Shown here in pieces: positions 1 through 64,000 of a DNA stretch of 64,000 nt. The position numbers and the translations under genes were made by a program. The stretch covers positions 1 through 64,000 of the forward strand of contig JAJSAL010000173.1 in the NCBI GenBank assembly GCA_024274705.1, written 5' to 3'. Each line of letters opens with the position of its first letter. Position 1 is the stretch's first letter. The DNA is from Spirochaetota bacterium (lineage in GTDB: Bacteria > Spirochaetota > Spirochaetia > SPDA01 > JAJSAL01). The notes beneath the pieces are model-generated. The model was not told where the DNA came from. It saw only the letters and a list, made by a program, of their open reading frames with translations, and ran no database searches.

Positions 1-127
1 CACGGAAGTTAAGCCCTCCTGCGCCGATGGTACTCCCAGCACCTTTTTCGAACCACCGTAGGGTGGAATCAAGTATGAAGTAAATCGAAAAATGGTGCTG
101 GGGGGAGAGTAGGTCATTGCCAGGCTC
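1..127 (+). rRNA. rrf: 5S ribosomal RNA, 3' portion (5' end outside window), with an expanded helix IV
   Basis: Canonical 5S segments CACGGAAGTTAAGCCC...GCGCCGATGGTACT and GGGAGAGTAGGTCATTGCCAGGC flank a ~68-nt self-complementary segment where ~16-18 nt is usual. Confidence 0.9.
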
Positions 128-388
128 TTTTTTTCCCTTTGCATTGTATCTTATTATCTTAAAAAGTAATATTCTTCGTTCATTTTATCAGTATCATCCT
201 TCTTTGCTATAATTCAGTACCATTGCACGTACTATAACCGAATACGTCGGCAGACCGGACGGAATTCTACCGGATAGTACTATGAAATTCACAATTACGG
301 GCAAGTGTGTTATTATCTTTACCATGTTCGCCCAGCTCAAATGGGAGCAGAAGGATTACCGGACAGAAAACGGCAACGGGAGTGGTAA

Positions 389-1297
389 GTGAAGAATATA
401 CCGATTTTACATGTAACTGGTGATATGCTGGCGGAAGCCTACGAAAATGCACTAGTCAGGCTCTACGAGGAAGGGATACGCTTCAGGACCCAGTATGACA
501 AAGGGGACGACCCTTTGAGTATCGATGCCACCATGAATATCACTATTAACGAGCCCGAAAAAGACCCGATGATTCACAAAGCATTCCCCGGCGGGATCGA
601 AGACCTGCGGGAATACGTGTTTGAACTTTTGGGTTTCAAGGATCACTGGGTGAAGAATATGAATGACCCGGACGATACCCGCTGGGAATACACCTATCAT
701 CAGAGACTTGCGGACTGGGGTGCCTGGAAGGAGCGGACCGATCACGGCGGGAGCCGGTCTGTAAGCCTCCTCAAGGGGAATAGCGGAAAGGGGATTGACC
801 AGGTCACAAAGGTTGTGGAAAAGCTTTCCAGGCAGCCTTTTACCCGCCAGGCCCAGATGATCACCTGGATGCCTTTCATGGATTTTGATGTGTATGATCC
901 TCCTTGTCTTCAATCCCTGTGGTACCGCCTGTTGGAGGATGGGGATGAGCTTTACCTTAACTGCAACGTCCGTTTCCGGAGTAACGATGCATGGGGAGCG
1001 AACTTCATGAACATGTTCGGTATTATTCATTTCAACAGGGAGCAGATCGCAGATCCGTTGCAGACCTATTTCGGAAAAACCGTGCGCCTTGGAAGGATGA
1101 ACTGGCACGCTGATTCCTATCATATCTATGGTAAGGATCTGGAAGCCTTTACCTCCCGATTCTGGGACAGGCTCAAATCATCCTCATTCGAGGACCGGGT
1201 GTATTATTTCAACGATCCTCTGATACAGGAAATCTGGAAAGAAGCCGAGGAAAAAGTGATGCGGAAAATCGAACAGTACGATAAGCGCGGCGGTTGA
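389..1297 (+). CDS. Thymidylate synthase family protein (archaeal-type ThyA-like), GTG start
   Basis: Motifs TRQAQMITWMPFMDFD..DPPCLQSLWYRL (catalytic Cys) and FRSNDAWGANFMNMFG match the thymidylate synthase fold. Confidence 0.75.
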   Translation: MKNIPILHVTGDMLAEAYENALVRLYEEGIRFRTQYDKGDDPLSIDATMNITINEPEKDPMIHKAFPGGIEDLREYVFELLGFKDHWVKNMNDPDDTRWEYTYHQRLADWGAWKERTDHGGSRSVSLLKGNSGKGIDQVTKVVEKLSRQPFTRQAQMITWMPFMDFDVYDPPCLQSLWYRLLEDGDELYLNCNVRFRSNDAWGANFMNMFGIIHFNREQIADPLQTYFGKTVRLGRMNWHADSYHIYGKDLEAFTSRFWDRLKSSSFEDRVYYFNDPLIQEIWKEAEEKVMRKIEQYDKRGG

Positions 1298-1404
1298 GGG
1301 CATGTTTTAAAAACCCATTTAATGGTGACGATAATGGGAAGTTTGCAAAGTGTCAAACACCGGAAATACTATTCAAGCATTTTTTTCTGCACTATACTGT
1401 AACC

Positions 1405-1734
1405 ATGCAGGAAATACTGGATGAGGTCCTGAAGACCGAAGAGGAAGCTGAAGAGGCGGTGAAAGCCGCTCATGCGAAAGGTGCTGCACTGAAGCAGGAA
1501 GCGGAAACCGCGGCCTCAGAGACGATAAGGAAAGCCAGGCAGAAAGCCCGGGAACTGATTCATGAAGGTGTTGCATCGGAAAAAGAAGAAGCAGAGCGGA
1601 AAAGAAAGGAAGCGCTGAAAAAGGCGGAAGAGGATCAAGAAGCGTTTTTCAAGAGAAAAAAGGATGCAATAGAAGAAGCCGCTGATTCCGTCGTCGAAAT
1701 CATAATCCGTATCGATGTAGAACCAGATGGTTAA
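1405..1734 (+). CDS. V/A-type ATP synthase subunit H/G-like peripheral stalk coiled coil
   Basis: Ala/Glu/Lys-rich coiled coil at head of ATPase operon; ATG at 1405 preferred over the longer ORF start. Confidence 0.7.
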   Translation: MQEILDEVLKTEEEAEEAVKAAHAKGAALKQEAETAASETIRKARQKARELIHEGVASEKEEAERKRKEALKKAEEDQEAFFKRKKDAIEEAADSVVEIIIRIDVEPDG

Positions 1735-2797
1735 ATCCAGGCTCAAACGGTATGCATACCTCAACGCCAGGCTCCGCTCCCGAATAAGTACGGTACTGAC
1801 GGACCAGGTGTTCGATCGCATGCTTCGTGCGAAGACCTTAAGCGAAGCATTTCACCATTTGACGGATACAAGGTTTGCATACCTGGAAGAGGTGTATACC
1901 CGGACCGGCGACCTTAAAATGGTGGAACTCGAGTTGTTCAGCAGAGAAATTGAACTGCTCCGTGATCTGGATAGAAATGCAGAGGACGAAATAAAACAAA
2001 TACTCAAAGCGCTATCTCTTCAGTACGAAATCGAAAATCTTAAAGGGATGCTGCGCCTCTGGTTTCAGTTCAGGATTAAACATACGGGAATCCGGAGTTC
2101 CACCGGGTATCTCTACAGGAAGACCATTGTTCACGATATCGATGTTGACGGAATCGTCAACGCCGGGAACCTGCAGGATATTATGAATCTCCTGGAACAC
2201 ACACCTTATAAAAATGTTATTGCGCCGGTGGTTCCGGAACATGGTACGATTGAGTCCCTCTTCCCCCTGGAGAATGCACTGGATATCTTTTTTTATCACC
2301 AGGTCTTTGCCGGTATCGAAGGTCTGGATGATACAGACGGAGGCATTGCAGAGCGGCTTCTGGGGATAGAGATCGATATCGAAAATCTTTCCAGGATCAT
2401 GCGTTTCACCTCCTTTTACTCAATGAAAACCGAAGAACTGTCTGATATTCTCATACCGGGAGGAAGATCTTTTGACCGGTCAACCCTCCTGGATGTCCTT
2501 CACAGGGACAACCCCCGGCAGCGCATCGAATCTCTGCTGAGCGGCAAATTTCCCGAGTGGAAAGTCATCGTTTCCCCGGACCGGGAACAGGCGAAAAACC
2601 GGCTGTTGCTGTTGGAATCGGTACTTCAAGGTATTTTAGAAAAGGAAGTCCACAGGTTACTCTTAGGTTATCCTTTTACAATCGGCATATTGCTGGCCTA
2701 TTATTTTATCAAGAGGAAGGAGACCCGAAGGCTGGTGACCCTGCTGAATGCGAAGCAGTACGGCATCTCCTTTGAGAGAGGAATGGAAGCGATATGA
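1727..2797 (+). CDS. atpC: V/A-type ATP synthase subunit C
   Basis: Position in operon; YAYLNARLRSRISTVL start; AC39-like helical protein. Confidence 0.85.
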   Translation: MVKSRLKRYAYLNARLRSRISTVLTDQVFDRMLRAKTLSEAFHHLTDTRFAYLEEVYTRTGDLKMVELELFSREIELLRDLDRNAEDEIKQILKALSLQYEIENLKGMLRLWFQFRIKHTGIRSSTGYLYRKTIVHDIDVDGIVNAGNLQDIMNLLEHTPYKNVIAPVVPEHGTIESLFPLENALDIFFYHQVFAGIEGLDDTDGGIAERLLGIEIDIENLSRIMRFTSFYSMKTEELSDILIPGGRSFDRSTLLDVLHRDNPRQRIESLLSGKFPEWKVIVSPDREQAKNRLLLLESVLQGILEKEVHRLLLGYPFTIGILLAYYFIKRKETRRLVTLLNAKQYGISFERGMEAI

Positions 2798-4821
2798 TCT
2801 TCACCACGAGGATGAGGTTTCTCTCCGCGGTAGTACTGGATACGGATATGGAAGCTGTTACCCGGGAATTGCTGCAACAGGGGGTGCTTGATTTTATCAG
2901 TATACGTGAACTGAACATCCTGGAGAGAAACAGGGTTGAAACGGTGGAGCCGAAGGTATCCGAGGCGAGGCTGAAGGAGAGCCGCCGTCGTATCGAATCG
3001 TTCCTTGATATGGTGGATATTCGGCCCGGCTATGAACATGCCCTCTCCATCGATGAGTTCGAACCTTTGGATCCGGACGCTGTGGAACGTGAACTCGATG
3101 GAATCGGGACAGAAGTTCAGGGAAGACGAAACCGCCAGGGAGAACTTCAGCAGGATATCCTGAAGCTCGAAGAAATCCGCAGGCAGTTCGATGCGTATCA
3201 GAACCTCCAGGAAGGGCTGCTCAGCAGGTCTCAGTATTCGTTCCTTTCGATACAGGCGGGGTATATCCATCCCCGGCATGTCCAGGAGTTCACCCGGGCC
3301 ATCGCGCCGTACCCGAGTGTGTACCTGGATATGGGAGCGCCGGATAAGCCTGCGTTCCTGCTCATCTCCTTAAAACGGGACGAGGCCCGGATCCGGAGTA
3401 TTCTCTCATCCGTCGGCTGGACAGATGTGGAATTCCCGGAAGAGGTCCGGCAGTCAAAGGACGATGCTCTTTCCCACATCGATACAAAACTTGCGGCCCT
3501 CCGTGAAAACCGGGACCGGTTGAACAGAGAGGTTACGGAAGTGCTTCAGGGCAGGGCGGAAAGGCTTCAGGATATATGGAAACGGTGCGCCTTGAATGAA
3601 TTGTACTATAAGATACAATCCCGGTTCGGCAAAACGGCACGGACCGTCCTTTTTTCAGGATGGTTGCCGGCGTCGAAGCAGAAAGACCTGGAAAAAGGTA
3701 TCCTGGATGTCACGGAAGGTATTGCTTTCCTGGAGTGGAAAGATCCGGACACAGCTGTCCGGATGGAAGGAGTATCTGATGTTCCTGTACAGATGAAGAA
3801 TCCGGGGTTTTTACGTCCTTTTCAGGCCATGGTTCAGAATTATGCCATTCCCGAGTACGGGACAATCGATCCCACCCCGGTTGTGGCGGTAGTATATCTG
3901 ATGATGTTCGGGCTGATGTACGGTGATGCAGGTCATGGCCTGGTTATCATGGTGGCGGGAATCATCGGCTGGGTTTTGCGAAAGCGGAGCAAAAAGGGAA
4001 CCATACTGTCCCAGTTGATAACCTGGTGCGGCGGTGCCGCTGTTATTACCGGTATACTCTATGGATCGTACTTCGGTATGCCCTGGTTCGATCCTCTGTG
4101 GTTCGATTTTCACGGCCTTATTTCAGGGCACCCCCGGACGGGGAACTTGAGGGATATCTATGATGTGCTTAAAATCACGATTTATTTCGGGATTGGTGTT
4201 ATTACCCTGGGTCTTTTCTTTAACTGGATCAACAGTATCCGGAGAAAACGGTGGTTTCATCTTTTTTTCGGTAAAGCGGGACTCCTGGGGGGATGGATAT
4301 ACGGCGCAGGAATCTATATTGCTTTTTATTTTGTGCGTCACGATTATAAAGGACTCCCACCCGGAAGGTTCATCATCTATCTTGTGGCCGTTCCTGTTGT
4401 TCTCCTCTTTTTAAAAGCACCTGTTGAATTCCAACTGCACAGGAAAGAGCATCCGGAGAAAGCATTCACACCGTTTACGGTTATTGATTTTTTCATGGAG
4501 TGGATTGTAGAGATTCTGGAAATCTTTTCAGGATACCTTGCCAATACCCTCTCCTTTATGCGGGTGGCGGGGCTGGGAATCGCCCACGCAAGCCTGATGA
4601 TCGCGTTTTTCTCTATCGCACGAATGGTATCCCCCGGGGATGGGATTTCCATCGGGGGTATTGCCGTACTTGTTGCAGGAAATGCCATGGTTATCGTACT
4701 GGAAGGGCTCTCTGCAGGTATCCAGGCACTCCGGCTTAACTATTATGAATTCTTTAATAAGTATTTTACCGGTTCCGGTAAAGCCTATGCCCCTATTTCG
4801 TTGAAAGGATCGCTGAATTGA
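2794..4821 (+). CDS. atpI: V/A-type ATP synthase subunit I
   Basis: N-terminal coiled coil and C-terminal multi-TM region with FGLMYGDAGHG and NTLSFMRVAGLGIAHASL motifs. Confidence 0.95.
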   Translation: MIFTTRMRFLSAVVLDTDMEAVTRELLQQGVLDFISIRELNILERNRVETVEPKVSEARLKESRRRIESFLDMVDIRPGYEHALSIDEFEPLDPDAVERELDGIGTEVQGRRNRQGELQQDILKLEEIRRQFDAYQNLQEGLLSRSQYSFLSIQAGYIHPRHVQEFTRAIAPYPSVYLDMGAPDKPAFLLISLKRDEARIRSILSSVGWTDVEFPEEVRQSKDDALSHIDTKLAALRENRDRLNREVTEVLQGRAERLQDIWKRCALNELYYKIQSRFGKTARTVLFSGWLPASKQKDLEKGILDVTEGIAFLEWKDPDTAVRMEGVSDVPVQMKNPGFLRPFQAMVQNYAIPEYGTIDPTPVVAVVYLMMFGLMYGDAGHGLVIMVAGIIGWVLRKRSKKGTILSQLITWCGGAAVITGILYGSYFGMPWFDPLWFDFHGLISGHPRTGNLRDIYDVLKITIYFGIGVITLGLFFNWINSIRRKRWFHLFFGKAGLLGGWIYGAGIYIAFYFVRHDYKGLPPGRFIIYLVAVPVVLLFLKAPVEFQLHRKEHPEKAFTPFTVIDFFMEWIVEILEIFSGYLANTLSFMRVAGLGIAHASLMIAFFSIARMVSPGDGISIGGIAVLVAGNAMVIVLEGLSAGIQALRLNYYEFFNKYFTGSGKAYAPISLKGSLN

Positions 4822-4857
4822 GTCATGTTGTATCACTTGCATCACAGGAGGAGAGAG

Positions 4858-5235
4858 ATGAATAATGAAAAGCGCAGATTTATGAAAAAGGTTCGGTTAT
4901 CAGTAATCATCGTTTCCGTAATAATCATCGTTTCCGGTTTCGTTACAGTAACCGGTACCTTTGCCCAGGAAAGCTCCGGGACCGGCTCTTCCGGAAAGGA
5001 ACTGACCGCATACCAGGCGGAAGTAGCCAAGTTCGGTCTTATAGCGGCAGCCCTGGCATTCGGTCTCGGTGCCCTGGGTGCGGGCATTGCCATTTCCCAT
5101 GTTGGTGCTGCAGCCATGGGTGCAATTGCGGAAAAGCCGGAGGTCGCGTCCCAGGCTCTCATCTTTATCGCTTTAGCGGAGGGTTTGGTTGTGTTCGGGT
5201 TTATCGCGGCCCTGATGATTCTGGGTAAGTTTTAA
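4858..5235 (+). CDS. atpK: V/A-type ATP synthase subunit K (rotor c-ring) with signal-like N-terminus
   Basis: Two-helix proteolipid, GLGALGAGIAISHVGAAAMGAIAEKPE / ALAEGLVVFGFIAALMIL; AGGAGG upstream of ATG 4858. Confidence 0.93.
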   Translation: MNNEKRRFMKKVRLSVIIVSVIIIVSGFVTVTGTFAQESSGTGSSGKELTAYQAEVAKFGLIAAALAFGLGALGAGIAISHVGAAAMGAIAEKPEVASQALIFIALAEGLVVFGFIAALMILGKF

Positions 5236-5246
5236 ACGGGCATTCC

Positions 5247-5552
5247 ATGAAATATATGGTACTGGGAGACGAGGACACCGTTCTGGGGTTCGGTATGGCC
5301 GGTGTTGATGGTTACATCGCCGAGAACAGAGCCGAAGCGGAGAAATACTTCAACGAAATCCGGAAGGATAATGATGCAGGTATCGTGCTCATTACTGAAA
5401 GAATCGCGGAAACGATACGGCCCCTTATAGACCACCTGATGTTTGCAGAAGAATTCCCCCTCATCCTGGAAATTCCGGACAGGAGAGGAAAGCTGGAAGG
5501 GAAGCTCGGTATACGTGAGATGGTAAATACGGCAATCGGATTGAAAATATAG
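5247..5552 (+). CDS. atpF: V/A-type ATP synthase subunit F
   Basis: Size, order, and LGFGMAGVDG / IVLITERIAETIRP motif. Confidence 0.88.
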   Translation: MKYMVLGDEDTVLGFGMAGVDGYIAENRAEAEKYFNEIRKDNDAGIVLITERIAETIRPLIDHLMFAEEFPLILEIPDRRGKLEGKLGIREMVNTAIGLKI

Positions 5553-6211
5553 TGGAACCCAACACGGAAACAGGAAAAGAAGCGATTCTCTCAGGGATAA
5601 CAAAGGACGCCCAATCCGAGGCTGCCCGGATCCTGGAGGATTCCCGGCGGAGTGCGGAAGGGCGGAAGAAGTCCGCGGAACAGCAGGCGGAATCCATCAT
5701 CCGGGAGGCGGAAAGGACCTTAGCGGAACAGCAGGAGGCTATCCGCCGGGTCGTGCGGTCCGGGCAGGAACACTCCATCAAGCGTATGCATCTCGCCTCC
5801 CTGGACAGGGTAATCCGGGATGTAGTGCAGAAGGCGGAGGCGAAGCTGGAACGTATGATAGAAGATCCGGGATACAGGAAAGTGCTCCTCGGCTGGGTCG
5901 TTGAAGCGGGAGTAGGTCTGGACACACACGCGGCCAGTGTCCGGACGTCTATGAAGGAAGAACCACTTATAGATGATGATCTGCTGAAAGAGACCCGGAA
6001 ACAGATAGAAGAAATCACCGGGAGACCGATTGCCCTTACCGCATCGGTGGAGAGACCCCTGGCAAATCAGGGCGTGGTTCTTTCTTCCGAGGACGGAAGG
6101 CGGGCGTACAACAACCTGGTAAAAACCAGGATCCAGCGGTACAGAACGGAAATACGGAACCTTATCTACCGTCTGGTCTTTGATGAAGAATACGGGGTAC
6201 ACCATGAGTGA
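5552..6211 (+). CDS. atpE: V/A-type ATP synthase subunit E
   Basis: Coiled-coil N-terminus, order in operon, GTG start overlapping stop of F. Confidence 0.85.
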   Translation: MEPNTETGKEAILSGITKDAQSEAARILEDSRRSAEGRKKSAEQQAESIIREAERTLAEQQEAIRRVVRSGQEHSIKRMHLASLDRVIRDVVQKAEAKLERMIEDPGYRKVLLGWVVEAGVGLDTHAASVRTSMKEEPLIDDDLLKETRKQIEEITGRPIALTASVERPLANQGVVLSSEDGRRAYNNLVKTRIQRYRTEIRNLIYRLVFDEEYGVHHE

Positions 6212-7973
6212 GCGGATTGTCGGCAGAGTGAGCAGGATAAACGGACCGGTGGTGGAAGCCCGGAACATCGAAGATGCCATGATGATGGAGCTTGTCTACG
6301 TCGGAGAAGACCGTCTGGTGGGAGAGATCGTGAAACTCGCCGGAGACCGGGCCGTGATCCAGGTATACGAGGACACAACAGGTGTTGCTCCCGGTGAAAA
6401 CGTCTATGGTACCGGAACGTCCCTTTCAGCAGAACTAGGTCCAGGGCTGATCGGTACGATTTACGATGGTATCCAACGGCCCCTGGAAAAAATACGGGAT
6501 CTTTCCGGAACCTTCATAGATAAGGGTCTTAAGCTGCCCCCGCTGGACAGGGAAAAATCCTGGGAATTTGTACCCCTCGTCAAAGAGGGTGATTCAGTAA
6601 CCGGTGGCACGATTATCGGCACGGTAAAGGAGACTTCCCAGATTGAACACAGGATTCTCCTCCCTCCGGATGTTTATGGAACGGTGGAGGAGATCGGGCG
6701 GCAGGGTTCCTTCACCCTCGAACATCCTGTAGGCATGATCCGCTCCGGAAGTGATGTGAAAGAGATCTATATGAGCCACACCTGGCCGATCCGGAAAGCC
6801 CGGCCGGTTGCGGAAAGGATGAGCCTGGATGTTCCCCTGTTGACGGGTCAGCGGGTGATCGATACACTCTTTCCCATTGCAAAGGGCGGTGCTGTCACTA
6901 TTCCCGGGGGGTTCGGTACAGGCAAAACCATGACCCAACAGGCTGTTGCTAAATGGTGTGACGCGGATATCATCATGTACATCGGATGCGGGGAACGGGG
7001 AAATGAGATGACCGATGTACTCAAGGAGTTTCCGGGCCTCATCGATCCCAGGACAGGACAGAGCCTTATGGAGCGGACCATCCTGATCGCCAACACTTCC
7101 AACATGCCTGTATCCGCAAGGGAAGCCAGTATCTATACAGGTATAACCATGGCGGAGTATTACCGGGATCAGGGATACCATGTAGCGGTCATGGCGGACT
7201 CCACGTCCAGGTGGGCGGAAGCGTTGCGGGAACTGTCGGGCCGGATGGAAGAAATGCCTGCAGAAGAGGGGTTCCCGGCATACCTGCCTACCCGGATTGC
7301 GGGTTTTTACGAACGGGCTGGGTACATGCGGACCCTGGCCGGACGGGAAGGATCAGTTACCGTCATCGGTGCGGTCTCCCCTCCGGGAGGTGACTTTTCC
7401 GAACCGGTAACACAGCATACCAAGCGGTATGTCCGTTGTTTCTGGGCCCTGGACAGGCATCTTGCCAATGCCCGGCACTACCCTGCTATCTCCTGGCTGG
7501 AAAGTTACAGTGAGTATCTTCCCGATATCGAACACTGGTGGGAGAGCAATGCGGGTGTGAACTGGAAGAAAAACCGGATTGAGATCATGGACCTTCTGCA
7601 GAGGGAAGTAAGGCTCCAGCAGGTTGTCAAACTCGTAGGTCCTGATGCGCTGCCGGACAGCCAGCGTTTTATCATCGAGGTGTGCACCCTGTTCAAGAAC
7701 GCCTTTCTCCAGCAGAACGCCTTCGATGAGATAGACCGGTATTCTTCTGTTTCCAAACAGGCCAGGATGCTCGATCTTATCCTTCATTACTACAGAAGGG
7801 GTTCGGAAGTGATCCGCCGGGGGGTTACCCTGGTCAAACTCAAACGCATGAAAATTCTCTCCGAACTGGCGAAGATGAAACTGACCATACCGAATGAAGA
7901 TTCAGAGAGGTTCGACAGGTTGGAAATGCGCCTGGACCGGTCTCTGGATCAATTGGAGTCGATCCATGCTTAA
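6204..7973 (+). CDS. atpA: V/A-type ATP synthase catalytic subunit A
   Basis: Walker [36 protein letters not shown]. Confidence 0.98.
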
Positions 7974-9357
7974 GGTGTCAAAACTTAAAGAAGGTGTCGA
8001 GTATATCGGATTGACGAAAATCGAAGGCCCCCTTATTTTCGTGGAGAACACCCATCCCGTAGGTTACCGGGAACTTGTCGAGTGTGTAGTAGACCGGGAA
8101 ACCAGGCTCGGCATCGTGCTGGATACTTCGGAAAAGGTGGTGATCGTCCAGCTGTTTGAAAGTACATCCGGCCTTACCCTGCCGAATACCCGGGTCCGGT
8201 TCAGAGGACGGCCCCTTACCCTGGGGGTAAGTGAAATGATGCTGGGACGGATGTTCAACGGTCTGGGTACCCCCATCGACGGCGGGCCTCCCCCTCCGGG
8301 GGCGGAAGAGAGGGACATCAATGGAAAGCCCATCAATCCTACGTCCCGGGAGTATCCCCAGGACTTCATTCAGACAGGACTCTCAGCCATCGATGGGATG
8401 AATACCCTGATACGTGGGCAGAAATTACCGATTTTTTCCGGAAACGGCCTCCCTCACAACGAAGTTGCCGCACAGATTGCACGTCAGGCAAAGATTCTGG
8501 GTGGAGAGACCGATTTCGCAGTGGTCTTCGCGGCTATGGGAGTAAAACACGATGTCGCCCGGTACTTTATGCGTTCTTTCGAGGAATCGGGGACCCTGGA
8601 CAAGGTGGCCCTGTTCCTCTCCCTTGCGGATGATCCTTCCATCGAGCGCCTTATTACGCCGAGGACAGCCCTTACCCTGGCGGAGTATCTTGCCTTCGAA
8701 CGGGACATGCATGTCCTTGTGATTATGACGGATATGACCAATTACTGCGAATCCTTACGGGAGATTTCTACAATCCGGGGAGAAATACCATCGAGGAAAG
8801 GGTATCCCGGGTATCTCTATTCAGACCTGGCCGAGTTATACGAGCGGTCCGGCATGATAAAGGGACACAAAGGGTCTATCACCCAGCTCCCGGTGCTCAC
8901 CATGCCGAATGATGATATTTCCCACCCGGTTCCGGACCTTACCGGGTACATCACGGAAGGACAGATCGTGTTCGAGCGTGAAATGTACGGAAGGAGCATC
9001 TATCCGCCGGTGGCGGGACTGCCTTCCCTGTCCAGGCTGATGAAAGACGGTATCGGAGAGGGCATGACCAGGGGAGACCATCCCCATCTTGCGAGCCAGC
9101 TCTTTGCCGCATACAGCTATGTAAAAGATGTACGGAATCTCGCCTCTGTTATCGGTGAGGAGGAATTGACACCCCTGGATCACCAGTACCTGGAGTTCGG
9201 TGAGTTTTTCGAAAAGAAGTTTGTCACTCAGGGGATCGATGAAGAGCGGTCCATCGAGGAAACACTGGATCTGGGGTGGCGGGCGTTGAGTATCCTTCCG
9301 GTGGAGGAACTCCACAGGGTAACAGAAGAGGAACTGGATGAATATTACGGCGGGTGA
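7966..9357 (+). CDS. atpB: V/A-type ATP synthase subunit B
   Basis: [39 protein letters not shown] 7966 preferred over longer ORF. Confidence 0.97.
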
Positions 9358-9375
9358 CCTGGTGATCTTGAAGTT

Positions 9376-10008
9376 ATGAGACGTGTACCTCCTACAAAAA
9401 CACAGCTTCTCAAGATAAAAGAAGAGCTGGATCTCGCCCGGCTGGGTCACGATCTGCTGGACCAGAAGCGTAATATCCTGATCATTGAACTCCTGACCCT
9501 GGTGGATCAGGCTGTAGATTACCAGGAACGGATCGAAAAGTCTCTCGCCGCGGCCTTCGGGTCCCTTGAAGATGCGGTCCTGCATATGGGAAAACGGAAC
9601 ATTCTTTCAGTTACCCAGGGGATCAACATAGAGGCCGAGATTACGCTGAAACAGCGGAGAGTGATGGGTGTTTCGATTCCGGTTGTGGAGACGGACTACA
9701 CTGAACACGGCCCCTATTTCAGCCTGATAGGAACGGGATTCAGGATCGATGAAGCGATGAGTAACTTCAAGGATACTCTTAAGACGGCAGGTCGATTGGC
9801 GGAGCTGAAAGTATCCATCATGCGTCTTGCCAGGGAAGTTAAAAAAACGATACGTAAGGTGAATGCCCTGGATAAAATAGCAATACCGGACCTGGAAGAG
9901 ACCCACACCCATATCTCGAACCGCCTCGAGGAAAATGAACGGGACATGCTTATCCTGATGAAACGGGTGAAAGCGAGGTTAGAAGGGGGGAGGAGAAACG
10001 GGATATGA
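9376..10008 (+). CDS. atpD: V/A-type ATP synthase subunit D
   Basis: PTKTQLLKIKEELDLARLGHDLLDQKRNILI. Confidence 0.95.
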   Translation: MRRVPPTKTQLLKIKEELDLARLGHDLLDQKRNILIIELLTLVDQAVDYQERIEKSLAAAFGSLEDAVLHMGKRNILSVTQGINIEAEITLKQRRVMGVSIPVVETDYTEHGPYFSLIGTGFRIDEAMSNFKDTLKTAGRLAELKVSIMRLAREVKKTIRKVNALDKIAIPDLEETHTHISNRLEENERDMLILMKRVKARLEGGRRNGI

Positions 10009-10490
10009 AATCCGTATTAACGAATATACTGGTCTTCGTCGACGGGACGGAAGAGTCGGTTGCAGCTTCCCAGTATGCTGTTCTATTAAGTCTTCAGACT
10101 AAAGCCGCCTTGACTGCGCTCTATGTAATCAATACCCGGGCCCTTGACGATCTTGTCAAATCCAGGATATTCCTTCAATCTGAGCAGCAGGAATACCGGC
10201 AGGACCTGGAACAGGATGCTCAGCGTTACCTGAATCATGTACGCGAACTTGCGCGGCAGAAAGGTGTTGCAATGGAAACGATAAAAGTGAGCGGAGCCGT
10301 TCAGGCGGAGATCAAGCGGACAATTAAAGAACTGGATATCGATCTCCTAGTGATAGGAGAACTCTCCCGTATCAGAAGCAGACGGGATGAACTCTACAAC
10401 GAGGCTGAACGGGCGATGAGGAGTGTTCAGTGTCCGGTACTTGTTGTAAAGAATACCGATGCAGTGTGGGACCTGTTCGAATCGGTGTGA
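10005..10490 (+). CDS. Universal stress protein UspA family
   Basis: ILVFVDGTEESVAASQYA ... DIDLLVIGELSR ... CPVLVVKN. Confidence 0.85.
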   Translation: MKSVLTNILVFVDGTEESVAASQYAVLLSLQTKAALTALYVINTRALDDLVKSRIFLQSEQQEYRQDLEQDAQRYLNHVRELARQKGVAMETIKVSGAVQAEIKRTIKELDIDLLVIGELSRIRSRRDELYNEAERAMRSVQCPVLVVKNTDAVWDLFESV

Positions 10491-10502
10491 GGGAGGAAAC
10501 AC

Positions 10503-10952
10503 ATGGCTCTTATCGATCTTATATCTAAAGAAATAGTAAAAGTTCCATTAACAGGAACCAGCAAGACAGAGATCATCCGGGAACTGATTCAGGTGATGGA
10601 AGCTGCCGGGCGGATTAGCGATGCTGAACAGGTGTACAACGCTATTATGGAACGGGAAGCCAAGGGAAGCACCGGACTGGAACAGGGCATTGCAGTTCCT
10701 CACGCGAAAACCGAAGCAGTGGATAAGCTGACTATTGTCATCGGTATCTCCCCGAAGGGAGTTGATTTCGACGCCCTCGACGGTGAACTATCGAAAATAT
10801 TCTTTCTGATGCTTGCCCCGCCGGACCAGTCGGGACCACATATCGAAGCCCTCTCTGAGATTGCCAGGCTTGCCAGGTCGTCCGTTTTTTTACGCACTTT
10901 GGCCGGTTCTAAAACACCGGAAGAGGTTGTAGAACTGATGACTGGGGATTGA
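10503..10952 (+). CDS. PTS EIIA (PtsN/fructose type) domain protein
   Basis: REAKGSTGLEQGIAVPHAKTEAVDK phospho-His motif; ALSEIARLARS. Confidence 0.88.
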   Translation: MALIDLISKEIVKVPLTGTSKTEIIRELIQVMEAAGRISDAEQVYNAIMEREAKGSTGLEQGIAVPHAKTEAVDKLTIVIGISPKGVDFDALDGELSKIFFLMLAPPDQSGPHIEALSEIARLARSSVFLRTLAGSKTPEEVVELMTGD

Positions 10953-10991
10953 GCAACCCTCACGGTAACGGGACGTTCCCCGTGTCTCCGG

Positions 10992-12845
10992 TCAGGCTTT
11001 TTTCCGGGGATTCCACTTGCGAATTATACGAAACAGCTCGTTCGCTGCAATGGGTTTCGAGATATAATCATTCATACCTGCATCTATGCACATCTCCCGG
11101 TCGCCTTTCATGGCATTTGCGGTCAGTGCGATAATAGGAAGGTCGGTGAATCTTCCGGTTTTTCGGATTGTTCCTGTAGCCTCGTAGCCGTCCATGTTGG
11201 GCATCTGTACGTCCATGAGAACCAGGTCAAAAGTGTTGTCCTGAACAGCTTCCACCGCTTGTTTTCCGTCATGGACGATATGAACAAGTATCCCTTCCTG
11301 TTTGAGAATTTCGCTGATCACTTTCTGATTGATTTCATTGTCTTCCGCCAGCAACACGGAAAGTCCATGCAGGGAATCATCCGGATCTCCCGGCACCTGG
11401 AAATCCGCACGGCCGGCTTCAGTCCCGGTTCTTTCACTCAAGCCTAATGGAACGGTAAAGAAAAAGGTAGAACCGGCACCCGGTTCAGATGTCAGGGAGA
11501 TCTCTCCACCCATCAGGTCCACCAGGCTCCTGCTTATGGAGAGACCCAGTCCTGTTCCCCCGAAGCGGCGTGTAGTGGTTCCATCTGCCTGTTTGAAGGC
11601 TTCGAAGAGATATTTCGCCTTTTCACCGGGAATCCCGATCCCGGTATCGCTGACGGAAAATGTGATATCTATTGAGTGTTCAGTCTGGTTTTCACTTTTT
11701 ACGTATACGGTGACGGAACCGTTTTCCGTGAATTTAACGGCATTGGAAATGAGGTTTGTCAGTACCTGGGATACCCGGACCGGATCACCCCTGAGAAGCA
11801 GGGGAGTTCCCTCTTCTATAACTACGGAATAGTCGAGACCTTTTTCCCCGGCCTTGATCAGGAACATATCGTACACCTGGTGGATCATACTGCTCAGATC
11901 GAAGTCGACAGATTCGATTTCCAGTTTTCCCGCTTCGATTTTTGAAAAGTCCAGGATTTCGTTTATAATCGACAGGAGTGAGTGCGACGATGTTTTAATC
12001 ACACCCAGATAATCCAGCAGTTTTCCGGACACATCCTGCTGGATCGCCAAATCAGTCATACCTATGATTGCGTTCATAGGTGTTCGTATTTCGTGCGACA
12101 TGTTTGCGAGGAATTCGCTTTTCGCCCGGGTAGCCTGTTCGGATTTCTCTTTTGCAATCAGCAGCTGATGAAAGATCTTTTTCCGTTCCTCCACCTCTTT
12201 TTCCATGTCCCGGGTTTGTAAAAACAGGTTTTTCTGGTAATACTCGATTATGTAGTTTGCCAGTATGCCCAGGATCACTGCGGAAACAAGGAAAAAGTTG
12301 TTGTTCAGATAGGAAGGAAAATCTTTAGTGGGAAATCCGCCGGTGATTTTATGGTGAACCAGGATCGCTACACCATTGTAGAATACACAGGCTGCAACGG
12401 AACCGATTGCAGCGTACCGTACACTCAGCCGGGTAAACGTGTGGTTCCACAGAATGATAAGAATAAGACCCGCATAGTAGTAGTGATACCCGAGTTCATC
12501 GGGCTGAGATATGGCGATCATCCAGGTAATACCGAGACTGCTTGCAAGGGTCGTCAACAGCAGTGCCGCCTGATAAAATTTTTTAAACAGGGGAGAAAAA
12601 CTGAGAAACAGGATGCCTAGGTTAAGGGGGAGGAGAAATGCGTACCGGATAAGCCAGACCGTGTATTTTGATTCCGGGACGATCCAGATATCGAGGATGC
12701 CGAACACAGAAAAGAGAAAGGCCGCCAGCAGAAGACCGATACGGATGATGAAAATATTCTGATCATAGAGCGCCTCCTGGTACTCCATTTCGAGTTCCCA
12801 GGTGAAAGACCGGATGGGAATTGAGAGAAAATGTTTTATAGACAT
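10992..12845 (-). CDS. Membrane hybrid histidine kinase (HisKA-HATPase-REC)
   Basis: FLANMSHEIRTPMNAIIGMTDLA, GTGLGLSISRSLVDLMGG, receiver VLMDVQMPNMDGYEA. Confidence 0.95.
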   Translation of the reverse strand: MSIKHFLSIPIRSFTWELEMEYQEALYDQNIFIIRIGLLLAAFLFSVFGILDIWIVPESKYTVWLIRYAFLLPLNLGILFLSFSPLFKKFYQAALLLTTLASSLGITWMIAISQPDELGYHYYYAGLILIILWNHTFTRLSVRYAAIGSVAACVFYNGVAILVHHKITGGFPTKDFPSYLNNNFFLVSAVILGILANYIIEYYQKNLFLQTRDMEKEVEERKKIFHQLLIAKEKSEQATRAKSEFLANMSHEIRTPMNAIIGMTDLAIQQDVSGKLLDYLGVIKTSSHSLLSIINEILDFSKIEAGKLEIESVDFDLSSMIHQVYDMFLIKAGEKGLDYSVVIEEGTPLLLRGDPVRVSQVLTNLISNAVKFTENGSVTVYVKSENQTEHSIDITFSVSDTGIGIPGEKAKYLFEAFKQADGTTTRRFGGTGLGLSISRSLVDLMGGEISLTSEPGAGSTFFFTVPLGLSERTGTEAGRADFQVPGDPDDSLHGLSVLLAEDNEINQKVISEILKQEGILVHIVHDGKQAVEAVQDNTFDLVLMDVQMPNMDGYEATGTIRKTGRFTDLPIIALTANAMKGDREMCIDAGMNDYISKPIAANELFRIIRKWNPRKKA

Positions 12846-12870
12846 CGATGGCGCCGTGTAAACTGCATGA

Positions 12871-15363
12871 TTATCTCAGTAGTTCCTGCGGAACTGTTAC
12901 CTTCTCCCTGGTAAACCACATTCTCTGGTAGGGCATACAGACGATGTGAATATATCCTTCTCCGGAAATCTTAACATGCCTTCCGGAAATATTATCGTAG
13001 AGTTCCTTCGAAGATGCTCCACAGGTATCGGGTAAACATACGTCTCCAGTGTATTCCCTTCCGCTTACGTTAATTACCGCGAGGGAGCAGTCATCTCCGC
13101 AGTGATTGTAGATCACCGCCAGGGGAACCCCCTTCTGTGCTCCGATGACTTCCGCCTCGGAACCCCGAAAATGGAGCGCCGGATCAGAATCCACCAGTGC
13201 AATGAGGTTGTTCATTCCCGGGGCCACCTTTCCCTCGAAGGTGCTCCGGTCCGACAGAAGTTCCGTGATCTTAAGGTATTCCGATTTTGTCCGTTTCAAG
13301 TCCCTCAGTTCTCCGGTTCGGCTCAACTTTTCGTGATCATTGGGAAGGGCCATAAGGTCGTTGAAATAAATGGATTTTACATTTCGTCCAATAAGGGCGA
13401 ATGCGAGGGTATAGAAGGCGAGGAACCGCGCCACTTCCAGGTCCTGATCTCCCAGCCGGACAAGGGAGTCCCTGGTGGTTGTGCACAGTTCGTAAGGCTC
13501 TCTGCCGTGAATCACCTTGTTTACAAAAAACCTGATTGCCTGTTCTGCCGGTTCGGATTGTTCTGCGTATCCGGATAACACGGCGAGGAGCTGTTCTTCC
13601 GACTGTACTTCCGGTCTAAGACGCAGTTCACCAGGTGCGGTTCCCTTTTCGAAAAGGACCGGGCCAGTACGATCAGGATCGATGCCGGTCTGTCTGCAAA
13701 AATCGATAAACTCTTCTTCTGCGTACCGGAAGGGAGGAACCGATTTGTATTTGATTTTTCCTCCGCCTGCAGCTACGGTATCAGCCAGACTCTGCCGTTC
13801 GGAAATTGTAAGGAGGTCCATACTCCCCCGGACGGATTTGCCGTCATGGCTTTCTGCCAGGCTGAACCTGATACTCGATTCAGGGACATCATACCTGGAA
13901 ATCAGTTCGAAGATTCTCGGCAATATCATCGGTTCCCGGTTGTTGAACACGGCGGGGAGGATGCCCGCCAGATGAAAATCATACATCATGGGCGGCGGAG
14001 CTTCTTTGTTGGACATCTGTTTCAGAACTGCAGTGAGGGTATCGTTTACCTCGAGATTCGCGACGATCCTGGGAGAGACGCATTCCATGGAGAGGTACAG
14101 GATCTTCATCAGCTTTGAAACTTCCGGAAGACCGAAGCAGGAGGTTCTCCATTTTTTAAACGCGAAATTAGCTGCGTCCAGACGCAGCATGCTTAAGTCC
14201 ATGCTTAAGTACCAGGAAAAATCGTCGGCCAGCATGGTGAGACCTTCCAGGGAAGATGTATTCAGATCTACCTGGACATGGCTGAAGGTGGTAAGCGCCC
14301 GGAATTCCTTCCCGAAAATCTCGGGGTCTGCCGGAAGATACGTCCTCATCACCGAAACAGCGACCTCAGGTTCATAGCCGATACGTACCAGCAGCTCTTC
14401 CGGGGTATCGATGGCCCGGGTGAAGATATACGGCGTATGCTGTACCTCCTGGGTGGCGGATACGGTAAATATCTCCTCCGGATCTATGCCCAAGCCTTCG
14501 ATACATGACCTGAATGCGGTGATATGCCGGTAATCTTCCGATATCAGCATTTGGTCGTTACGAATTTTGTTGAATATCGAAAGGAGACTGATCACCGGTT
14601 CCGGTATGTCCTTGTTTACCTTACCTTTTAGCCGCTGCCCCATCTCTGCAACGCGCTCTGCCTGAGACATGCCCGCATATGCAGGGTCTTCCGGCTGCCG
14701 CCTGAAAATACTGAAAAGAGGAAACGGACGGGGTCTGAATACTGTATCGAAATCTCCATTTTTCAGCCGTTCCCGGTAGTCGTCTTCGGAAAAAATAAAG
14801 AAGCACTTTCCGGCGGCATCATTGCCCTGAATATATTCCTGAAACCTCGGGTTTTCTATATCCACATGATTGAGTACGAAATCCGTCATGGAAAAATAAC
14901 GTTCCATCAGGTCCGTGAACTGTTCGTTTGTACCAAAACGATGATGGATCCGGCTCCGCTCAATCTGGGAAAAATACCCGTCGTTGAACCGCGATTCTTC
15001 GATTCTGCATGCAGGGAGCATGTGCATACCCCGGATTGCGGGGAAATATTCATCCAGAAACTTGACCATGGTAACCAGGGTGGGTTTGTCCCGTTCATAC
15101 ACACTGTCAGCATAGGTGATAACCAGGGTGTTCTGGGAAATCCGGGACAAGGGATCATCGGGATCGTATGCTCTATCCTTTTCCTGTACTTTCCGGGACT
15201 TGTGGTTCCATACTTTTTTCAACATGGAAATCCAGTATCCGGTAATCTTAAGGGCGAGAGTACCATACTCAGACTCAGGGTACACCTTCGAAAAAAGGGT
15301 TCGTATCGCTTTTATTTTGTTCGCTTCCAGGGGGTCCCATAAGGATGTTCGATTTTTTTCCAT
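12871..15363 (-). CDS. GH13 glycosidase, sucrose phosphorylase-like
   Basis: DFVLNHVDIENPRFQEY, LRLDAANFAFKKWRTSCFGLPEV, VANLEVND; MEKNRTS start preferred. Confidence 0.8.
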   Translation of the reverse strand: MEKNRTSLWDPLEANKIKAIRTLFSKVYPESEYGTLALKITGYWISMLKKVWNHKSRKVQEKDRAYDPDDPLSRISQNTLVITYADSVYERDKPTLVTMVKFLDEYFPAIRGMHMLPACRIEESRFNDGYFSQIERSRIHHRFGTNEQFTDLMERYFSMTDFVLNHVDIENPRFQEYIQGNDAAGKCFFIFSEDDYRERLKNGDFDTVFRPRPFPLFSIFRRQPEDPAYAGMSQAERVAEMGQRLKGKVNKDIPEPVISLLSIFNKIRNDQMLISEDYRHITAFRSCIEGLGIDPEEIFTVSATQEVQHTPYIFTRAIDTPEELLVRIGYEPEVAVSVMRTYLPADPEIFGKEFRALTTFSHVQVDLNTSSLEGLTMLADDFSWYLSMDLSMLRLDAANFAFKKWRTSCFGLPEVSKLMKILYLSMECVSPRIVANLEVNDTLTAVLKQMSNKEAPPPMMYDFHLAGILPAVFNNREPMILPRIFELISRYDVPESSIRFSLAESHDGKSVRGSMDLLTISERQSLADTVAAGGGKIKYKSVPPFRYAEEEFIDFCRQTGIDPDRTGPVLFEKGTAPGELRLRPEVQSEEQLLAVLSGYAEQSEPAEQAIRFFVNKVIHGREPYELCTTTRDSLVRLGDQDLEVARFLAFYTLAFALIGRNVKSIYFNDLMALPNDHEKLSRTGELRDLKRTKSEYLKITELLSDRSTFEGKVAPGMNNLIALVDSDPALHFRGSEAEVIGAQKGVPLAVIYNHCGDDCSLAVINVSGREYTGDVCLPDTCGASSKELYDNISGRHVKISGEGYIHIVCMPYQRMWFTREKVTVPQELLR

Positions 15364-15565
15364 GATACTCCCAAGCATAAAACGTAGAAAAAGAGACTGC
15401 AACCCTTTTATGCAGGAAAAAGAATAAAAACTCCAGCGTTCTTTCGGATTACACGGCGGCGGAGTAACGAATCCGGCTCCTTTATCGTACGAGGCCTCAT
15501 AATTCCCGGTCTTGCATCGATTGTTCAATACGCTATAATAGGTAATACACAGCAGGAGGCGGACC

Positions 15566-16189
15566 TTGGAATACAATATTCATCAGGATAAAGAATGGGA
15601 ATACCTGGGCACAACTATCGGCAAATATGTAAACGAACTGGCAAAAGTGAAAACGAATCCGAGTTCGTATATTCTCCTTCCCAGCCGAATACCCCTTAAC
15701 AGTCAGAAAGTGCATTTCCGAAACAGTTTGCTAAAAGGACTGGATGAATCCCTGGATGGTAAATGTACCTATACCAGTTATCAGAAGAGCAATTGGTTCT
15801 CTTTTTACTGGCGGCTCAAGATGAAGATTCTGACCGATGGAGGGGAGCGGCTGTGTTTTCTCTACGGCAATGATGTGGACAGGAGGCTGCTTTTCGGCGA
15901 TGTTCCCAGCGAGGGCCTCAGCATGATTGAAGAGGTGATCATGAAGGATGTTCAGCACCTGTCTGTGAATGATCTTTTACAGGATAATTCCATCGATGCT
16001 TTCGCGGAATCCCTTATGACACCCTTAGCGGAGAAGCTTATCACCATAGACAGGCTGCACAGGTATGAAGACAACCGTATCCGGTTCGATCTCATTTTCG
16101 ACGATATGCGTTACAGGCTTATCCTTTCGGTTCGGGACCTGGGGGAGAAGCTTGTATTTCCCGAACTTGCGGTGTTCATCGAAGATTGA
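15566..16189 (+). CDS. Conserved hypothetical protein
   Basis: 207-codon ORF with GGAGG upstream of a TTG start, tightly followed by hppA. Confidence 0.65.
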   Translation: MEYNIHQDKEWEYLGTTIGKYVNELAKVKTNPSSYILLPSRIPLNSQKVHFRNSLLKGLDESLDGKCTYTSYQKSNWFSFYWRLKMKILTDGGERLCFLYGNDVDRRLLFGDVPSEGLSMIEEVIMKDVQHLSVNDLLQDNSIDAFAESLMTPLAEKLITIDRLHRYEDNRIRFDLIFDDMRYRLILSVRDLGEKLVFPELAVFIED

Positions 16190-16204
16190 CCACGGGGTGG
16201 TTTG

Positions 16205-18490
16205 ATGAAGAAGCTGTTAATTGTAACTGTTCTGTTGACGGGCTCGATCGTTCATCTTTTTGCCGCGCAAGGCAATCTTCCCGGTAAGGTCGATTTGATG
16301 TGGGTTGCCTGGCTTGGTTCGGTATCTGCATTGAGCTTCGCCTTCATTCTCACAGTGTATATAATGAAAAAAGACCCGGGAAATGAAAGGGTGAGGGAGA
16401 TAAGTTCTCATATCCTTGAAGGCGCAAACGCTTATCTCGGTCAACAGTATAAGATCGTGGGTATTTTTTTCGGTGTTATGTTCATCCTGTTTCTTTTTTT
16501 GGCATTCACTTTAAAACTGATATCAGTATTTGTACCCTTCGCATTCCTTACCGGCGGATTCTTCTCCGCCTTGTCGGGATTTCTGGGAATGTTCGTTGCC
16601 ACCCGGGCCAATTCCCGTACGGCCTGGGCGTCAAAAACGTCCCTCAATGCCGGGCTCCGTGTAGCATTTTCTTCCGGAACGGTTATGGGCATGGTGGTTG
16701 TGGGTCTCGGGATTCTGGATATTGCAATATGGTGGAAAATACTTACTCTGTTTCAACTTCCAGTGGAAAAAATTCCCCCGGTGATGATCACTTTCGGCAT
16801 GGGGGCATCTTCCATGGCTCTCTTTGCCCGTCTTGGCGGAGGAATCTTTACGAAAGCCGCTGATGTCGGAGCCGACCTGGTTGGAAAAATTGAAGCCGGG
16901 ATTCCGGAGGATGATCCGAGGAATCCCGCTGCAATTGCGGACAACGTCGGAGACAATGTAGGGGATGTAGCCGGTATGGGGGCGGACCTGTATGAATCCT
17001 ATGTCGGTTCGATTATAGCCACCATGGCTCTTGGCAGTGTCGCTTCCCTGAAGCTGGAAGGTATTGTTGCCCTGCAGCTGATCCAGATACCCCTTCTGAT
17101 TGCTGCTGTCGGAATTATCTGTTCCATTTTAGGTACCTTTTTCGTACGTACCAGGGAAGAAGCCTCTCAAAAGGAACTTCTCCGTGCGCTCCGAATCGGT
17201 ATCTATTGCACCACCGTTTTAATCGGTGTGGTTTCACTCTTCCTCATTGTTTCTATCCTCGGCAGCCGGATGATCGGATTGTGGGGTTCGGTGGTAACCG
17301 GTTTGATTGCAGGTAATATAATCGGTTTTGTTACCGAGTATTTCACGTCCGACAATTACAGACCGACAAGAGAACTGGCTGAAGAATCGCTTACCGGGCC
17401 GGCAACTGTAATTATAGGCGGACTTTCGCTGGGCATGGGCTCGACCCTGATCCCGGTTATAACCGTGGTTATCACAACCCTGGCAGCTTTTTTTCTTTCC
17501 GGCGGATTTCAGCATCCCGGCCTCGGACTCTACGGTATCGGTCTTTCCGCTGTGGGGATGCTTTCAACCCTGGGGATTACTCTGGCTACCGATGCCTACG
17601 GACCGGTGGCGGACAACGCCGGGGGTATCGCGGAAATGGCAAAACTCGAACCGGAGGTCCGGAAGAGGACAGATGCCCTTGATGCACTGGGCAACACTAC
17701 CGCAGCGACGGGGAAGGGCTTCGCAATCGGTTCCGCTGCCCTGACTGCCCTTGCACTCCTTGCAGAATATGCAAACAAGATAATCGAAGCCCTGGACCAT
17801 CTCATCAGCATGGGAAAAGAACCTTTCAGCATCGAACACTTTGACATCAGAATCCTGGAGATTGCCAAGACAACGGCAGGAAAAATCCAGTCGATACACC
17901 TGAATATCGATCTTCTCGACCCGAGGATTCTCGTCGGGCTTTTCCTCGGTTCTGTACTCCCCTTTGTGTTTGCGTCATTATCGATGAAAGCAGTCGGCAG
18001 GGCCGCCGGAGCCATGGTTCAGGAAGTTCGTAGGCAGTTCAGGGAAACCCCGGGTATTCTCGAAGGAACCGAGAAAGGAGATTATGCCAGGTGTGTTGCT
18101 ATTTCCACCAAGGGAGCCCAGCGGGAAATGATCCTGCCGTCCCTGCTTGCCATCGTTGCTCCGTTAATCGTGGGAATTCTTTTGGGTCCTTTTACGGTTA
18201 TCGCCATGCTTGCCGGCGCCGTAGGTTCAGGTTTTGTCCTGGCCATAATGATGGCAAACTCAGGAGGAGCCTGGGATAACGCAAAGAAACTCATAGAAGG
18301 AGGTTCTTATGGAGGAAAAGGCTCTGATTCCCACAAGGCATCCATCGTGGGTGATACAGTCGGCGATCCTTTCAAGGATACTTCGGGACCTTCGATAAAT
18401 ATTCTTATTAAACTGATGTCCATGGTGTCTATTGTATTCATACCTGTTATTCTGGTTCTTAATAATTTGTTTTTACAGTGGGTTCTGTGA
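16205..18490 (+). CDS. hppA: Membrane-bound ion-pumping inorganic pyrophosphatase, K+-dependent class
   Basis: [75 protein letters not shown]. Confidence 0.97.
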
Positions 18491-18551
18491 GTGATCTGAA
18501 ATGATCAGGTCCATATACAAGATAAAAAAAATAGCGGAATCTGAAATTCCG

Positions 18552-18560
18552 TGATACAAT
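18552..18560 (+). promoter_or_regulatory. Candidate extended -10 (TGATACAAT) for the leader RNA / glpA-like operon
   Basis: TG-A-TACAAT located ~10 nt before the first paired base of the predicted leader structure. Confidence 0.4.
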
Positions 18561-18570
18561 AGAGGACAGA

Positions 18571-18693
18571 GCAGGCGGTGAGAACGGGTTCAAGTATCGG
18601 GAAAGGTCTAATACAATGCCCCGAGGCGTCAGAACCGGTAAAAGCCATTAATCCTGGACTCAGGAGCGCCGACCTTTGTGTTCGGCCGCCTGC
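18571..18693 (+). ncRNA. Candidate structured 5' leader RNA (riboswitch-like or sRNA), unclassified
   Basis: GCAGGCGG (18571-18578) pairs with CCGCCTGC (18686-18693), enclosing GGTTC/GAACC with inner TCGGG/CCCGA, TCCTG-GACT-CAGGA and GCCGA/TCGGC helices. Confidence 0.5.
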
Positions 18694-18710
18694 AATATTT
18701 ATTCCCGCTA

Positions 18711-20168
18711 ATGGTAAAAGAAAATCAACTACAAAACCTGGTCAGTGCTGACGTTGCCGTCATCGGGGCGGGGGTAAGCGGCGCTTCCGTTGCCCGGACC
18801 CTTTCCAGGTATCAACTGGATGTGGTCCTTCTGGATAAGGAAGCGGATGTAGCCTTCCAGACGTCCAAGGCGAACAGCGGGATCATCCACGCCGGCTTCC
18901 ATCACAATAAAAAATATTTGAAAACCGAACTGGAACTTAAAGGGAACATGATGTTCGACCGCCTCCACCGGGAACTGAAGTTTCCCTTCTACCGGTGCGG
19001 GATCCTGGTGGTAGCGATGCAGCAGGAGGAACTCAAGTATATATGGCACCTGTACGAACAGGGACAGGAGAACGGGGTATTCGGCATGGAGATGTGCTCC
19101 CGGGAGAAGATGCTGGAACTGGAGCCTGGACTGAATAGTGATGTGGCAGGCGGCCTCTATGCGCCCAGTGGAGGTATCATCGAACCGTACCTCTATGGGT
19201 TTACCATGGTGGAATCGGCACAGAAGAACGGTGTAAAGGTGGTCATGGACTTCAATGTAACCAGTGCGGATTTTTCGGGCAATAGCTATATCATACGGTC
19301 CGAAGACGGCAGGATCGTTAAAGCCAGGTATGTGATCAACGCCGCGGGGCTCTACGCCGACGAGGTTTCCAGGATATTCGGAGGAGAAAAGTACACCATC
19401 CGCCCCAGGAAGGGGGAGTACTACGTGATGGACAGGACCACGAAGGCACGGCCGAAACACGTGCTTTTTCCTGTGCCCACCCCGGTATCCAAGGGGATCC
19501 TGATCATCCCTACCGTTGAGGGGACCGTGCTGATAGGTCCTACCGCGGAAGTAATAGAAGATAAGGAGGACCTGTCCACATCAACGGAGAAACTGCATAG
19601 CATCTTCGATGCATCCCGGAAGATGATGAAGGAGGTGTCCCAACATGATGTGATTACCACTTTTGCCGGGAGCAGGCCCTGTTTATCAAGCGACGATTTC
19701 TATATCGATGTCTCAGGCGTCGCCCCCCATTTTATCCAGGTCGCAGGAATCCAGTCTCCGGGATTGACCGCCTCCCCTGCCATCGGGGAGTATGTGAAGG
19801 ATTTACTAAAGAAAGCCGGGTGTGTGCTTATCGGAAAACCCGGGTTCGATCCTTCCCTGGACAGGGAGTACCGGTTCAGTGAAGTTTCCAGGGAAGAAGC
19901 GGACCGGCTGATCCATGAAAACCCCGCCTGCGGAAACATCGTGTGCAGGTGCGAGAACATCTCCGAGGAGGAGATCGTCACAGCGATCCGGAAGGGACAC
20001 CGTACTCTGGACGGGATCAAGTTTTACTCCAGGGCCGGTATGGGCCGGTGCCAGGGGGGCTTCTGTTCGTACAAGATTATGAAGATCATCATGCGGGAAA
20101 CCGGTATGAGGTATGACCGGATTACCAAGCACGGAAAGGGAAGCGTCCTCCTGGTGGATGAGCTGTAG
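18711..20168 (+). CDS. GlpA/LhgO-like FAD-dependent oxidoreductase with C-terminal BFD-type [2Fe-2S] domain
   Basis: ADVAVIGAGVSGASVARTLSRY; VCRCENISEEEIVTAI ... RCQGGFCSYKI; ATG 18711 preferred. Confidence 0.88.
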   Translation: MVKENQLQNLVSADVAVIGAGVSGASVARTLSRYQLDVVLLDKEADVAFQTSKANSGIIHAGFHHNKKYLKTELELKGNMMFDRLHRELKFPFYRCGILVVAMQQEELKYIWHLYEQGQENGVFGMEMCSREKMLELEPGLNSDVAGGLYAPSGGIIEPYLYGFTMVESAQKNGVKVVMDFNVTSADFSGNSYIIRSEDGRIVKARYVINAAGLYADEVSRIFGGEKYTIRPRKGEYYVMDRTTKARPKHVLFPVPTPVSKGILIIPTVEGTVLIGPTAEVIEDKEDLSTSTEKLHSIFDASRKMMKEVSQHDVITTFAGSRPCLSSDDFYIDVSGVAPHFIQVAGIQSPGLTASPAIGEYVKDLLKKAGCVLIGKPGFDPSLDREYRFSEVSREEADRLIHENPACGNIVCRCENISEEEIVTAIRKGHRTLDGIKFYSRAGMGRCQGGFCSYKIMKIIMRETGMRYDRITKHGKGSVLLVDEL

Positions 20169-20180
20169 CGGAGCAGGCTG

Positions 20181-21437
20181 ATGAAAAATAGAGCATGCGA
20201 TGTGGTTGTTGTCGGTGGCGGTGCCGCAGGCATGGCGGCCTCCCTGGCGGTTCTGGAACAGGGGTATTCGTCTGCCATCGTTGAAAGGGAAGAGCGGCTC
20301 GGGGGTATCCTCCTCCAGTGTATCCATAACGGATTCGGCCTGACCGAGTTCAACGAAGAGCTGACCGGGCCTGAGTACGCGGAGAGTTTTTTTACCTCTG
20401 TACTCAAAAGTGATATCCAGGTATACGTGGATACCACGGTGACAGCCATAGAGCGCAGCCGGGAAGGCCTCGAGGTCTTTTTCGTGAACACCAGGGATGG
20501 TATTATACGAATGTCCTGCCGGGCCGTGGTTCTTGCCATGGGATGCCGGGAGCGGAACCGGGGGAACCTTCGTATCCCCGGGACACGGCCTGCCGGGGTG
20601 TACACTGCAGGGCTCGCCCAGCGGCTTATCAACATGGAAGGGTACATCCCCGGGAAAGAAGCGGTGATCATCGGCTCCGGTGATATCGGACTTATCATGG
20701 CGCGGCGGATGGTGTGGTCCGGGTGCAGGGTCCACGGGGTGGTGGAGATCCTCCCGTATCCGTCAGGGCTTACCCGGAATATCGTCCAGTGCCTTAAAGA
20801 TTTCGATATTCCCCTGTACTTACGCCACATCATTTCCCGGATCCATGGAAAGCACCGGGTGGAAGGGGTGGATGTGACACCCCTGGTTAACGGTATTCCT
20901 GATGAGGAGAACACCTTTTTTATACCCTGTGACACTCTTCTCCTTTCAGCCGGTTTGATCCCGGAAAATGAACTATCCAAGGAGGCTGGGGTAGTGATCA
21001 ACCCACAAACCGGCGGACCCCTGGTGGATTCCACCATGATGACCAGCGTGGAGGGGGTGTTTGCCGCAGGAAACGTCCTCCATGTACACGATATCGTGGA
21101 TTATGTCACCGAGGAAGCGAGAAGGACCGGCGGGTATGTGGCGGAGTACCTAACAGGATTCAAGCCTTCACTGCAGGTAAAGGTGAAGGCAGGAAGCAAT
21201 GTACGGTACGTGAACCCTGCCATGTTCAACCCGGAAAGACCGGACAGGTTGTATCTTCGCAGCCTGATCGTAAAGAACAAAGCAGTGGTGGATATATCTG
21301 TTGATGGAACTCCCCTCCAACAGATCAAACAACGGCATGTGCAGCCCTCGGAGATGATCTCTATTTCCTTGAGCGCCGCCGGCATCGATCCTTCGATTTT
21401 CACACCGGATTCCGCGATGGAGGTTAGCATCCTGTGA
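20181..21437 (+). CDS. NAD(P)/FAD-dependent oxidoreductase, partner of GlpA-like protein
   Basis: CDVVVVGGGAAGMAASLAVLEQG; EAVIIGSGDIGLIMARRM; GVFAAGNVLHVHDIVD. Confidence 0.88.
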   Translation: MKNRACDVVVVGGGAAGMAASLAVLEQGYSSAIVEREERLGGILLQCIHNGFGLTEFNEELTGPEYAESFFTSVLKSDIQVYVDTTVTAIERSREGLEVFFVNTRDGIIRMSCRAVVLAMGCRERNRGNLRIPGTRPAGVYTAGLAQRLINMEGYIPGKEAVIIGSGDIGLIMARRMVWSGCRVHGVVEILPYPSGLTRNIVQCLKDFDIPLYLRHIISRIHGKHRVEGVDVTPLVNGIPDEENTFFIPCDTLLLSAGLIPENELSKEAGVVINPQTGGPLVDSTMMTSVEGVFAAGNVLHVHDIVDYVTEEARRTGGYVAEYLTGFKPSLQVKVKAGSNVRYVNPAMFNPERPDRLYLRSLIVKNKAVVDISVDGTPLQQIKQRHVQPSEMISISLSAAGIDPSIFTPDSAMEVSIL

Positions 21438-21793
21438 AACGGGAGCTGATATGTATAAGCTGTCCTATAGGGTGTGAGCTGACGGTTGTCCGGAACAATG
21501 ATGGGACCCATTCCGTTCACGGGAATCAGTGTCCAAAGGGAGAGGACTATGCCCGGGAAGAGATCAATTCGCCGAAGCGGATCGTAACAACCACAGTAGC
21601 CCTGGAAAGTAATGTGAGGCTGCGGGTGCCTGTACGGACAAACAAGCCCCTGCCGGTGAAACAGATTCAGGGGATCCTTGAGGAACTCCATTCCATGAAA
21701 CTGAAGATTCCGGTTCGCCGGGGAGACCCGGTACTAAGGGATTTCCAGGGTACCCGAGTGGATGTGATTGCTTCCTTGTCGGTAGGTGTATAA
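21434..21793 (+). CDS. DUF1667 family protein
   Basis: ICISCPIGCELTVVR...GNQCPKGEDYAREE; conserved third gene of such operons. Confidence 0.85.
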   Translation: MKRELICISCPIGCELTVVRNNDGTHSVHGNQCPKGEDYAREEINSPKRIVTTTVALESNVRLRVPVRTNKPLPVKQIQGILEELHSMKLKIPVRRGDPVLRDFQGTRVDVIASLSVGV

Positions 21794-21996
21794 GCCGGTA
21801 CGAAACAGGTAATCTAACCCCTGTGTATTGCCTGATAGCATCATAGCCCTTTGGAAAAATAAAATCGCCGAGACTGTAAACACAGCGGAAATACTTTTTA
21901 TCAGGTTCCTGCGGAGACAAGATAACGATTGAAATAATGAGAGAGATACTCCTGTATGAAGCGGTTGCTTTATATATGCAGGTTTTTTCGGCCGGG

Positions 21997-23010
21997 TCAT
22001 CCCCGCGCCACTTCGACGGGTCGGCCGATCTCCAGGGACTTCTTCGCCGCAAGAGCGATTAACACCGAATTCAACGCGGCTTTACCGCCGGGAACATCGG
22101 TGCCTTCATTAACCGCTTTGACGAAATACCTGAGCTCTTCAGCAAAAGACTCGGCATACCTCTCCAGAAAGAAAAACATGGGTTTCTCCCACCGGACTCC
22201 ATCGGCATCACTTAAGGATACCCTGGACGGTGTGTCATTGGCACAGACGGCACAACCCTTACTGCCGAACACTTCGGCACGCTGATCGTAGCCGTAGGAG
22301 GCTTTTCGGGAATTATCGATAACTCCAAGGGCCCCGTTTTCAAACCAGAGTGTTGTGACGGCGGTGTCAATATCCCCTTCCCGGCCGATGGCAGGGTCAA
22401 TAAGAACAGCTCCTGCGGCATGTACCTTCATTACTTCACTTCCCGTGAGATACCGGGCCATGTCGAAATCATGGATGGCCATGTCCAGGAAAAGTCCGCC
22501 GGATACCCGGACATATTCCACAGGCGGGGGTTCGGGGTCCCGGGATGTAATACGCAGCAGATGCACGTCACCTACGGTTCCATCGGTAACGGCCTGACGC
22601 AGAGCCCGGAAATTGTGATCGAAACGGCGATTGAAACCGATCTGGAATACAACCCCGGCATCTTTCACCACTTCCAGGGTTTCCCTGATGACATCAGGAT
22701 CCTGATCCAGAGGCTTTTCGCAGAAGACATGCTTGCCGGCCAGAGCGGTTTCCCTGCTGATAGCTGCATGGGTGTTGGTAGGAGAACAGATCAGAACGGC
22801 ATCAATGTCGGGATCCCTCAATATATCCCTGTAGTCTCTGACTACCCTGGTAATCCCATGATCGGCCGCCCAGGCCGTCAGCTCCTCGCCGGCAAAGGGA
22901 TCGGCCAGCAGGGACACCTCGACACCGGTAACCCTGGTTGCCAGGTTGCCGGCGTGGACCTTACCGATCCGCCCCCCGCCGACGATTCCGAATCTTAAGT
23001 TTTTATGCAT
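21997..23010 (-). CDS. iolG: Gfo/Idh/MocA oxidoreductase, inositol 2-dehydrogenase-like
   Basis: FGIVGGGRIGKVHAGNLA; GKHVFCEKPLD; next to iolB. Confidence 0.85.
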   Translation of the reverse strand: MHKNLRFGIVGGGRIGKVHAGNLATRVTGVEVSLLADPFAGEELTAWAADHGITRVVRDYRDILRDPDIDAVLICSPTNTHAAISRETALAGKHVFCEKPLDQDPDVIRETLEVVKDAGVVFQIGFNRRFDHNFRALRQAVTDGTVGDVHLLRITSRDPEPPPVEYVRVSGGLFLDMAIHDFDMARYLTGSEVMKVHAAGAVLIDPAIGREGDIDTAVTTLWFENGALGVIDNSRKASYGYDQRAEVFGSKGCAVCANDTPSRVSLSDADGVRWEKPMFFFLERYAESFAEELRYFVKAVNEGTDVPGGKAALNSVLIALAAKKSLEIGRPVEVARG

Positions 23011-23031
23011 ATTCTACTCCGTTTTCTCCAG

Positions 23032-23190
23032 TTACAGTCCTGTCTGTTCCCGGATGTAAAGCCGGGCCTTGAGCGCATATTCGAAGGGGTTGGTTTTCCC
23101 GGAGGCTGATTCCGGATATATCCGCCCCGGCATCCTCGGGGTGGACCTGCCCCATACCCTGTTCGCTGTGACCCTGGTTGACCTCAGCGT
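23032..23190 (-). pseudogene. C-terminal remnant of a sugar-phosphate isomerase/TIM-barrel-like (iol-type?) gene
   Basis: Minus-strand open frame without a start codon ending ...RVWGRSTPRMPGRIYPESASGKTNPFEYALKARLYIREQTGL*, between iolB and iolG. Confidence 0.45.
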
Positions 23191-23192
23191 TC

Positions 23193-24008
23193 TTATTTTG
23201 TCCCCTTATAGGGCCGTTCGGGCCAGATTTTCACATTTTTTTCAAGAAGCCATTCATGCTCCTTTCGGAAATACCTCGTTGCGGGCAGCCAGCGGTTACC
23301 GGTGAGATGGGGTATCATCCAGATGTAGTACATCGCGTACCCGGCGGCAGCCACTTGAGAGTGGGTTGTATCAGGATTGATCAGGCAGGTGCTCCGGTGC
23401 CTGACAATACCGGCGTCATCATCAAGGAGTGACACGCCGAATCCCTGACTGGGGAACATCCGGTAATGGTAAATCTCGGGATGGGGATGATCGTGAGGCG
23501 GATAACTGGACCATTTTCCCGGGTGATTGATCACCTCTCCCAAAACCATATTGGAGAACCCGGCATTCCCGCCGTCGAATACGGTACGAACGGTTCGTAT
23601 GGAAGCCTCGTTCAGAGTCCCGGCGCCGAAAACGTCGTTACGGATATCCTTCTTCCCGTAGTAAACCGACGGGAAATCCCTGTCATTGATACAGGCCTCA
23701 AAACAGAGTTCTGCGCCACCGGAACCGCCGATGAGCTTTATCGGTTTATCCGCAGGAACATGCAGGGCTTCGGGATTTTCATCAAAACAGGATACCCGGG
23801 TCGCTGTACGTTTTTCTTCCCTCCAGATGAAACGCACGTTGCCGCTGATAAGCATCAAGGCCCGTTCTTTACCGGTACTATCTTCCCAGACGTCGCCTTC
23901 GGCCAGCTTCAGGATTCCGAAATCCAACAGCAGCCCCCCGGTATTGCCTGCATCGCGGACGATCATGGTCATACCGTTTCTGAATGGCCTATTCTGATGT
24001 AAAATCAT
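23193..24008 (-). CDS. iolB: 5-deoxy-glucuronate isomerase
   Basis: SSYPPHDHPHPEIYHYRMFPSQGFGVSLLDDD ... YYIWMIPHLTGNRW.P..R.F..EHEWLL. Confidence 0.85.
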   Translation of the reverse strand: MILHQNRPFRNGMTMIVRDAGNTGGLLLDFGILKLAEGDVWEDSTGKERALMLISGNVRFIWREEKRTATRVSCFDENPEALHVPADKPIKLIGGSGGAELCFEACINDRDFPSVYYGKKDIRNDVFGAGTLNEASIRTVRTVFDGGNAGFSNMVLGEVINHPGKWSSYPPHDHPHPEIYHYRMFPSQGFGVSLLDDDAGIVRHRSTCLINPDTTHSQVAAAGYAMYYIWMIPHLTGNRWLPATRYFRKEHEWLLEKNVKIWPERPYKGTK

Positions 24009-24172
24009 ACCTTCTCCAATTAAAATGATAAGAAAAACGATTCAGGAATAATAGAGAAAATGATCCAGGAGTGCAATCCCCGGAGAATGAATAAGTGCGG
24101 GATTCCACACGATACGGTGAAAAATGTCTGAAATAGAGTAAAAAGCGGTCTGGAAGAAATAATTCTGTTTAT

Positions 24173-24236
24173 GTATGATTATGAAACGCAAGCGGGCACC
24201 GGGAAACTATTGGTGTCCCATGAAAGACAATCATAC
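24173..24236. repeat. Nested inverted repeat in iolB/pcm divergent intergenic region
   Basis: GTATGATT (24173-24180) / AATCATAC (24229-24236) enclosing GGGCACC / GGTGTCCC. Confidence 0.5.
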
Positions 24237-24287
24237 AACTTTTACTGACTGCTATGCTTTCCCTGAAAGCGTCGTTGTCCGCTTTAC

Positions 24288-25070
24288 ATGAATATGTCCT
24301 TGAAAGAGATTCTTTCAGAAGAAGATTTCCGGCTCTACAGGGAGAACATTACCCTCCTGGAAGAGCAGGTGTTAGGTCATTTCCCCGGGGCTTATGAAGC
24401 AGCGGATATACTTCGGGGTATCCGAAGCGTCCCCCGGCACCTGTTTGTACATGCCGAATACCGGTATCTCGCGTACACCGACAATGCATTTCCCACGTGC
24501 CGCGGACTGACCACCTCCGCGCCGTCGGTGATTGCAGAGATGATTTTCCGGTCCGGTATCAGCCGGGGCGGCAGGTTCCTGGAGATCGGTACAGGCACAG
24601 GATATCAGGCGGCAGTCCTCGCGGAAATGGGGGTGCATGTCTTTACCATTGAAATAGACAGGGTTGTTTCGGCCTCGGCCAACCGGATCCTCTCCCGCTT
24701 AGGATATAAAACGGATAACACGATCCGGGATAAACGAGCCCTGGCGGAGGCGAAACGCACATTCTCCGCCATGCGCCGGCTGTTTCCCCACCGGGGGAGG
24801 ATAGAACTTCTGGCAGGAAACGGTGCCGGGGGACTTCCGGAACACGCCCCCTACCACGCGATCATTGTAGCTGCTGCGGTGCAGCATATGAAAGACATAT
24901 CCGGGCTGCACATGCAGTTACGGGACCGGGGCAGGCTCCTTTTCCCCTTCGGGTACAGGAATTCCCAGCGATTACATATCGTGGAACGGATACACGATAG
25001 ATTTATTACTTCGGTGATCGAGGGGGTCTCTTTCAGTTTTGTGCCGCTGACCCCTTCAAACGGCTGGTGA
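24288..25070 (+). CDS. pcm: Protein-L-isoaspartate O-methyltransferase family
   Basis: VPRHLFVHAEYRYLAYTDNAFP, LEIGTGTGYQAAVLAEMG.HVFTIEID. Confidence 0.85.
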   Translation: MNMSLKEILSEEDFRLYRENITLLEEQVLGHFPGAYEAADILRGIRSVPRHLFVHAEYRYLAYTDNAFPTCRGLTTSAPSVIAEMIFRSGISRGGRFLEIGTGTGYQAAVLAEMGVHVFTIEIDRVVSASANRILSRLGYKTDNTIRDKRALAEAKRTFSAMRRLFPHRGRIELLAGNGAGGLPEHAPYHAIIVAAAVQHMKDISGLHMQLRDRGRLLFPFGYRNSQRLHIVERIHDRFITSVIEGVSFSFVPLTPSNGW

Positions 25071-25122
25071 AATTAATTTTTTGTTGAATATCCTCAATCA
25101 AACTGATATAATTGGACCTAAT

Positions 25123-26280
25123 ATGTCATACCTGTTGCGATTTTTAGACCAAAAAAAGGGAAGTTTCTTTCTTTTTGGACCAAGAGGGACGGGAAAATCC
25201 ACGTGGCTTCGATGGAAATATCCGGATGCCGCCTGGATAGATCTCCTGGACACTGAAAGTGAACGGAAATACAGTGCCAGGCCGGAAAGAGTGAAAGACT
25301 TTGTGAATGCCAACAGAAGTAAGGGGACCATAATAATCGATGAAATCCAGAAAGTTCCCCAGTTGCTTTCTCTGGTTCATCAGCAGATAGAACTGGATAA
25401 ATCTATCCGGTTTGTTCTTACCGGATCAAGCGCACGAAAACTCAAACAATCCGGTGTGGATCTTCTTGCCGGTAGGGCGATTCACCGGCAGATGCATCCC
25501 TTTATGGCGGCTGAGCTCGGTTCGTTATTTAACCTCGAAAAGAACCTGAAACTGGGGATGGTTCCTCTGGTTCTTTTTTCCGGGACTCCGGCAGAGACGC
25601 TCAAAGGGTATATCGATCTTTACATACAGCAGGAAGTGAAGACCGAGGGATTGGTAAGAAGATTGGACGATTTTAATCGATTCCTGGAGATTATCTCACT
25701 GTCTCACGGTCAGCTGCTCAATGTTACTTCCATCGCACGAGAATGCACGGCTTCCCGTAACACGGTGGAATCGTATATTACTATTTTAGAAGATCTGTTA
25801 ATCGCCGTCCGCATACCTGTCTTCACCCGCAGAGCCAAGCGTGCAATGGCAGCCCACGCAAAATTCTATTTTTTCGATTGCGGAGTATTCCGGTCTGTCC
25901 GCCCTTCCGGGCCCCTCGATTCGGAAAGTGAGATTGGCGGACCATCCCTGGAGGGACTCGTGCTTCAGCATCTCCGTGCCTGGATAGATTACCAGGCAGC
26001 TGATATGAAGATATATTTCTGGCGTACCCAGGCGGGCAGTGAAGTAGATTTTGTCCTGTATGGAAACAACGGCTTTTTTGCCATTGAAGTGAAGAACAGC
26101 ACTTTTATTCGAAAAGCCGACCTTCGTGGATTAAAAACCTTTCACCATGATTATCCCGAATCACGGGCCATATGTCTCTATCGAGGAGAAGAGACTATAG
26201 AAGAGGACCGTGTCCTGTGCATGCCGGTAGAAACCTTCCTTAAATCCCTGCACCCTGATCAGCCGATCTTTCCCATGTAG
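25123..26280 (+). CDS. AAA ATPase with DUF4143 domain
   Basis: FLFGPRGTGKSTWLR Walker A, IIIDEIQKVPQLL, RFVLTGSSARKLK, EVDFVLYG..FFAIEVKNS. Confidence 0.9.
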   Translation: MSYLLRFLDQKKGSFFLFGPRGTGKSTWLRWKYPDAAWIDLLDTESERKYSARPERVKDFVNANRSKGTIIIDEIQKVPQLLSLVHQQIELDKSIRFVLTGSSARKLKQSGVDLLAGRAIHRQMHPFMAAELGSLFNLEKNLKLGMVPLVLFSGTPAETLKGYIDLYIQQEVKTEGLVRRLDDFNRFLEIISLSHGQLLNVTSIARECTASRNTVESYITILEDLLIAVRIPVFTRRAKRAMAAHAKFYFFDCGVFRSVRPSGPLDSESEIGGPSLEGLVLQHLRAWIDYQAADMKIYFWRTQAGSEVDFVLYGNNGFFAIEVKNSTFIRKADLRGLKTFHHDYPESRAICLYRGEETIEEDRVLCMPVETFLKSLHPDQPIFPM

Positions 26281-27884
26281 TCCGGCAGGAGGATCGGGGA
26301 TATCCGGTCTGTTTTAATCCCGGCGTCCGCCAGTTCCCGGTGATACCGCCTCAGGTGATCCAGGGTAAGTGTTCCAAAGGAGGTTTTCCCCGCGTACTCG
26401 GCAGTGCTGTTCCCGCTCCGTATGCCGAACACCACGATGTCCAGGAGGGAGTTTCCCATCAGCCGGTTCCGGCCGTGGACCCCTCCGGTCACTTCCCCTG
26501 CCGCGAAGAGGCCCCTGACCGGTGTTTCGCCGCTGCTGTTGATGGTAAGACCGCCGTTCTGGTAGTGCAGGGTAGGGTAAACCAGCATGGGCTCTTTCGA
26601 AATGTCGATGCCGTGGCGTATGAACTGCCGGTACTTGGCCGGAAAATTGGTCTTGACAAATCCCTCGCCCTTGAGGATCTCTATCATGGGAGAATCGAGC
26701 CACACCCCGAACCTGCCGGTAGGGGTGGTTACCCCCTTCCCCCGGTCTCCGCACTCCCTGATGATGGCGGAGGATTCCACGTCCCTCGGTTCCAAGGGAT
26801 ACACGAACTGTTCCCCTTCGATGTTGAGGAGCTGTGCTCCCGAGCCCCGTACCTTCTCGGTGATCAGGAGGCCTACATTCTGCTCGGGGTAGGCGATACC
26901 CGTGGGATGTATCTGGCTGGAATCCATGTAACGGAAAGGAACACCCGCCCGGTAGGCAATGACGATTCCGTCCGCTGTGGCGCCGTAGTGATTGGTCGTG
27001 GGAAATCCCTGGATGTGGAGCCTGCCGAACCCGCCGGTAGCGATGATCACAGCTTTCGCCTTTACAAGGAGAAACCTGCCGGTCTCCATGTTGTACATGA
27101 TACCGCCGGTAACTTCGCCGTCTCCCCCGGTTGTAAGCTCCACCACCGGGGAGAACTCGATCACCTGTATCGAGTCCCTCCTGTTCTTTACCTCGTCCCT
27201 TAAGACCCGCATGATGGCCGCACCGGTCATGTCCCCGGCGGAATGCATCCTTTTCCGGCTGGTCCCTCCGCCGTGGAGTACCTTCATCACTCCGTCGTTT
27301 TCCTTGTCGAACATCACCCCTTCCTTTTCCAGCCATATGAGGGCTTTCGGCGCGTCCGATGTTAAAGCTTTCAGCAGTTCCGGATCATTGGTAAAGTGGC
27401 CGCCTCCCATGGTGTCCAGGTAGTGCCGTGCAGGAGAGTCCTGGGGCTTACTTGCGCCCTGTATTCCCCCTTCCGCCATCATGGTATTGGCGTCACCGAT
27501 CCTGAGTTTTGTCGCCATGAGAACCGACATTCCCCGGTTGGCCGCAGTGAGGGCGGCAGACGCAGCGGCTCCGCCTCCGCCGACAATGAATATATCGGTC
27601 TCGTAATGGACCGTCCCGGTATCGAAGGTATCCGGATCCACCATGCTTCGGGCTTCAAGGATTTCCGCGACTTCGTTCTGTACAGCCTCTCCCCTGTTCG
27701 GTCCGAAATTGACCGGCCTTTTCGTTCCGTCCATATAGTCCGGATGATATTGTTTTAAAAAGGAATCTACATCCTCCTGGGGAAGACGGGCATGGTGTTT
27801 CCCTTCTTTTGCATCCTGGACCCTTTTACGTCTCGACTTTTCAACGTTCCTGATGAGATTCTTCATGTATTCCACGTAAGGCAT
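26259..27884 (-). CDS. Soluble fumarate reductase/succinate dehydrogenase flavoprotein subunit (FrdA/SdhA-like)
   Basis: DIFIVGGGGAAASAALTAANRG, IHPTGIAYPEQNVGLLITEKVRGSGAQLLN, LHYQNGGLTIN, GRNRLMGNSLLDIVVFG; AAGGAGA upstream of ATG 27884. Confidence 0.88.
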   Translation of the reverse strand: MPYVEYMKNLIRNVEKSRRKRVQDAKEGKHHARLPQEDVDSFLKQYHPDYMDGTKRPVNFGPNRGEAVQNEVAEILEARSMVDPDTFDTGTVHYETDIFIVGGGGAAASAALTAANRGMSVLMATKLRIGDANTMMAEGGIQGASKPQDSPARHYLDTMGGGHFTNDPELLKALTSDAPKALIWLEKEGVMFDKENDGVMKVLHGGGTSRKRMHSAGDMTGAAIMRVLRDEVKNRRDSIQVIEFSPVVELTTGGDGEVTGGIMYNMETGRFLLVKAKAVIIATGGFGRLHIQGFPTTNHYGATADGIVIAYRAGVPFRYMDSSQIHPTGIAYPEQNVGLLITEKVRGSGAQLLNIEGEQFVYPLEPRDVESSAIIRECGDRGKGVTTPTGRFGVWLDSPMIEILKGEGFVKTNFPAKYRQFIRHGIDISKEPMLVYPTLHYQNGGLTINSSGETPVRGLFAAGEVTGGVHGRNRLMGNSLLDIVVFGIRSGNSTAEYAGKTSFGTLTLDHLRRYHRELADAGIKTDRISPILLPDYMGKIG

Positions 27885-27921
27885 GGTATTTTCGTCTCCT
27901 TCCAAAAGGTTGTATCTGCCG

Positions 27922-28635
27922 TTATACAGGTTCGATGTCCCGGTCTTTATAGAGCTGTATCAATTTCTCCTCTGAAGCCCCGGTGAGGGATTCGAATTCT
28001 TCTTCGAAAGCGCCTTCTGCTATCTCTTTTACCCTCAACGGCAGGTCCGGCGCTTCCGGAACTATGTGCCGGGCGTACAGCCTCCTTGCGAGTACGCCGA
28101 TGTGGTACTGGACAATTTCCGCCGGGCAACGGGACGCGCAGAGGCCGCACATGATGCACTCAAAAGAAAGCTCTGCGGCCTTTTTTATATCGCCCCTAAG
28201 GGCCGCGTTTACGTACTCCATCACCTTGATATCCTGGGGGCATATCTTCCCGCAGGAATTACAGCTTACGCACCGGGCGATTTCCGGATAGTACCGGAGT
28301 ATGGTATTCACCGTGGGCTTAAGCTTTTCAAGATCATACACAGCCTTGTTTGCTGGAAAGAAGGGAATCTGGGTAAGGAACATGCCCTCTTCCACTACGG
28401 TCTGGCAGGCAAGTCCTACTTTTATCCTGTAGTCCCCTTCCGTCCGGTAAACCGTGGCGCAGGCACCGCAGATGCCTCCTCTGCAGCCGCACCCCAGGAG
28501 CATCTTGTAACCGGAATACTCAAAGGCTTTCAATATCGTTGCAGTAGAAGGAACAGCGTACTCTTTCCCCATGATGTAGATGGGAATCAAGTGCATGTCT
28601 TCCTTCCGGTCCCTCTCTTCGATCTTTTCGCTCAT
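27922..28635 (-). CDS. Fumarate reductase/succinate dehydrogenase-type iron-sulfur subunit ([2Fe-2S] + 2x[4Fe-4S])
   Basis: GCGCRGGICGACATVYR..ACQT, CVSCNSCGKICP, CIMCGLCASRCP. Confidence 0.85.
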   Translation of the reverse strand: MSEKIEERDRKEDMHLIPIYIMGKEYAVPSTATILKAFEYSGYKMLLGCGCRGGICGACATVYRTEGDYRIKVGLACQTVVEEGMFLTQIPFFPANKAVYDLEKLKPTVNTILRYYPEIARCVSCNSCGKICPQDIKVMEYVNAALRGDIKKAAELSFECIMCGLCASRCPAEIVQYHIGVLARRLYARHIVPEAPDLPLRVKEIAEGAFEEEFESLTGASEEKLIQLYKDRDIEPV

Positions 28636-28654
28636 ACGAACCCCCGAACTGTAG

Positions 28655-31600
28655 TTATATCAAAAGAGTTTCAAATTCAGTCATGATCTGTTTGTTGGTA
28701 AAACCGGCCACATCGACGGCGCCGCTGAAACAGGTGGACGCGCATCCTCCGCATCCTTTGCAGAGCAATGGGTTCACCACCGCCGTCTCCTTTTCCGGAT
28801 CAAGTTCTATAGCATTGAAGGGGCACACCTGTACACATATACCGCAGGCGCTGCAGGCCTGTTCATTGATCTTTGCGGTAAATGCTTCCGCAGAAAGGGT
28901 TTCCTTAGTCAGATAGGTGAGGGCCCTTCCTGCCGCGGCCATGGCGCCTGTAACAGACTCTTCCACTGTTTTCGGTCCGTGGGCCAGGCCGCAGAGGAAT
29001 ATCCCTTCTGTTGCAAAATCGACAGGCCGCAGTTTCACATGGGCCTCTAGGAAATACCGGTCTTCATCCAGGGGGACTTTCAAGAGCCGTGACAGCTCCG
29101 GGTTGTCTTCCCCTGCGTCGATGCCCACGCTTAAGACCAGCAGGTCCGCAGGGAGGATGATTTCTCTCCTAAGCAATTCATCATAACAGCGGACCTCCCG
29201 GTTTCCCTGTTCATTGGTTGCCGACTCGGGCTTCATCGTTTCCGGGTACCGGATAAAAACGACTCCCTCATTTCGGGCTTCGGTGTAGAAAGCTTCGGAA
29301 AGACCATACGTACGGATATCCCGGAAGAGTACGTATACATCTTTCCCCGGGAAGGCCCTCTTCAGTCTGCGGGCGTTGTGTACTGCCTGCCCGCAGCAGA
29401 CCCGGCTGCAGTAATTACGGTCTCCTTCCCGGGAATCCACGCACTGTAGCATTACAATAGAATCGGCCAGCATGATGAGGGGATGATCGTGGGATATCAT
29501 GCAGTTCAGTTCCCTCTGGGTGACCACCCCATTGTCCACGCCGTACCCGTAGCTGGTTGTTCTGTGCTCCCCGGCCCCGGCGGCGACAATCACCGCTCCT
29601 ATATTCACATTCTCTTCTGCGTCATTGTTGTCCAGCACAGCGGTAAAATTGCCCACGTATCCGGAGGAGCGGCTGAGAGTAGTGTTCAAGTGGACCTGGA
29701 TGTGCCGGTGCTCCTGGATCCGGGTTATGATGTTGTCCAGGTACTCTGGCATGTCCCCGATTTTAGAGGTAGAGTACATGTGACAGGCGTTGCCCCCCAA
29801 GGTATCCGATTTTTCCACGAGATGAACCGGATATCCGCTGTCTGCCACAGTAAGGGCCGCGGACATACCTGAGATGCCGCCTCCTATGACCAGACAGCTT
29901 TTTTGGACCGCCGTTTCTGTTTCTGCAAGGGGGGAGAGCAGTCTTACCCTGGCAACGGCCATATTCACCAGATCCACAGCTTTCCTGGTCGCATCAGCCG
30001 GTTTAGACTGGTGCACCCAGGAACACTGGTCCCTGATATTGGTCATGTGCATGAGGTACTTGTTGAGACCGGCCTCACGGATGGCGGAGCGGAAGAGGGA
30101 TTCGTGGGTCCGGGGAGAACAGGAAGCCACAACCACACGGTTGACCCCTTTCCGCCGGATCTCCTGTACGAGAAACGTAAGGGAATCTTTTGCGCAGGCG
30201 TAGATTGTATCCAGGGCAAAGACAACGTTCCTTAATGTTTTTACCTTTTCTACGACAGCAGGCACGTCCACCACAGAACTGATGTTAGTACCGCACCTGC
30301 ACACCACCACCCCGATCCTGGGCGGGATGCCCCTGACGTCGATTTCGGGGATTACTGTGTCGCCGGTTTTATAAACTGCGTCCGGTTCGTATTCGTCCCG
30401 GCCGTTCCCCCTGGCCCGTTTTCTGAGCAGCCTGGCTGCCGATCCTGCACCGGCGCTGGCGGAGACAACGGTTTCCGGAATATCCATGGGTCCTGTGATC
30501 GAGCCACAGGCGAATATCCCTTCCACGCTGGTTGAAGTCCTGTCATAGGGGGACACCAGGGGGAACCCTGAATTGTCCTTCACTATTCCCGCCTGGTCCA
30601 GGAGGTTTCTCACCGAGGGGGAGGTGCGGATCCCGATGGAAAGGACAACCAGGTCGAATTCTTCTGTTCTATGGGTCCCGTCAGGTCTTAAGTACATGAT
30701 GTTCAGGTTTCCGCTCTCCGGGTCCTCCTGGATTTCTGATACCCGGCTCCGGATGTATCGCACATCGTATTCATGCTTCGCCCTCTCTACGTACCGGTCG
30801 AACCCTTTTCCATAAGTACGGAGATCGATGTAAAAAATCGTCGATTCTGCTGAGGCCGCGTGTTCCCTGGTGATGATGGCATCTTTCGTTGCCTGCATAC
30901 AGCAGAAGGATGAGCAGTAGGAGTTGTTCCCATTTTGTTGATCCCGGGACCCGACGCACTGGATAAAGGCGATCCTCTCCGGTTCTTTCCCGTCAGATGG
31001 CCGCATGATGTGTCCGCCGGTGGGACCTGAAGCGCTTAAGTACCGTTCGTATTCGATACTGGTGATCACGTTGGGATAGATGTGATACCCGTATTCCGGC
31101 CGAATACGGGGAGGGTACTCCTCGGTTCCCGAGGAGAGGATTACCGCGTCAAAAACGTGCTCAGATATGCGATCCTGGTCCTCATAATCGATGGCTTTCG
31201 CCTCGCACACTTTACTGCAAACACCGCACTTCCCCTTATTAAGATAGAGGCAGTGCTCTTTTTCGATCCGGTATATCGCCGGAACTGCCTGGGCATAGGG
31301 AATATGGATACATTTCGTTTCTGTAATACCGCGGTTGAACAGGTCGGGAATCCTGACGGGGCATTTTTCAGCACACATTCCGCAGGCAGTGCATTTTTCC
31401 GGATCGACAAAACGGGCTTTTTCCCGGATGCGGGCGGAAAACCTTCCTTCCCTCTTTTCCAGGTGCTCTATGCTCGAAAAGGAAAGGATGTCAACAAGAG
31501 GGTGACTGGAGAGTTCGATAAGCTTCGGCGAGAGAATACAGGTGGAGCAGTCGTTTGTGGGAAATGTTTTGTCCAGTTGGGCCATCCGGCCGCCGATACT

Positions 31601-31705
31601 GGGAGCTTCCTCTACAACACTCACCCGTACACCCATCTGGGCAAGGTCCAGAGCTGCCTGAACTCCCGCGATGCCGCCGCCTATGACGAGAACTCTGTTA
31701 TCCAT
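28655..31705 (-). CDS. hdrA: HdrA-like protein, tandem (two-headed) form, 1016 aa
   Basis: FPTNDCSTCILSPKL, CVGSRD..YCSSFCC, VVCRCGTNISSVVDV, CSPRTHE, NIRDQCSWVH, second FAD half with CVDSREGDRNYCSRVCC, C-terminal 2x[4Fe-4S]. Confidence 0.93.
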   Translation of the reverse strand: MDNRVLVIGGGIAGVQAALDLAQMGVRVSVVEEAPSIGGRMAQLDKTFPTNDCSTCILSPKLIELSSHPLVDILSFSSIEHLEKREGRFSARIREKARFVDPEKCTACGMCAEKCPVRIPDLFNRGITETKCIHIPYAQAVPAIYRIEKEHCLYLNKGKCGVCSKVCEAKAIDYEDQDRISEHVFDAVILSSGTEEYPPRIRPEYGYHIYPNVITSIEYERYLSASGPTGGHIMRPSDGKEPERIAFIQCVGSRDQQNGNNSYCSSFCCMQATKDAIITREHAASAESTIFYIDLRTYGKGFDRYVERAKHEYDVRYIRSRVSEIQEDPESGNLNIMYLRPDGTHRTEEFDLVVLSIGIRTSPSVRNLLDQAGIVKDNSGFPLVSPYDRTSTSVEGIFACGSITGPMDIPETVVSASAGAGSAARLLRKRARGNGRDEYEPDAVYKTGDTVIPEIDVRGIPPRIGVVVCRCGTNISSVVDVPAVVEKVKTLRNVVFALDTIYACAKDSLTFLVQEIRRKGVNRVVVASCSPRTHESLFRSAIREAGLNKYLMHMTNIRDQCSWVHQSKPADATRKAVDLVNMAVARVRLLSPLAETETAVQKSCLVIGGGISGMSAALTVADSGYPVHLVEKSDTLGGNACHMYSTSKIGDMPEYLDNIITRIQEHRHIQVHLNTTLSRSSGYVGNFTAVLDNNDAEENVNIGAVIVAAGAGEHRTTSYGYGVDNGVVTQRELNCMISHDHPLIMLADSIVMLQCVDSREGDRNYCSRVCCGQAVHNARRLKRAFPGKDVYVLFRDIRTYGLSEAFYTEARNEGVVFIRYPETMKPESATNEQGNREVRCYDELLRREIILPADLLVLSVGIDAGEDNPELSRLLKVPLDEDRYFLEAHVKLRPVDFATEGIFLCGLAHGPKTVEESVTGAMAAAGRALTYLTKETLSAEAFTAKINEQACSACGICVQVCPFNAIELDPEKETAVVNPLLCKGCGGCASTCFSGAVDVAGFTNKQIMTEFETLLI

Positions 31706-32117
31706 TCTGCTCCCTTTTGTCTGGAAAAAGGTTTTTAATCAGAGATCGCCGCTGGTCCTGAGCCTGCTTTTCCGAATCCTTAAGTTCTTCCACCAGGCCG
31801 GGGTTGGTGTATCCTTCTTCCACAGCTATCTTCCGGAGGACCCTCATAAGTTCCGGAAACCGGACATCCTGGGGGCACCTGACATAGCACCGGTAGCAGG
31901 TCATGCAGTACCAGATAAGACTGGAACTTAAGACCTCTTCTTTCAACCCTAAGAGTATCATGTGGATGATTTTCCTGGGACTGTATTCCGGTTCCACTTC
32001 GCTTACAGGACAGGAGAGGGTACAAGTACCGCATGCGAAACACCGGTTTACAAACTCGCCCCCGGGATACCTGGCCACCTGGTATTTGAAATCAGCTTCT
32101 TTTGTTTTCTCATTCAC
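31698..32117 (-). CDS. hdrC: HdrC-like 4Fe-4S protein
   Basis: CFACGTCTLSCP and CMTCYRCYVRCP. Confidence 0.85.
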   Translation of the reverse strand: MNEKTKEADFKYQVARYPGGEFVNRCFACGTCTLSCPVSEVEPEYSPRKIIHMILLGLKEEVLSSSLIWYCMTCYRCYVRCPQDVRFPELMRVLRKIAVEEGYTNPGLVEELKDSEKQAQDQRRSLIKNLFPDKREQNG

Positions 32118-33231
32118 GGTTTACATCCTCCACTTCCGGCAGTTCCTGTTCCTTGAAGGTGACTACCGGGAGTTTTTCGTCTATGTCCCGGCCTGCCTGG
32201 TAATCGAAGAGCATCTGCACCTCCCGGCTCATGAGGTTGTAGATCCGGCTTAAGGGTATCCCCGAGGGACATGCCTGTTCGCAGAGGCCGCAGGAAACGC
32301 AGGAAGAAGCCATATGGTTCATCTTTGTCAGGTGAAAGAGGAGGGTGTCCACCGGCATGGTGAGTTTCCCTTTCTTCCTGGCCCTGGCAAGGTGACGCAT
32401 GGATGAGTATCCCATCTTTTCCGGTGTGAGAAGGCACTCCTTGCAGTAGCAGATTGGACACACGTCTCTGCAGTTGTAGCACCGGATACAGGTACTAATC
32501 AGGTCAAGAAGAGCTCCGATCTCTTCCGGCTGGTTTTCCCGCTTCCGTACCGTAATCGCTTCGAGGATTTTCTCCCGTATCGATGAATCAGCGGGTTTAT
32601 CCGGTTCGAACCCCTGGATGAGCTCTTTCCCCTTTTCTGAAAGGACGGTTACTGCCAGGTCACTGCTGTCGGTTCCTATCCAGGAGATATTCAGGTCCCC
32701 GCTGGCGGCGTAGAATCCGTCGCACATGGTACAGGCGGCCCTTAAGCCGGGTGAGTCGGCATCGGCAAAACCACCCATGAGCTCAGAGGTCATGGTTTCC
32801 ATGTCCCTCTTTTGATCTTCGAGCTGATGGTGAAATTCCGTAACCGGAAAGGTACCGGGGCAGTCGAAACCGATGAGATAGAAATGGTCCGGGCTCACTT
32901 GGTTGAGCTTGGCGAGCTCTATCGTTGCCCTCACTTCACAGGGCCTTAAGAGGACTGCGATCCTGTCTTCCCGGCCGCTGTCGCCTAAGTCCCGGGTTAG
33001 CTCCGAGACGATGCGGGCGGCATTGACTGTTTGAACAGGGATATAGGGATTCATGAGCTTAAGATGGACCGGATCCGCGGCAAGAACCGGGACTGCGCTT
33101 CTCTGCTCCGGATCACCGATCATGGTGAGAACCCCATCTACTTTCTGCTCCGCGAGAAGATGTGCAAAAAGCGTTTTCAGTTTTTCCAGACCATCTTTAC
33201 CGTCGATGTTCAAGCTGTACATTTCCATCAT
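32110..33231 (-). CDS. FrhB/FdhB-like 4Fe-4S flavoprotein subunit
   Basis: VLLRPCEVRATIELAKL; CIRCYNCRDVCPICYCKEC; CVSCGLCEQACPSGIP. Confidence 0.75.
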   Translation of the reverse strand: MMEMYSLNIDGKDGLEKLKTLFAHLLAEQKVDGVLTMIGDPEQRSAVPVLAADPVHLKLMNPYIPVQTVNAARIVSELTRDLGDSGREDRIAVLLRPCEVRATIELAKLNQVSPDHFYLIGFDCPGTFPVTEFHHQLEDQKRDMETMTSELMGGFADADSPGLRAACTMCDGFYAASGDLNISWIGTDSSDLAVTVLSEKGKELIQGFEPDKPADSSIREKILEAITVRKRENQPEEIGALLDLISTCIRCYNCRDVCPICYCKECLLTPEKMGYSSMRHLARARKKGKLTMPVDTLLFHLTKMNHMASSCVSCGLCEQACPSGIPLSRIYNLMSREVQMLFDYQAGRDIDEKLPVVTFKEQELPEVEDVNRE

Positions 33232-33232
33232 C

Positions 33233-33658
33233 CTATATTGCCAGTTTTTCCCTTAAGGGGTTCGGTCCCAGTTTTTTTATGTGGTCCACGATGTCCCGTA
33301 CGGTTTCCGCGAAATACGCCCCTTCGCTGGCGCTGATCCACCGGAGCCACACCCGTTCCGGTTCGAGGCCTGACTTTTCCAGTATCTTTTTCAGCGCCGC
33401 CACCCTTCTCCGGGCTTTGTAGTTTCCATTCAGGTAGTGGCAGTCGCCGGGATGACACCCGCCTATGAGTACCCCATCCGCTCCCTCTAACAGCACTTTG
33501 AGCACATAGGTGGGGTCCAGGGCGCCGCTGCACATGAGACGGATGATGCGGATATTTGCCGGGTACTGCATCCGGGAGGTTCCTGCAAGGTCAGCCCCTG
33601 CATAGGTACACCAGTTACAGAGAAATGCTATTATTTTCGGCTCAAAATTGTCTTCCAT
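33233..33658 (-). CDS. mvhD: MvhD-like hydrogenase/Hdr iron-sulfur (delta) subunit
   Basis: IIAFLCNWCTYAGADLAGTSRMQYP.NIRIIRLMCSGALDP..VLKVLLEGADGVLIGGCHPGDCHYLNGN. Confidence 0.93.
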   Translation of the reverse strand: MEDNFEPKIIAFLCNWCTYAGADLAGTSRMQYPANIRIIRLMCSGALDPTYVLKVLLEGADGVLIGGCHPGDCHYLNGNYKARRRVAALKKILEKSGLEPERVWLRWISASEGAYFAETVRDIVDHIKKLGPNPLREKLAI

Positions 33659-33664
33659 AATAGT

Positions 33665-36600
33665 CTACACTACCTCCTCGATCATCTGATACAGTTGTTT
33701 CTTCGTAAATCCGAGCTGTTCTGTTGCCGCGTTGGGACATGCGGTAGCGCAGGCACCGCACCCCTGGCACAGCACTTCGATGATGCGGGCTTTACCGGTT
33801 TCTTCATCCAGTTCCCGGGCATCGAAGGGGCATATCTCAACGCAGAGTCCGCAGCCGCTGCACACCCGTTCTATGCACCGTACCGGGTTCCCGGTGGAGG
33901 TAATCTCCTCTTTTGCCAAAAGGGTTGCGGCCCTTGCAGCAGCCCCTCCGGCTTGAGACATGGATTCCATCAAGTTCTTCGGCGAATGGGCAAGACCGCA
34001 GATGAACATCCCCTCTGTTGCCACATCCAGGGGTTTAAGTTTCGCGTGGGCTTCGAGAAAAAATCCCTCCCTTGTCCGGGGAATTTTCAGGATTTTATGA
34101 AGGTCCGGGTCCTGATGGGGCGAAATGCCTGTTGTTACTACTGCGATATCCGTATGGTATTCCTGATCTTTTCCAAGGATGTGATCGAAAAAGGTGAGGA
34201 CCGGCCGGTTTTCCCCGTCCAGGGTGAGCACCGGTTTGCTGTTCTGTTCATAACGGACAAAGTTGACTCCGGCCTCCCGTGCTTCCTGGTAGTACGATTC
34301 GTAAAAACCGTAGGTCCGGATGTCCCGGTACAGAACGAGGATATCCGTATCAGGATTGTTCTCCTTCGCTTTAAGAACATTTTTCATGGCCTGTTGACAG
34401 CAGATACGGCTGCAGTACTCCTGCCCCTCTTCCCGTGAGCCGACACAGAGGATCATGGCGATCCTGTCGAAAGATTCACCGGCAGCAAGCTTTTCCTCCA
34501 GTTCCTTCTGCTTCAGAACAAGATCTGATTCTCCATAGCTGTATTCCCGGGTATCCGAAAGCTCTGCTCCGGTGGCCACGATAATTACCCCGTGTGCTAT
34601 TTCGATGGTTTCTCCGGATTCCCGGATGGTCAGCTCTGTCTGGTAGTTGCCCACGTATCCATTAAGACCGGTTACAACAGCTCCATTCCTGACCTGTATC
34701 AGAGGGTTTTCACCAATACTCTGCTCAAGGCTGCTTAAAAACCCCTGGATATCATCCCCTGTGAGGATGTATTTCATGTCCCTCGCATTTCCTCCCAGTT
34801 CGTGCTCCCGTTCCACCAGCACTGCTTCGAATCCCTGGTTCGCCAGGCTTAAGGCCGCCCACATGCCGGAGACACCGCCACCTATAACTAAGCCCCGTTT
34901 GTTTACCGGAAATTTCGAACGGTGATAGGGGGAAAGGAAACGGGTTCTGGCGGCACCCATGGTGACCAGCTCTTTCGCCTTTTCCGTGGCTTCTTCCGGG
35001 GTGTGCATATGGACCCAGGAACACTGTTCCCGGATGCCCACGAACTCGAAGAGAAAAGGGTTGAGGCCTGTTTCCGCCAGGGTTTCCTGAAAGAGCGCTT
35101 CGTGGGTCCTGGGCGTGCAGGAGGCTACGATGACCCGGTTGATGTTGTGTTCCAGCACTGTGTCCTTAATCTGCTGCTGGGTATCGGAAGAGCAGGTGTA
35201 GAGGTTTTGCTCAGCGTACACTACATCGGGAAGAGCCCCTGCATAGGCCGCGACCTTTTCTACGTCTACAACGGACCCGATATTGATACCGCAGTGACAG
35301 ATGAAGATCCCGATGCGGGGCTCTTCTTCCAGGATGTCCCGCTCTTCGGTTTCCTTCTTGACTGCCGCCAGTTCACCCCGCGCCTCTTTGAGGAGAGACC
35401 CGGCGTATGACGCCGCAGCTGATGCGGAGGCGACCGTTTCCGGAATGTCCATGGGGGATACGGCTGTCCCGCAGGCGAACACGCCCCGGACGGGCGTCTG
35501 CTCCCGGAAAAACCGGTGGGTACTGAGAAATCCATGGTTCAGTGATGGGAGACCGAAGGCTTCGGTAAACTCTTTTTCCGCCGAAGGCTCCATGGCAGTG
35601 GAGAGTACGATAAGATCGTACACCTCCTCCTGGACGTGTTCCGTTTCGCCTAAATATTTCACCATGAGATCGCCCGACCCGGGCACTTCCTCCACCAGGG
35701 AGAGCCTGGATTTCCGGAAGCTTACACCATACTCATCCCTGGCCCGGGTGTAGTACGCTTCGAAGTCCTTTCCATAGGACCGGATATCCATGTAGTAGAT
35801 GTGGCATTCCAGGCCGGTACAGTGTTCCTTGGCAATCACCGCTTCCTTGATGGCGTACATACAGCAAACGCCGGAGCAGTATTCCTTCCCTTCATGCCGG
35901 ACCTGCCTGGAGCCGACGCACTGGATCCAGGCAATTTTCTTCGGGATCCTTCCGTCGGAAGGGCGCTGAACGTGCCCGCCGAAAGGGCCGGAAGCGGAAA
36001 GGACCCGTTCGAACTCTCCGCTGGTAATAACATTGGGATACCTGGAATACCCGTATTCCAGGAGGGGTGACGGATCGAATTTCTCGTACCCTGTAGCCAG
36101 GATCACCGCGCCGGTATCGATGCTGATAGTCCGGGTTTTCATCAGGTGGTCAACAGCGTCCCGGCCGCACACGTCGGTGCACAGCCCGCATTCGGAACAT
36201 TCCCCGCAGCTTAAACACCGTAAGGCTTCCGCCCTGGCGGTCTCTTCATCGAATCCTTTTTCCAATTCCACAAACGAGGTTACCCTTTCTGAAGGCGGTA
36301 CGACCGGCATGGGATGCCTTGGTGTGGACCGAACTGCGATATCCGGCAGTTCGGTAACCACTTGTGCTTCCGGTTCTGTCCGCTTAAGTTCCTCACCCTG
36401 GAGGTACCGTATCATCGATTCCGCCGCCCTGTGACCTGCGGCAACGGCTTCCACGGCGGAAGCGGGACCGGTTACTCCGTCCCCGCCTGCGAAGATCCAG
36501 GGCACCCCTGTCTGGAGGGTTGCCGGGTCCGCTTCTATCCACCCCCGGGAGGACAGGGTTATACGATCGAATCCATCGAAGGCGGAAGTGTCGAGGCGCT

Positions 36601-38101
36601 GGCCTATTGCGGTGATGATATAATTCGCCTGGAAGATAGTTTCCTGTTCCGGAAAAGTCCGGGATGTGAAGTTCCCATGCTCATCGTAGATCCTTATGTG
36701 ACGGATACACTTAAGACCGGTAACCCGGCCGTCTTCCTGCACTACCTCCACCGGCGCCCAGGAGGGTTCGATGATGATTCCTTCTTCCAGGGATTCCTCT
36801 ATTTCCCATGAGTAGGCAGGCATTTCTTTAACAGTCCGGCGGTACACGATGGTCACCTTCTCCGCACCGCACCGGAGTGCAGACCGGGCAGAGTCGGTTG
36901 CCACGTTTCCCCCGCCGATGACCAGGACGGTTCCGCTTATGCCTGCCGGTTCGCCGGAATTGACGGTGTTAAGGAAATCGATTCCTTTGAGCACTCCTTC
37001 CGCGTCGATACCAGGAATGTCCAGGTCTCTGGGAGTCCCCGTCCCGGTTCCGAGAAAAAGGGTGTCAAACCCTTCCTTCCGGATATCTTCCAGGGTCATA
37101 TCACTCCCCACGTTCACCCCGTACCGGACTTCTATGCCCGGGAAAGAGAGGAGGAGGTCCGTCTCTTTCGCCAGCACCTCTTTATCCAGGCGGAAGCCCG
37201 GGATCCCTGTAAGAAGGGTTCCGCCGGCTTTTTGTTCTCTGTCGAAGATCACCACGGTGCATCCAGCAACGGCCAGATCTTTTGCCGCGGTGAGGCCGGA
37301 AGGACCTGCTCCGATGACCGCCGCCTTTCTCCCGGCGAGCCCCGGAATCTGTTCATCTTTCGAAACAGTGTCTTCGCCTGACCCGTTGCTCCCTGGTGAT
37401 GAGTGCTGGCCCGACAGAGCGCGGTCCGAGATAAACCGCTTCAGGTAGTTTATGGCCACCGGTTCGTCGATATCGCCCCGCTTACAGGCTGATTCACAGG
37501 GATGATGGCATATCCGCCCGCACACCGAGGGAAGGGGATGGCGCTCCAGAATAAGACGGTAAGCCTTTTCATACTCGCCTGTCGAAAGGAGGGCGATGTA
37601 TCCCTGAACATTGACATGGGCAGGGCAGGCGTCCCTGCAAGCCGGGATCCCTTTTTTCCCGATGGAAAACACGTTGGGTATGGCCTGGGGATACCGCCGG
37701 TAGATCGCCTTCCTGGTGGCTAAGCCCTCGTCGTGTTCGCTGGGCAGGGTGACAGGACACGCTTCGGCACAGTCCCCGCAGCCGTTGCATGCCGACGGGT
37801 CTACATAACTCGCTTTGATATTCAACTTAATGTTGAAATCGCCTGCAACACCTTCGAAAGACGCAAGTTCCGCATTGGTGATGAGCCTGATATTTGGGTG
37901 CCTGCCTACGTCCACCAGCTTGGGAGACATGATGCACATGGCGCAGTCATTAGTGGGAAAGGTCTTGTCCAGACCTGCCATGGCGCCGCCGATGCAGGGC
38001 TTCTTTTCGATGAGATACACAAGGTATCCCATTTCCGCGAGATCCAGGGAAGCCTGCATGCCGGCGATTCCAGCACCGAAAACCGCTGCTGATCCAATCA
38101 T
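33665..38101 (-). CDS. hdrA: HdrA-like fusion with an inserted GltD/NfnB-type NAD(P)H oxidoreductase module, 1478 aa
   Basis: HdrA N-half (FPTNDCAMCIMSPKL), then CRDACPAHVNVQGYIAL..CGRICHHPCESACKR..AVIGAGPSGLTAA..VIGGGNVATDSARSALR (GltD), then HdrA CVGSR..CSGVCC, HCGINIGSVVDV, second HdrA half and ferredoxin domain. Confidence 0.93.
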   Translation of the reverse strand: MIGSAAVFGAGIAGMQASLDLAEMGYLVYLIEKKPCIGGAMAGLDKTFPTNDCAMCIMSPKLVDVGRHPNIRLITNAELASFEGVAGDFNIKLNIKASYVDPSACNGCGDCAEACPVTLPSEHDEGLATRKAIYRRYPQAIPNVFSIGKKGIPACRDACPAHVNVQGYIALLSTGEYEKAYRLILERHPLPSVCGRICHHPCESACKRGDIDEPVAINYLKRFISDRALSGQHSSPGSNGSGEDTVSKDEQIPGLAGRKAAVIGAGPSGLTAAKDLAVAGCTVVIFDREQKAGGTLLTGIPGFRLDKEVLAKETDLLLSFPGIEVRYGVNVGSDMTLEDIRKEGFDTLFLGTGTGTPRDLDIPGIDAEGVLKGIDFLNTVNSGEPAGISGTVLVIGGGNVATDSARSALRCGAEKVTIVYRRTVKEMPAYSWEIEESLEEGIIIEPSWAPVEVVQEDGRVTGLKCIRHIRIYDEHGNFTSRTFPEQETIFQANYIITAIGQRLDTSAFDGFDRITLSSRGWIEADPATLQTGVPWIFAGGDGVTGPASAVEAVAAGHRAAESMIRYLQGEELKRTEPEAQVVTELPDIAVRSTPRHPMPVVPPSERVTSFVELEKGFDEETARAEALRCLSCGECSECGLCTDVCGRDAVDHLMKTRTISIDTGAVILATGYEKFDPSPLLEYGYSRYPNVITSGEFERVLSASGPFGGHVQRPSDGRIPKKIAWIQCVGSRQVRHEGKEYCSGVCCMYAIKEAVIAKEHCTGLECHIYYMDIRSYGKDFEAYYTRARDEYGVSFRKSRLSLVEEVPGSGDLMVKYLGETEHVQEEVYDLIVLSTAMEPSAEKEFTEAFGLPSLNHGFLSTHRFFREQTPVRGVFACGTAVSPMDIPETVASASAAASYAGSLLKEARGELAAVKKETEERDILEEEPRIGIFICHCGINIGSVVDVEKVAAYAGALPDVVYAEQNLYTCSSDTQQQIKDTVLEHNINRVIVASCTPRTHEALFQETLAETGLNPFLFEFVGIREQCSWVHMHTPEEATEKAKELVTMGAARTRFLSPYHRSKFPVNKRGLVIGGGVSGMWAALSLANQGFEAVLVEREHELGGNARDMKYILTGDDIQGFLSSLEQSIGENPLIQVRNGAVVTGLNGYVGNYQTELTIRESGETIEIAHGVIIVATGAELSDTREYSYGESDLVLKQKELEEKLAAGESFDRIAMILCVGSREEGQEYCSRICCQQAMKNVLKAKENNPDTDILVLYRDIRTYGFYESYYQEAREAGVNFVRYEQNSKPVLTLDGENRPVLTFFDHILGKDQEYHTDIAVVTTGISPHQDPDLHKILKIPRTREGFFLEAHAKLKPLDVATEGMFICGLAHSPKNLMESMSQAGGAAARAATLLAKEEITSTGNPVRCIERVCSGCGLCVEICPFDARELDEETGKARIIEVLCQGCGACATACPNAATEQLGFTKKQLYQMIEEVV

Positions 38102-38115
38102 TTTTTTTACCTTTC

Positions 38116-40074
38116 CTATGTCAACGTGTCTATCATGGCGTAATACTGTTCCATGAAAAAATTATTCTGCCTGGCTGCACCTGAAGGGCAGGTGACGATA
38201 CACCCGCCGCACCCGTGGCAGAGCACTTCATTTACCCGGGCTGTTTTCTTTTTTGTATCCAGCTCGATGGCGTCATACACGCACTGGGTAACGCACTGGC
38301 CGCACCCCATGCACATCTCCTCGTCGATGATGGACACCGTGGGTTCCTGCAGGAGTTTATCTTTCGAAAGCAGTTCCACGGTTTTGGATGCCGCGGCACC
38401 TGCCTGGGCCACCGTATCAGGAATATCCTTCGGGGCCTGGGCGCACCCGGCGATAAAGATGCCGGCACTTAACGTTTCTACAGGCTTAAGTTTGGGATGA
38501 GCTTCCGAGAGAAACCCGTTTACATCCTGCTGGATTTTGAGCTTGTGGACCACATCCTTAAGGCCGGTGGAAGGTCTCATTGCCATGGAGAGTACCACCA
38601 TGTCGGCCCTCACCGTTACCTGGTGGCTTGAGAGGGTGTCCATCCCTTTCACCACGATTTTCCCGTCGTCCCGGTACATCCTGGAAACTCTGCCCCGGAT
38701 GTACACAACGTCATCCTCTTCTACTGCCCGCTGGACGAATTCCTCGTAGTTCTTCCCTCCGGACCGGATGTCCATGTAGAAGATGTAAGGCCGTCCGTCA
38801 GGTACCTTGTGCTTGTAGAGCATTGCGTGTTTTGCCGTGTACATACAGCATACCTTCGAGCAGTAGGGGAAGTGATTCTCAGGGTCCCGGGAACCGGCGC
38901 ACTGGATGAACACGATTTCCTTAGGTACGTTGCCGTCGGAAGGGCGAAGCACTTTGCCTGCGGTAGGACCGGAAGCGGAGAGGAGGCGTTCAAAGGAGAG
39001 GGAGTCCAGAACATCCTCGGTATATCCCAGCCGGTACTCTTCCAGGTTCTCCTTTCCGTAGAGGTCGTACCCGGTTGCAACGACAATTGCCCCCACCTTG
39101 ATTTCTTCTATTGTGTGGGTCTGTTCGAAATCCACGGCATTACAGGGGCATACCTTTTTACAGACCTGGCACTTTCCCTCTGTCAGGTATATGCAGTTCT
39201 CCCTGTCGATGATCACCTTGTTGGGGACCGCCTGGGGGAAAGCGGTGTAGATCGCCTTCCGCTCGCTTAAGTTCCGGTTGAACCCGGATTGTACTTTGGA
39301 AGGGCACTTTTCCGTGCACACCCCGCAGCCTGTACAGAGGTCCCAATTTACGTATGCCGCCTTTCGCCGTATTTTCACCGTGAAATTCCCGACAAAACCG
39401 GAAACCTCTTCCAGTTCACTGTAGGTTCGGAGGTGTATGTTTGTATGCTGCCCTGTCTCCACCATCCGGGGAGTGAGGATGCACTGGGCGCAGTCCAGGG
39501 TGGGGAAGGTTTCCGCAAGCTGGGCCATGTGGCCGCCGATGTAAGGGTTCCTGTCCAGGAGGTAAACTTCGAACCCGCAGTTGCTGATATTGAGGGCCGT
39601 CTGCATACCGCTGATTCCCGCCCCGATTACGAGGGCTTTTTTCTCCACAGGGGAGGACGCCTCCACCAGGGAGTGGTTCCTCCTGGCCCTTTCCACGGTG
39701 CTCAGGATAATCTCTATCGCTTTTTCCGTTGCTTTTTCATGGTCATTTTTGTGGACCCAGGAACACTGTTCACGGATATTAGCGATTTCGATTCGGTAGG
39801 GATTCATTCCCGCACCGGAGGCCGCCCTGCGGAAGGTGGCCTCGTGGAGCCTGGGGGAACAGGAGGCGATGACGATGCTGTCCGCCTCTTCCGCTTTACA
39901 GGCTTCCCGGAGGAGATTCTGCCCCGGTTCGGAGCACATGTACTGGTAATCCCGGGCAAAACTGATACCCGGTTCTTTCGATATAACCTCTTTTACTTTT
40001 TCGATATCTACCACGGATGCGATGTTGGTACCGCAGTGGCATACGTATACCCCGACTCTCGACTGCTTCTTCAT
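38116..40074 (-). CDS. hdrA: HdrA-like protein, canonical single-headed form, 652 aa
   Basis: VYVCHCGTNIASVVDI, CSPRLHE, NIREQCSWVH, CTGCGVCTEKCP, CAGSRD..YCSKVCC, CMGCGQCVTQC. Confidence 0.95.
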   Translation of the reverse strand: MKKQSRVGVYVCHCGTNIASVVDIEKVKEVISKEPGISFARDYQYMCSEPGQNLLREACKAEEADSIVIASCSPRLHEATFRRAASGAGMNPYRIEIANIREQCSWVHKNDHEKATEKAIEIILSTVERARRNHSLVEASSPVEKKALVIGAGISGMQTALNISNCGFEVYLLDRNPYIGGHMAQLAETFPTLDCAQCILTPRMVETGQHTNIHLRTYSELEEVSGFVGNFTVKIRRKAAYVNWDLCTGCGVCTEKCPSKVQSGFNRNLSERKAIYTAFPQAVPNKVIIDRENCIYLTEGKCQVCKKVCPCNAVDFEQTHTIEEIKVGAIVVATGYDLYGKENLEEYRLGYTEDVLDSLSFERLLSASGPTAGKVLRPSDGNVPKEIVFIQCAGSRDPENHFPYCSKVCCMYTAKHAMLYKHKVPDGRPYIFYMDIRSGGKNYEEFVQRAVEEDDVVYIRGRVSRMYRDDGKIVVKGMDTLSSHQVTVRADMVVLSMAMRPSTGLKDVVHKLKIQQDVNGFLSEAHPKLKPVETLSAGIFIAGCAQAPKDIPDTVAQAGAAASKTVELLSKDKLLQEPTVSIIDEEMCMGCGQCVTQCVYDAIELDTKKKTARVNEVLCHGCGGCIVTCPSGAARQNNFFMEQYYAMIDTLT

Positions 40075-40973
40075 GGGCGTGGACCCCTTAAGGAGATGCC
40101 CCGCCTCCCGAGCACAGGAACAGGATCGATGGAATGGAGGGAATAGTCGTTAACATCGTCAAGCCCGGCCAGGATATTCAGGAGTTCCGCGATATACATC
40201 ACCGGAATGGTTTCTGCATCCGGATCGTTTTCCCCTTGCACCAACTGGTAGTAGTCCAGATTGTAGTAGCACAGGGGGCAGGATGTGACGAGGATGTCCG
40301 CCCCGTTCTTCTTTGCGGAACAAGTAATCTCCCGGGTCCTTGCAGTCACGATTTGTTTCTGCGAAACCGTCTGAAAAGAACCGCAGCACTCTGTTTTAAA
40401 CGGGAAATAAACCGGTTCGATACCGAAGAGCGAAAGTGTCTGTTCCATAATATCCGGGTCGTCCGGGCAGGGATCGATGGAAATTTCTTTCGGCCGGAGG
40501 AGCATGCATCCATAGTACGCCGCGGCTTTGAGGTCCGTTTCTACGGGTTGTATTCTCTCCCGTATGGTGTCGAAGCCGATACGCTCTTTCAGGAGGGTGA
40601 GGAACTGGACCACATTCACCTCATCACCCCGGATGGAACGATCTTCCATGTACATGAAATCGTTTAAAACGTCCCGTTTTTCTTTGTCCTTTTTAATAAG
40701 GTCCCGGGCCCTGGCAATAGTGTTGTAGCACATGGAGCAAAGCACCAGGAGGTCCGGTCTTCCTGTTTCGGCTGCCCGGATAAGGTTCCGCACCGGTGCT
40801 AAGTGCTGCATCAAGTTGTCCCGTGCAAGGGAAAAGGTGGTGCCGCAGCAAAACCACTCTTCCAGTTCCACCACCTCCACGCCGAGGAACTCCAGCAGGC
40901 GGAGGGCTGCCGTTTCAAAATTCTTACCTGTGGTTTTTACAGCGCAGCCGGGCATATAGGAAACTGCGTTCAT
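40071..40973 (-). CDS. hdrB: HdrB-like protein with two intact CCG domains
   Basis: YMPGCAVKTTG..WFCCGTT..CSMCYN; YYGCMLLRP..ECCGSF..SCPLCYYNLD. Confidence 0.93.
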   Translation of the reverse strand: MNAVSYMPGCAVKTTGKNFETAALRLLEFLGVEVVELEEWFCCGTTFSLARDNLMQHLAPVRNLIRAAETGRPDLLVLCSMCYNTIARARDLIKKDKEKRDVLNDFMYMEDRSIRGDEVNVVQFLTLLKERIGFDTIRERIQPVETDLKAAAYYGCMLLRPKEISIDPCPDDPDIMEQTLSLFGIEPVYFPFKTECCGSFQTVSQKQIVTARTREITCSAKKNGADILVTSCPLCYYNLDYYQLVQGENDPDAETIPVMYIAELLNILAGLDDVNDYSLHSIDPVPVLGRRGISLRGPRP

Positions 40974-40985
40974 ACGTATCCTTCT

Positions 40986-41396
40986 TTATGGAGTCATTTT
41001 TCTGAAATTCGCAATCAATGCTATCTGGGGAAGGTTGTTAAGCTCTTCTTCCGCAATTTCCGACGGATTGGTGATGGATATATTTTCTCTTAAGATGATT
41101 TGTCTTAAGGCTTCCATGATGCGGGCCAGGTCCACTCCTTTCGGACACCGGACCTTGCAGGTTTGGCATGATGCACAGAGCCATATGGCTTCTGTCCGGA
41201 GCACCTGTTCGATTTGCCCTAACTGGAGAAGTCTGATCACCGAATGGGGAGAAATATCCATTGCAGAATAAGAGGGGCATCCGGCACTGCATTTCCCGCA
41301 CTGATAACAGGCGGACACGTTTTCCCCGCTGATTTCCAGGACATACTCTATACGTGGTGCAGTGTACAGCGATCGGGAAAGTTCAATTTCTTTCAT
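40986..41396 (-). CDS. hdrC: HdrC-like 4Fe-4S protein
   Basis: CYQCGKCSAGCPSYSAMDISPHSVIRLLQLGQ; CASCQTCKVRCPKGVD. Confidence 0.92.
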   Translation of the reverse strand: MKEIELSRSLYTAPRIEYVLEISGENVSACYQCGKCSAGCPSYSAMDISPHSVIRLLQLGQIEQVLRTEAIWLCASCQTCKVRCPKGVDLARIMEALRQIILRENISITNPSEIAEEELNNLPQIALIANFRKMTP

Positions 41397-41447
41397 GGGT
41401 CAACTCCTAACGGCCTGGACAGTTCCTGTGAAAGCTCCGGAGCCTTT

Positions 41448-41476
41448 ATGCTACAATAATTGTATACAATATGCAA
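41448..41476 (-). promoter_or_regulatory. Promoter/operator of hdr-frd operon: TTGCAT-17-TAGCAT with ATTGTATACAAT palindrome in spacer
   Basis: 21 nt (TTGCATATTGTATACAATTAT) identical to the sites at 50531-50559 and 58085-58113. Confidence 0.75.
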
Positions 41477-41480
41477 TCCC

Positions 41481-42602
41481 TTATTTTTTTCCTGGATACC
41501 AGGTTTTGTAGTTTAGTACTATGAAAGAGATGGTTGAAAAGACTACAGCCATACCTGTGAGTACCAGGATATTGGATGTTACACTTTTCAGTGGAAGATC
41601 GAGAGTGTAATACCTGATTAGATTCAGGGCATACATATTGGGAAGAATATGAGCAATAAAACCCGTCACACTTGTTATTTCAACCTGCACGGTACTCATT
41701 CCTCCGGAGATGAACCAGGAGAGGATGGCACCGAACATCACAGCCATTGCCGAGGCGTAGAAATTCTTTGCAAATAAAGAGACGATTACAGCCAGGGCAA
41801 TGTAATACAGGGATGCCGCGGATAGTACCGGCAGGATTCTATCGAAGAATACGAAAAAGTTTTTCCCTGTGAGCAGCCAGGCCAGGGCAATATTAATAAC
41901 AGCAGTTACTATTGAAAAAAGCCAGCAGGCGCCGATTCTGGCAGCAAAAGAGCTGAACGGAGATTTTGGCGATAATTTGTAGAAAAGTAGTGTATTGTAA
42001 TCTTTCTCTTTAAAAAAAAGGTAGAGATACAGGAACATTCCCCCGATAATAGTGGCAAGAAAAAATGAGCCCGAGGCAATAATCTCCACCCATTGGACCT
42101 GGGCGGGGTGTTTTTCTGTTACGGATATCCTGTATTGCCGGTAGTATTGCGAATAGTAAGATACAATTCCTTCCTGGAGGTAAAGCCTGAGGTTTTTACC
42201 GAAATCTGAATTGAAGTTATTTAAATAGTACTTTATTACCGGATACGTGCCCCGGGCAACATCCTTTGAAAAGCCTCCAGGGATTTCGATTACAGCTGAA
42301 AACTCGCCGGATTTTATCAATTCCAGAATATCAGGCTCATCGCCGGGGATTTCTTTCTTTTTAAAATATGGAACATTCCCCAGGGGGGATACTTGAGAAA
42401 GTATTTCCTCTTCCAGCCTACCGGACATTTGCGATTGGTCGTTATCTATAATTCCAATTGTTATTGAAGTGAAACTTCCAAAAATCAGGCAAAAAATAAT
42501 CAGAATCGCCGTTGGGGCAATAATCCCCGCTGCAATGGGTTTCGGATCCGCTAAAAACAGTAAAGCAGTCTTCTTTATTTCTTTAAGGGCCAGCATTACC
42601 AT
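41481..42602 (-). CDS. ABC-2 type transporter permease
   Basis: N-terminal TM, large extracytoplasmic domain, C-terminal TM cluster; overlapping gene cassette with ATPase. Confidence 0.8.
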   Translation of the reverse strand: MVMLALKEIKKTALLFLADPKPIAAGIIAPTAILIIFCLIFGSFTSITIGIIDNDQSQMSGRLEEEILSQVSPLGNVPYFKKKEIPGDEPDILELIKSGEFSAVIEIPGGFSKDVARGTYPVIKYYLNNFNSDFGKNLRLYLQEGIVSYYSQYYRQYRISVTEKHPAQVQWVEIIASGSFFLATIIGGMFLYLYLFFKEKDYNTLLFYKLSPKSPFSSFAARIGACWLFSIVTAVINIALAWLLTGKNFFVFFDRILPVLSAASLYYIALAVIVSLFAKNFYASAMAVMFGAILSWFISGGMSTVQVEITSVTGFIAHILPNMYALNLIRYYTLDLPLKSVTSNILVLTGMAVVFSTISFIVLNYKTWYPGKK

Positions 42603-43651
42603 AGCAGACCCCGGTATTTTGTGTTTTTGATTAAATCTCTATATCTTTCAAATAGAATGAGAAAGAGTATTACTCCAAGAATGAGCGGATAAAAAACCAG
42701 GAAAGGTTCAAAGGGACCTGAAAAATTGATATGGAGTACTAGTTTTACCAGGGAAGACACGGGATTTATTGACATCAACGTTTGTACCAATGGAGCCATC
42801 CCCCCGGCGGTACCGAAACCTCCGCCGAAGGCCCAAAGGGTAATGCTTGCAATAAGGGAAACAAGGAAGGTGACAAGTTTGTTTTTTAGTATAACACCAA
42901 CCAGCATGCCCGGGGGAATTGCTAATACAGACCCGGTAACCATGAGAATGATTATCTTTGGTGGAATTGGGGTCTTTGCAATTGCTGCAGATATGGAAAG
43001 ATAGAATAAGAGGGAAATTTGGACTTTAATAAATACACTTAAAAATTTTGCCAGTATTACGTGTGCCGGAGCTACAGGTGACAGCTTGAAAAGGGTTATC
43101 ATGTGGTTATCCCATTCCTCGGTGAAGGAGAAGGAGCCGAAAAGAAATCCTGAGAAAATAATGGCGAAAATAAATATGGATGAACCAAAGAATGCGCTCC
43201 AGGGGGGATCTCTTGAGTATACGGGAATTTCTTCAACAGTTATTGCTATTTCCGGGATTGAAGAGCTTACAATACGTGATAACACTCCGGTTAACCTGTT
43301 CCGGTAGTTTTTTGTTATGTTTGCATCAATACTGTTTACTTCCAGAAGGATATCTCCGGTAAGCACACCGTTATTGAGGGTGATGTTCCTGTTTTCTGTA
43401 ATAGTAATCATGTTTTCTTCATCGAGGTAATGAAAGTAACTGCTGCCGCCGGGAGACGTGAAGGATAATACGTGCGTTTGAAATTCCCGGGAACCGTTTA
43501 TTCTTACCGGGAAACTGATATCGTTTTTAAGGTTTGAAGTGAACACAAAGAGAAAGAGAACCGGCGATATGAGTGCGATTATATGAAAAGAGAGAGTTGC
43601 AGTGGTGGAGAGAATTTCTTTCTTTATCAGAATACAATATCTCTTTATCAT
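42596..43651 (-). CDS. ABC-2 type transporter permease
   Basis: Same topology; FGSFSFTEEWDNHMITLFKLSPVAPAHVILAKF. Confidence 0.8.
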   Translation of the reverse strand: MIKRYCILIKKEILSTTATLSFHIIALISPVLFLFVFTSNLKNDISFPVRINGSREFQTHVLSFTSPGGSSYFHYLDEENMITITENRNITLNNGVLTGDILLEVNSIDANITKNYRNRLTGVLSRIVSSSIPEIAITVEEIPVYSRDPPWSAFFGSSIFIFAIIFSGFLFGSFSFTEEWDNHMITLFKLSPVAPAHVILAKFLSVFIKVQISLLFYLSISAAIAKTPIPPKIIILMVTGSVLAIPPGMLVGVILKNKLVTFLVSLIASITLWAFGGGFGTAGGMAPLVQTLMSINPVSSLVKLVLHINFSGPFEPFLVFYPLILGVILFLILFERYRDLIKNTKYRGLLW

Positions 43652-44419
43652 TTAATCCCTTAAGTTTCTTCCTGTGTAATGGAGAAATACATCGTCCAAA
43701 GAAGGTTTTTTCCTGATAATTATCTCTTTTTTTCCGATGCTGGATTTTAATTCATCTACGGTTCCCATGGCAATATTTGTTCCGTTGTCAATAATAAGGA
43801 GGTTGTCGCAGAGAAAATCCGCTTCACTCATAACATTTGTTGTTACAATTACCGTTTTTCCTTTTTCCGCCAGCCCCTTGATGTATTCCCATATCTTATG
43901 GCTTCCCTGGACATCTACCCCTAGGGTTGGTTCATCGAGAATAATAATCTCGGGGTCGTGCAGCAGCGCTCTCCCAATGGCAAGCCTGCGTTTCATCCCG
44001 CCGGAATAGGTCCTGACTTTCTCCCTGGACCGGTGATGCAGGTCTACAAGCTTCAGAATAGTATTCACTTTATCTTTGAACCCCTTCATTGTGTTTAAAT
44101 ACATGGCACAATGGAATTCAAGGTTCTGAAATCCTGTCAATTCGGGATACAGGGACGTCTCCTGGGGTACAAAGCCAATGAAAGACCTGATCTTCCTCCA
44201 GTCCCTGAGAGGATCTAATTCCGCAATTGAGATAAACCCGCTGTCCGGAGAGAGTATTCCCAAAAGAAGTTTTACTGCCGTTGTCTTTCCACTTCCATTT
44301 GGACCAAGAAGACCAAAAACACTTCCCCGGTTAACTTCGAAGGTAAGACCATTCGTGGCTGGTGTACCTGGTTTTTTATCATATGTAAAATATACATTTT
44401 TGAAAACGATACTTTTCAT
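43652..44419 (-). CDS. ABC transporter ATP-binding protein
   Basis: LLGPNGSGKTTAVKLLLG, YSGGMKRRLAIGRALLHDPEIIILDEPTLGVD; ATG 44419. Confidence 0.93.
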   Translation of the reverse strand: MKSIVFKNVYFTYDKKPGTPATNGLTFEVNRGSVFGLLGPNGSGKTTAVKLLLGILSPDSGFISIAELDPLRDWRKIRSFIGFVPQETSLYPELTGFQNLEFHCAMYLNTMKGFKDKVNTILKLVDLHHRSREKVRTYSGGMKRRLAIGRALLHDPEIIILDEPTLGVDVQGSHKIWEYIKGLAEKGKTVIVTTNVMSEADFLCDNLLIIDNGTNIAMGTVDELKSSIGKKEIIIRKKPSLDDVFLHYTGRNLRD

Positions 44420-44430
44420 ACTAGTACCCT

Positions 44431-44529
44431 TTAATCCATGTGCAGGCCGGAGACTGACAGTTGGGTGAACTCTTCCATAATATCGAGGACGGTGCTGAGG
44501 ATGGTGCCCCTGGTGTTGTCCGTATTCAT
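44431..44529 (-). CDS. Small ORF, 32 aa (MNTDNTRGTILSTVLDIMEEFTQLSVSGLHMD)
   Basis: ATG with AGGGA 6 nt upstream; lies just ahead of the ABC ATPase start. Confidence 0.35.
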   Translation of the reverse strand: MNTDNTRGTILSTVLDIMEEFTQLSVSGLHMD

Positions 44530-44559
44530 TATGTTCCCTGTATGTATGAATAATGTGAC

Positions 44560-45153
44560 TTATACAATCAGGTATCTTGGCACTTTCTTTTTGTATTGTA
44601 AATAAGCATCGCCATGAACTGTATACAAATATTTCTCTTCTTTCAGTATCATTGTATGCACGAAAAAAAATCCCAATACCGAAAGGCCAAGCAGCATTAA
44701 GTTTTGTAGTATAACCGTATATGCGGCAAACATGAGGATGTATGATGCAAAATATGGATTGCGTGTAAACCGGTATATACCCGAGGTAATTAACTCGGTT
44801 TTCTGATCCTCTATCACCCCGACTCTCCATGAATCCTTGAGAGAAACCAAGGATACACCCGATATAACAAGATTCATGAGAAGAAGGGCTAAGCCGGTAA
44901 TCATTGCTGTGAAGCTCTTAATAAATTGAATTTCTCCGAAAGGCCGGTCGAGGAGGCTGAAGGTCATGGCGGCACTTATGAAAAAGGCGAAGTAGACGAC
45001 GGCGGTAATCGCCTCCCTGTTATTTCCGCGTATCCGGTTTCCGGTTTTTCGTCGAAGGATAATATTTTTTGCTACGAACATTCCCTGGAAAACTAATTGG
45101 TGTATTACTATGATCAGCCAGGTTTCTATCACCTTCGTTTCCTTTTTACACAC
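44560..45153 (-). CDS. Isoprenylcysteine/phospholipid methyltransferase-like membrane protein
   Basis: LITSGIYRFTRNPYFASYILMF ... EEKYLYTVHGDAYLQYKKKVPRYL. Confidence 0.8.
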   Translation of the reverse strand: MCKKETKVIETWLIIVIHQLVFQGMFVAKNIILRRKTGNRIRGNNREAITAVVYFAFFISAAMTFSLLDRPFGEIQFIKSFTAMITGLALLLMNLVISGVSLVSLKDSWRVGVIEDQKTELITSGIYRFTRNPYFASYILMFAAYTVILQNLMLLGLSVLGFFFVHTMILKEEKYLYTVHGDAYLQYKKKVPRYLIV

Positions 45154-45261
45154 ATAACAAGACTGGAGAAGAACTCCATTTTACAGGTACATTTCTCCTT
45201 TACCATTATACCAACTTCGGCAATGGAGTGCAGTGTAATTGTCATCAGGTGGAACGTCTTG

Positions 45262-45681
45262 TTAGAAGTCTTTTGTGTTCATTAGCTTTCTTAGAAAAGA
45301 AACATATTTCCTGTCTTCTGTATTAATATGACCTAACCACCATTCTTTTAAAAATTTTAAAACCATATCTGAGTCCTTATCCCTGTTGGCATTAATAGAA
45401 AGCTTTTTTGTTTTCCTTACCAACCCCTTATGCAATAGAATGTGCTCTTCGAGAGCAAGATAGCGTACCTCTGCGAGCAGAGCTTCTTCGGTTTCAAAAT
45501 GGACAGCCGTATACTGTTCCAGCATAATCATGGTGGGCTTTATTATTTCAGGTCCATGTCCGGATTGTATAAAATAGTATAATGAATTGATAGTTGAAAT
45601 AATTCCTCTATGTTGTTCGTCAATTATAGGAATACCAATTTCGTTGGTATCACTCCAAACTATGTACAGGTTATTCTTCAT
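45262..45681 (-). CDS. Bacteriohemerythrin
   Basis: IPIIDEQHRGI, HFETEEALL, HILLHKGL, WWLGHINTEDRKY. Confidence 0.93.
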   Translation of the reverse strand: MKNNLYIVWSDTNEIGIPIIDEQHRGIISTINSLYYFIQSGHGPEIIKPTMIMLEQYTAVHFETEEALLAEVRYLALEEHILLHKGLVRKTKKLSINANRDKDSDMVLKFLKEWWLGHINTEDRKYVSFLRKLMNTKDF

Positions 45682-46039
45682 GCCCGTTCTCCTTATAAAA
45701 GCTCTTCACCACAGAACCGGCCTGCACCAGCTTAGCGGCCGAAGAAGGTGGACAGGGGTAATACCGAATCCCCGGTGTATAACTATTTCCATTCGATTTT
45801 CCTTCGGACCTGCCGTTCCTTGCAGCCGTACAGTCAGATACAGTAGCTCAGGTTTATCAAATATATCTTCTGTATATTATAAGACATAGAAGACACTTTT
45901 AATTCAACCTGGTCTTCTATTATATCATACATGTAAAACCCTCGATCTCCTGAAGAGAAACCGCCAGCCCGGATTCGGCAAATCCGCCGGCAGGTAAGCA
46001 GCCGGTATGTGTATCCGTCATCGGGCTTGTCCACTCATG

Positions 46040-49000
46040 TTATTCCACCGCCGCATCGATGGCTGCCATGATCTGCTTGTGGCTGAAGGTGCTCTGCTGG
46101 GTGGCCTTGTTGGGGCATACCATGGCGCACACACCGCAGCCCTGGCAGAGACTGGCTACCACCCCGGATACGCGTTTGTCTTCTTCTATGACCCGTGCCC
46201 CGTAAGGGCAGTTTTCCACACAGAGTCCGCAGAAACGGCATTGCCTGGGGTTCATGTATGCACGGGTCGATTTTGCAGTGAGTTCCCGGCGGGCAAGGAG
46301 TGCCGCGGCCCGTACAGCAGCGCCTTCGGCCTGGGTAATGCTCTCGAAGATGTGTCTGGGACTGTGGGCAAGACCGGCCATGAATATCCCTGCCCGGGTA
46401 AAATCCATGGGACGCATCTTGGGGTTGGTTTCCCGGAAAAACCCGTCTTCATCTAACGGCAGGTCCATAAACTCAGCAAGACCGGTGTTGTCCCGGGGTT
46501 CGATCCCGGTACTTACAACCACCAGGTCCGCCTGGAGGGTGACCGTCTCCCGGATGATGGGCTCTGTGGTAATGATCCGGATCGGTCCTTCTGCCGGTTC
46601 CTCGAGTTCCGGTTTGTCCGGCAGTTCGTAACGCATGAATACAACTCCCGCTTCCCTGGCTTTCTGGTAGGCTGCTTCCATAAAGCCGTAGGTACGCGCT
46701 TCCCGGTACAGCACGTAGACGGCGGTTTCCGGTGATATCTCTTTAAGTTTCAGTGCATTTTTTACCGCATGGGAGCAGCACACCCGGCTGCACCAGGGAT
46801 GGTGTTCATCCCTGGACCCGACACACTGGATCATGACCACGGTGTTCCATGCGGGGTCCGAGTTTCCCTGTGCAAGGGTTTTTTCCAGATCTTTCTGGGT
46901 CATCACCCGGCTGCTCGAGCCGTAGAGATACTCCGTTGTCGGCGCCCCTTTTCCACCGGTTGCCAGGATGACCGCGCCGTAGGTGTTCGACGTTGTTTTC
47001 CCGCCAGGCCCGGTGAGTTCAGCTGTGAAGTTTCCGACACTGCCGGCGAATCCCGACAGTTCCGTACCCGGATACATTGTCACGTTTTCAGCCTTGGTTA
47101 CCTTTTCATGGAGTTCCCGAAGGATGCATTGAATGTCACCCCCATCGATGGTGTAGTACGAGGTCAGCAGGTTGCCCCCCAGACGATCTTCCCGTTCAAC
47201 CAGATCCACTGCCACCCCCATATCGCTTAACGCAACAGCAGAAGTCATACCGGTTACGCCGCCGCCGAGGATCAGCACTTTCGGATAAAGCCGGTAGGTT
47301 TCAGTTGAGACAGCTTCGTGATGATATGCCTTAGCTGAAGCTATTTCGATAAGAGACTGGGCTGCCCCGGTAGCCGGATCTCCGGAAAACCCTGAATCCC
47401 CGGGGCTTTCGATACTGTCCCCCTGGAAGGCCCAGGCAGCGCCTTCCCGTATATTGGCCCGCTCCAGGAGAGAGGGATTGAGTCCTGCGCTTCGCATCAT
47501 GGATGCGAATTCCTTCCCGTGCAGCCTGTGAGTGCACCCTGCCACTACCACCCGGTTGAGTTCCTGTTTCCGGATAATCTCTCTCATGGCAGCAAGACCT
47601 TCGGGTGTACACAGATCATCCAGTACTTCAGTATGACTGACAATGTCGATTTTCCGTGTATAGGCCTCTGCCTTGTCTAAATCTATCGCCTCTGTCATGG
47701 TGTCTCTGCACCTGCAGATGAATACGCCCAGCCTGGGGTCTTCCCCGGTTACATCCCGTTCATCGGATTCAAGGGTTTTTTCGGTTTTGGAAGGGAGGTT
47801 CTCAGGTAGTCCCAGCATCCCTGCGACAGCCGAAGCTGCAGCGGAAGAGTCGGCAATCACTTCGGGAATATCCATGGGCTCGTGGAACGCTCCACCGATA
47901 AACACCCCGGGACGGGTCGTTCCTCTGGTAGAGAATGGTCCTGTTTTCGCAAACAACCACTGGTTAAGCTCTATACCGGCCGCATGACTTAAAGCTTCCG
48001 CTCCTTTAGGATGGTCCAGTCCCACTGCCAGGACGATCATGTCGAAATCTTCCTGCACGTGTTCACCCTGATCATTTAAGTACTTTACATAGAGATCTTT
48101 CGTTTTTTCATATTGATACACCGAAGAGACCATGCTCCGCCGGTAGGTAATTCCCGGCTTTGCCATAACGTCATCCATGTAATGCTCGAATCCCTTACCG
48201 AAAGCCCGGATGTCCATAGTAAATACCGTAACTTCCAGGTCAGGGTAGTTCTCTTTGGCCATGGTGATCTGTTTAGCAGTGTACATACAGCAAGCGGAGG
48301 AACAGAATTCGTTTCCCTTCTCCCTGTCCCGTGAGCCTACACAATGGATAAAAGCGATCTTTTCCGGAGTCATCCCATCGGAAGGGCGGGTAAGCCGGGC
48401 CCTGGTACTGCCGGCGATACTGGCCATCCGTTCGAACTGGATACTGGTGAGCACATTGGGATAATGTCCCCATCCGAATTCACTCCGTTTCTCCACGTTG
48501 AACGGTTCGAACCCGGGAGACAACACCACGGCCCCTACCTGTATATCAGTCTTGATAGTATGCATGTCCAGGTCTATGGCGTTCTCCGGACAAACCTCCA
48601 CGCATTTACCGCACCGTGTGCACACATCCATGTCGATCACAAAGGCATCCGGTACGGCCCGGGAGGGGGGAGGATAGATAGCTTGCTGGAGGGCGATACT
48701 CCCTTCGAATACGCTTGGGCGGGATTCCGGACAGACTTCCCTGCACTTTCCGCACCGGTTGCATCTTTCTATATCCACATACCGGGGCTTTCGAAGCACC
48801 TTCGCGTTGAATGCACCTGCCTTTCCTTCCAGGGCTTTCAGTTCCGTTAAGGCCAGAATATGAATATTCGGATTCGTGTCTGCTTCAAGGGTAGGGCAGT
48901 ACGACGGCTGTTCCGGGAGCATGATGCAGATTCCACAGTAGTTCGTGGAAAAGGTCCTGTCTAAAAGGTGGAAGGAACCGCCGATGCCGGGAGCGCTGTC

Positions 49001-49120
49001 CAGGAGATACACCTGGTATCCCATGCGGGCCAGCAGGTGGGCTGTTCCCATACCGCTTATACCGCTTCCCACCACCAGGACATCCCTGCAGGAAGGATCG
49101 GACAGCCGCGCCAATGACAT
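46040..49120 (-). CDS. hdrA: HdrA-like protein, two-headed, with degenerate central Cys motifs, 1027 aa
   Basis: CVGSRDREKGNEFCSSACC, CNRCGKCREVCP, CTRCGKCVEVCP, CVGSRDEHHPWCSRVCC, C-terminal 2x[4Fe-4S]; start 49120 overlaps hdrB stop. Confidence 0.9.
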   Translation of the reverse strand: MSLARLSDPSCRDVLVVGSGISGMGTAHLLARMGYQVYLLDSAPGIGGSFHLLDRTFSTNYCGICIMLPEQPSYCPTLEADTNPNIHILALTELKALEGKAGAFNAKVLRKPRYVDIERCNRCGKCREVCPESRPSVFEGSIALQQAIYPPPSRAVPDAFVIDMDVCTRCGKCVEVCPENAIDLDMHTIKTDIQVGAVVLSPGFEPFNVEKRSEFGWGHYPNVLTSIQFERMASIAGSTRARLTRPSDGMTPEKIAFIHCVGSRDREKGNEFCSSACCMYTAKQITMAKENYPDLEVTVFTMDIRAFGKGFEHYMDDVMAKPGITYRRSMVSSVYQYEKTKDLYVKYLNDQGEHVQEDFDMIVLAVGLDHPKGAEALSHAAGIELNQWLFAKTGPFSTRGTTRPGVFIGGAFHEPMDIPEVIADSSAAASAVAGMLGLPENLPSKTEKTLESDERDVTGEDPRLGVFICRCRDTMTEAIDLDKAEAYTRKIDIVSHTEVLDDLCTPEGLAAMREIIRKQELNRVVVAGCTHRLHGKEFASMMRSAGLNPSLLERANIREGAAWAFQGDSIESPGDSGFSGDPATGAAQSLIEIASAKAYHHEAVSTETYRLYPKVLILGGGVTGMTSAVALSDMGVAVDLVEREDRLGGNLLTSYYTIDGGDIQCILRELHEKVTKAENVTMYPGTELSGFAGSVGNFTAELTGPGGKTTSNTYGAVILATGGKGAPTTEYLYGSSSRVMTQKDLEKTLAQGNSDPAWNTVVMIQCVGSRDEHHPWCSRVCCSHAVKNALKLKEISPETAVYVLYREARTYGFMEAAYQKAREAGVVFMRYELPDKPELEEPAEGPIRIITTEPIIRETVTLQADLVVVSTGIEPRDNTGLAEFMDLPLDEDGFFRETNPKMRPMDFTRAGIFMAGLAHSPRHIFESITQAEGAAVRAAALLARRELTAKSTRAYMNPRQCRFCGLCVENCPYGARVIEEDKRVSGVVASLCQGCGVCAMVCPNKATQQSTFSHKQIMAAIDAAVE

Positions 49121-49971
49121 CACAGGAGCCCTAAAGACCTTAAGAGCGGCCGGCCGTCGAGCATGTGTTTTTTCAGCCAGTGTTCCACCTCCCTTACCGG
49201 AGTGCCGAAGGCCAGGCTCATCAGTTCCGTTAGGTAAAAGACAGGGAGGTTTTGACCTGCCTGCCGGCTGTCTATATTTAGATGACACATACCGCAAATA
49301 GTAACCAGGCAGTTTGCCCCGGCCTCTACACTTAAGTCCACCAGTTTGTTGGAGAGGGTGGTTACGATGTCCGACCGGCTCAATACCAGGCTTGCCCCGC
49401 AGCAGTCCACCTTGTGGGACCACTCTTTCACCTCGGCTCCCAGGGCAGCAGTCACGGTGTCCATGACCATCGGGTGTTCCGGATCGTCCCATCCTGTCAG
49501 GGCAGGGGGCCTTAAGAGTACGCAGCCGTAGTATATGACAGGCTTTAACCCTGTAAGAGGTTTGACAACTTTCGACCGAACCGTGTCCAGACTCACATCG
49601 GTGGTGAGGATATCCAGGAGGTGACGTACCTTCCCTTTGCCGTTGTAGGAGAAGCCGAGGGTTTCCTCCATGTCCTTCCGGAACGCCGGGTCAACCCTGA
49701 GATGATGGTCCGAGTTCAACACCCTCTGGTAACATCCCGGGCAGGCGATTGCAAGGTCCCGCCTTGCGTCCTGGCTCAAAGCCACGGTTCGTGCAGAGAG
49801 TTCGTTGTTCAATTGAAGACTCAGGCTGTGGGCGGATGTGGCACCGCAGCAGTTCCAGTCTTCCAGTTCGACCAGGTCGACACCCAGGGTTTTGCATGCG
49901 GCTTCGGTGGAACGGCCGAACTCGTAGGCCGTAGTTTCCGCTGTACAGCCGGGATAGTATGAATACTTCAT
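49120..49971 (-). CDS. hdrB: HdrB-like protein with two CCG domains
   Basis: YYPGCTAETTAYEF..WNCCGAT..CPGCYQ; YYGCVLLRP..DCCGAS..CGMCHLNID. Confidence 0.93.
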   Translation of the reverse strand: MKYSYYPGCTAETTAYEFGRSTEAACKTLGVDLVELEDWNCCGATSAHSLSLQLNNELSARTVALSQDARRDLAIACPGCYQRVLNSDHHLRVDPAFRKDMEETLGFSYNGKGKVRHLLDILTTDVSLDTVRSKVVKPLTGLKPVIYYGCVLLRPPALTGWDDPEHPMVMDTVTAALGAEVKEWSHKVDCCGASLVLSRSDIVTTLSNKLVDLSVEAGANCLVTICGMCHLNIDSRQAGQNLPVFYLTELMSLAFGTPVREVEHWLKKHMLDGRPLLRSLGLL

Positions 49972-49985
49972 GAAAAGCTCTCCTC

Positions 49986-50522
49986 CTACACTCCGGACCG
50001 TTGGAACAGCTCTTTTAGCCTGTCCAGGTCCCGGATCTTTTTCCAGAGGTGAAGGGCTTTCCCTTTTGCGAAGAGCTGAAGATTCCAGGCCAGGTCATTC
50101 AGGAGCTTCCCGGGTGTTCGGAGTTTGTATTCCAGCATCATAGAGAGCTCATGGACCCGCCCGAAACGGCGGATAGACTCAACAAAGGACCTGTGCAGGG
50201 CGTACACTTCCTTTTCAGCCGGTGCAACCTGCCCTTCCAGGGCCATTTCTTTAAGGGTGTCCATCACATTGTTGATCCGTATACCGTTAGGACACCGGGC
50301 CCCGCAGGTTTCACAGCCCACGCAGAGCCAGATAGCTGAACTTTTTAGGACCCGCTCCTTCTGCCCAAGCTGTACCATCTTGATTACCTGGGCTGGGCCT
50401 AAGTCCATTGCATAAGCAGTAGGACATCCAACAGAACATTTCTGACAGTAAAAACAGCCTTTCACGGGCTCTGTGCTCAGTTTTTGAACAGCAGTGATAA
50501 AGGAAGCATCAATGGTTACCAT
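49986..50522 (-). CDS. hdrC: HdrC-like 4Fe-4S protein
   Basis: CFYCQKCSVGCPTAYAMDLGPAQVIKMVQLGQ; CVGCETCGARCPNGI; ATG 50522. Confidence 0.92.
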   Translation of the reverse strand: MVTIDASFITAVQKLSTEPVKGCFYCQKCSVGCPTAYAMDLGPAQVIKMVQLGQKERVLKSSAIWLCVGCETCGARCPNGIRINNVMDTLKEMALEGQVAPAEKEVYALHRSFVESIRRFGRVHELSMMLEYKLRTPGKLLNDLAWNLQLFAKGKALHLWKKIRDLDRLKELFQRSGV

Positions 50523-50530
50523 AGGGATGA

Positions 50531-50559
50531 AGTATACTATAATTGTATACAATATGCAA
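50531..50559 (-). promoter_or_regulatory. Promoter/operator of second hdrCBA operon: TTGCAT-17-TATACT with ATTGTATACAAT in spacer
   Basis: Same 21-nt core as the other two sites. Confidence 0.8.
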
Positions 50560-50633
50560 TTAAAATTTCACCGTATGTTCCGGATACTATTCTCTTTTCC
50601 ATGCTGAACTTCCCGGGTATTTGGTGATATTCT

Positions 50634-51290
50634 TCATCTCGGGGTGAAATAAAAGTTTTCCAGGTGCTCCATGGTGAGCCTCTCGGCTTCTTCACCGTCG
50701 TGACATGCGATTGCGTCGATGATCCGGGGATGGAACGAGAGGTTTTCTATTATCTGTTCCGCCCGGACGTACCCTGAGACCCGTAACAACTGCACCTTCA
50801 CATCGATGCTCTTCATCATGTCGTAGAGGTAGGAGTTCCCGGTTCTCCGGGCCATTTCCAGGTGAAACTCGCTGTGCTTCTCATACACCGCTGCTTTATC
50901 GCCTTTTTCAGCCAGGACAAGACACGCATCCGATATCTTTCTTAGGGACGCTACGTCATTATCCGAAGCGGTCTGAGAAATAAGCCGGGCGGTAAGGAGC
51001 TCCAGCTGCATCCGCACTTCGCCGATTTGCTTCCTGTCTTCCGGTTTCAGCTTCACCACCCGGGCAAAACTCCTGGGAACGATTTCGATGATACCCACCT
51101 GCTGAAGTTTCTGAAGGGCTTCCCGGATGGGCGTCCGGCTTACCTTGAGAGAAGAGGCTATAGACTCCTCGGGAATTTTCTGTCCTGCTGCGAGCCTTCC
51201 TGAAAGGATCATCTTCTTGATGATATCGAAAATCTGGTCCGGCAGTTTCCTTCTATCCATGATATCCCGGTCTAATTCGAACCCTGCCAT
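50634..51290 (-). CDS. GntR family transcriptional regulator (FadR/FCD type)
   Basis: IPEESIASSLKVSRTPIREALQKLQQVGIIEI winged helix; C-terminal helical domain EFHLEMARRTGN. Confidence 0.93.
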   Translation of the reverse strand: MAGFELDRDIMDRRKLPDQIFDIIKKMILSGRLAAGQKIPEESIASSLKVSRTPIREALQKLQQVGIIEIVPRSFARVVKLKPEDRKQIGEVRMQLELLTARLISQTASDNDVASLRKISDACLVLAEKGDKAAVYEKHSEFHLEMARRTGNSYLYDMMKSIDVKVQLLRVSGYVRAEQIIENLSFHPRIIDAIACHDGEEAERLTMEHLENFYFTPR

Positions 51291-51315
51291 GTACGTGCCG
51301 TCCCGTTGTGTATCC

Positions 51316-51352
51316 TTGTGTAATGTGATGCAATAAATGTATACTATATACA
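51316..51352 (+). promoter_or_regulatory. Divergent GntR/AOR promoter: TTGTGT-18-TATACT overlapped by TGTATA-CTA-TATACA
   Basis: -10 TATACT at 51340-51345 inside an inverted repeat made of the same TGTATA half-sites. Confidence 0.6.
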
Positions 51353-51375
51353 ATTAATCCGTCAAGGAGGGCCGC

Positions 51376-53115
51376 ATGCACGGCGTTTTTGGTAAAATTC
51401 TTGAGATAGACTGTACCAGGAAGCAATTTCATGAGCAGCCCCTGGATGACAGGGTGTATGAACAGTACATCGGTGGTAAAGGACTTGGTGCATGGCTGCT
51501 GCTACAGAGGAATCCGGAAGGGGTGGATCCACTGTCACCGGATAACCACCTGATTTTTGTCACCGGGCCTGCCTGTGGGTTCGGTATCTGGGGGGCCAAC
51601 AGGTATGCGGTGATCACCAAATCTCCCCTTACGGGCGTGTTCTGCGAAGCCTATTCCGGGGGCAAAGCGTTCCTGCAGCTTGCCCGTTCCGGGTACGATG
51701 CCCTGGTCATCCGGGGAGCCCTGGATTCGTGGCATTATCTGGAGATACGAAACGGCTCCGTAAGGTTTAAAGACGCCGGAACCCTCACGGGAAAAGACAG
51801 TTTTGAAACAGAGAAGATGCTGAGAGAGGAGTATACATCAGAAAAGCCCGCTGTTCTCACCATTGGTCCTGCAGGAGAAAACCTGGTCAAGTTTGCCTAC
51901 ATCAATAACGACTTCGGAAGATGTGCGGGAAGGGCCGGGACCGGTACTGTGATGGGAAGCAAGAAGATAAAAGCCCTTGTGGTTATCGGGGATACGGAGA
52001 AAGAGGCCTTCGATCCGGAGGGTTTGAGAGAATACAAACGGTTCCGTCTTGAAAACGGCAGGGATCACAGCAGTACAAAGGCGTACAAAGCCTCGGGTAC
52101 TCCCCTCGTAGTAGACATAACCACAAAAGTGGAGGCATTTCCTTCACGGTACTGGTCTGAAGGGACGGTTAAGCACGTGGAAAAGATCAATGCATCCGCT
52201 CTCCATACTCTGTGCAGGGTGAAGCAGAAATCGTGCCTGTATTGTTTTATCGCCTGTACACGAGGCACCACTGTTACCAGCGGCAGGCACGAGGGACTGG
52301 AAACTGACGGTCCGGAGTATGAAACAATCAATGCCTTCGGGGGGCTCAATCTTGTTGACGATATCCGGGAAATCGCTTATTTAAACGATCTTTGCGACCG
52401 GCTGGGAGTGGACACCATAACCGCGGGGAACGTCACGGCCTTTGCCGTAGAGGCATCTAAGTCGGGTAAGATTCCGTTTGAAATCGATTACGGTGATGTG
52501 GACAGGATAGCCGAACTTCTCAAAATGATTGCCTCACGTGAAGGCATTGGGAATCTCCTTGCCGAGGGAGTCCGGACCGCGGCACAGGAACTGGGCATGG
52601 AGGAACGGGCGATCCATGTAAAGGGGCTGGAACCACCGGGATACGACCCCCGGTACCTGCAGGGTATGGGCTTAGGATATGCCGTTTCCGACCGGGGAGC
52701 CTGCCACCTCCGGACCACCTTCTACAAACCGGAACTGGCCGGGCTTATCGACCCGCAGACAAATAAAGGAAAAGCGGAGATGCTCCTGGAGTACGAGGAC
52801 CGGCTTGCTATCTATGACACCCTTATCCTCTGCAGGTTTTTCCGGGACATGATCTACTGGGATGAACTGGGTACCATTATCCGGGGAACCATGGGTCTCG
52901 ACCTGAAGGAAGGGGATATGAAGCAGATTTCCCGAACCATCGCCCTTACGATCCGGGAGTTCAATGTAAGGGAAGGGATGACCCCTGAGGATGATGCCCT
53001 CCCTCCCTGGTTTTTTACAAATACCCTGGGAAAGAATAAGTATATTCTCGAAAAAGGCAGGTTTCAGGAACTGGTGGACGACTATTACCGCCTCCGGGGC
53101 TTTTCAGGGAAGTAA
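51376..53115 (+). CDS. aor: Aldehyde:ferredoxin oxidoreductase (tungsten/molybdenum bis-pterin family)
   Basis: FGKILEIDCT, GPACGFGIWGANRYAVITKSPLTG, SCLYCFIACTRG, YDTLILCRF; AAGGAGG upstream. Confidence 0.93.
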   Translation: MHGVFGKILEIDCTRKQFHEQPLDDRVYEQYIGGKGLGAWLLLQRNPEGVDPLSPDNHLIFVTGPACGFGIWGANRYAVITKSPLTGVFCEAYSGGKAFLQLARSGYDALVIRGALDSWHYLEIRNGSVRFKDAGTLTGKDSFETEKMLREEYTSEKPAVLTIGPAGENLVKFAYINNDFGRCAGRAGTGTVMGSKKIKALVVIGDTEKEAFDPEGLREYKRFRLENGRDHSSTKAYKASGTPLVVDITTKVEAFPSRYWSEGTVKHVEKINASALHTLCRVKQKSCLYCFIACTRGTTVTSGRHEGLETDGPEYETINAFGGLNLVDDIREIAYLNDLCDRLGVDTITAGNVTAFAVEASKSGKIPFEIDYGDVDRIAELLKMIASREGIGNLLAEGVRTAAQELGMEERAIHVKGLEPPGYDPRYLQGMGLGYAVSDRGACHLRTTFYKPELAGLIDPQTNKGKAEMLLEYEDRLAIYDTLILCRFFRDMIYWDELGTIIRGTMGLDLKEGDMKQISRTIALTIREFNVREGMTPEDDALPPWFFTNTLGKNKYILEKGRFQELVDDYYRLRGFSGK

Positions 53116-53169
53116 TTCTTCCTATTTGTTATCTTCTTTTTTATCGATTACCCATGCTGCCCACGCGTG

Positions 53170-53577
53170 CTACCCTTCGGTCAACTCTGTCAGCACCTTT
53201 CCCGAAGAAACAGGGTGGAGAAACGCGATTTTATTTCCGTGGCTTCCTTCCCTGGGTGTATCATCGATCATCCGGATGTTGTTCTTCTGTAACCCCGCGA
53301 TCTCGTCGATAATATTGTCCGTGTTGAAAGAGAGGTGGTGCAGTCCCGGCCCTTTCTTTGCGATATGTTTCGCTACCGGCCCCTCAGGAGACGTGGATTC
53401 CAGCAGTTCAATTTTCACTTCTCCCACTTTGAACACAGCGATTTTCACTTTCTGATCAGGTATTTCCTCGATTCCTATGAATTCGAGTTTGAGGACATCC
53501 CGGTAAAAGGGGATGTGTTCGTCCAGTGAGTCAACGGCAATGCCGATGTGATCGATCCTCTTAATCATCTTCTTCAC
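53170..53577 (-). CDS. mce: Methylmalonyl-CoA epimerase
   Basis: RIDHIGIAVDSLDEHIPFYRDVL, GPGLHHLSFNTDN, glyoxalase fold. Confidence 0.92.
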   Translation of the reverse strand: MKKMIKRIDHIGIAVDSLDEHIPFYRDVLKLEFIGIEEIPDQKVKIAVFKVGEVKIELLESTSPEGPVAKHIAKKGPGLHHLSFNTDNIIDEIAGLQKNNIRMIDDTPREGSHGNKIAFLHPVSSGKVLTELTEG

Positions 53578-54514
53578 ACTCCTTTAAAAAGGTTTGAATC
53601 TTGTCATTGATAAATGCGTAGGGTTTTACCTCTTTCCTGTAAATCATATCGATCCAGGTGTCCAGGTTTTTAGAAAGCTCGAAATGTACGTCCAGCATCT
53701 CGTGTACTTTGTAGGAGAAAATAGCGGTGATGTGTTTTTTTACCCGTTCTTTACGTTTGTCCTCGAGGCATCCGTTTTCACACAGCTGTTCGTAGTATTC
53801 ATAGATCGTGTCCAGAAGAGCATCGATACCGTCATCGGTCCTTGCGGATACCAGGGCGACGGGATGAGGCGTACTCCCGGGTGCCTGTATGGCCAGAACA
53901 TACTCAATCTCGGATTTCAGTCGCTCCGCACCGTCTATATCCTTTTTATTCACCACAAAGACATCGCCGATTTCCATGATGCCCGCCTTCATCATTTGGA
54001 TCTCGTCTCCCAGACCGGGAACCAGTACGAGGAGCACAATGTCCGTAAGCTGGATAACCTCTATCTCCGATTGTCCTACCCCGATTGTTTCCACGAGAAT
54101 CGTTTCAAAGCCTGCCGCATCCAGGATTTTGATGGTATCGCCCGTAGCAGGCGAGATGCCTCCCAGGTGTCCCCGGGTTGCCATGGAGCGGATGAATACA
54201 CCCGGGTCGTCGGCGTGTTTCTGCATTCTTAAACGGTCACCTAAAAATGCGCCCCCGGAAAACGGGGAGGACGGGTCCACTGCGACTACCGCAACGGAAT
54301 GCCCCTTCTCTCTTTCCCGCTGTATCAGCCTGTTTACCAGGGTGCTCTTGCCGCTGCCGGGAGGGCCGGTGATTCCCCACACCCGGGCCCGTCCGGTATG
54401 GGGATGCACTTCATCTATCAGCTGTTCCTTTCCGGCCTCATCGTTCTCGATAATGGTAATCGCCCTTGCGATGGCCCGGATGTCCTGTGCGATCAGTTTC
54501 TCAACGACTTCCAT
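53561..54514 (-). CDS. meaB: Methylmalonyl-CoA mutase-associated GTPase
   Basis: GITGPPGSGKSTLVNRLI, AVDPSSPFSGGAFLGDRLRM, ETIGVGQSE. Confidence 0.95.
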   Translation of the reverse strand: MEVVEKLIAQDIRAIARAITIIENDEAGKEQLIDEVHPHTGRARVWGITGPPGSGKSTLVNRLIQREREKGHSVAVVAVDPSSPFSGGAFLGDRLRMQKHADDPGVFIRSMATRGHLGGISPATGDTIKILDAAGFETILVETIGVGQSEIEVIQLTDIVLLVLVPGLGDEIQMMKAGIMEIGDVFVVNKKDIDGAERLKSEIEYVLAIQAPGSTPHPVALVSARTDDGIDALLDTIYEYYEQLCENGCLEDKRKERVKKHITAIFSYKVHEMLDVHFELSKNLDTWIDMIYRKEVKPYAFINDKIQTFLKECEEDD

Positions 54515-54523
54515 CGGGACTTC

Positions 54524-54934
54524 TCAGCCTGTATTAATGGACTCGATAAAACGGGTAATGTCCTCGATGTTGGCACCGGGAGTGAAGATTGCCTGTACTC
54601 CAATCTCTTTTAGGGAAGGGATATCATCTTCAGGAATGATTCCGCCGCCGAACACGACAATGTCATCGATATGCTTCTCTTTAAGGAGGTTCAGAACTTT
54701 GGCAAAGAGTTCGTTATGCGCTCCGGACAGGAGACTCAGGCCTATAAAGTCCACATCTTCCTGGATAGCTGTTGTGACGATGGAGGATGGAGTCTGACGG
54801 ATACCGGTATATATCACTTCGTACCCCGCATCCTTTAAAGCCCGGGCAATGTACTTGGCTCCCCTGTCATGGCCGTCGAGACCCGGTTTGGCAATCAATA
54901 TTCGCTTTTTTTTCTCTTTCATGGTGATCTCCAT
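54524..54934 (-). CDS. Methylmalonyl-CoA mutase B12-binding small subunit
   Basis: [26 protein letters not shown] cobalamin-binding DxHxxG motif. Confidence 0.95.
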
Positions 54935-54937
54935 AGA

Positions 54938-56608
54938 CTACACAACAATTATTTCCTGAAATTCCCCGAACTCCTGTTTCAGAACAGTGCATATTTCTTC
55001 GATGGTTGCATAAGCTTTTACCGCGTCGAGAATATAAGGCATGAGGTTCCGGGAACTCTCCTGTGCGCCCTTACGCAGGTTTTCCAGGGAGTCTTTTACC
55101 TTCCCGTCGTCCCGGGTTTTCTTTACGTTTTCCAGTTTCTGAATCTGGATATCCCGGATTGACGGATTGACCCTGGGAAGACCTCTCAGCGGCGGTTCTT
55201 CTATATAGAATTTATTCAGACCGATCACCACCTGTTCTCCTGAAGCAATCCTGATCTGGTACTGGTACGCGGCGTCCTGGATCTCTTTCTGCACGTACCC
55301 CTTTTCGATCGCCCGGATCATGCCTCCCATGTTTTCGATTTTTTCAATGTACTCCCAGGCTTTCTCACACATCCCGTCGGTAAGGGCTTCCACGTAGTAT
55401 GAGCCGCCTAATGGATCCACCGTTTGTGCCGCCCCTGATTCATACGCCAGGATCTGCTGTGTTCTTAAAGCTATCCTCACCGATTCCTCCGGAGGAAGGG
55501 AGAGGGCTTCTTCTTTCGAGTTTGTGTGCAAGCTCTGGGTTCCCCCGAGTACCGCGGCCAGGGCCTGGATAGCCACCCGGATAATATTGTTATCCGGCTG
55601 TTGGGCTGTAAGGACGGATCCGCTGGTTTGCGTGTGAAACCGGAGCATCATCGACTTCGATTTCTTCGCGTCGAACTTCTCTTTCATGATCCTTGCCCAT
55701 AGTCTTCTGGCAGCCCTGAACTTTGCCACTTCTTCGAACAGGTCGTTGCCGGAGCAGAAGAAAAACTAGAGCCTCCCGGCGAAATCATCTATGTCCAGAC
55801 CAATCCCCACAGCATTCTTCACGTACTCGATCCCGTCTGCCAGGGTGAATGCGATCTCCTGTACAGCCGTAGATCCGGCTTCCCGGATGTGATACCCGGA
55901 TATGCTTATGGTATTCCACTGGGGTACCTCCCTGGAGCAGTACTCGAAAATGTTGTTTACGATCCGCATGGACGGCTCCGGCGGAAAAATGTAGGTCCCC
56001 CGGGCAACATACTCTTTCAGGATGTCGTTCTGCACGGTCCCCCGGATCTTTTCCTTTGAAACGCCCTGTTTTTCCGCTACAGCGATGTACATAGCCAGGA
56101 GGATCGCCGCAGGTGAGTTGATGGTCATGGATGTGGACACTTTGTCCAGGGGAATGCCGTCGAAGAGGACTTCCATATCGTGTAGGGAATCGATGGCCAC
56201 CCCCACTTTTCCCACTTCTCCTTCACACAGCGGGTTGTCGGAATTCAAGCCGATCTGGGTCGGCAGGTCGAAGGCAATGGAAAGGCCTGTCTGGCCCTGG
56301 TCTAAGAGGAATTTATACCTCTGGTTTGATTCCTCGGCTGTGCCGAAACCGGCGTACTGGCGCATGGTCCAGAACCGTCCGCGGTACATGGTGGGTTGTA
56401 TCCCACGGGTGAAAGGATATTCCCCGGGGAAGCCCAGGTATTCCATGTACTCTTCGTCGGTTGTGATGGAAGGCAGGTACACCCGTTCAACAGGAAGGCC
56501 CGAGGTGTTGCAAAACGTTTCCTCCCGCTCGGGAAACCTGTCGGTTACTTTTTTAACGGTTGTATTCTGCCACCGTTCTTTTTCCTGGTCCAGAAATTGC
56601 TTATCCGG
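54938..56608 (-). pseudogene. Methylmalonyl-CoA mutase large subunit interrupted by an in-frame TAG (55766-55768)
   Basis: ...[47 protein letters not shown]...; the two ORFs are in the same frame; GTG start at 56608 after AAGGAGG. Confidence 0.9.
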
Positions 56609-56624
56609 CACTTTTATAGCCTCC

Positions 56625-57995
56625 TTACTGACTCCAGATCTCCTCGTCCTTAGGTACCGGTGCATCTTCATTGAACAGGCCGATTCTAGCGATGTTGAGA
56701 AGATGGGTATAGGTAAGGTTTTCGGAGATGCTGTTGTTTCCCCAGGAACCGCACCCTAAGGTAGTGGTTGGGGCAAATCCGTTTTTGAAACTTCCTCCTG
56801 TACTTGTAGAGGAAACCTGGTTCACCGTGAGCCGGCTTATAGGAAGTACTGTGCCGGCGTATTCTATATGCTCCCGGTTGTTGGAATGAATCGCAACGGT
56901 GTGACCGATGCCGTCCAGGAGAAGGTTGGTGTGGGCTATTTCAACCGCATCTTCGAAGGATGTATAAGGAAGAATAGTCAGGACGGGACACATTTTCTCC
57001 TTGCAGAGCAGGTCGGCGGATCCAGGTCCCCTGGCTTTAAGAAGAAGCACCCGTGTTGCCTCCGGAACGGCTACCCCCGCAAGGGTGCACACAGTCTGGA
57101 CGGATTGACCGACCACCTCTTTGTTCATAATTCCGTCTTCGGTAAAAATAGCTCGGCGGAATTTGTCGAGTTCTGCTTCATCGTCGCTGTAATAAGCTCC
57201 GCTCTTTTTAAAGATGTCTACCACTTCATCGAGTTTTTCCTCCGGGGCCAGTACGCACTGTTCCCCGGTACAGATAATGCCGTTGTCAAATATTCTCCCT
57301 GTTATGATTTTATCCACGGCAGGTTTAATCTCCACGTCCCGGTCGATGATCACCTGAACATTACCCGCCCCGACACCGAAGGAAGGCTTTCCGCTGGAGT
57401 AGGATGCTTTGACGACACCCATACCGCCGGTGGCTATAATTACGTCTACCGCCCTCATCAGTTCGTTGGTGAGATCCAGGGAGGGCTCTTCGATGATCTG
57501 GAGCAGATGTTCCGGCGCCCCGAGCTTCCGGAATTCTTCGTTGATAAGGTCGATCGTATAGGTACCGCATTTCTTGGCCCTGGGGTGGGGCGCTACGATT
57601 CCTGCGTTTCTCCCTTTGAGGACGAACATGGCATTGCACATGGGGGTAACGATAGGATTGGTACAGGGCGTTACCATAGCTACAACTCCCACAGGTTTGG
57701 CTACGTAGATGATTCCCTTCTCTTCATCCCGGTCTATAATGCCCACGGATTTTTTTCCTTTAAGACTGTTCCAGATAATCCGCGGTTTCCCCTTGTTTTT
57801 AAGGACTTTGTCTTCGTACACCCCCATGCGGGATTCATCCACGGCCATCCGTGCCAGCTCTTCCGCGTTGTCGTGCACCGTTTTCCCCACTATGCGGACA
57901 AGCCGGTCTACCTGTTCCTGTGAATACGATTCAAATTCTTTTTGTGCTGCTTTTGCTTTTGAGACCAGATCTGCGATGTATTCCTTGCCGCTCAT
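56625..57995 (-). CDS. CoA-acylating aldehyde dehydrogenase (EutE/PduP/SucD-like)
   Basis: [42 protein letters not shown] catalytic Cys. Confidence 0.9.
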
Positions 57996-58084
57996 GACCT
58001 CCCCCTTTATTATAGTAGAGATGTACCCGTACTTCGCAGGGGTGTGGCAACGGACGATTCAACCAGGAAGCCGGGGTTCGGAGA

Positions 58085-58113
58085 AGTATATTATAATTGT
58101 ATACAATATGCAA
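58085..58113 (-). promoter_or_regulatory. Promoter/operator of aldehyde dehydrogenase-mutase operon: TTGCAT-17-TATACT with ATTGTATACAAT in spacer
   Basis: Same 21-nt core as 41448-41476 and 50531-50559. Confidence 0.8.
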
Positions 58114-58216
58114 ATATTTTTTTTAATGAAACACTCACGAAAGGTTCCCTTTCCGGCATGGTTACAACGGGCCGAAGAAGCAATCCCGCTGATCGTTCTT
58201 TGGTGATGTAAACGCT

Positions 58217-58901
58217 TCATTTCAACAGTGTTGTCAAAAAACTCTCAATGTACTCAGGTTGAATAACCGAAATATTATTCCGGGATTCTATTCTGTCTCC
58301 ACCGTAGATCAGCATACCTTCACCGGACAGACCGGATTTTGGAATGATGTTGTTGAAATATCGGATATTGCCGAAGAAATCGGGATGAATGGTTTCTGCG
58401 GATTTAATTTCTATGGGAAATGGCCGGCCACCGATTTCATACACGATATCGACCTCGTTCCCTTTGCTGTCACGGTAAAAATATAAATTATCAGGCAGGG
58501 CCCTGTTATATCGGAATTTAAGAATTTCTCCCACAACCAGGTTTTCAAAAAGATTCCCCTTTAATGGGTGATTTTCCACATGTTCTTTTTTTTCTAGTCC
58601 CAGCAGCCTCGCCGCAAGACCAGTGTCATAAAAATAGAGCTTCGGTGATTTCACCAGTCTCTTCGACATGTTTACATGATAGGGTTTTAATAGATAAACA
58701 ACGAAGCTGGCCTGGAGCAATGTCAGCCATTCGGATGCTGTTGTGTAGGAAATACCAGTATCATTCCCAAGGCTTGAAAGATTAACTATCTGTCCTACTC
58801 TCCCCGCGCATAATCGAAGGAATTTCTCAAATAACAACAGGATATTTCGTAAACAGGTCTTGTAATACGGTGTTAATGGTCCTGGGAATCTTCTTTTTCA
58901 C
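58217..58901 (-). pseudogene. DUF4143 ATPase with the ATPase core deleted
   Basis: N-terminal VKKKIPRTINTVLQDLFTKYPVV followed out of frame by LFEKFLRLCAGRVGQIVNLSSLGND...; no Walker A/B segment. Confidence 0.65.
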
Positions 58902-59001
58902 ACGTTCGATTCCTCACCGAACAGATTGCAGAATTATTCTTCAAATTGTACTAATTCTTTGACTCAAAGTCAACACGTATCCCCTTCAGTACAATCTGAG
59001 C

Positions 59002-59032
59002 AAAAAAACCCCCGGCCGAAAAGACCGGGGGT
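59002..59032 (-). terminator. Rho-independent terminator downstream of nifJ
   Basis: Minus strand ACCCCCGG / CCGGGGGT stem followed by T7. Confidence 0.85.
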
Positions 59033-59053
59033 GTAATAGTCTTCCAGGTAAAC

Positions 59054-62000
59054 CTAAATTGGTTTTTCCGCAAGGTACTTATACATCTTGTACTGAGTTT
59101 CGATATCTCTCCGTACCTGCCCGAGGAATTTTTCCGCCTTTTCCGGTTTAGTCTGCCTTAAAGACCTGAACCGGAGTTCGTTGTACATGTAGTCCGCCAC
59201 ATCCGTACTTGGTTCTTTTGAGTCCAGGATAAGGGGGTTTTTCCCTTCCTTGGCAAGAGCAGGGTTGTACCGGAAGAGAGGCCACATGCCGGAAGTAACG
59301 GCGGCTTTCTGCTGATCCATTCCCTTTGTCATGTTGATGCCGTGGGCAATACAGTGGCTGTAGGCGATAATGATGGATGGTCCGTCGTATGCTTCGGCTT
59401 CCAGGAATGCCTTTATTGTCTGAATGCGATTATATCCCATGGCTATTCTGGCGACGTACACGTAGCCGTAGCTCATCATCATCATCCCGAGATCTTTCTT
59501 ATTCAGAGCTTTTCCGCCTGCAGCGAACTTCGCAATGGCCCCGGTGGGGGTAGCCTTGGACATCTGTCCGCCGGTGTTGGAATACACTTCCGTGTCCATA
59601 ACCAGGGCATTCACGTTTCTACCCGAGGCCATAACGTGATCCAAACCTCCGTACCCGATATCGTACGCCCAGCCGTCCCCGCCCAGGGTCCATACAGACC
59701 GTTTAATAAGGGCGTCTGCCAGGCTTAACAGGTCTTTTGCTTCGGGAGAAGTGCTTTTTTCACAGGCTGTTTTCAGGTCTGCCACCCATACCCTCTGCTG
59801 TTCGATCTCTTTCTGTTCACTTTGAGGATTATCAAGGATCTTCTGACATAGTTCCATATCCAGCTTGGCACCTGCATCGTCCTTGAGGGTGTTAAGGAGT
59901 TCCCGCGCGAAGGTATTCTGTTTGTCCGCAGTAAGCCGGAACCCGAGACCGAACTCAGCGGCATCTTCGAACAGGGAGTTCGACCAGGCAGGTCCTCTGC
60001 CGTCTTCCCGGGTGGTGTACGGTGTTGTCGGCAGGTTTCCGCCGTATATGGAGGAACACCCGGTGGCGTTGGCTATGATCGCCCTGTCTCCGAAGAGCTG
60101 GGAGAGGAGCTTGACATAGGGTGTTTCGCCGCATCCCGCGCATGCCCCTGAGAATTCGAACAGCGGCTGCAGCAGCTGGGTTCCCTTTGTGGTTTTTCTG
60201 TTGATGAGGGAGGGATCAGTATTCGGTATGGAAAGGAAATAGTCCCAGTTTTTCGTTTCCTGTTCCCTCAAGTCGTGCTGAGGTTCCATGTTAATAGCTT
60301 TTTTATCGGTTTTTTCACCTTGTACCTTCTCGTAAGCCGGACATATGTGCACACAACCGCCGCAGCCTGTACAGTCTTCCGGTGCTACCTGGATGGTCAT
60401 TTTGAGCCCTGCAAAATCTTTCCCTTTGGCATCAGTACTCTTGAATGTTTGGGGTGCTTTATCCAGGTGTTTCGGATCGTACGCTTTCATCCGGATGACA
60501 CCGTGAGGACACACGGCGGAGCAGTCTCCGCACTGAATACAGATTTCCGGTTCCCAGACCGGGATGTGTTCGGCGATATTTCGCTTTTCATATTTCGTGG
60601 TCCCAGTGGGATAGGTACCGTCATCGGGTAGTTTTGAAGTGGGTATCCTGTTTCCCCTGCCGGCAATGATCTCACCGGTTACGGATTTAACGAAATCCGG
60701 AGCACTGCCGGGGACCGGGTCCTTCATGTGGAGGTTTCCCCGGGTCTCTGCAGGATACTCCACCTGAACAATCTTATCGGTAGCCCCGTCTATAGCGGCA
60801 ATGTTCCTGTCTACGATGTCCTGGCCTTTTTTGCCGTAGGTCTTTTTAACTGTCGTTTTAATAAGATCCAGAGCTTCCTCTTTCGGCAGGAAACCGGATA
60901 TCAAAAAGAACGCAGTCTGCATAATAACATTGATCCTGTTCCCAAGCCCAACATCTTCCGCGATTTTAATGGCGTCGATGATATAGAACTTCAACTCTTT
61001 GACGATAATTTGATTCTGTACCTCCACCGGCAGCTCTTCCCATATCTGATCTTTAGCGTAGTGGGTTGTGAGGAGAAATGTTCCGCCTTTCTCTGCGTAC
61101 TTCAGCATATCGTATTTTTCGATGAAGCTGAAATTGTGACATGCCACGAACTGGGCTTTCTGAATGAGGTAAGCACTCTTTATCGGTTTTTTTCCGAACC
61201 GGAGGTGGGAAACCGTAACGGCTCCTGCTTTCTTGGAATCGTAAACAAAGTACCCCTGGGCCCAGTTGTCCGTGGCTTCTCCAATAATTTTGATGGAGTT
61301 CTTGTTCGCCCCGACAGTGCCGTCGGAACCAAGACCGAAGAACATAGCCTGGTGGAGTCCCTCGCCGTCGATTACCCATTCCGGGTCCCATTCCAGGCTG
61401 TCTCCGTTCAAGTCATCGATAATTCCTACGGAAAAATGATTCTTCGGTTTATCATTGCCAAGATTATCGAACACACTCTTTACCATGGCAGGAGTGATCC
61501 CGTGGTCGGAAAGGCCAAGGCCGTACCGGCCGCCTACGATTTTCGGATAACTCTTGAACTTGGAGTCTCCGTTACTCATCACTTCACCGAAAGCGGTCCG
61601 TACATCTTCATACAGAGGCTCCCCGATGGCTCCCGGTTCCTTGGTCATGTCCAGGACGGCGATCCTTTTCACCGATGACGGGAGTGCTTCTACCATGTGG
61701 CTCGCAGAGAAAGGACGGTAGAGCCGGACTTTGAGAATCCCCAGTTTTTCCCCTTTTAAGCTTAAGTAATCGACTGTTTCCTCAACAGTATCCGCAGTGG
61801 AACCCATAAGGATGATTACCTTCTCAGCGTCCGGTGCTCCGACATAATCGAACAGATGGTACTGCCTGCCAGTGAGTTCCGCGAACCGGTCCATTGCCTT
61901 CTGCACAATTCCCGGTGCTGCGCGGTAATACTTGTTGACTGTTTCCCGGGCTGCAAAGAACACGTCCGGATTCTGACTGGTGCCGCGGATACTGGGATGC

Positions 62001-62635
62001 TCGGGATTGAGTCCCCTCAAACGGTGGGCATGGATCAGTTCCGGAGGAAGCATCTGCTTCATGATGTCATAGGGAATCTCCTCCACCTTTTTCACTTCAT
62101 GGGAAATCCTGAACCCATCGAAAAAGTGGATAAAGGGTACCCGGGATTCCAGGGTCGCTACCTGGGAGATAAGGGCACAGTCCATCACTTCCTGTACCGT
62201 GTTGGAAGCAAGCATGGCAAATCCCGTAGACCGCACGGCCATAACATCCGAGTGGTCACCGAAGATGGAGAGCGCCTGGCACGCTACGGAACGGGCTGAG
62301 ATATGAAACACTGTGGGAGTGAGTTCTCCGGCAATCTTGAACATGTTCGGGATCATCAGGAGGAGACCCTGGGACGCGGTAAAGGTGGTAGTCAATGCTC
62401 CGGTAGTAAGGGCCCCGTGCACCGCTCCGGAAGCGCCTGCTTCGGACTGCATTTCGATAACATCCGGTATTGTTCCCCAGATGTTTTTCCGGTCCATTGC
62501 CGAGTAAAGATCTGAAAGTTCGCCCATGGGAGACGACGGAGTGATCGGATAGATCGCGATTACCTCGTTCGTCGCATGGGCCACGTACGCCGCTGCCGTG
62601 TTGCCGTCTATAGTTACCATGTTTTTCTTTGACAT
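59054..62635 (-). CDS. nifJ: Pyruvate:ferredoxin (flavodoxin) oxidoreductase
   Basis: [85 protein letters not shown]. Confidence 0.98.
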   Translation of the reverse strand: [1193 protein letters not shown]

Positions 62636-62772
62636 ATATAGTTCCTTTGTGAAGGGATATTTGATTTTCAGCAAAACTATACTCCTTAATCACCCGACAT
62701 TCAAGGGCATATAGCTGGAAAAGGATAATACATTGATAATAAATGCTAAATATCAACAGCAATCGATAGCAT

Positions 62773-63996
62773 TCAGTAACGAATCCACCTGATGATTTCC
62801 CGAAATGTATGCCGTTTTCCCGTCATAAGGATCCCGATGCGGAATATCTTTGACGCTGCAAACATGGTAATGAAGATCGCCGTGATAAGGACGGCAACAC
62901 AGAGAATAATTTCCCATGGGGGAGGCATGTTCACCAGGACCCGGATAAACATGACGATAGGCGAGGTCAGGGGAAAGTAGGAGAGGACCACCACAAAAGT
63001 GGAATCCGGATTCATAACTATCGGAGATATAAGGACCAGGGGGATCACCAGGAACATGATAAGGGGCCATCCCAGTTGTCCTAAGTGCTGCGAATCCTCT
63101 GCGCCGGCTCCAAGGGCTGCAAAGGCGGAAGAGTAGAGGAGGAACGCAAGGATGAAGAACATTGTCAGGAAACCGAAATAACGGGGGTCGAAGGAAAACT
63201 GCACCTCAAAGGGGCGGATCATCCGAACCAGGGCGAGAAGGATAAGGGAGACGGATATCCACAGGGTGTACTGAAGCAGGCCTGCTGCTCCACGGCCGAT
63301 GATTTTTCCAAAGAGGATGTCCATAGGCCGGACAGAGGAGAGCATGATCTCTACGGTTTTCGATGTTTTTTCATCCACAACAGAACGGCCGATCATCTGG
63401 CCGTAGAGGAGGATAGTCATATAGAGGAGCATCACAAAAGCGAGGGCGGTAAAGAAGATGGTCAGAAACTCCTGCCGCTCTGTTTTACCTGTACGGCTGA
63501 TCCTCCGGATATCCAATCCGGTGTTCCGGGTGAGATTTTGCACTTCCCCGGGATCGAGACCCTGCCGGGAGAGCCGCTCCGCCACGATAGTATCACTTAT
63601 CACCTGCTGAAGGGCTTCTGTGATAATCGGGTTCGTCCCTGATGCTGAATAATAGGAAATGGAACCGGCTTCGAGATAATTTTCAGGGATAACAAGGAAC
63701 CCTTCGTTTGCACCGCTTAACACCTTTTCCCTCTGATCTTCCAGGGATCCCAGGGTATCCGTCACTATACCCATGGTGTCGAAAGCCTGCTCAAGGGCAG
63801 CCGTGAACGAAGGGCTGGAAGAGAGGATGCCTATCCGGGTTCCCTCCTTTATCCCGCCGGTTCTCATGGAAACGATCGCCGGGAGGACGGTAACTGCCAG
63901 AATGAGGAAGGGTCCGAGAATAGTCATGATGATGTAGGTCCTGTTGGCTGCGGTCATCTTGAATTCGTGTTTGACGATTTCCAGCAGCTTTTTCAT
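62773..63996 (-). CDS. ABC-2 type (NatB-like) transporter permease
   Basis: IVKHEFKMTAANRTYIIMTILGPF ... VDEKTSKTVEIMLSSVRPMDILFGKIIG. Confidence 0.88.
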   Translation of the reverse strand: MKKLLEIVKHEFKMTAANRTYIIMTILGPFLILAVTVLPAIVSMRTGGIKEGTRIGILSSSPSFTAALEQAFDTMGIVTDTLGSLEDQREKVLSGANEGFLVIPENYLEAGSISYYSASGTNPIITEALQQVISDTIVAERLSRQGLDPGEVQNLTRNTGLDIRRISRTGKTERQEFLTIFFTALAFVMLLYMTILLYGQMIGRSVVDEKTSKTVEIMLSSVRPMDILFGKIIGRGAAGLLQYTLWISVSLILLALVRMIRPFEVQFSFDPRYFGFLTMFFILAFLLYSSAFAALGAGAEDSQHLGQLGWPLIMFLVIPLVLISPIVMNPDSTFVVVLSYFPLTSPIVMFIRVLVNMPPPWEIILCVAVLITAIFITMFAASKIFRIGILMTGKRHTFREIIRWIRY

Positions 63997-64000
63997 CGCC

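Follow-up and report, generated by a model that had tools for sequence, protein, structure and literature searches.

A hairpin module in loop D of a spirochaete 5S rRNA that may be excised

Few RNAs are as constant in size as 5S rRNA. Expanded prokaryotic 5S genes, which Stepanov & Fox define by an insert of at least 13 nt inside an intact conserved core, are rare, with 89 genes in 51 strains according to their survey (Stepanov & Fox 2021, PMC7812874). The groups named there are Clostridiales, Halanaerobiales, Thermoanaerobacterales, Alteromonadales and Halobacteriales, and a word search of the main text found no spirochaete named. Our pattern scan of 85,462 species, with one genome each, gave 28 matches, so that both sources agree with the initial annotation of the present locus, which had called such genes rare in prokaryotes.

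The expanded 5S rRNAs of that survey carry self-paired inserts in a normal core and show a patchy spread with hints of horizontal transfer, as does the one described here. Desulfitobacterium dichloroeliminans has a 69-nt insertion in helix IV, beside pseudogene copies, and this insert was suspected to be non-functional (PMC7812874). The present insertion is also at helix IV, but every copy found here is expanded, loop D is the insertion site, and covariation is seen in several arms. The 5S rRNA of Halococcus morrhuae, with a 108-nt insert studied by cryo-EM (PMC7530397), likewise has an insert that is large and structured in its sole 5S type, and it differs in being archaeal, in its exposed insertion site (104.1-105) and in that retention of the insert was shown. 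The intervening sequences (IVSs) of bacterial 23S rRNA, as in Coxiella burnetii (PMC4990558), resemble the present arm in lying at an rRNA helix, in their patchy and apparently transferable nature, and in a stem suited to RNase III; here, in contrast, the host molecule is 5S rRNA, the insert has no ORF, and excision is putative. A literature search, with most subscription papers outside its coverage, found no further expanded or split bacterial 5S rRNA besides PMC7812874 and H. morrhuae. New in the present case are the occurrence in spirochaetes, the position at loop D, the expansion of all copies found, the covarying arms and the sign of transfer.

A 5S rRNA gene with an enlarged helix IV

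The window, a stretch of 64,000 nt that was analyzed as a whole, starts inside a true 5S rRNA gene in which loop D, the tip of helix IV, holds a hairpin module of ~50 nt. The gene is cut open by the contig edge, as base 1 of the window is base 1 of contig C148 of the genome (G000). The first ~44 nt of the gene are absent because of this assembly break and not because of the gene itself. The Rfam 5S covariance search proposed in the initial annotation matched window positions 1-125 to RF00001 (E 0.029), with the match truncated on its 5' side. The score is below the gathering score of 38 bits because of the truncation and the insert. For the same reason, a whole-genome search of G000 with RF00001 gave no match over threshold, and RF02541 gave none because the 23S is missing from the bin. 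G000 is a fragmented bin with an estimated contamination of 7.7%, and a search of a plasmid collection gave no match. There is no sequence upstream of the 5S in G000; the order of 23S followed by 5S is seen in three other loci (L072, L022 and L080).

The loop E motifs GATGGTACT (26-34) and GGGAGAGTAGG (103-113) are separated by 68 nt, exactly as first annotated, and the same interval is ~10-18 nt in relatives of the same class. The core motifs are intact up to the contig edge. The stems originally proposed, CCCAGCACC (35-43) with GGTGCTGGG (94-102) and TTTTTCGA (44-51) with TCGAAAAA (85-92), have correct coordinates and pairing, and the apical CCACC (53-57), GTAG (58-61) and GGTGG (62-66) are also correctly placed. 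Only the extent of the basal helix needs revision, as it is two pairs longer and forms 11 bp between 33-43 and 94-104. Helix IV thus reaches 19 bp with a single bulge, and beyond it lie an internal loop and a small terminal hairpin (Table 1). The proposal of one long arm is borne out by folding: the arm alone (72 nt) reaches -36.5 kcal/mol with a z-score of -7.1, and 0 of 2000 dinucleotide shuffles are as stable. This z-score and the covariation described below indicate that the insert pairs with itself and leaves the core free.

A comparison of the 5S copies in the genome had also been called for. DNA searches of G000 found two 5S loci, C148:1-126 and C18:1-126, and both carry the arm. The two contigs are identical over exactly 141 bases and diverge afterwards, so an expanded 5S stands at the end of at least two operons. 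A k-mer of 141 is used by common metagenome assemblers, and we infer that the identical stretch is a repeat, the rRNA operon, cut at this k-mer. We note that the shared 141-mer start was also considered as an argument excluding a normal third copy, and this was dropped, as the de Bruijn graph argument does not permit it. No normal 5S copy was detected in G000, a fragmented bin that likewise has no 23S.

Table 1 Features of the 5S locus in the window
Feature	Position	Strand	Basis
3' part of 5S rRNA gene (model 45-120 plus arm)	1..125	+	RF00001, 25.4 bits; full-length homologue L072:378-548
Stretch identical letter for letter to G000:C18:1-141 (second copy)	1..141	+	contigs diverge beyond
Helix IV, 5' strand (CUCCCAGCACC), 11 bp with 94-104	33..43	+	fold; covariation over five arm types
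Distal stem, 5' strand (UUUUUCGA), 8 bp with 85-92; UUUUCGAACC also in G036 (other family)	44..51	+	fold, comparison
Apical hairpin CCACC-GUAG-GGUGG, variable among relatives	53..66	+	fold, comparison
A/U-rich 3' side of internal loop; UAAA beside distal stem kept in L072 and G036	67..84	+	comparison
Distal stem, 3' strand (UCGAAAAA)	85..92	+	fold, comparison
Single bulged U at junction of distal stem and helix IV, near the normal place of loop D	93..93	+	fold
Helix IV, 3' strand (GGUGCUGGGGG)	94..104	+	fold, covariation
Loop E 3' strand, helix V and helix I 3' strand (AGAGUAGG...UGCCAGGC)	105..125	+	Rfam match
Probable terminator, a T-rich run behind the gene	126..134	+	sequence; relatives laid out alike

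Downstream of the gene, window positions 127-355, which lead to a thymidylate synthase-like gene, resemble bits of TrkH/TrkA-like potassium-uptake genes (127-211, 205-259 and 284-332). These genes are intact at the equivalent place in L118, and the stretch is apparently a decayed, mostly deleted trkH-trkA pair. Further on, a V/A-type ATP synthase-like gene cluster, common in spirochaetes, occupies 1294-10008, with subunit-like ORFs at 1727, 2794, 4825, 5552, 6180, 7894 and 9376, named from their translations only.

Related arms and selection on the stem

The pattern scan also found a complete relative (L072), on contig CAJVWU010000043.1. Its full 171-nt 5S (378-548) matches RF00001 over model positions 1-120 with 87.4 bits, above the gathering score, and begins 31 nt past a spirochaete-type 23S 3' end. 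Between the window and L072, the arm stems are equal letter for letter and the internal loop is fully conserved, and the apex alone differs. The thymidylate synthase-like gene downstream, named from its translation, is 86% identical to its counterpart in the window. Therefore, the annotated 5S gene with a ~50-nt expansion of helix IV stands, being carried by both G000 copies and by a complete, 23S-linked relative. A normal 5S in other assemblies had been named as evidence against it, and the sole near relative found bears the same arm.

The record of the L072 contig (also L118, G395:C43:18000-35340) is labelled Bacteroidia. This label is wrong for the L072 stretch, as the contig is a chimera. 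The left side carries ribosomal protein genes and the 5' part of the 23S, the latter with only ~70-78% identity to the compared spirochaetes, and the contig becomes spirochaete-like (80-96%) ~1800 nt into the 23S. A Bacteroidia-like left side is joined to a spirochaete right side inside the 23S rRNA gene, and another contig of the same MAG has an ordinary Bacteroidia-type 5S.

Within the class, real arms were found in 5 of 395 genomes, namely G000 and four other Spirochaetales MAGs with arms at loop D/helix IV. One of the four (G036) has a homologous distal module, and the other three (G017, G124 and G183; Tobar G27, Zod_Metabat.749 and.353) have other sequences, with weak similarity to the window in G183 and little or none in G124 and G017. 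G017 and G183 each have two 5S copies, all expanded, and no normal 5S was found in G000, G017 or G183. The two G017 copies have identical 5S cores, and the distal arm is the only difference between them. Helix IV is normal in G207 and G140, from the family of G036, and in G001, from the order of the window; the arm thus shows the patchiness of an IVS.

The distal module that G036 has in common with the window, UUUUCGAACC...UAAAUCGAAAA, scores above all 1000 shuffles. The helix base of G036 (CUGCCCC/GGGGUGG) and its flank GGAAGAGUAGG are of its own family's type, as in G124. Since the module sits on an own-family core and base while G207 and G140 are normal, the likeness suggests that the module was transferred without the rest of the gene, but descent from a common ancestor with later losses may also explain it. 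A match to UUUUCGAACC...AAAUCGAAAA falls within a protein-coding gene of G038 and was set aside as chance.

Other candidates among the 28 matches of the scan were rejected as tandem duplications of 5S pieces (for example L050, L054, L056, L060, L063, L066, L068, L069, L071 and L074), as spill of the pattern beyond a normal 5S (L053, L055, L057, L059, L062 and L070), or as poorly folding or odd-context matches (L047, L048, L052, L065 and L067). The cultured Anaerococcus nagyae DSM 101193 (L073, NZ_JAGGLS010000010.1) has 41 nt between the motifs in helix IV, forming a modest arm of -11 kcal/mol, which is a possible independent expansion of helix IV. Deltaproteobacteria RBG_13_43_22 (L061) has a slightly enlarged helix IV region, with 30 nt between the motifs and a second small hairpin.

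Comparison of the arms shows a loop-D expansion under selection for structure. For nine basal pairs counted without gaps over five arm types, all 45 of 45 cells are standard pairs, and basal pairs 7, 8 and 9 occur as three, four and three pair types. When the 3' strands are permuted in all 120 ways, the true assignment alone gives pairing at every variable position. This basal covariation, together with the G017 copies that differ only in the distal arm, shows that the stem of the arm is held while the apex drifts. Each of the arms forms an almost unbroken helix with at least ~17 pairs.

The fate of the arm in the ribosome

Loop D adjoins the H39 loop and the base of H42 of 23S rRNA (PMC7283268), and Stepanov & Fox judge expansion of helix IV sterically disfavoured (PMC7812874). 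When the 23S of G017 (L089), the one complete 23S examined from an expanded lineage, was aligned with those of E. coli and of relatives with a normal 5S, no distinguishing indel was found at H39, H42-44 or H89. Since this docking site is unchanged, no room has visibly been made for the arm, which would then either escape by kinking or be cut out. The spirochaete 23S genes compared have two insertions in common, one of ~45-47 nt near E. coli position 274 and one of ~32 nt near position 292.

We slightly prefer excision, because loop D extended by 19 bp would, if left uncut, hit H39/H42 of the 23S. In this reading, to which we give a probability of about 0.5, a 5S with a hairpin module in loop D would be transcribed together with the 23S and used, and the arm would be a double-stranded substrate for RNase III or a comparable nuclease, as in 23S IVSs, which are typically removed by RNase III with no religation of the flanks. 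The ribosome would then contain a two-piece 5S, its parts kept together by the GC-rich base of helix IV. An RNase III gene is present in G000. An IVS stem suited to RNase III is about 20 bp long, and the window arm has 19 bp plus a bulge. A partial parallel is an E. coli strain that is viable with an engineered, circularly permuted 5S. Its opening is at loop D, and the ends there are joined to H42 of the 23S (PMC7283268). The wider picture, a horizontally transferable module in spirochaete loop D whose putative excision yields a natural two-piece 5S, is more tentative.

Overall, excision seems slightly more likely than retention, a serious rival that we place somewhat short of even odds. If retained, the arm would be a true expansion segment that bends at the bulge or mismatch which every arm type except G183 has at a height of 9-11 bp; it would thereby leave the docking cavity, and project into free space or touch a ribosomal protein or the 23S. 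The recurrence of this bulge or mismatch at about equal height speaks for retention, as does the conservation of the stem letters and of the internal loop AACC/UAAA, which the window shares with L072 and partly with G036. Such conservation seems to exceed the needs of a mere nuclease substrate and counts against excision. The two expanded prokaryotic 5S examined at the RNA level, in H. morrhuae and Thermoanaerobacterium thermosaccharolyticum, also keep their inserts, at exposed sites (PMC7812874). Against retention are the closeness of loop D to H39 and H42, the lack of a compensating change in the G017 23S, and the free variation of arm length, apex and sequence among species.

It is improbable that these are decaying or unused copies while a normal 5S elsewhere does the work. 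Decaying copies are described in Peptococcaceae and Pseudoalteromonas, and other taxa are known to have expanded pseudogenes (PMC7812874). A normal copy could be missing from a bin as fragmented as G000, but loop E, helix V and the 3' part of helix I are conserved, the stem shows compensatory changes, L072 has a complete core linked to a 23S, and both copies are expanded in each of G000, G017 and G183. An artefact of assembly or binning is more improbable still and largely refuted: the gene lies at a contig edge in a partly contaminated bin and the L072 contig is itself chimeric, but the arm is internal and palindromic, the same arm or site occurs with compensatory differences across independently assembled MAGs, and duplication artefacts look quite different.

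These findings extend expanded 5S rRNA to spirochaetes. They also indicate that expanded 5S genes, when truncated, can drop under the Rfam threshold. Loop D had been judged too crowded for inserts, yet there are species in which all 5S genes found carry one. An insert at this spot forces a choice: either the ribosome houses the arm, or the 5S works in two pieces.
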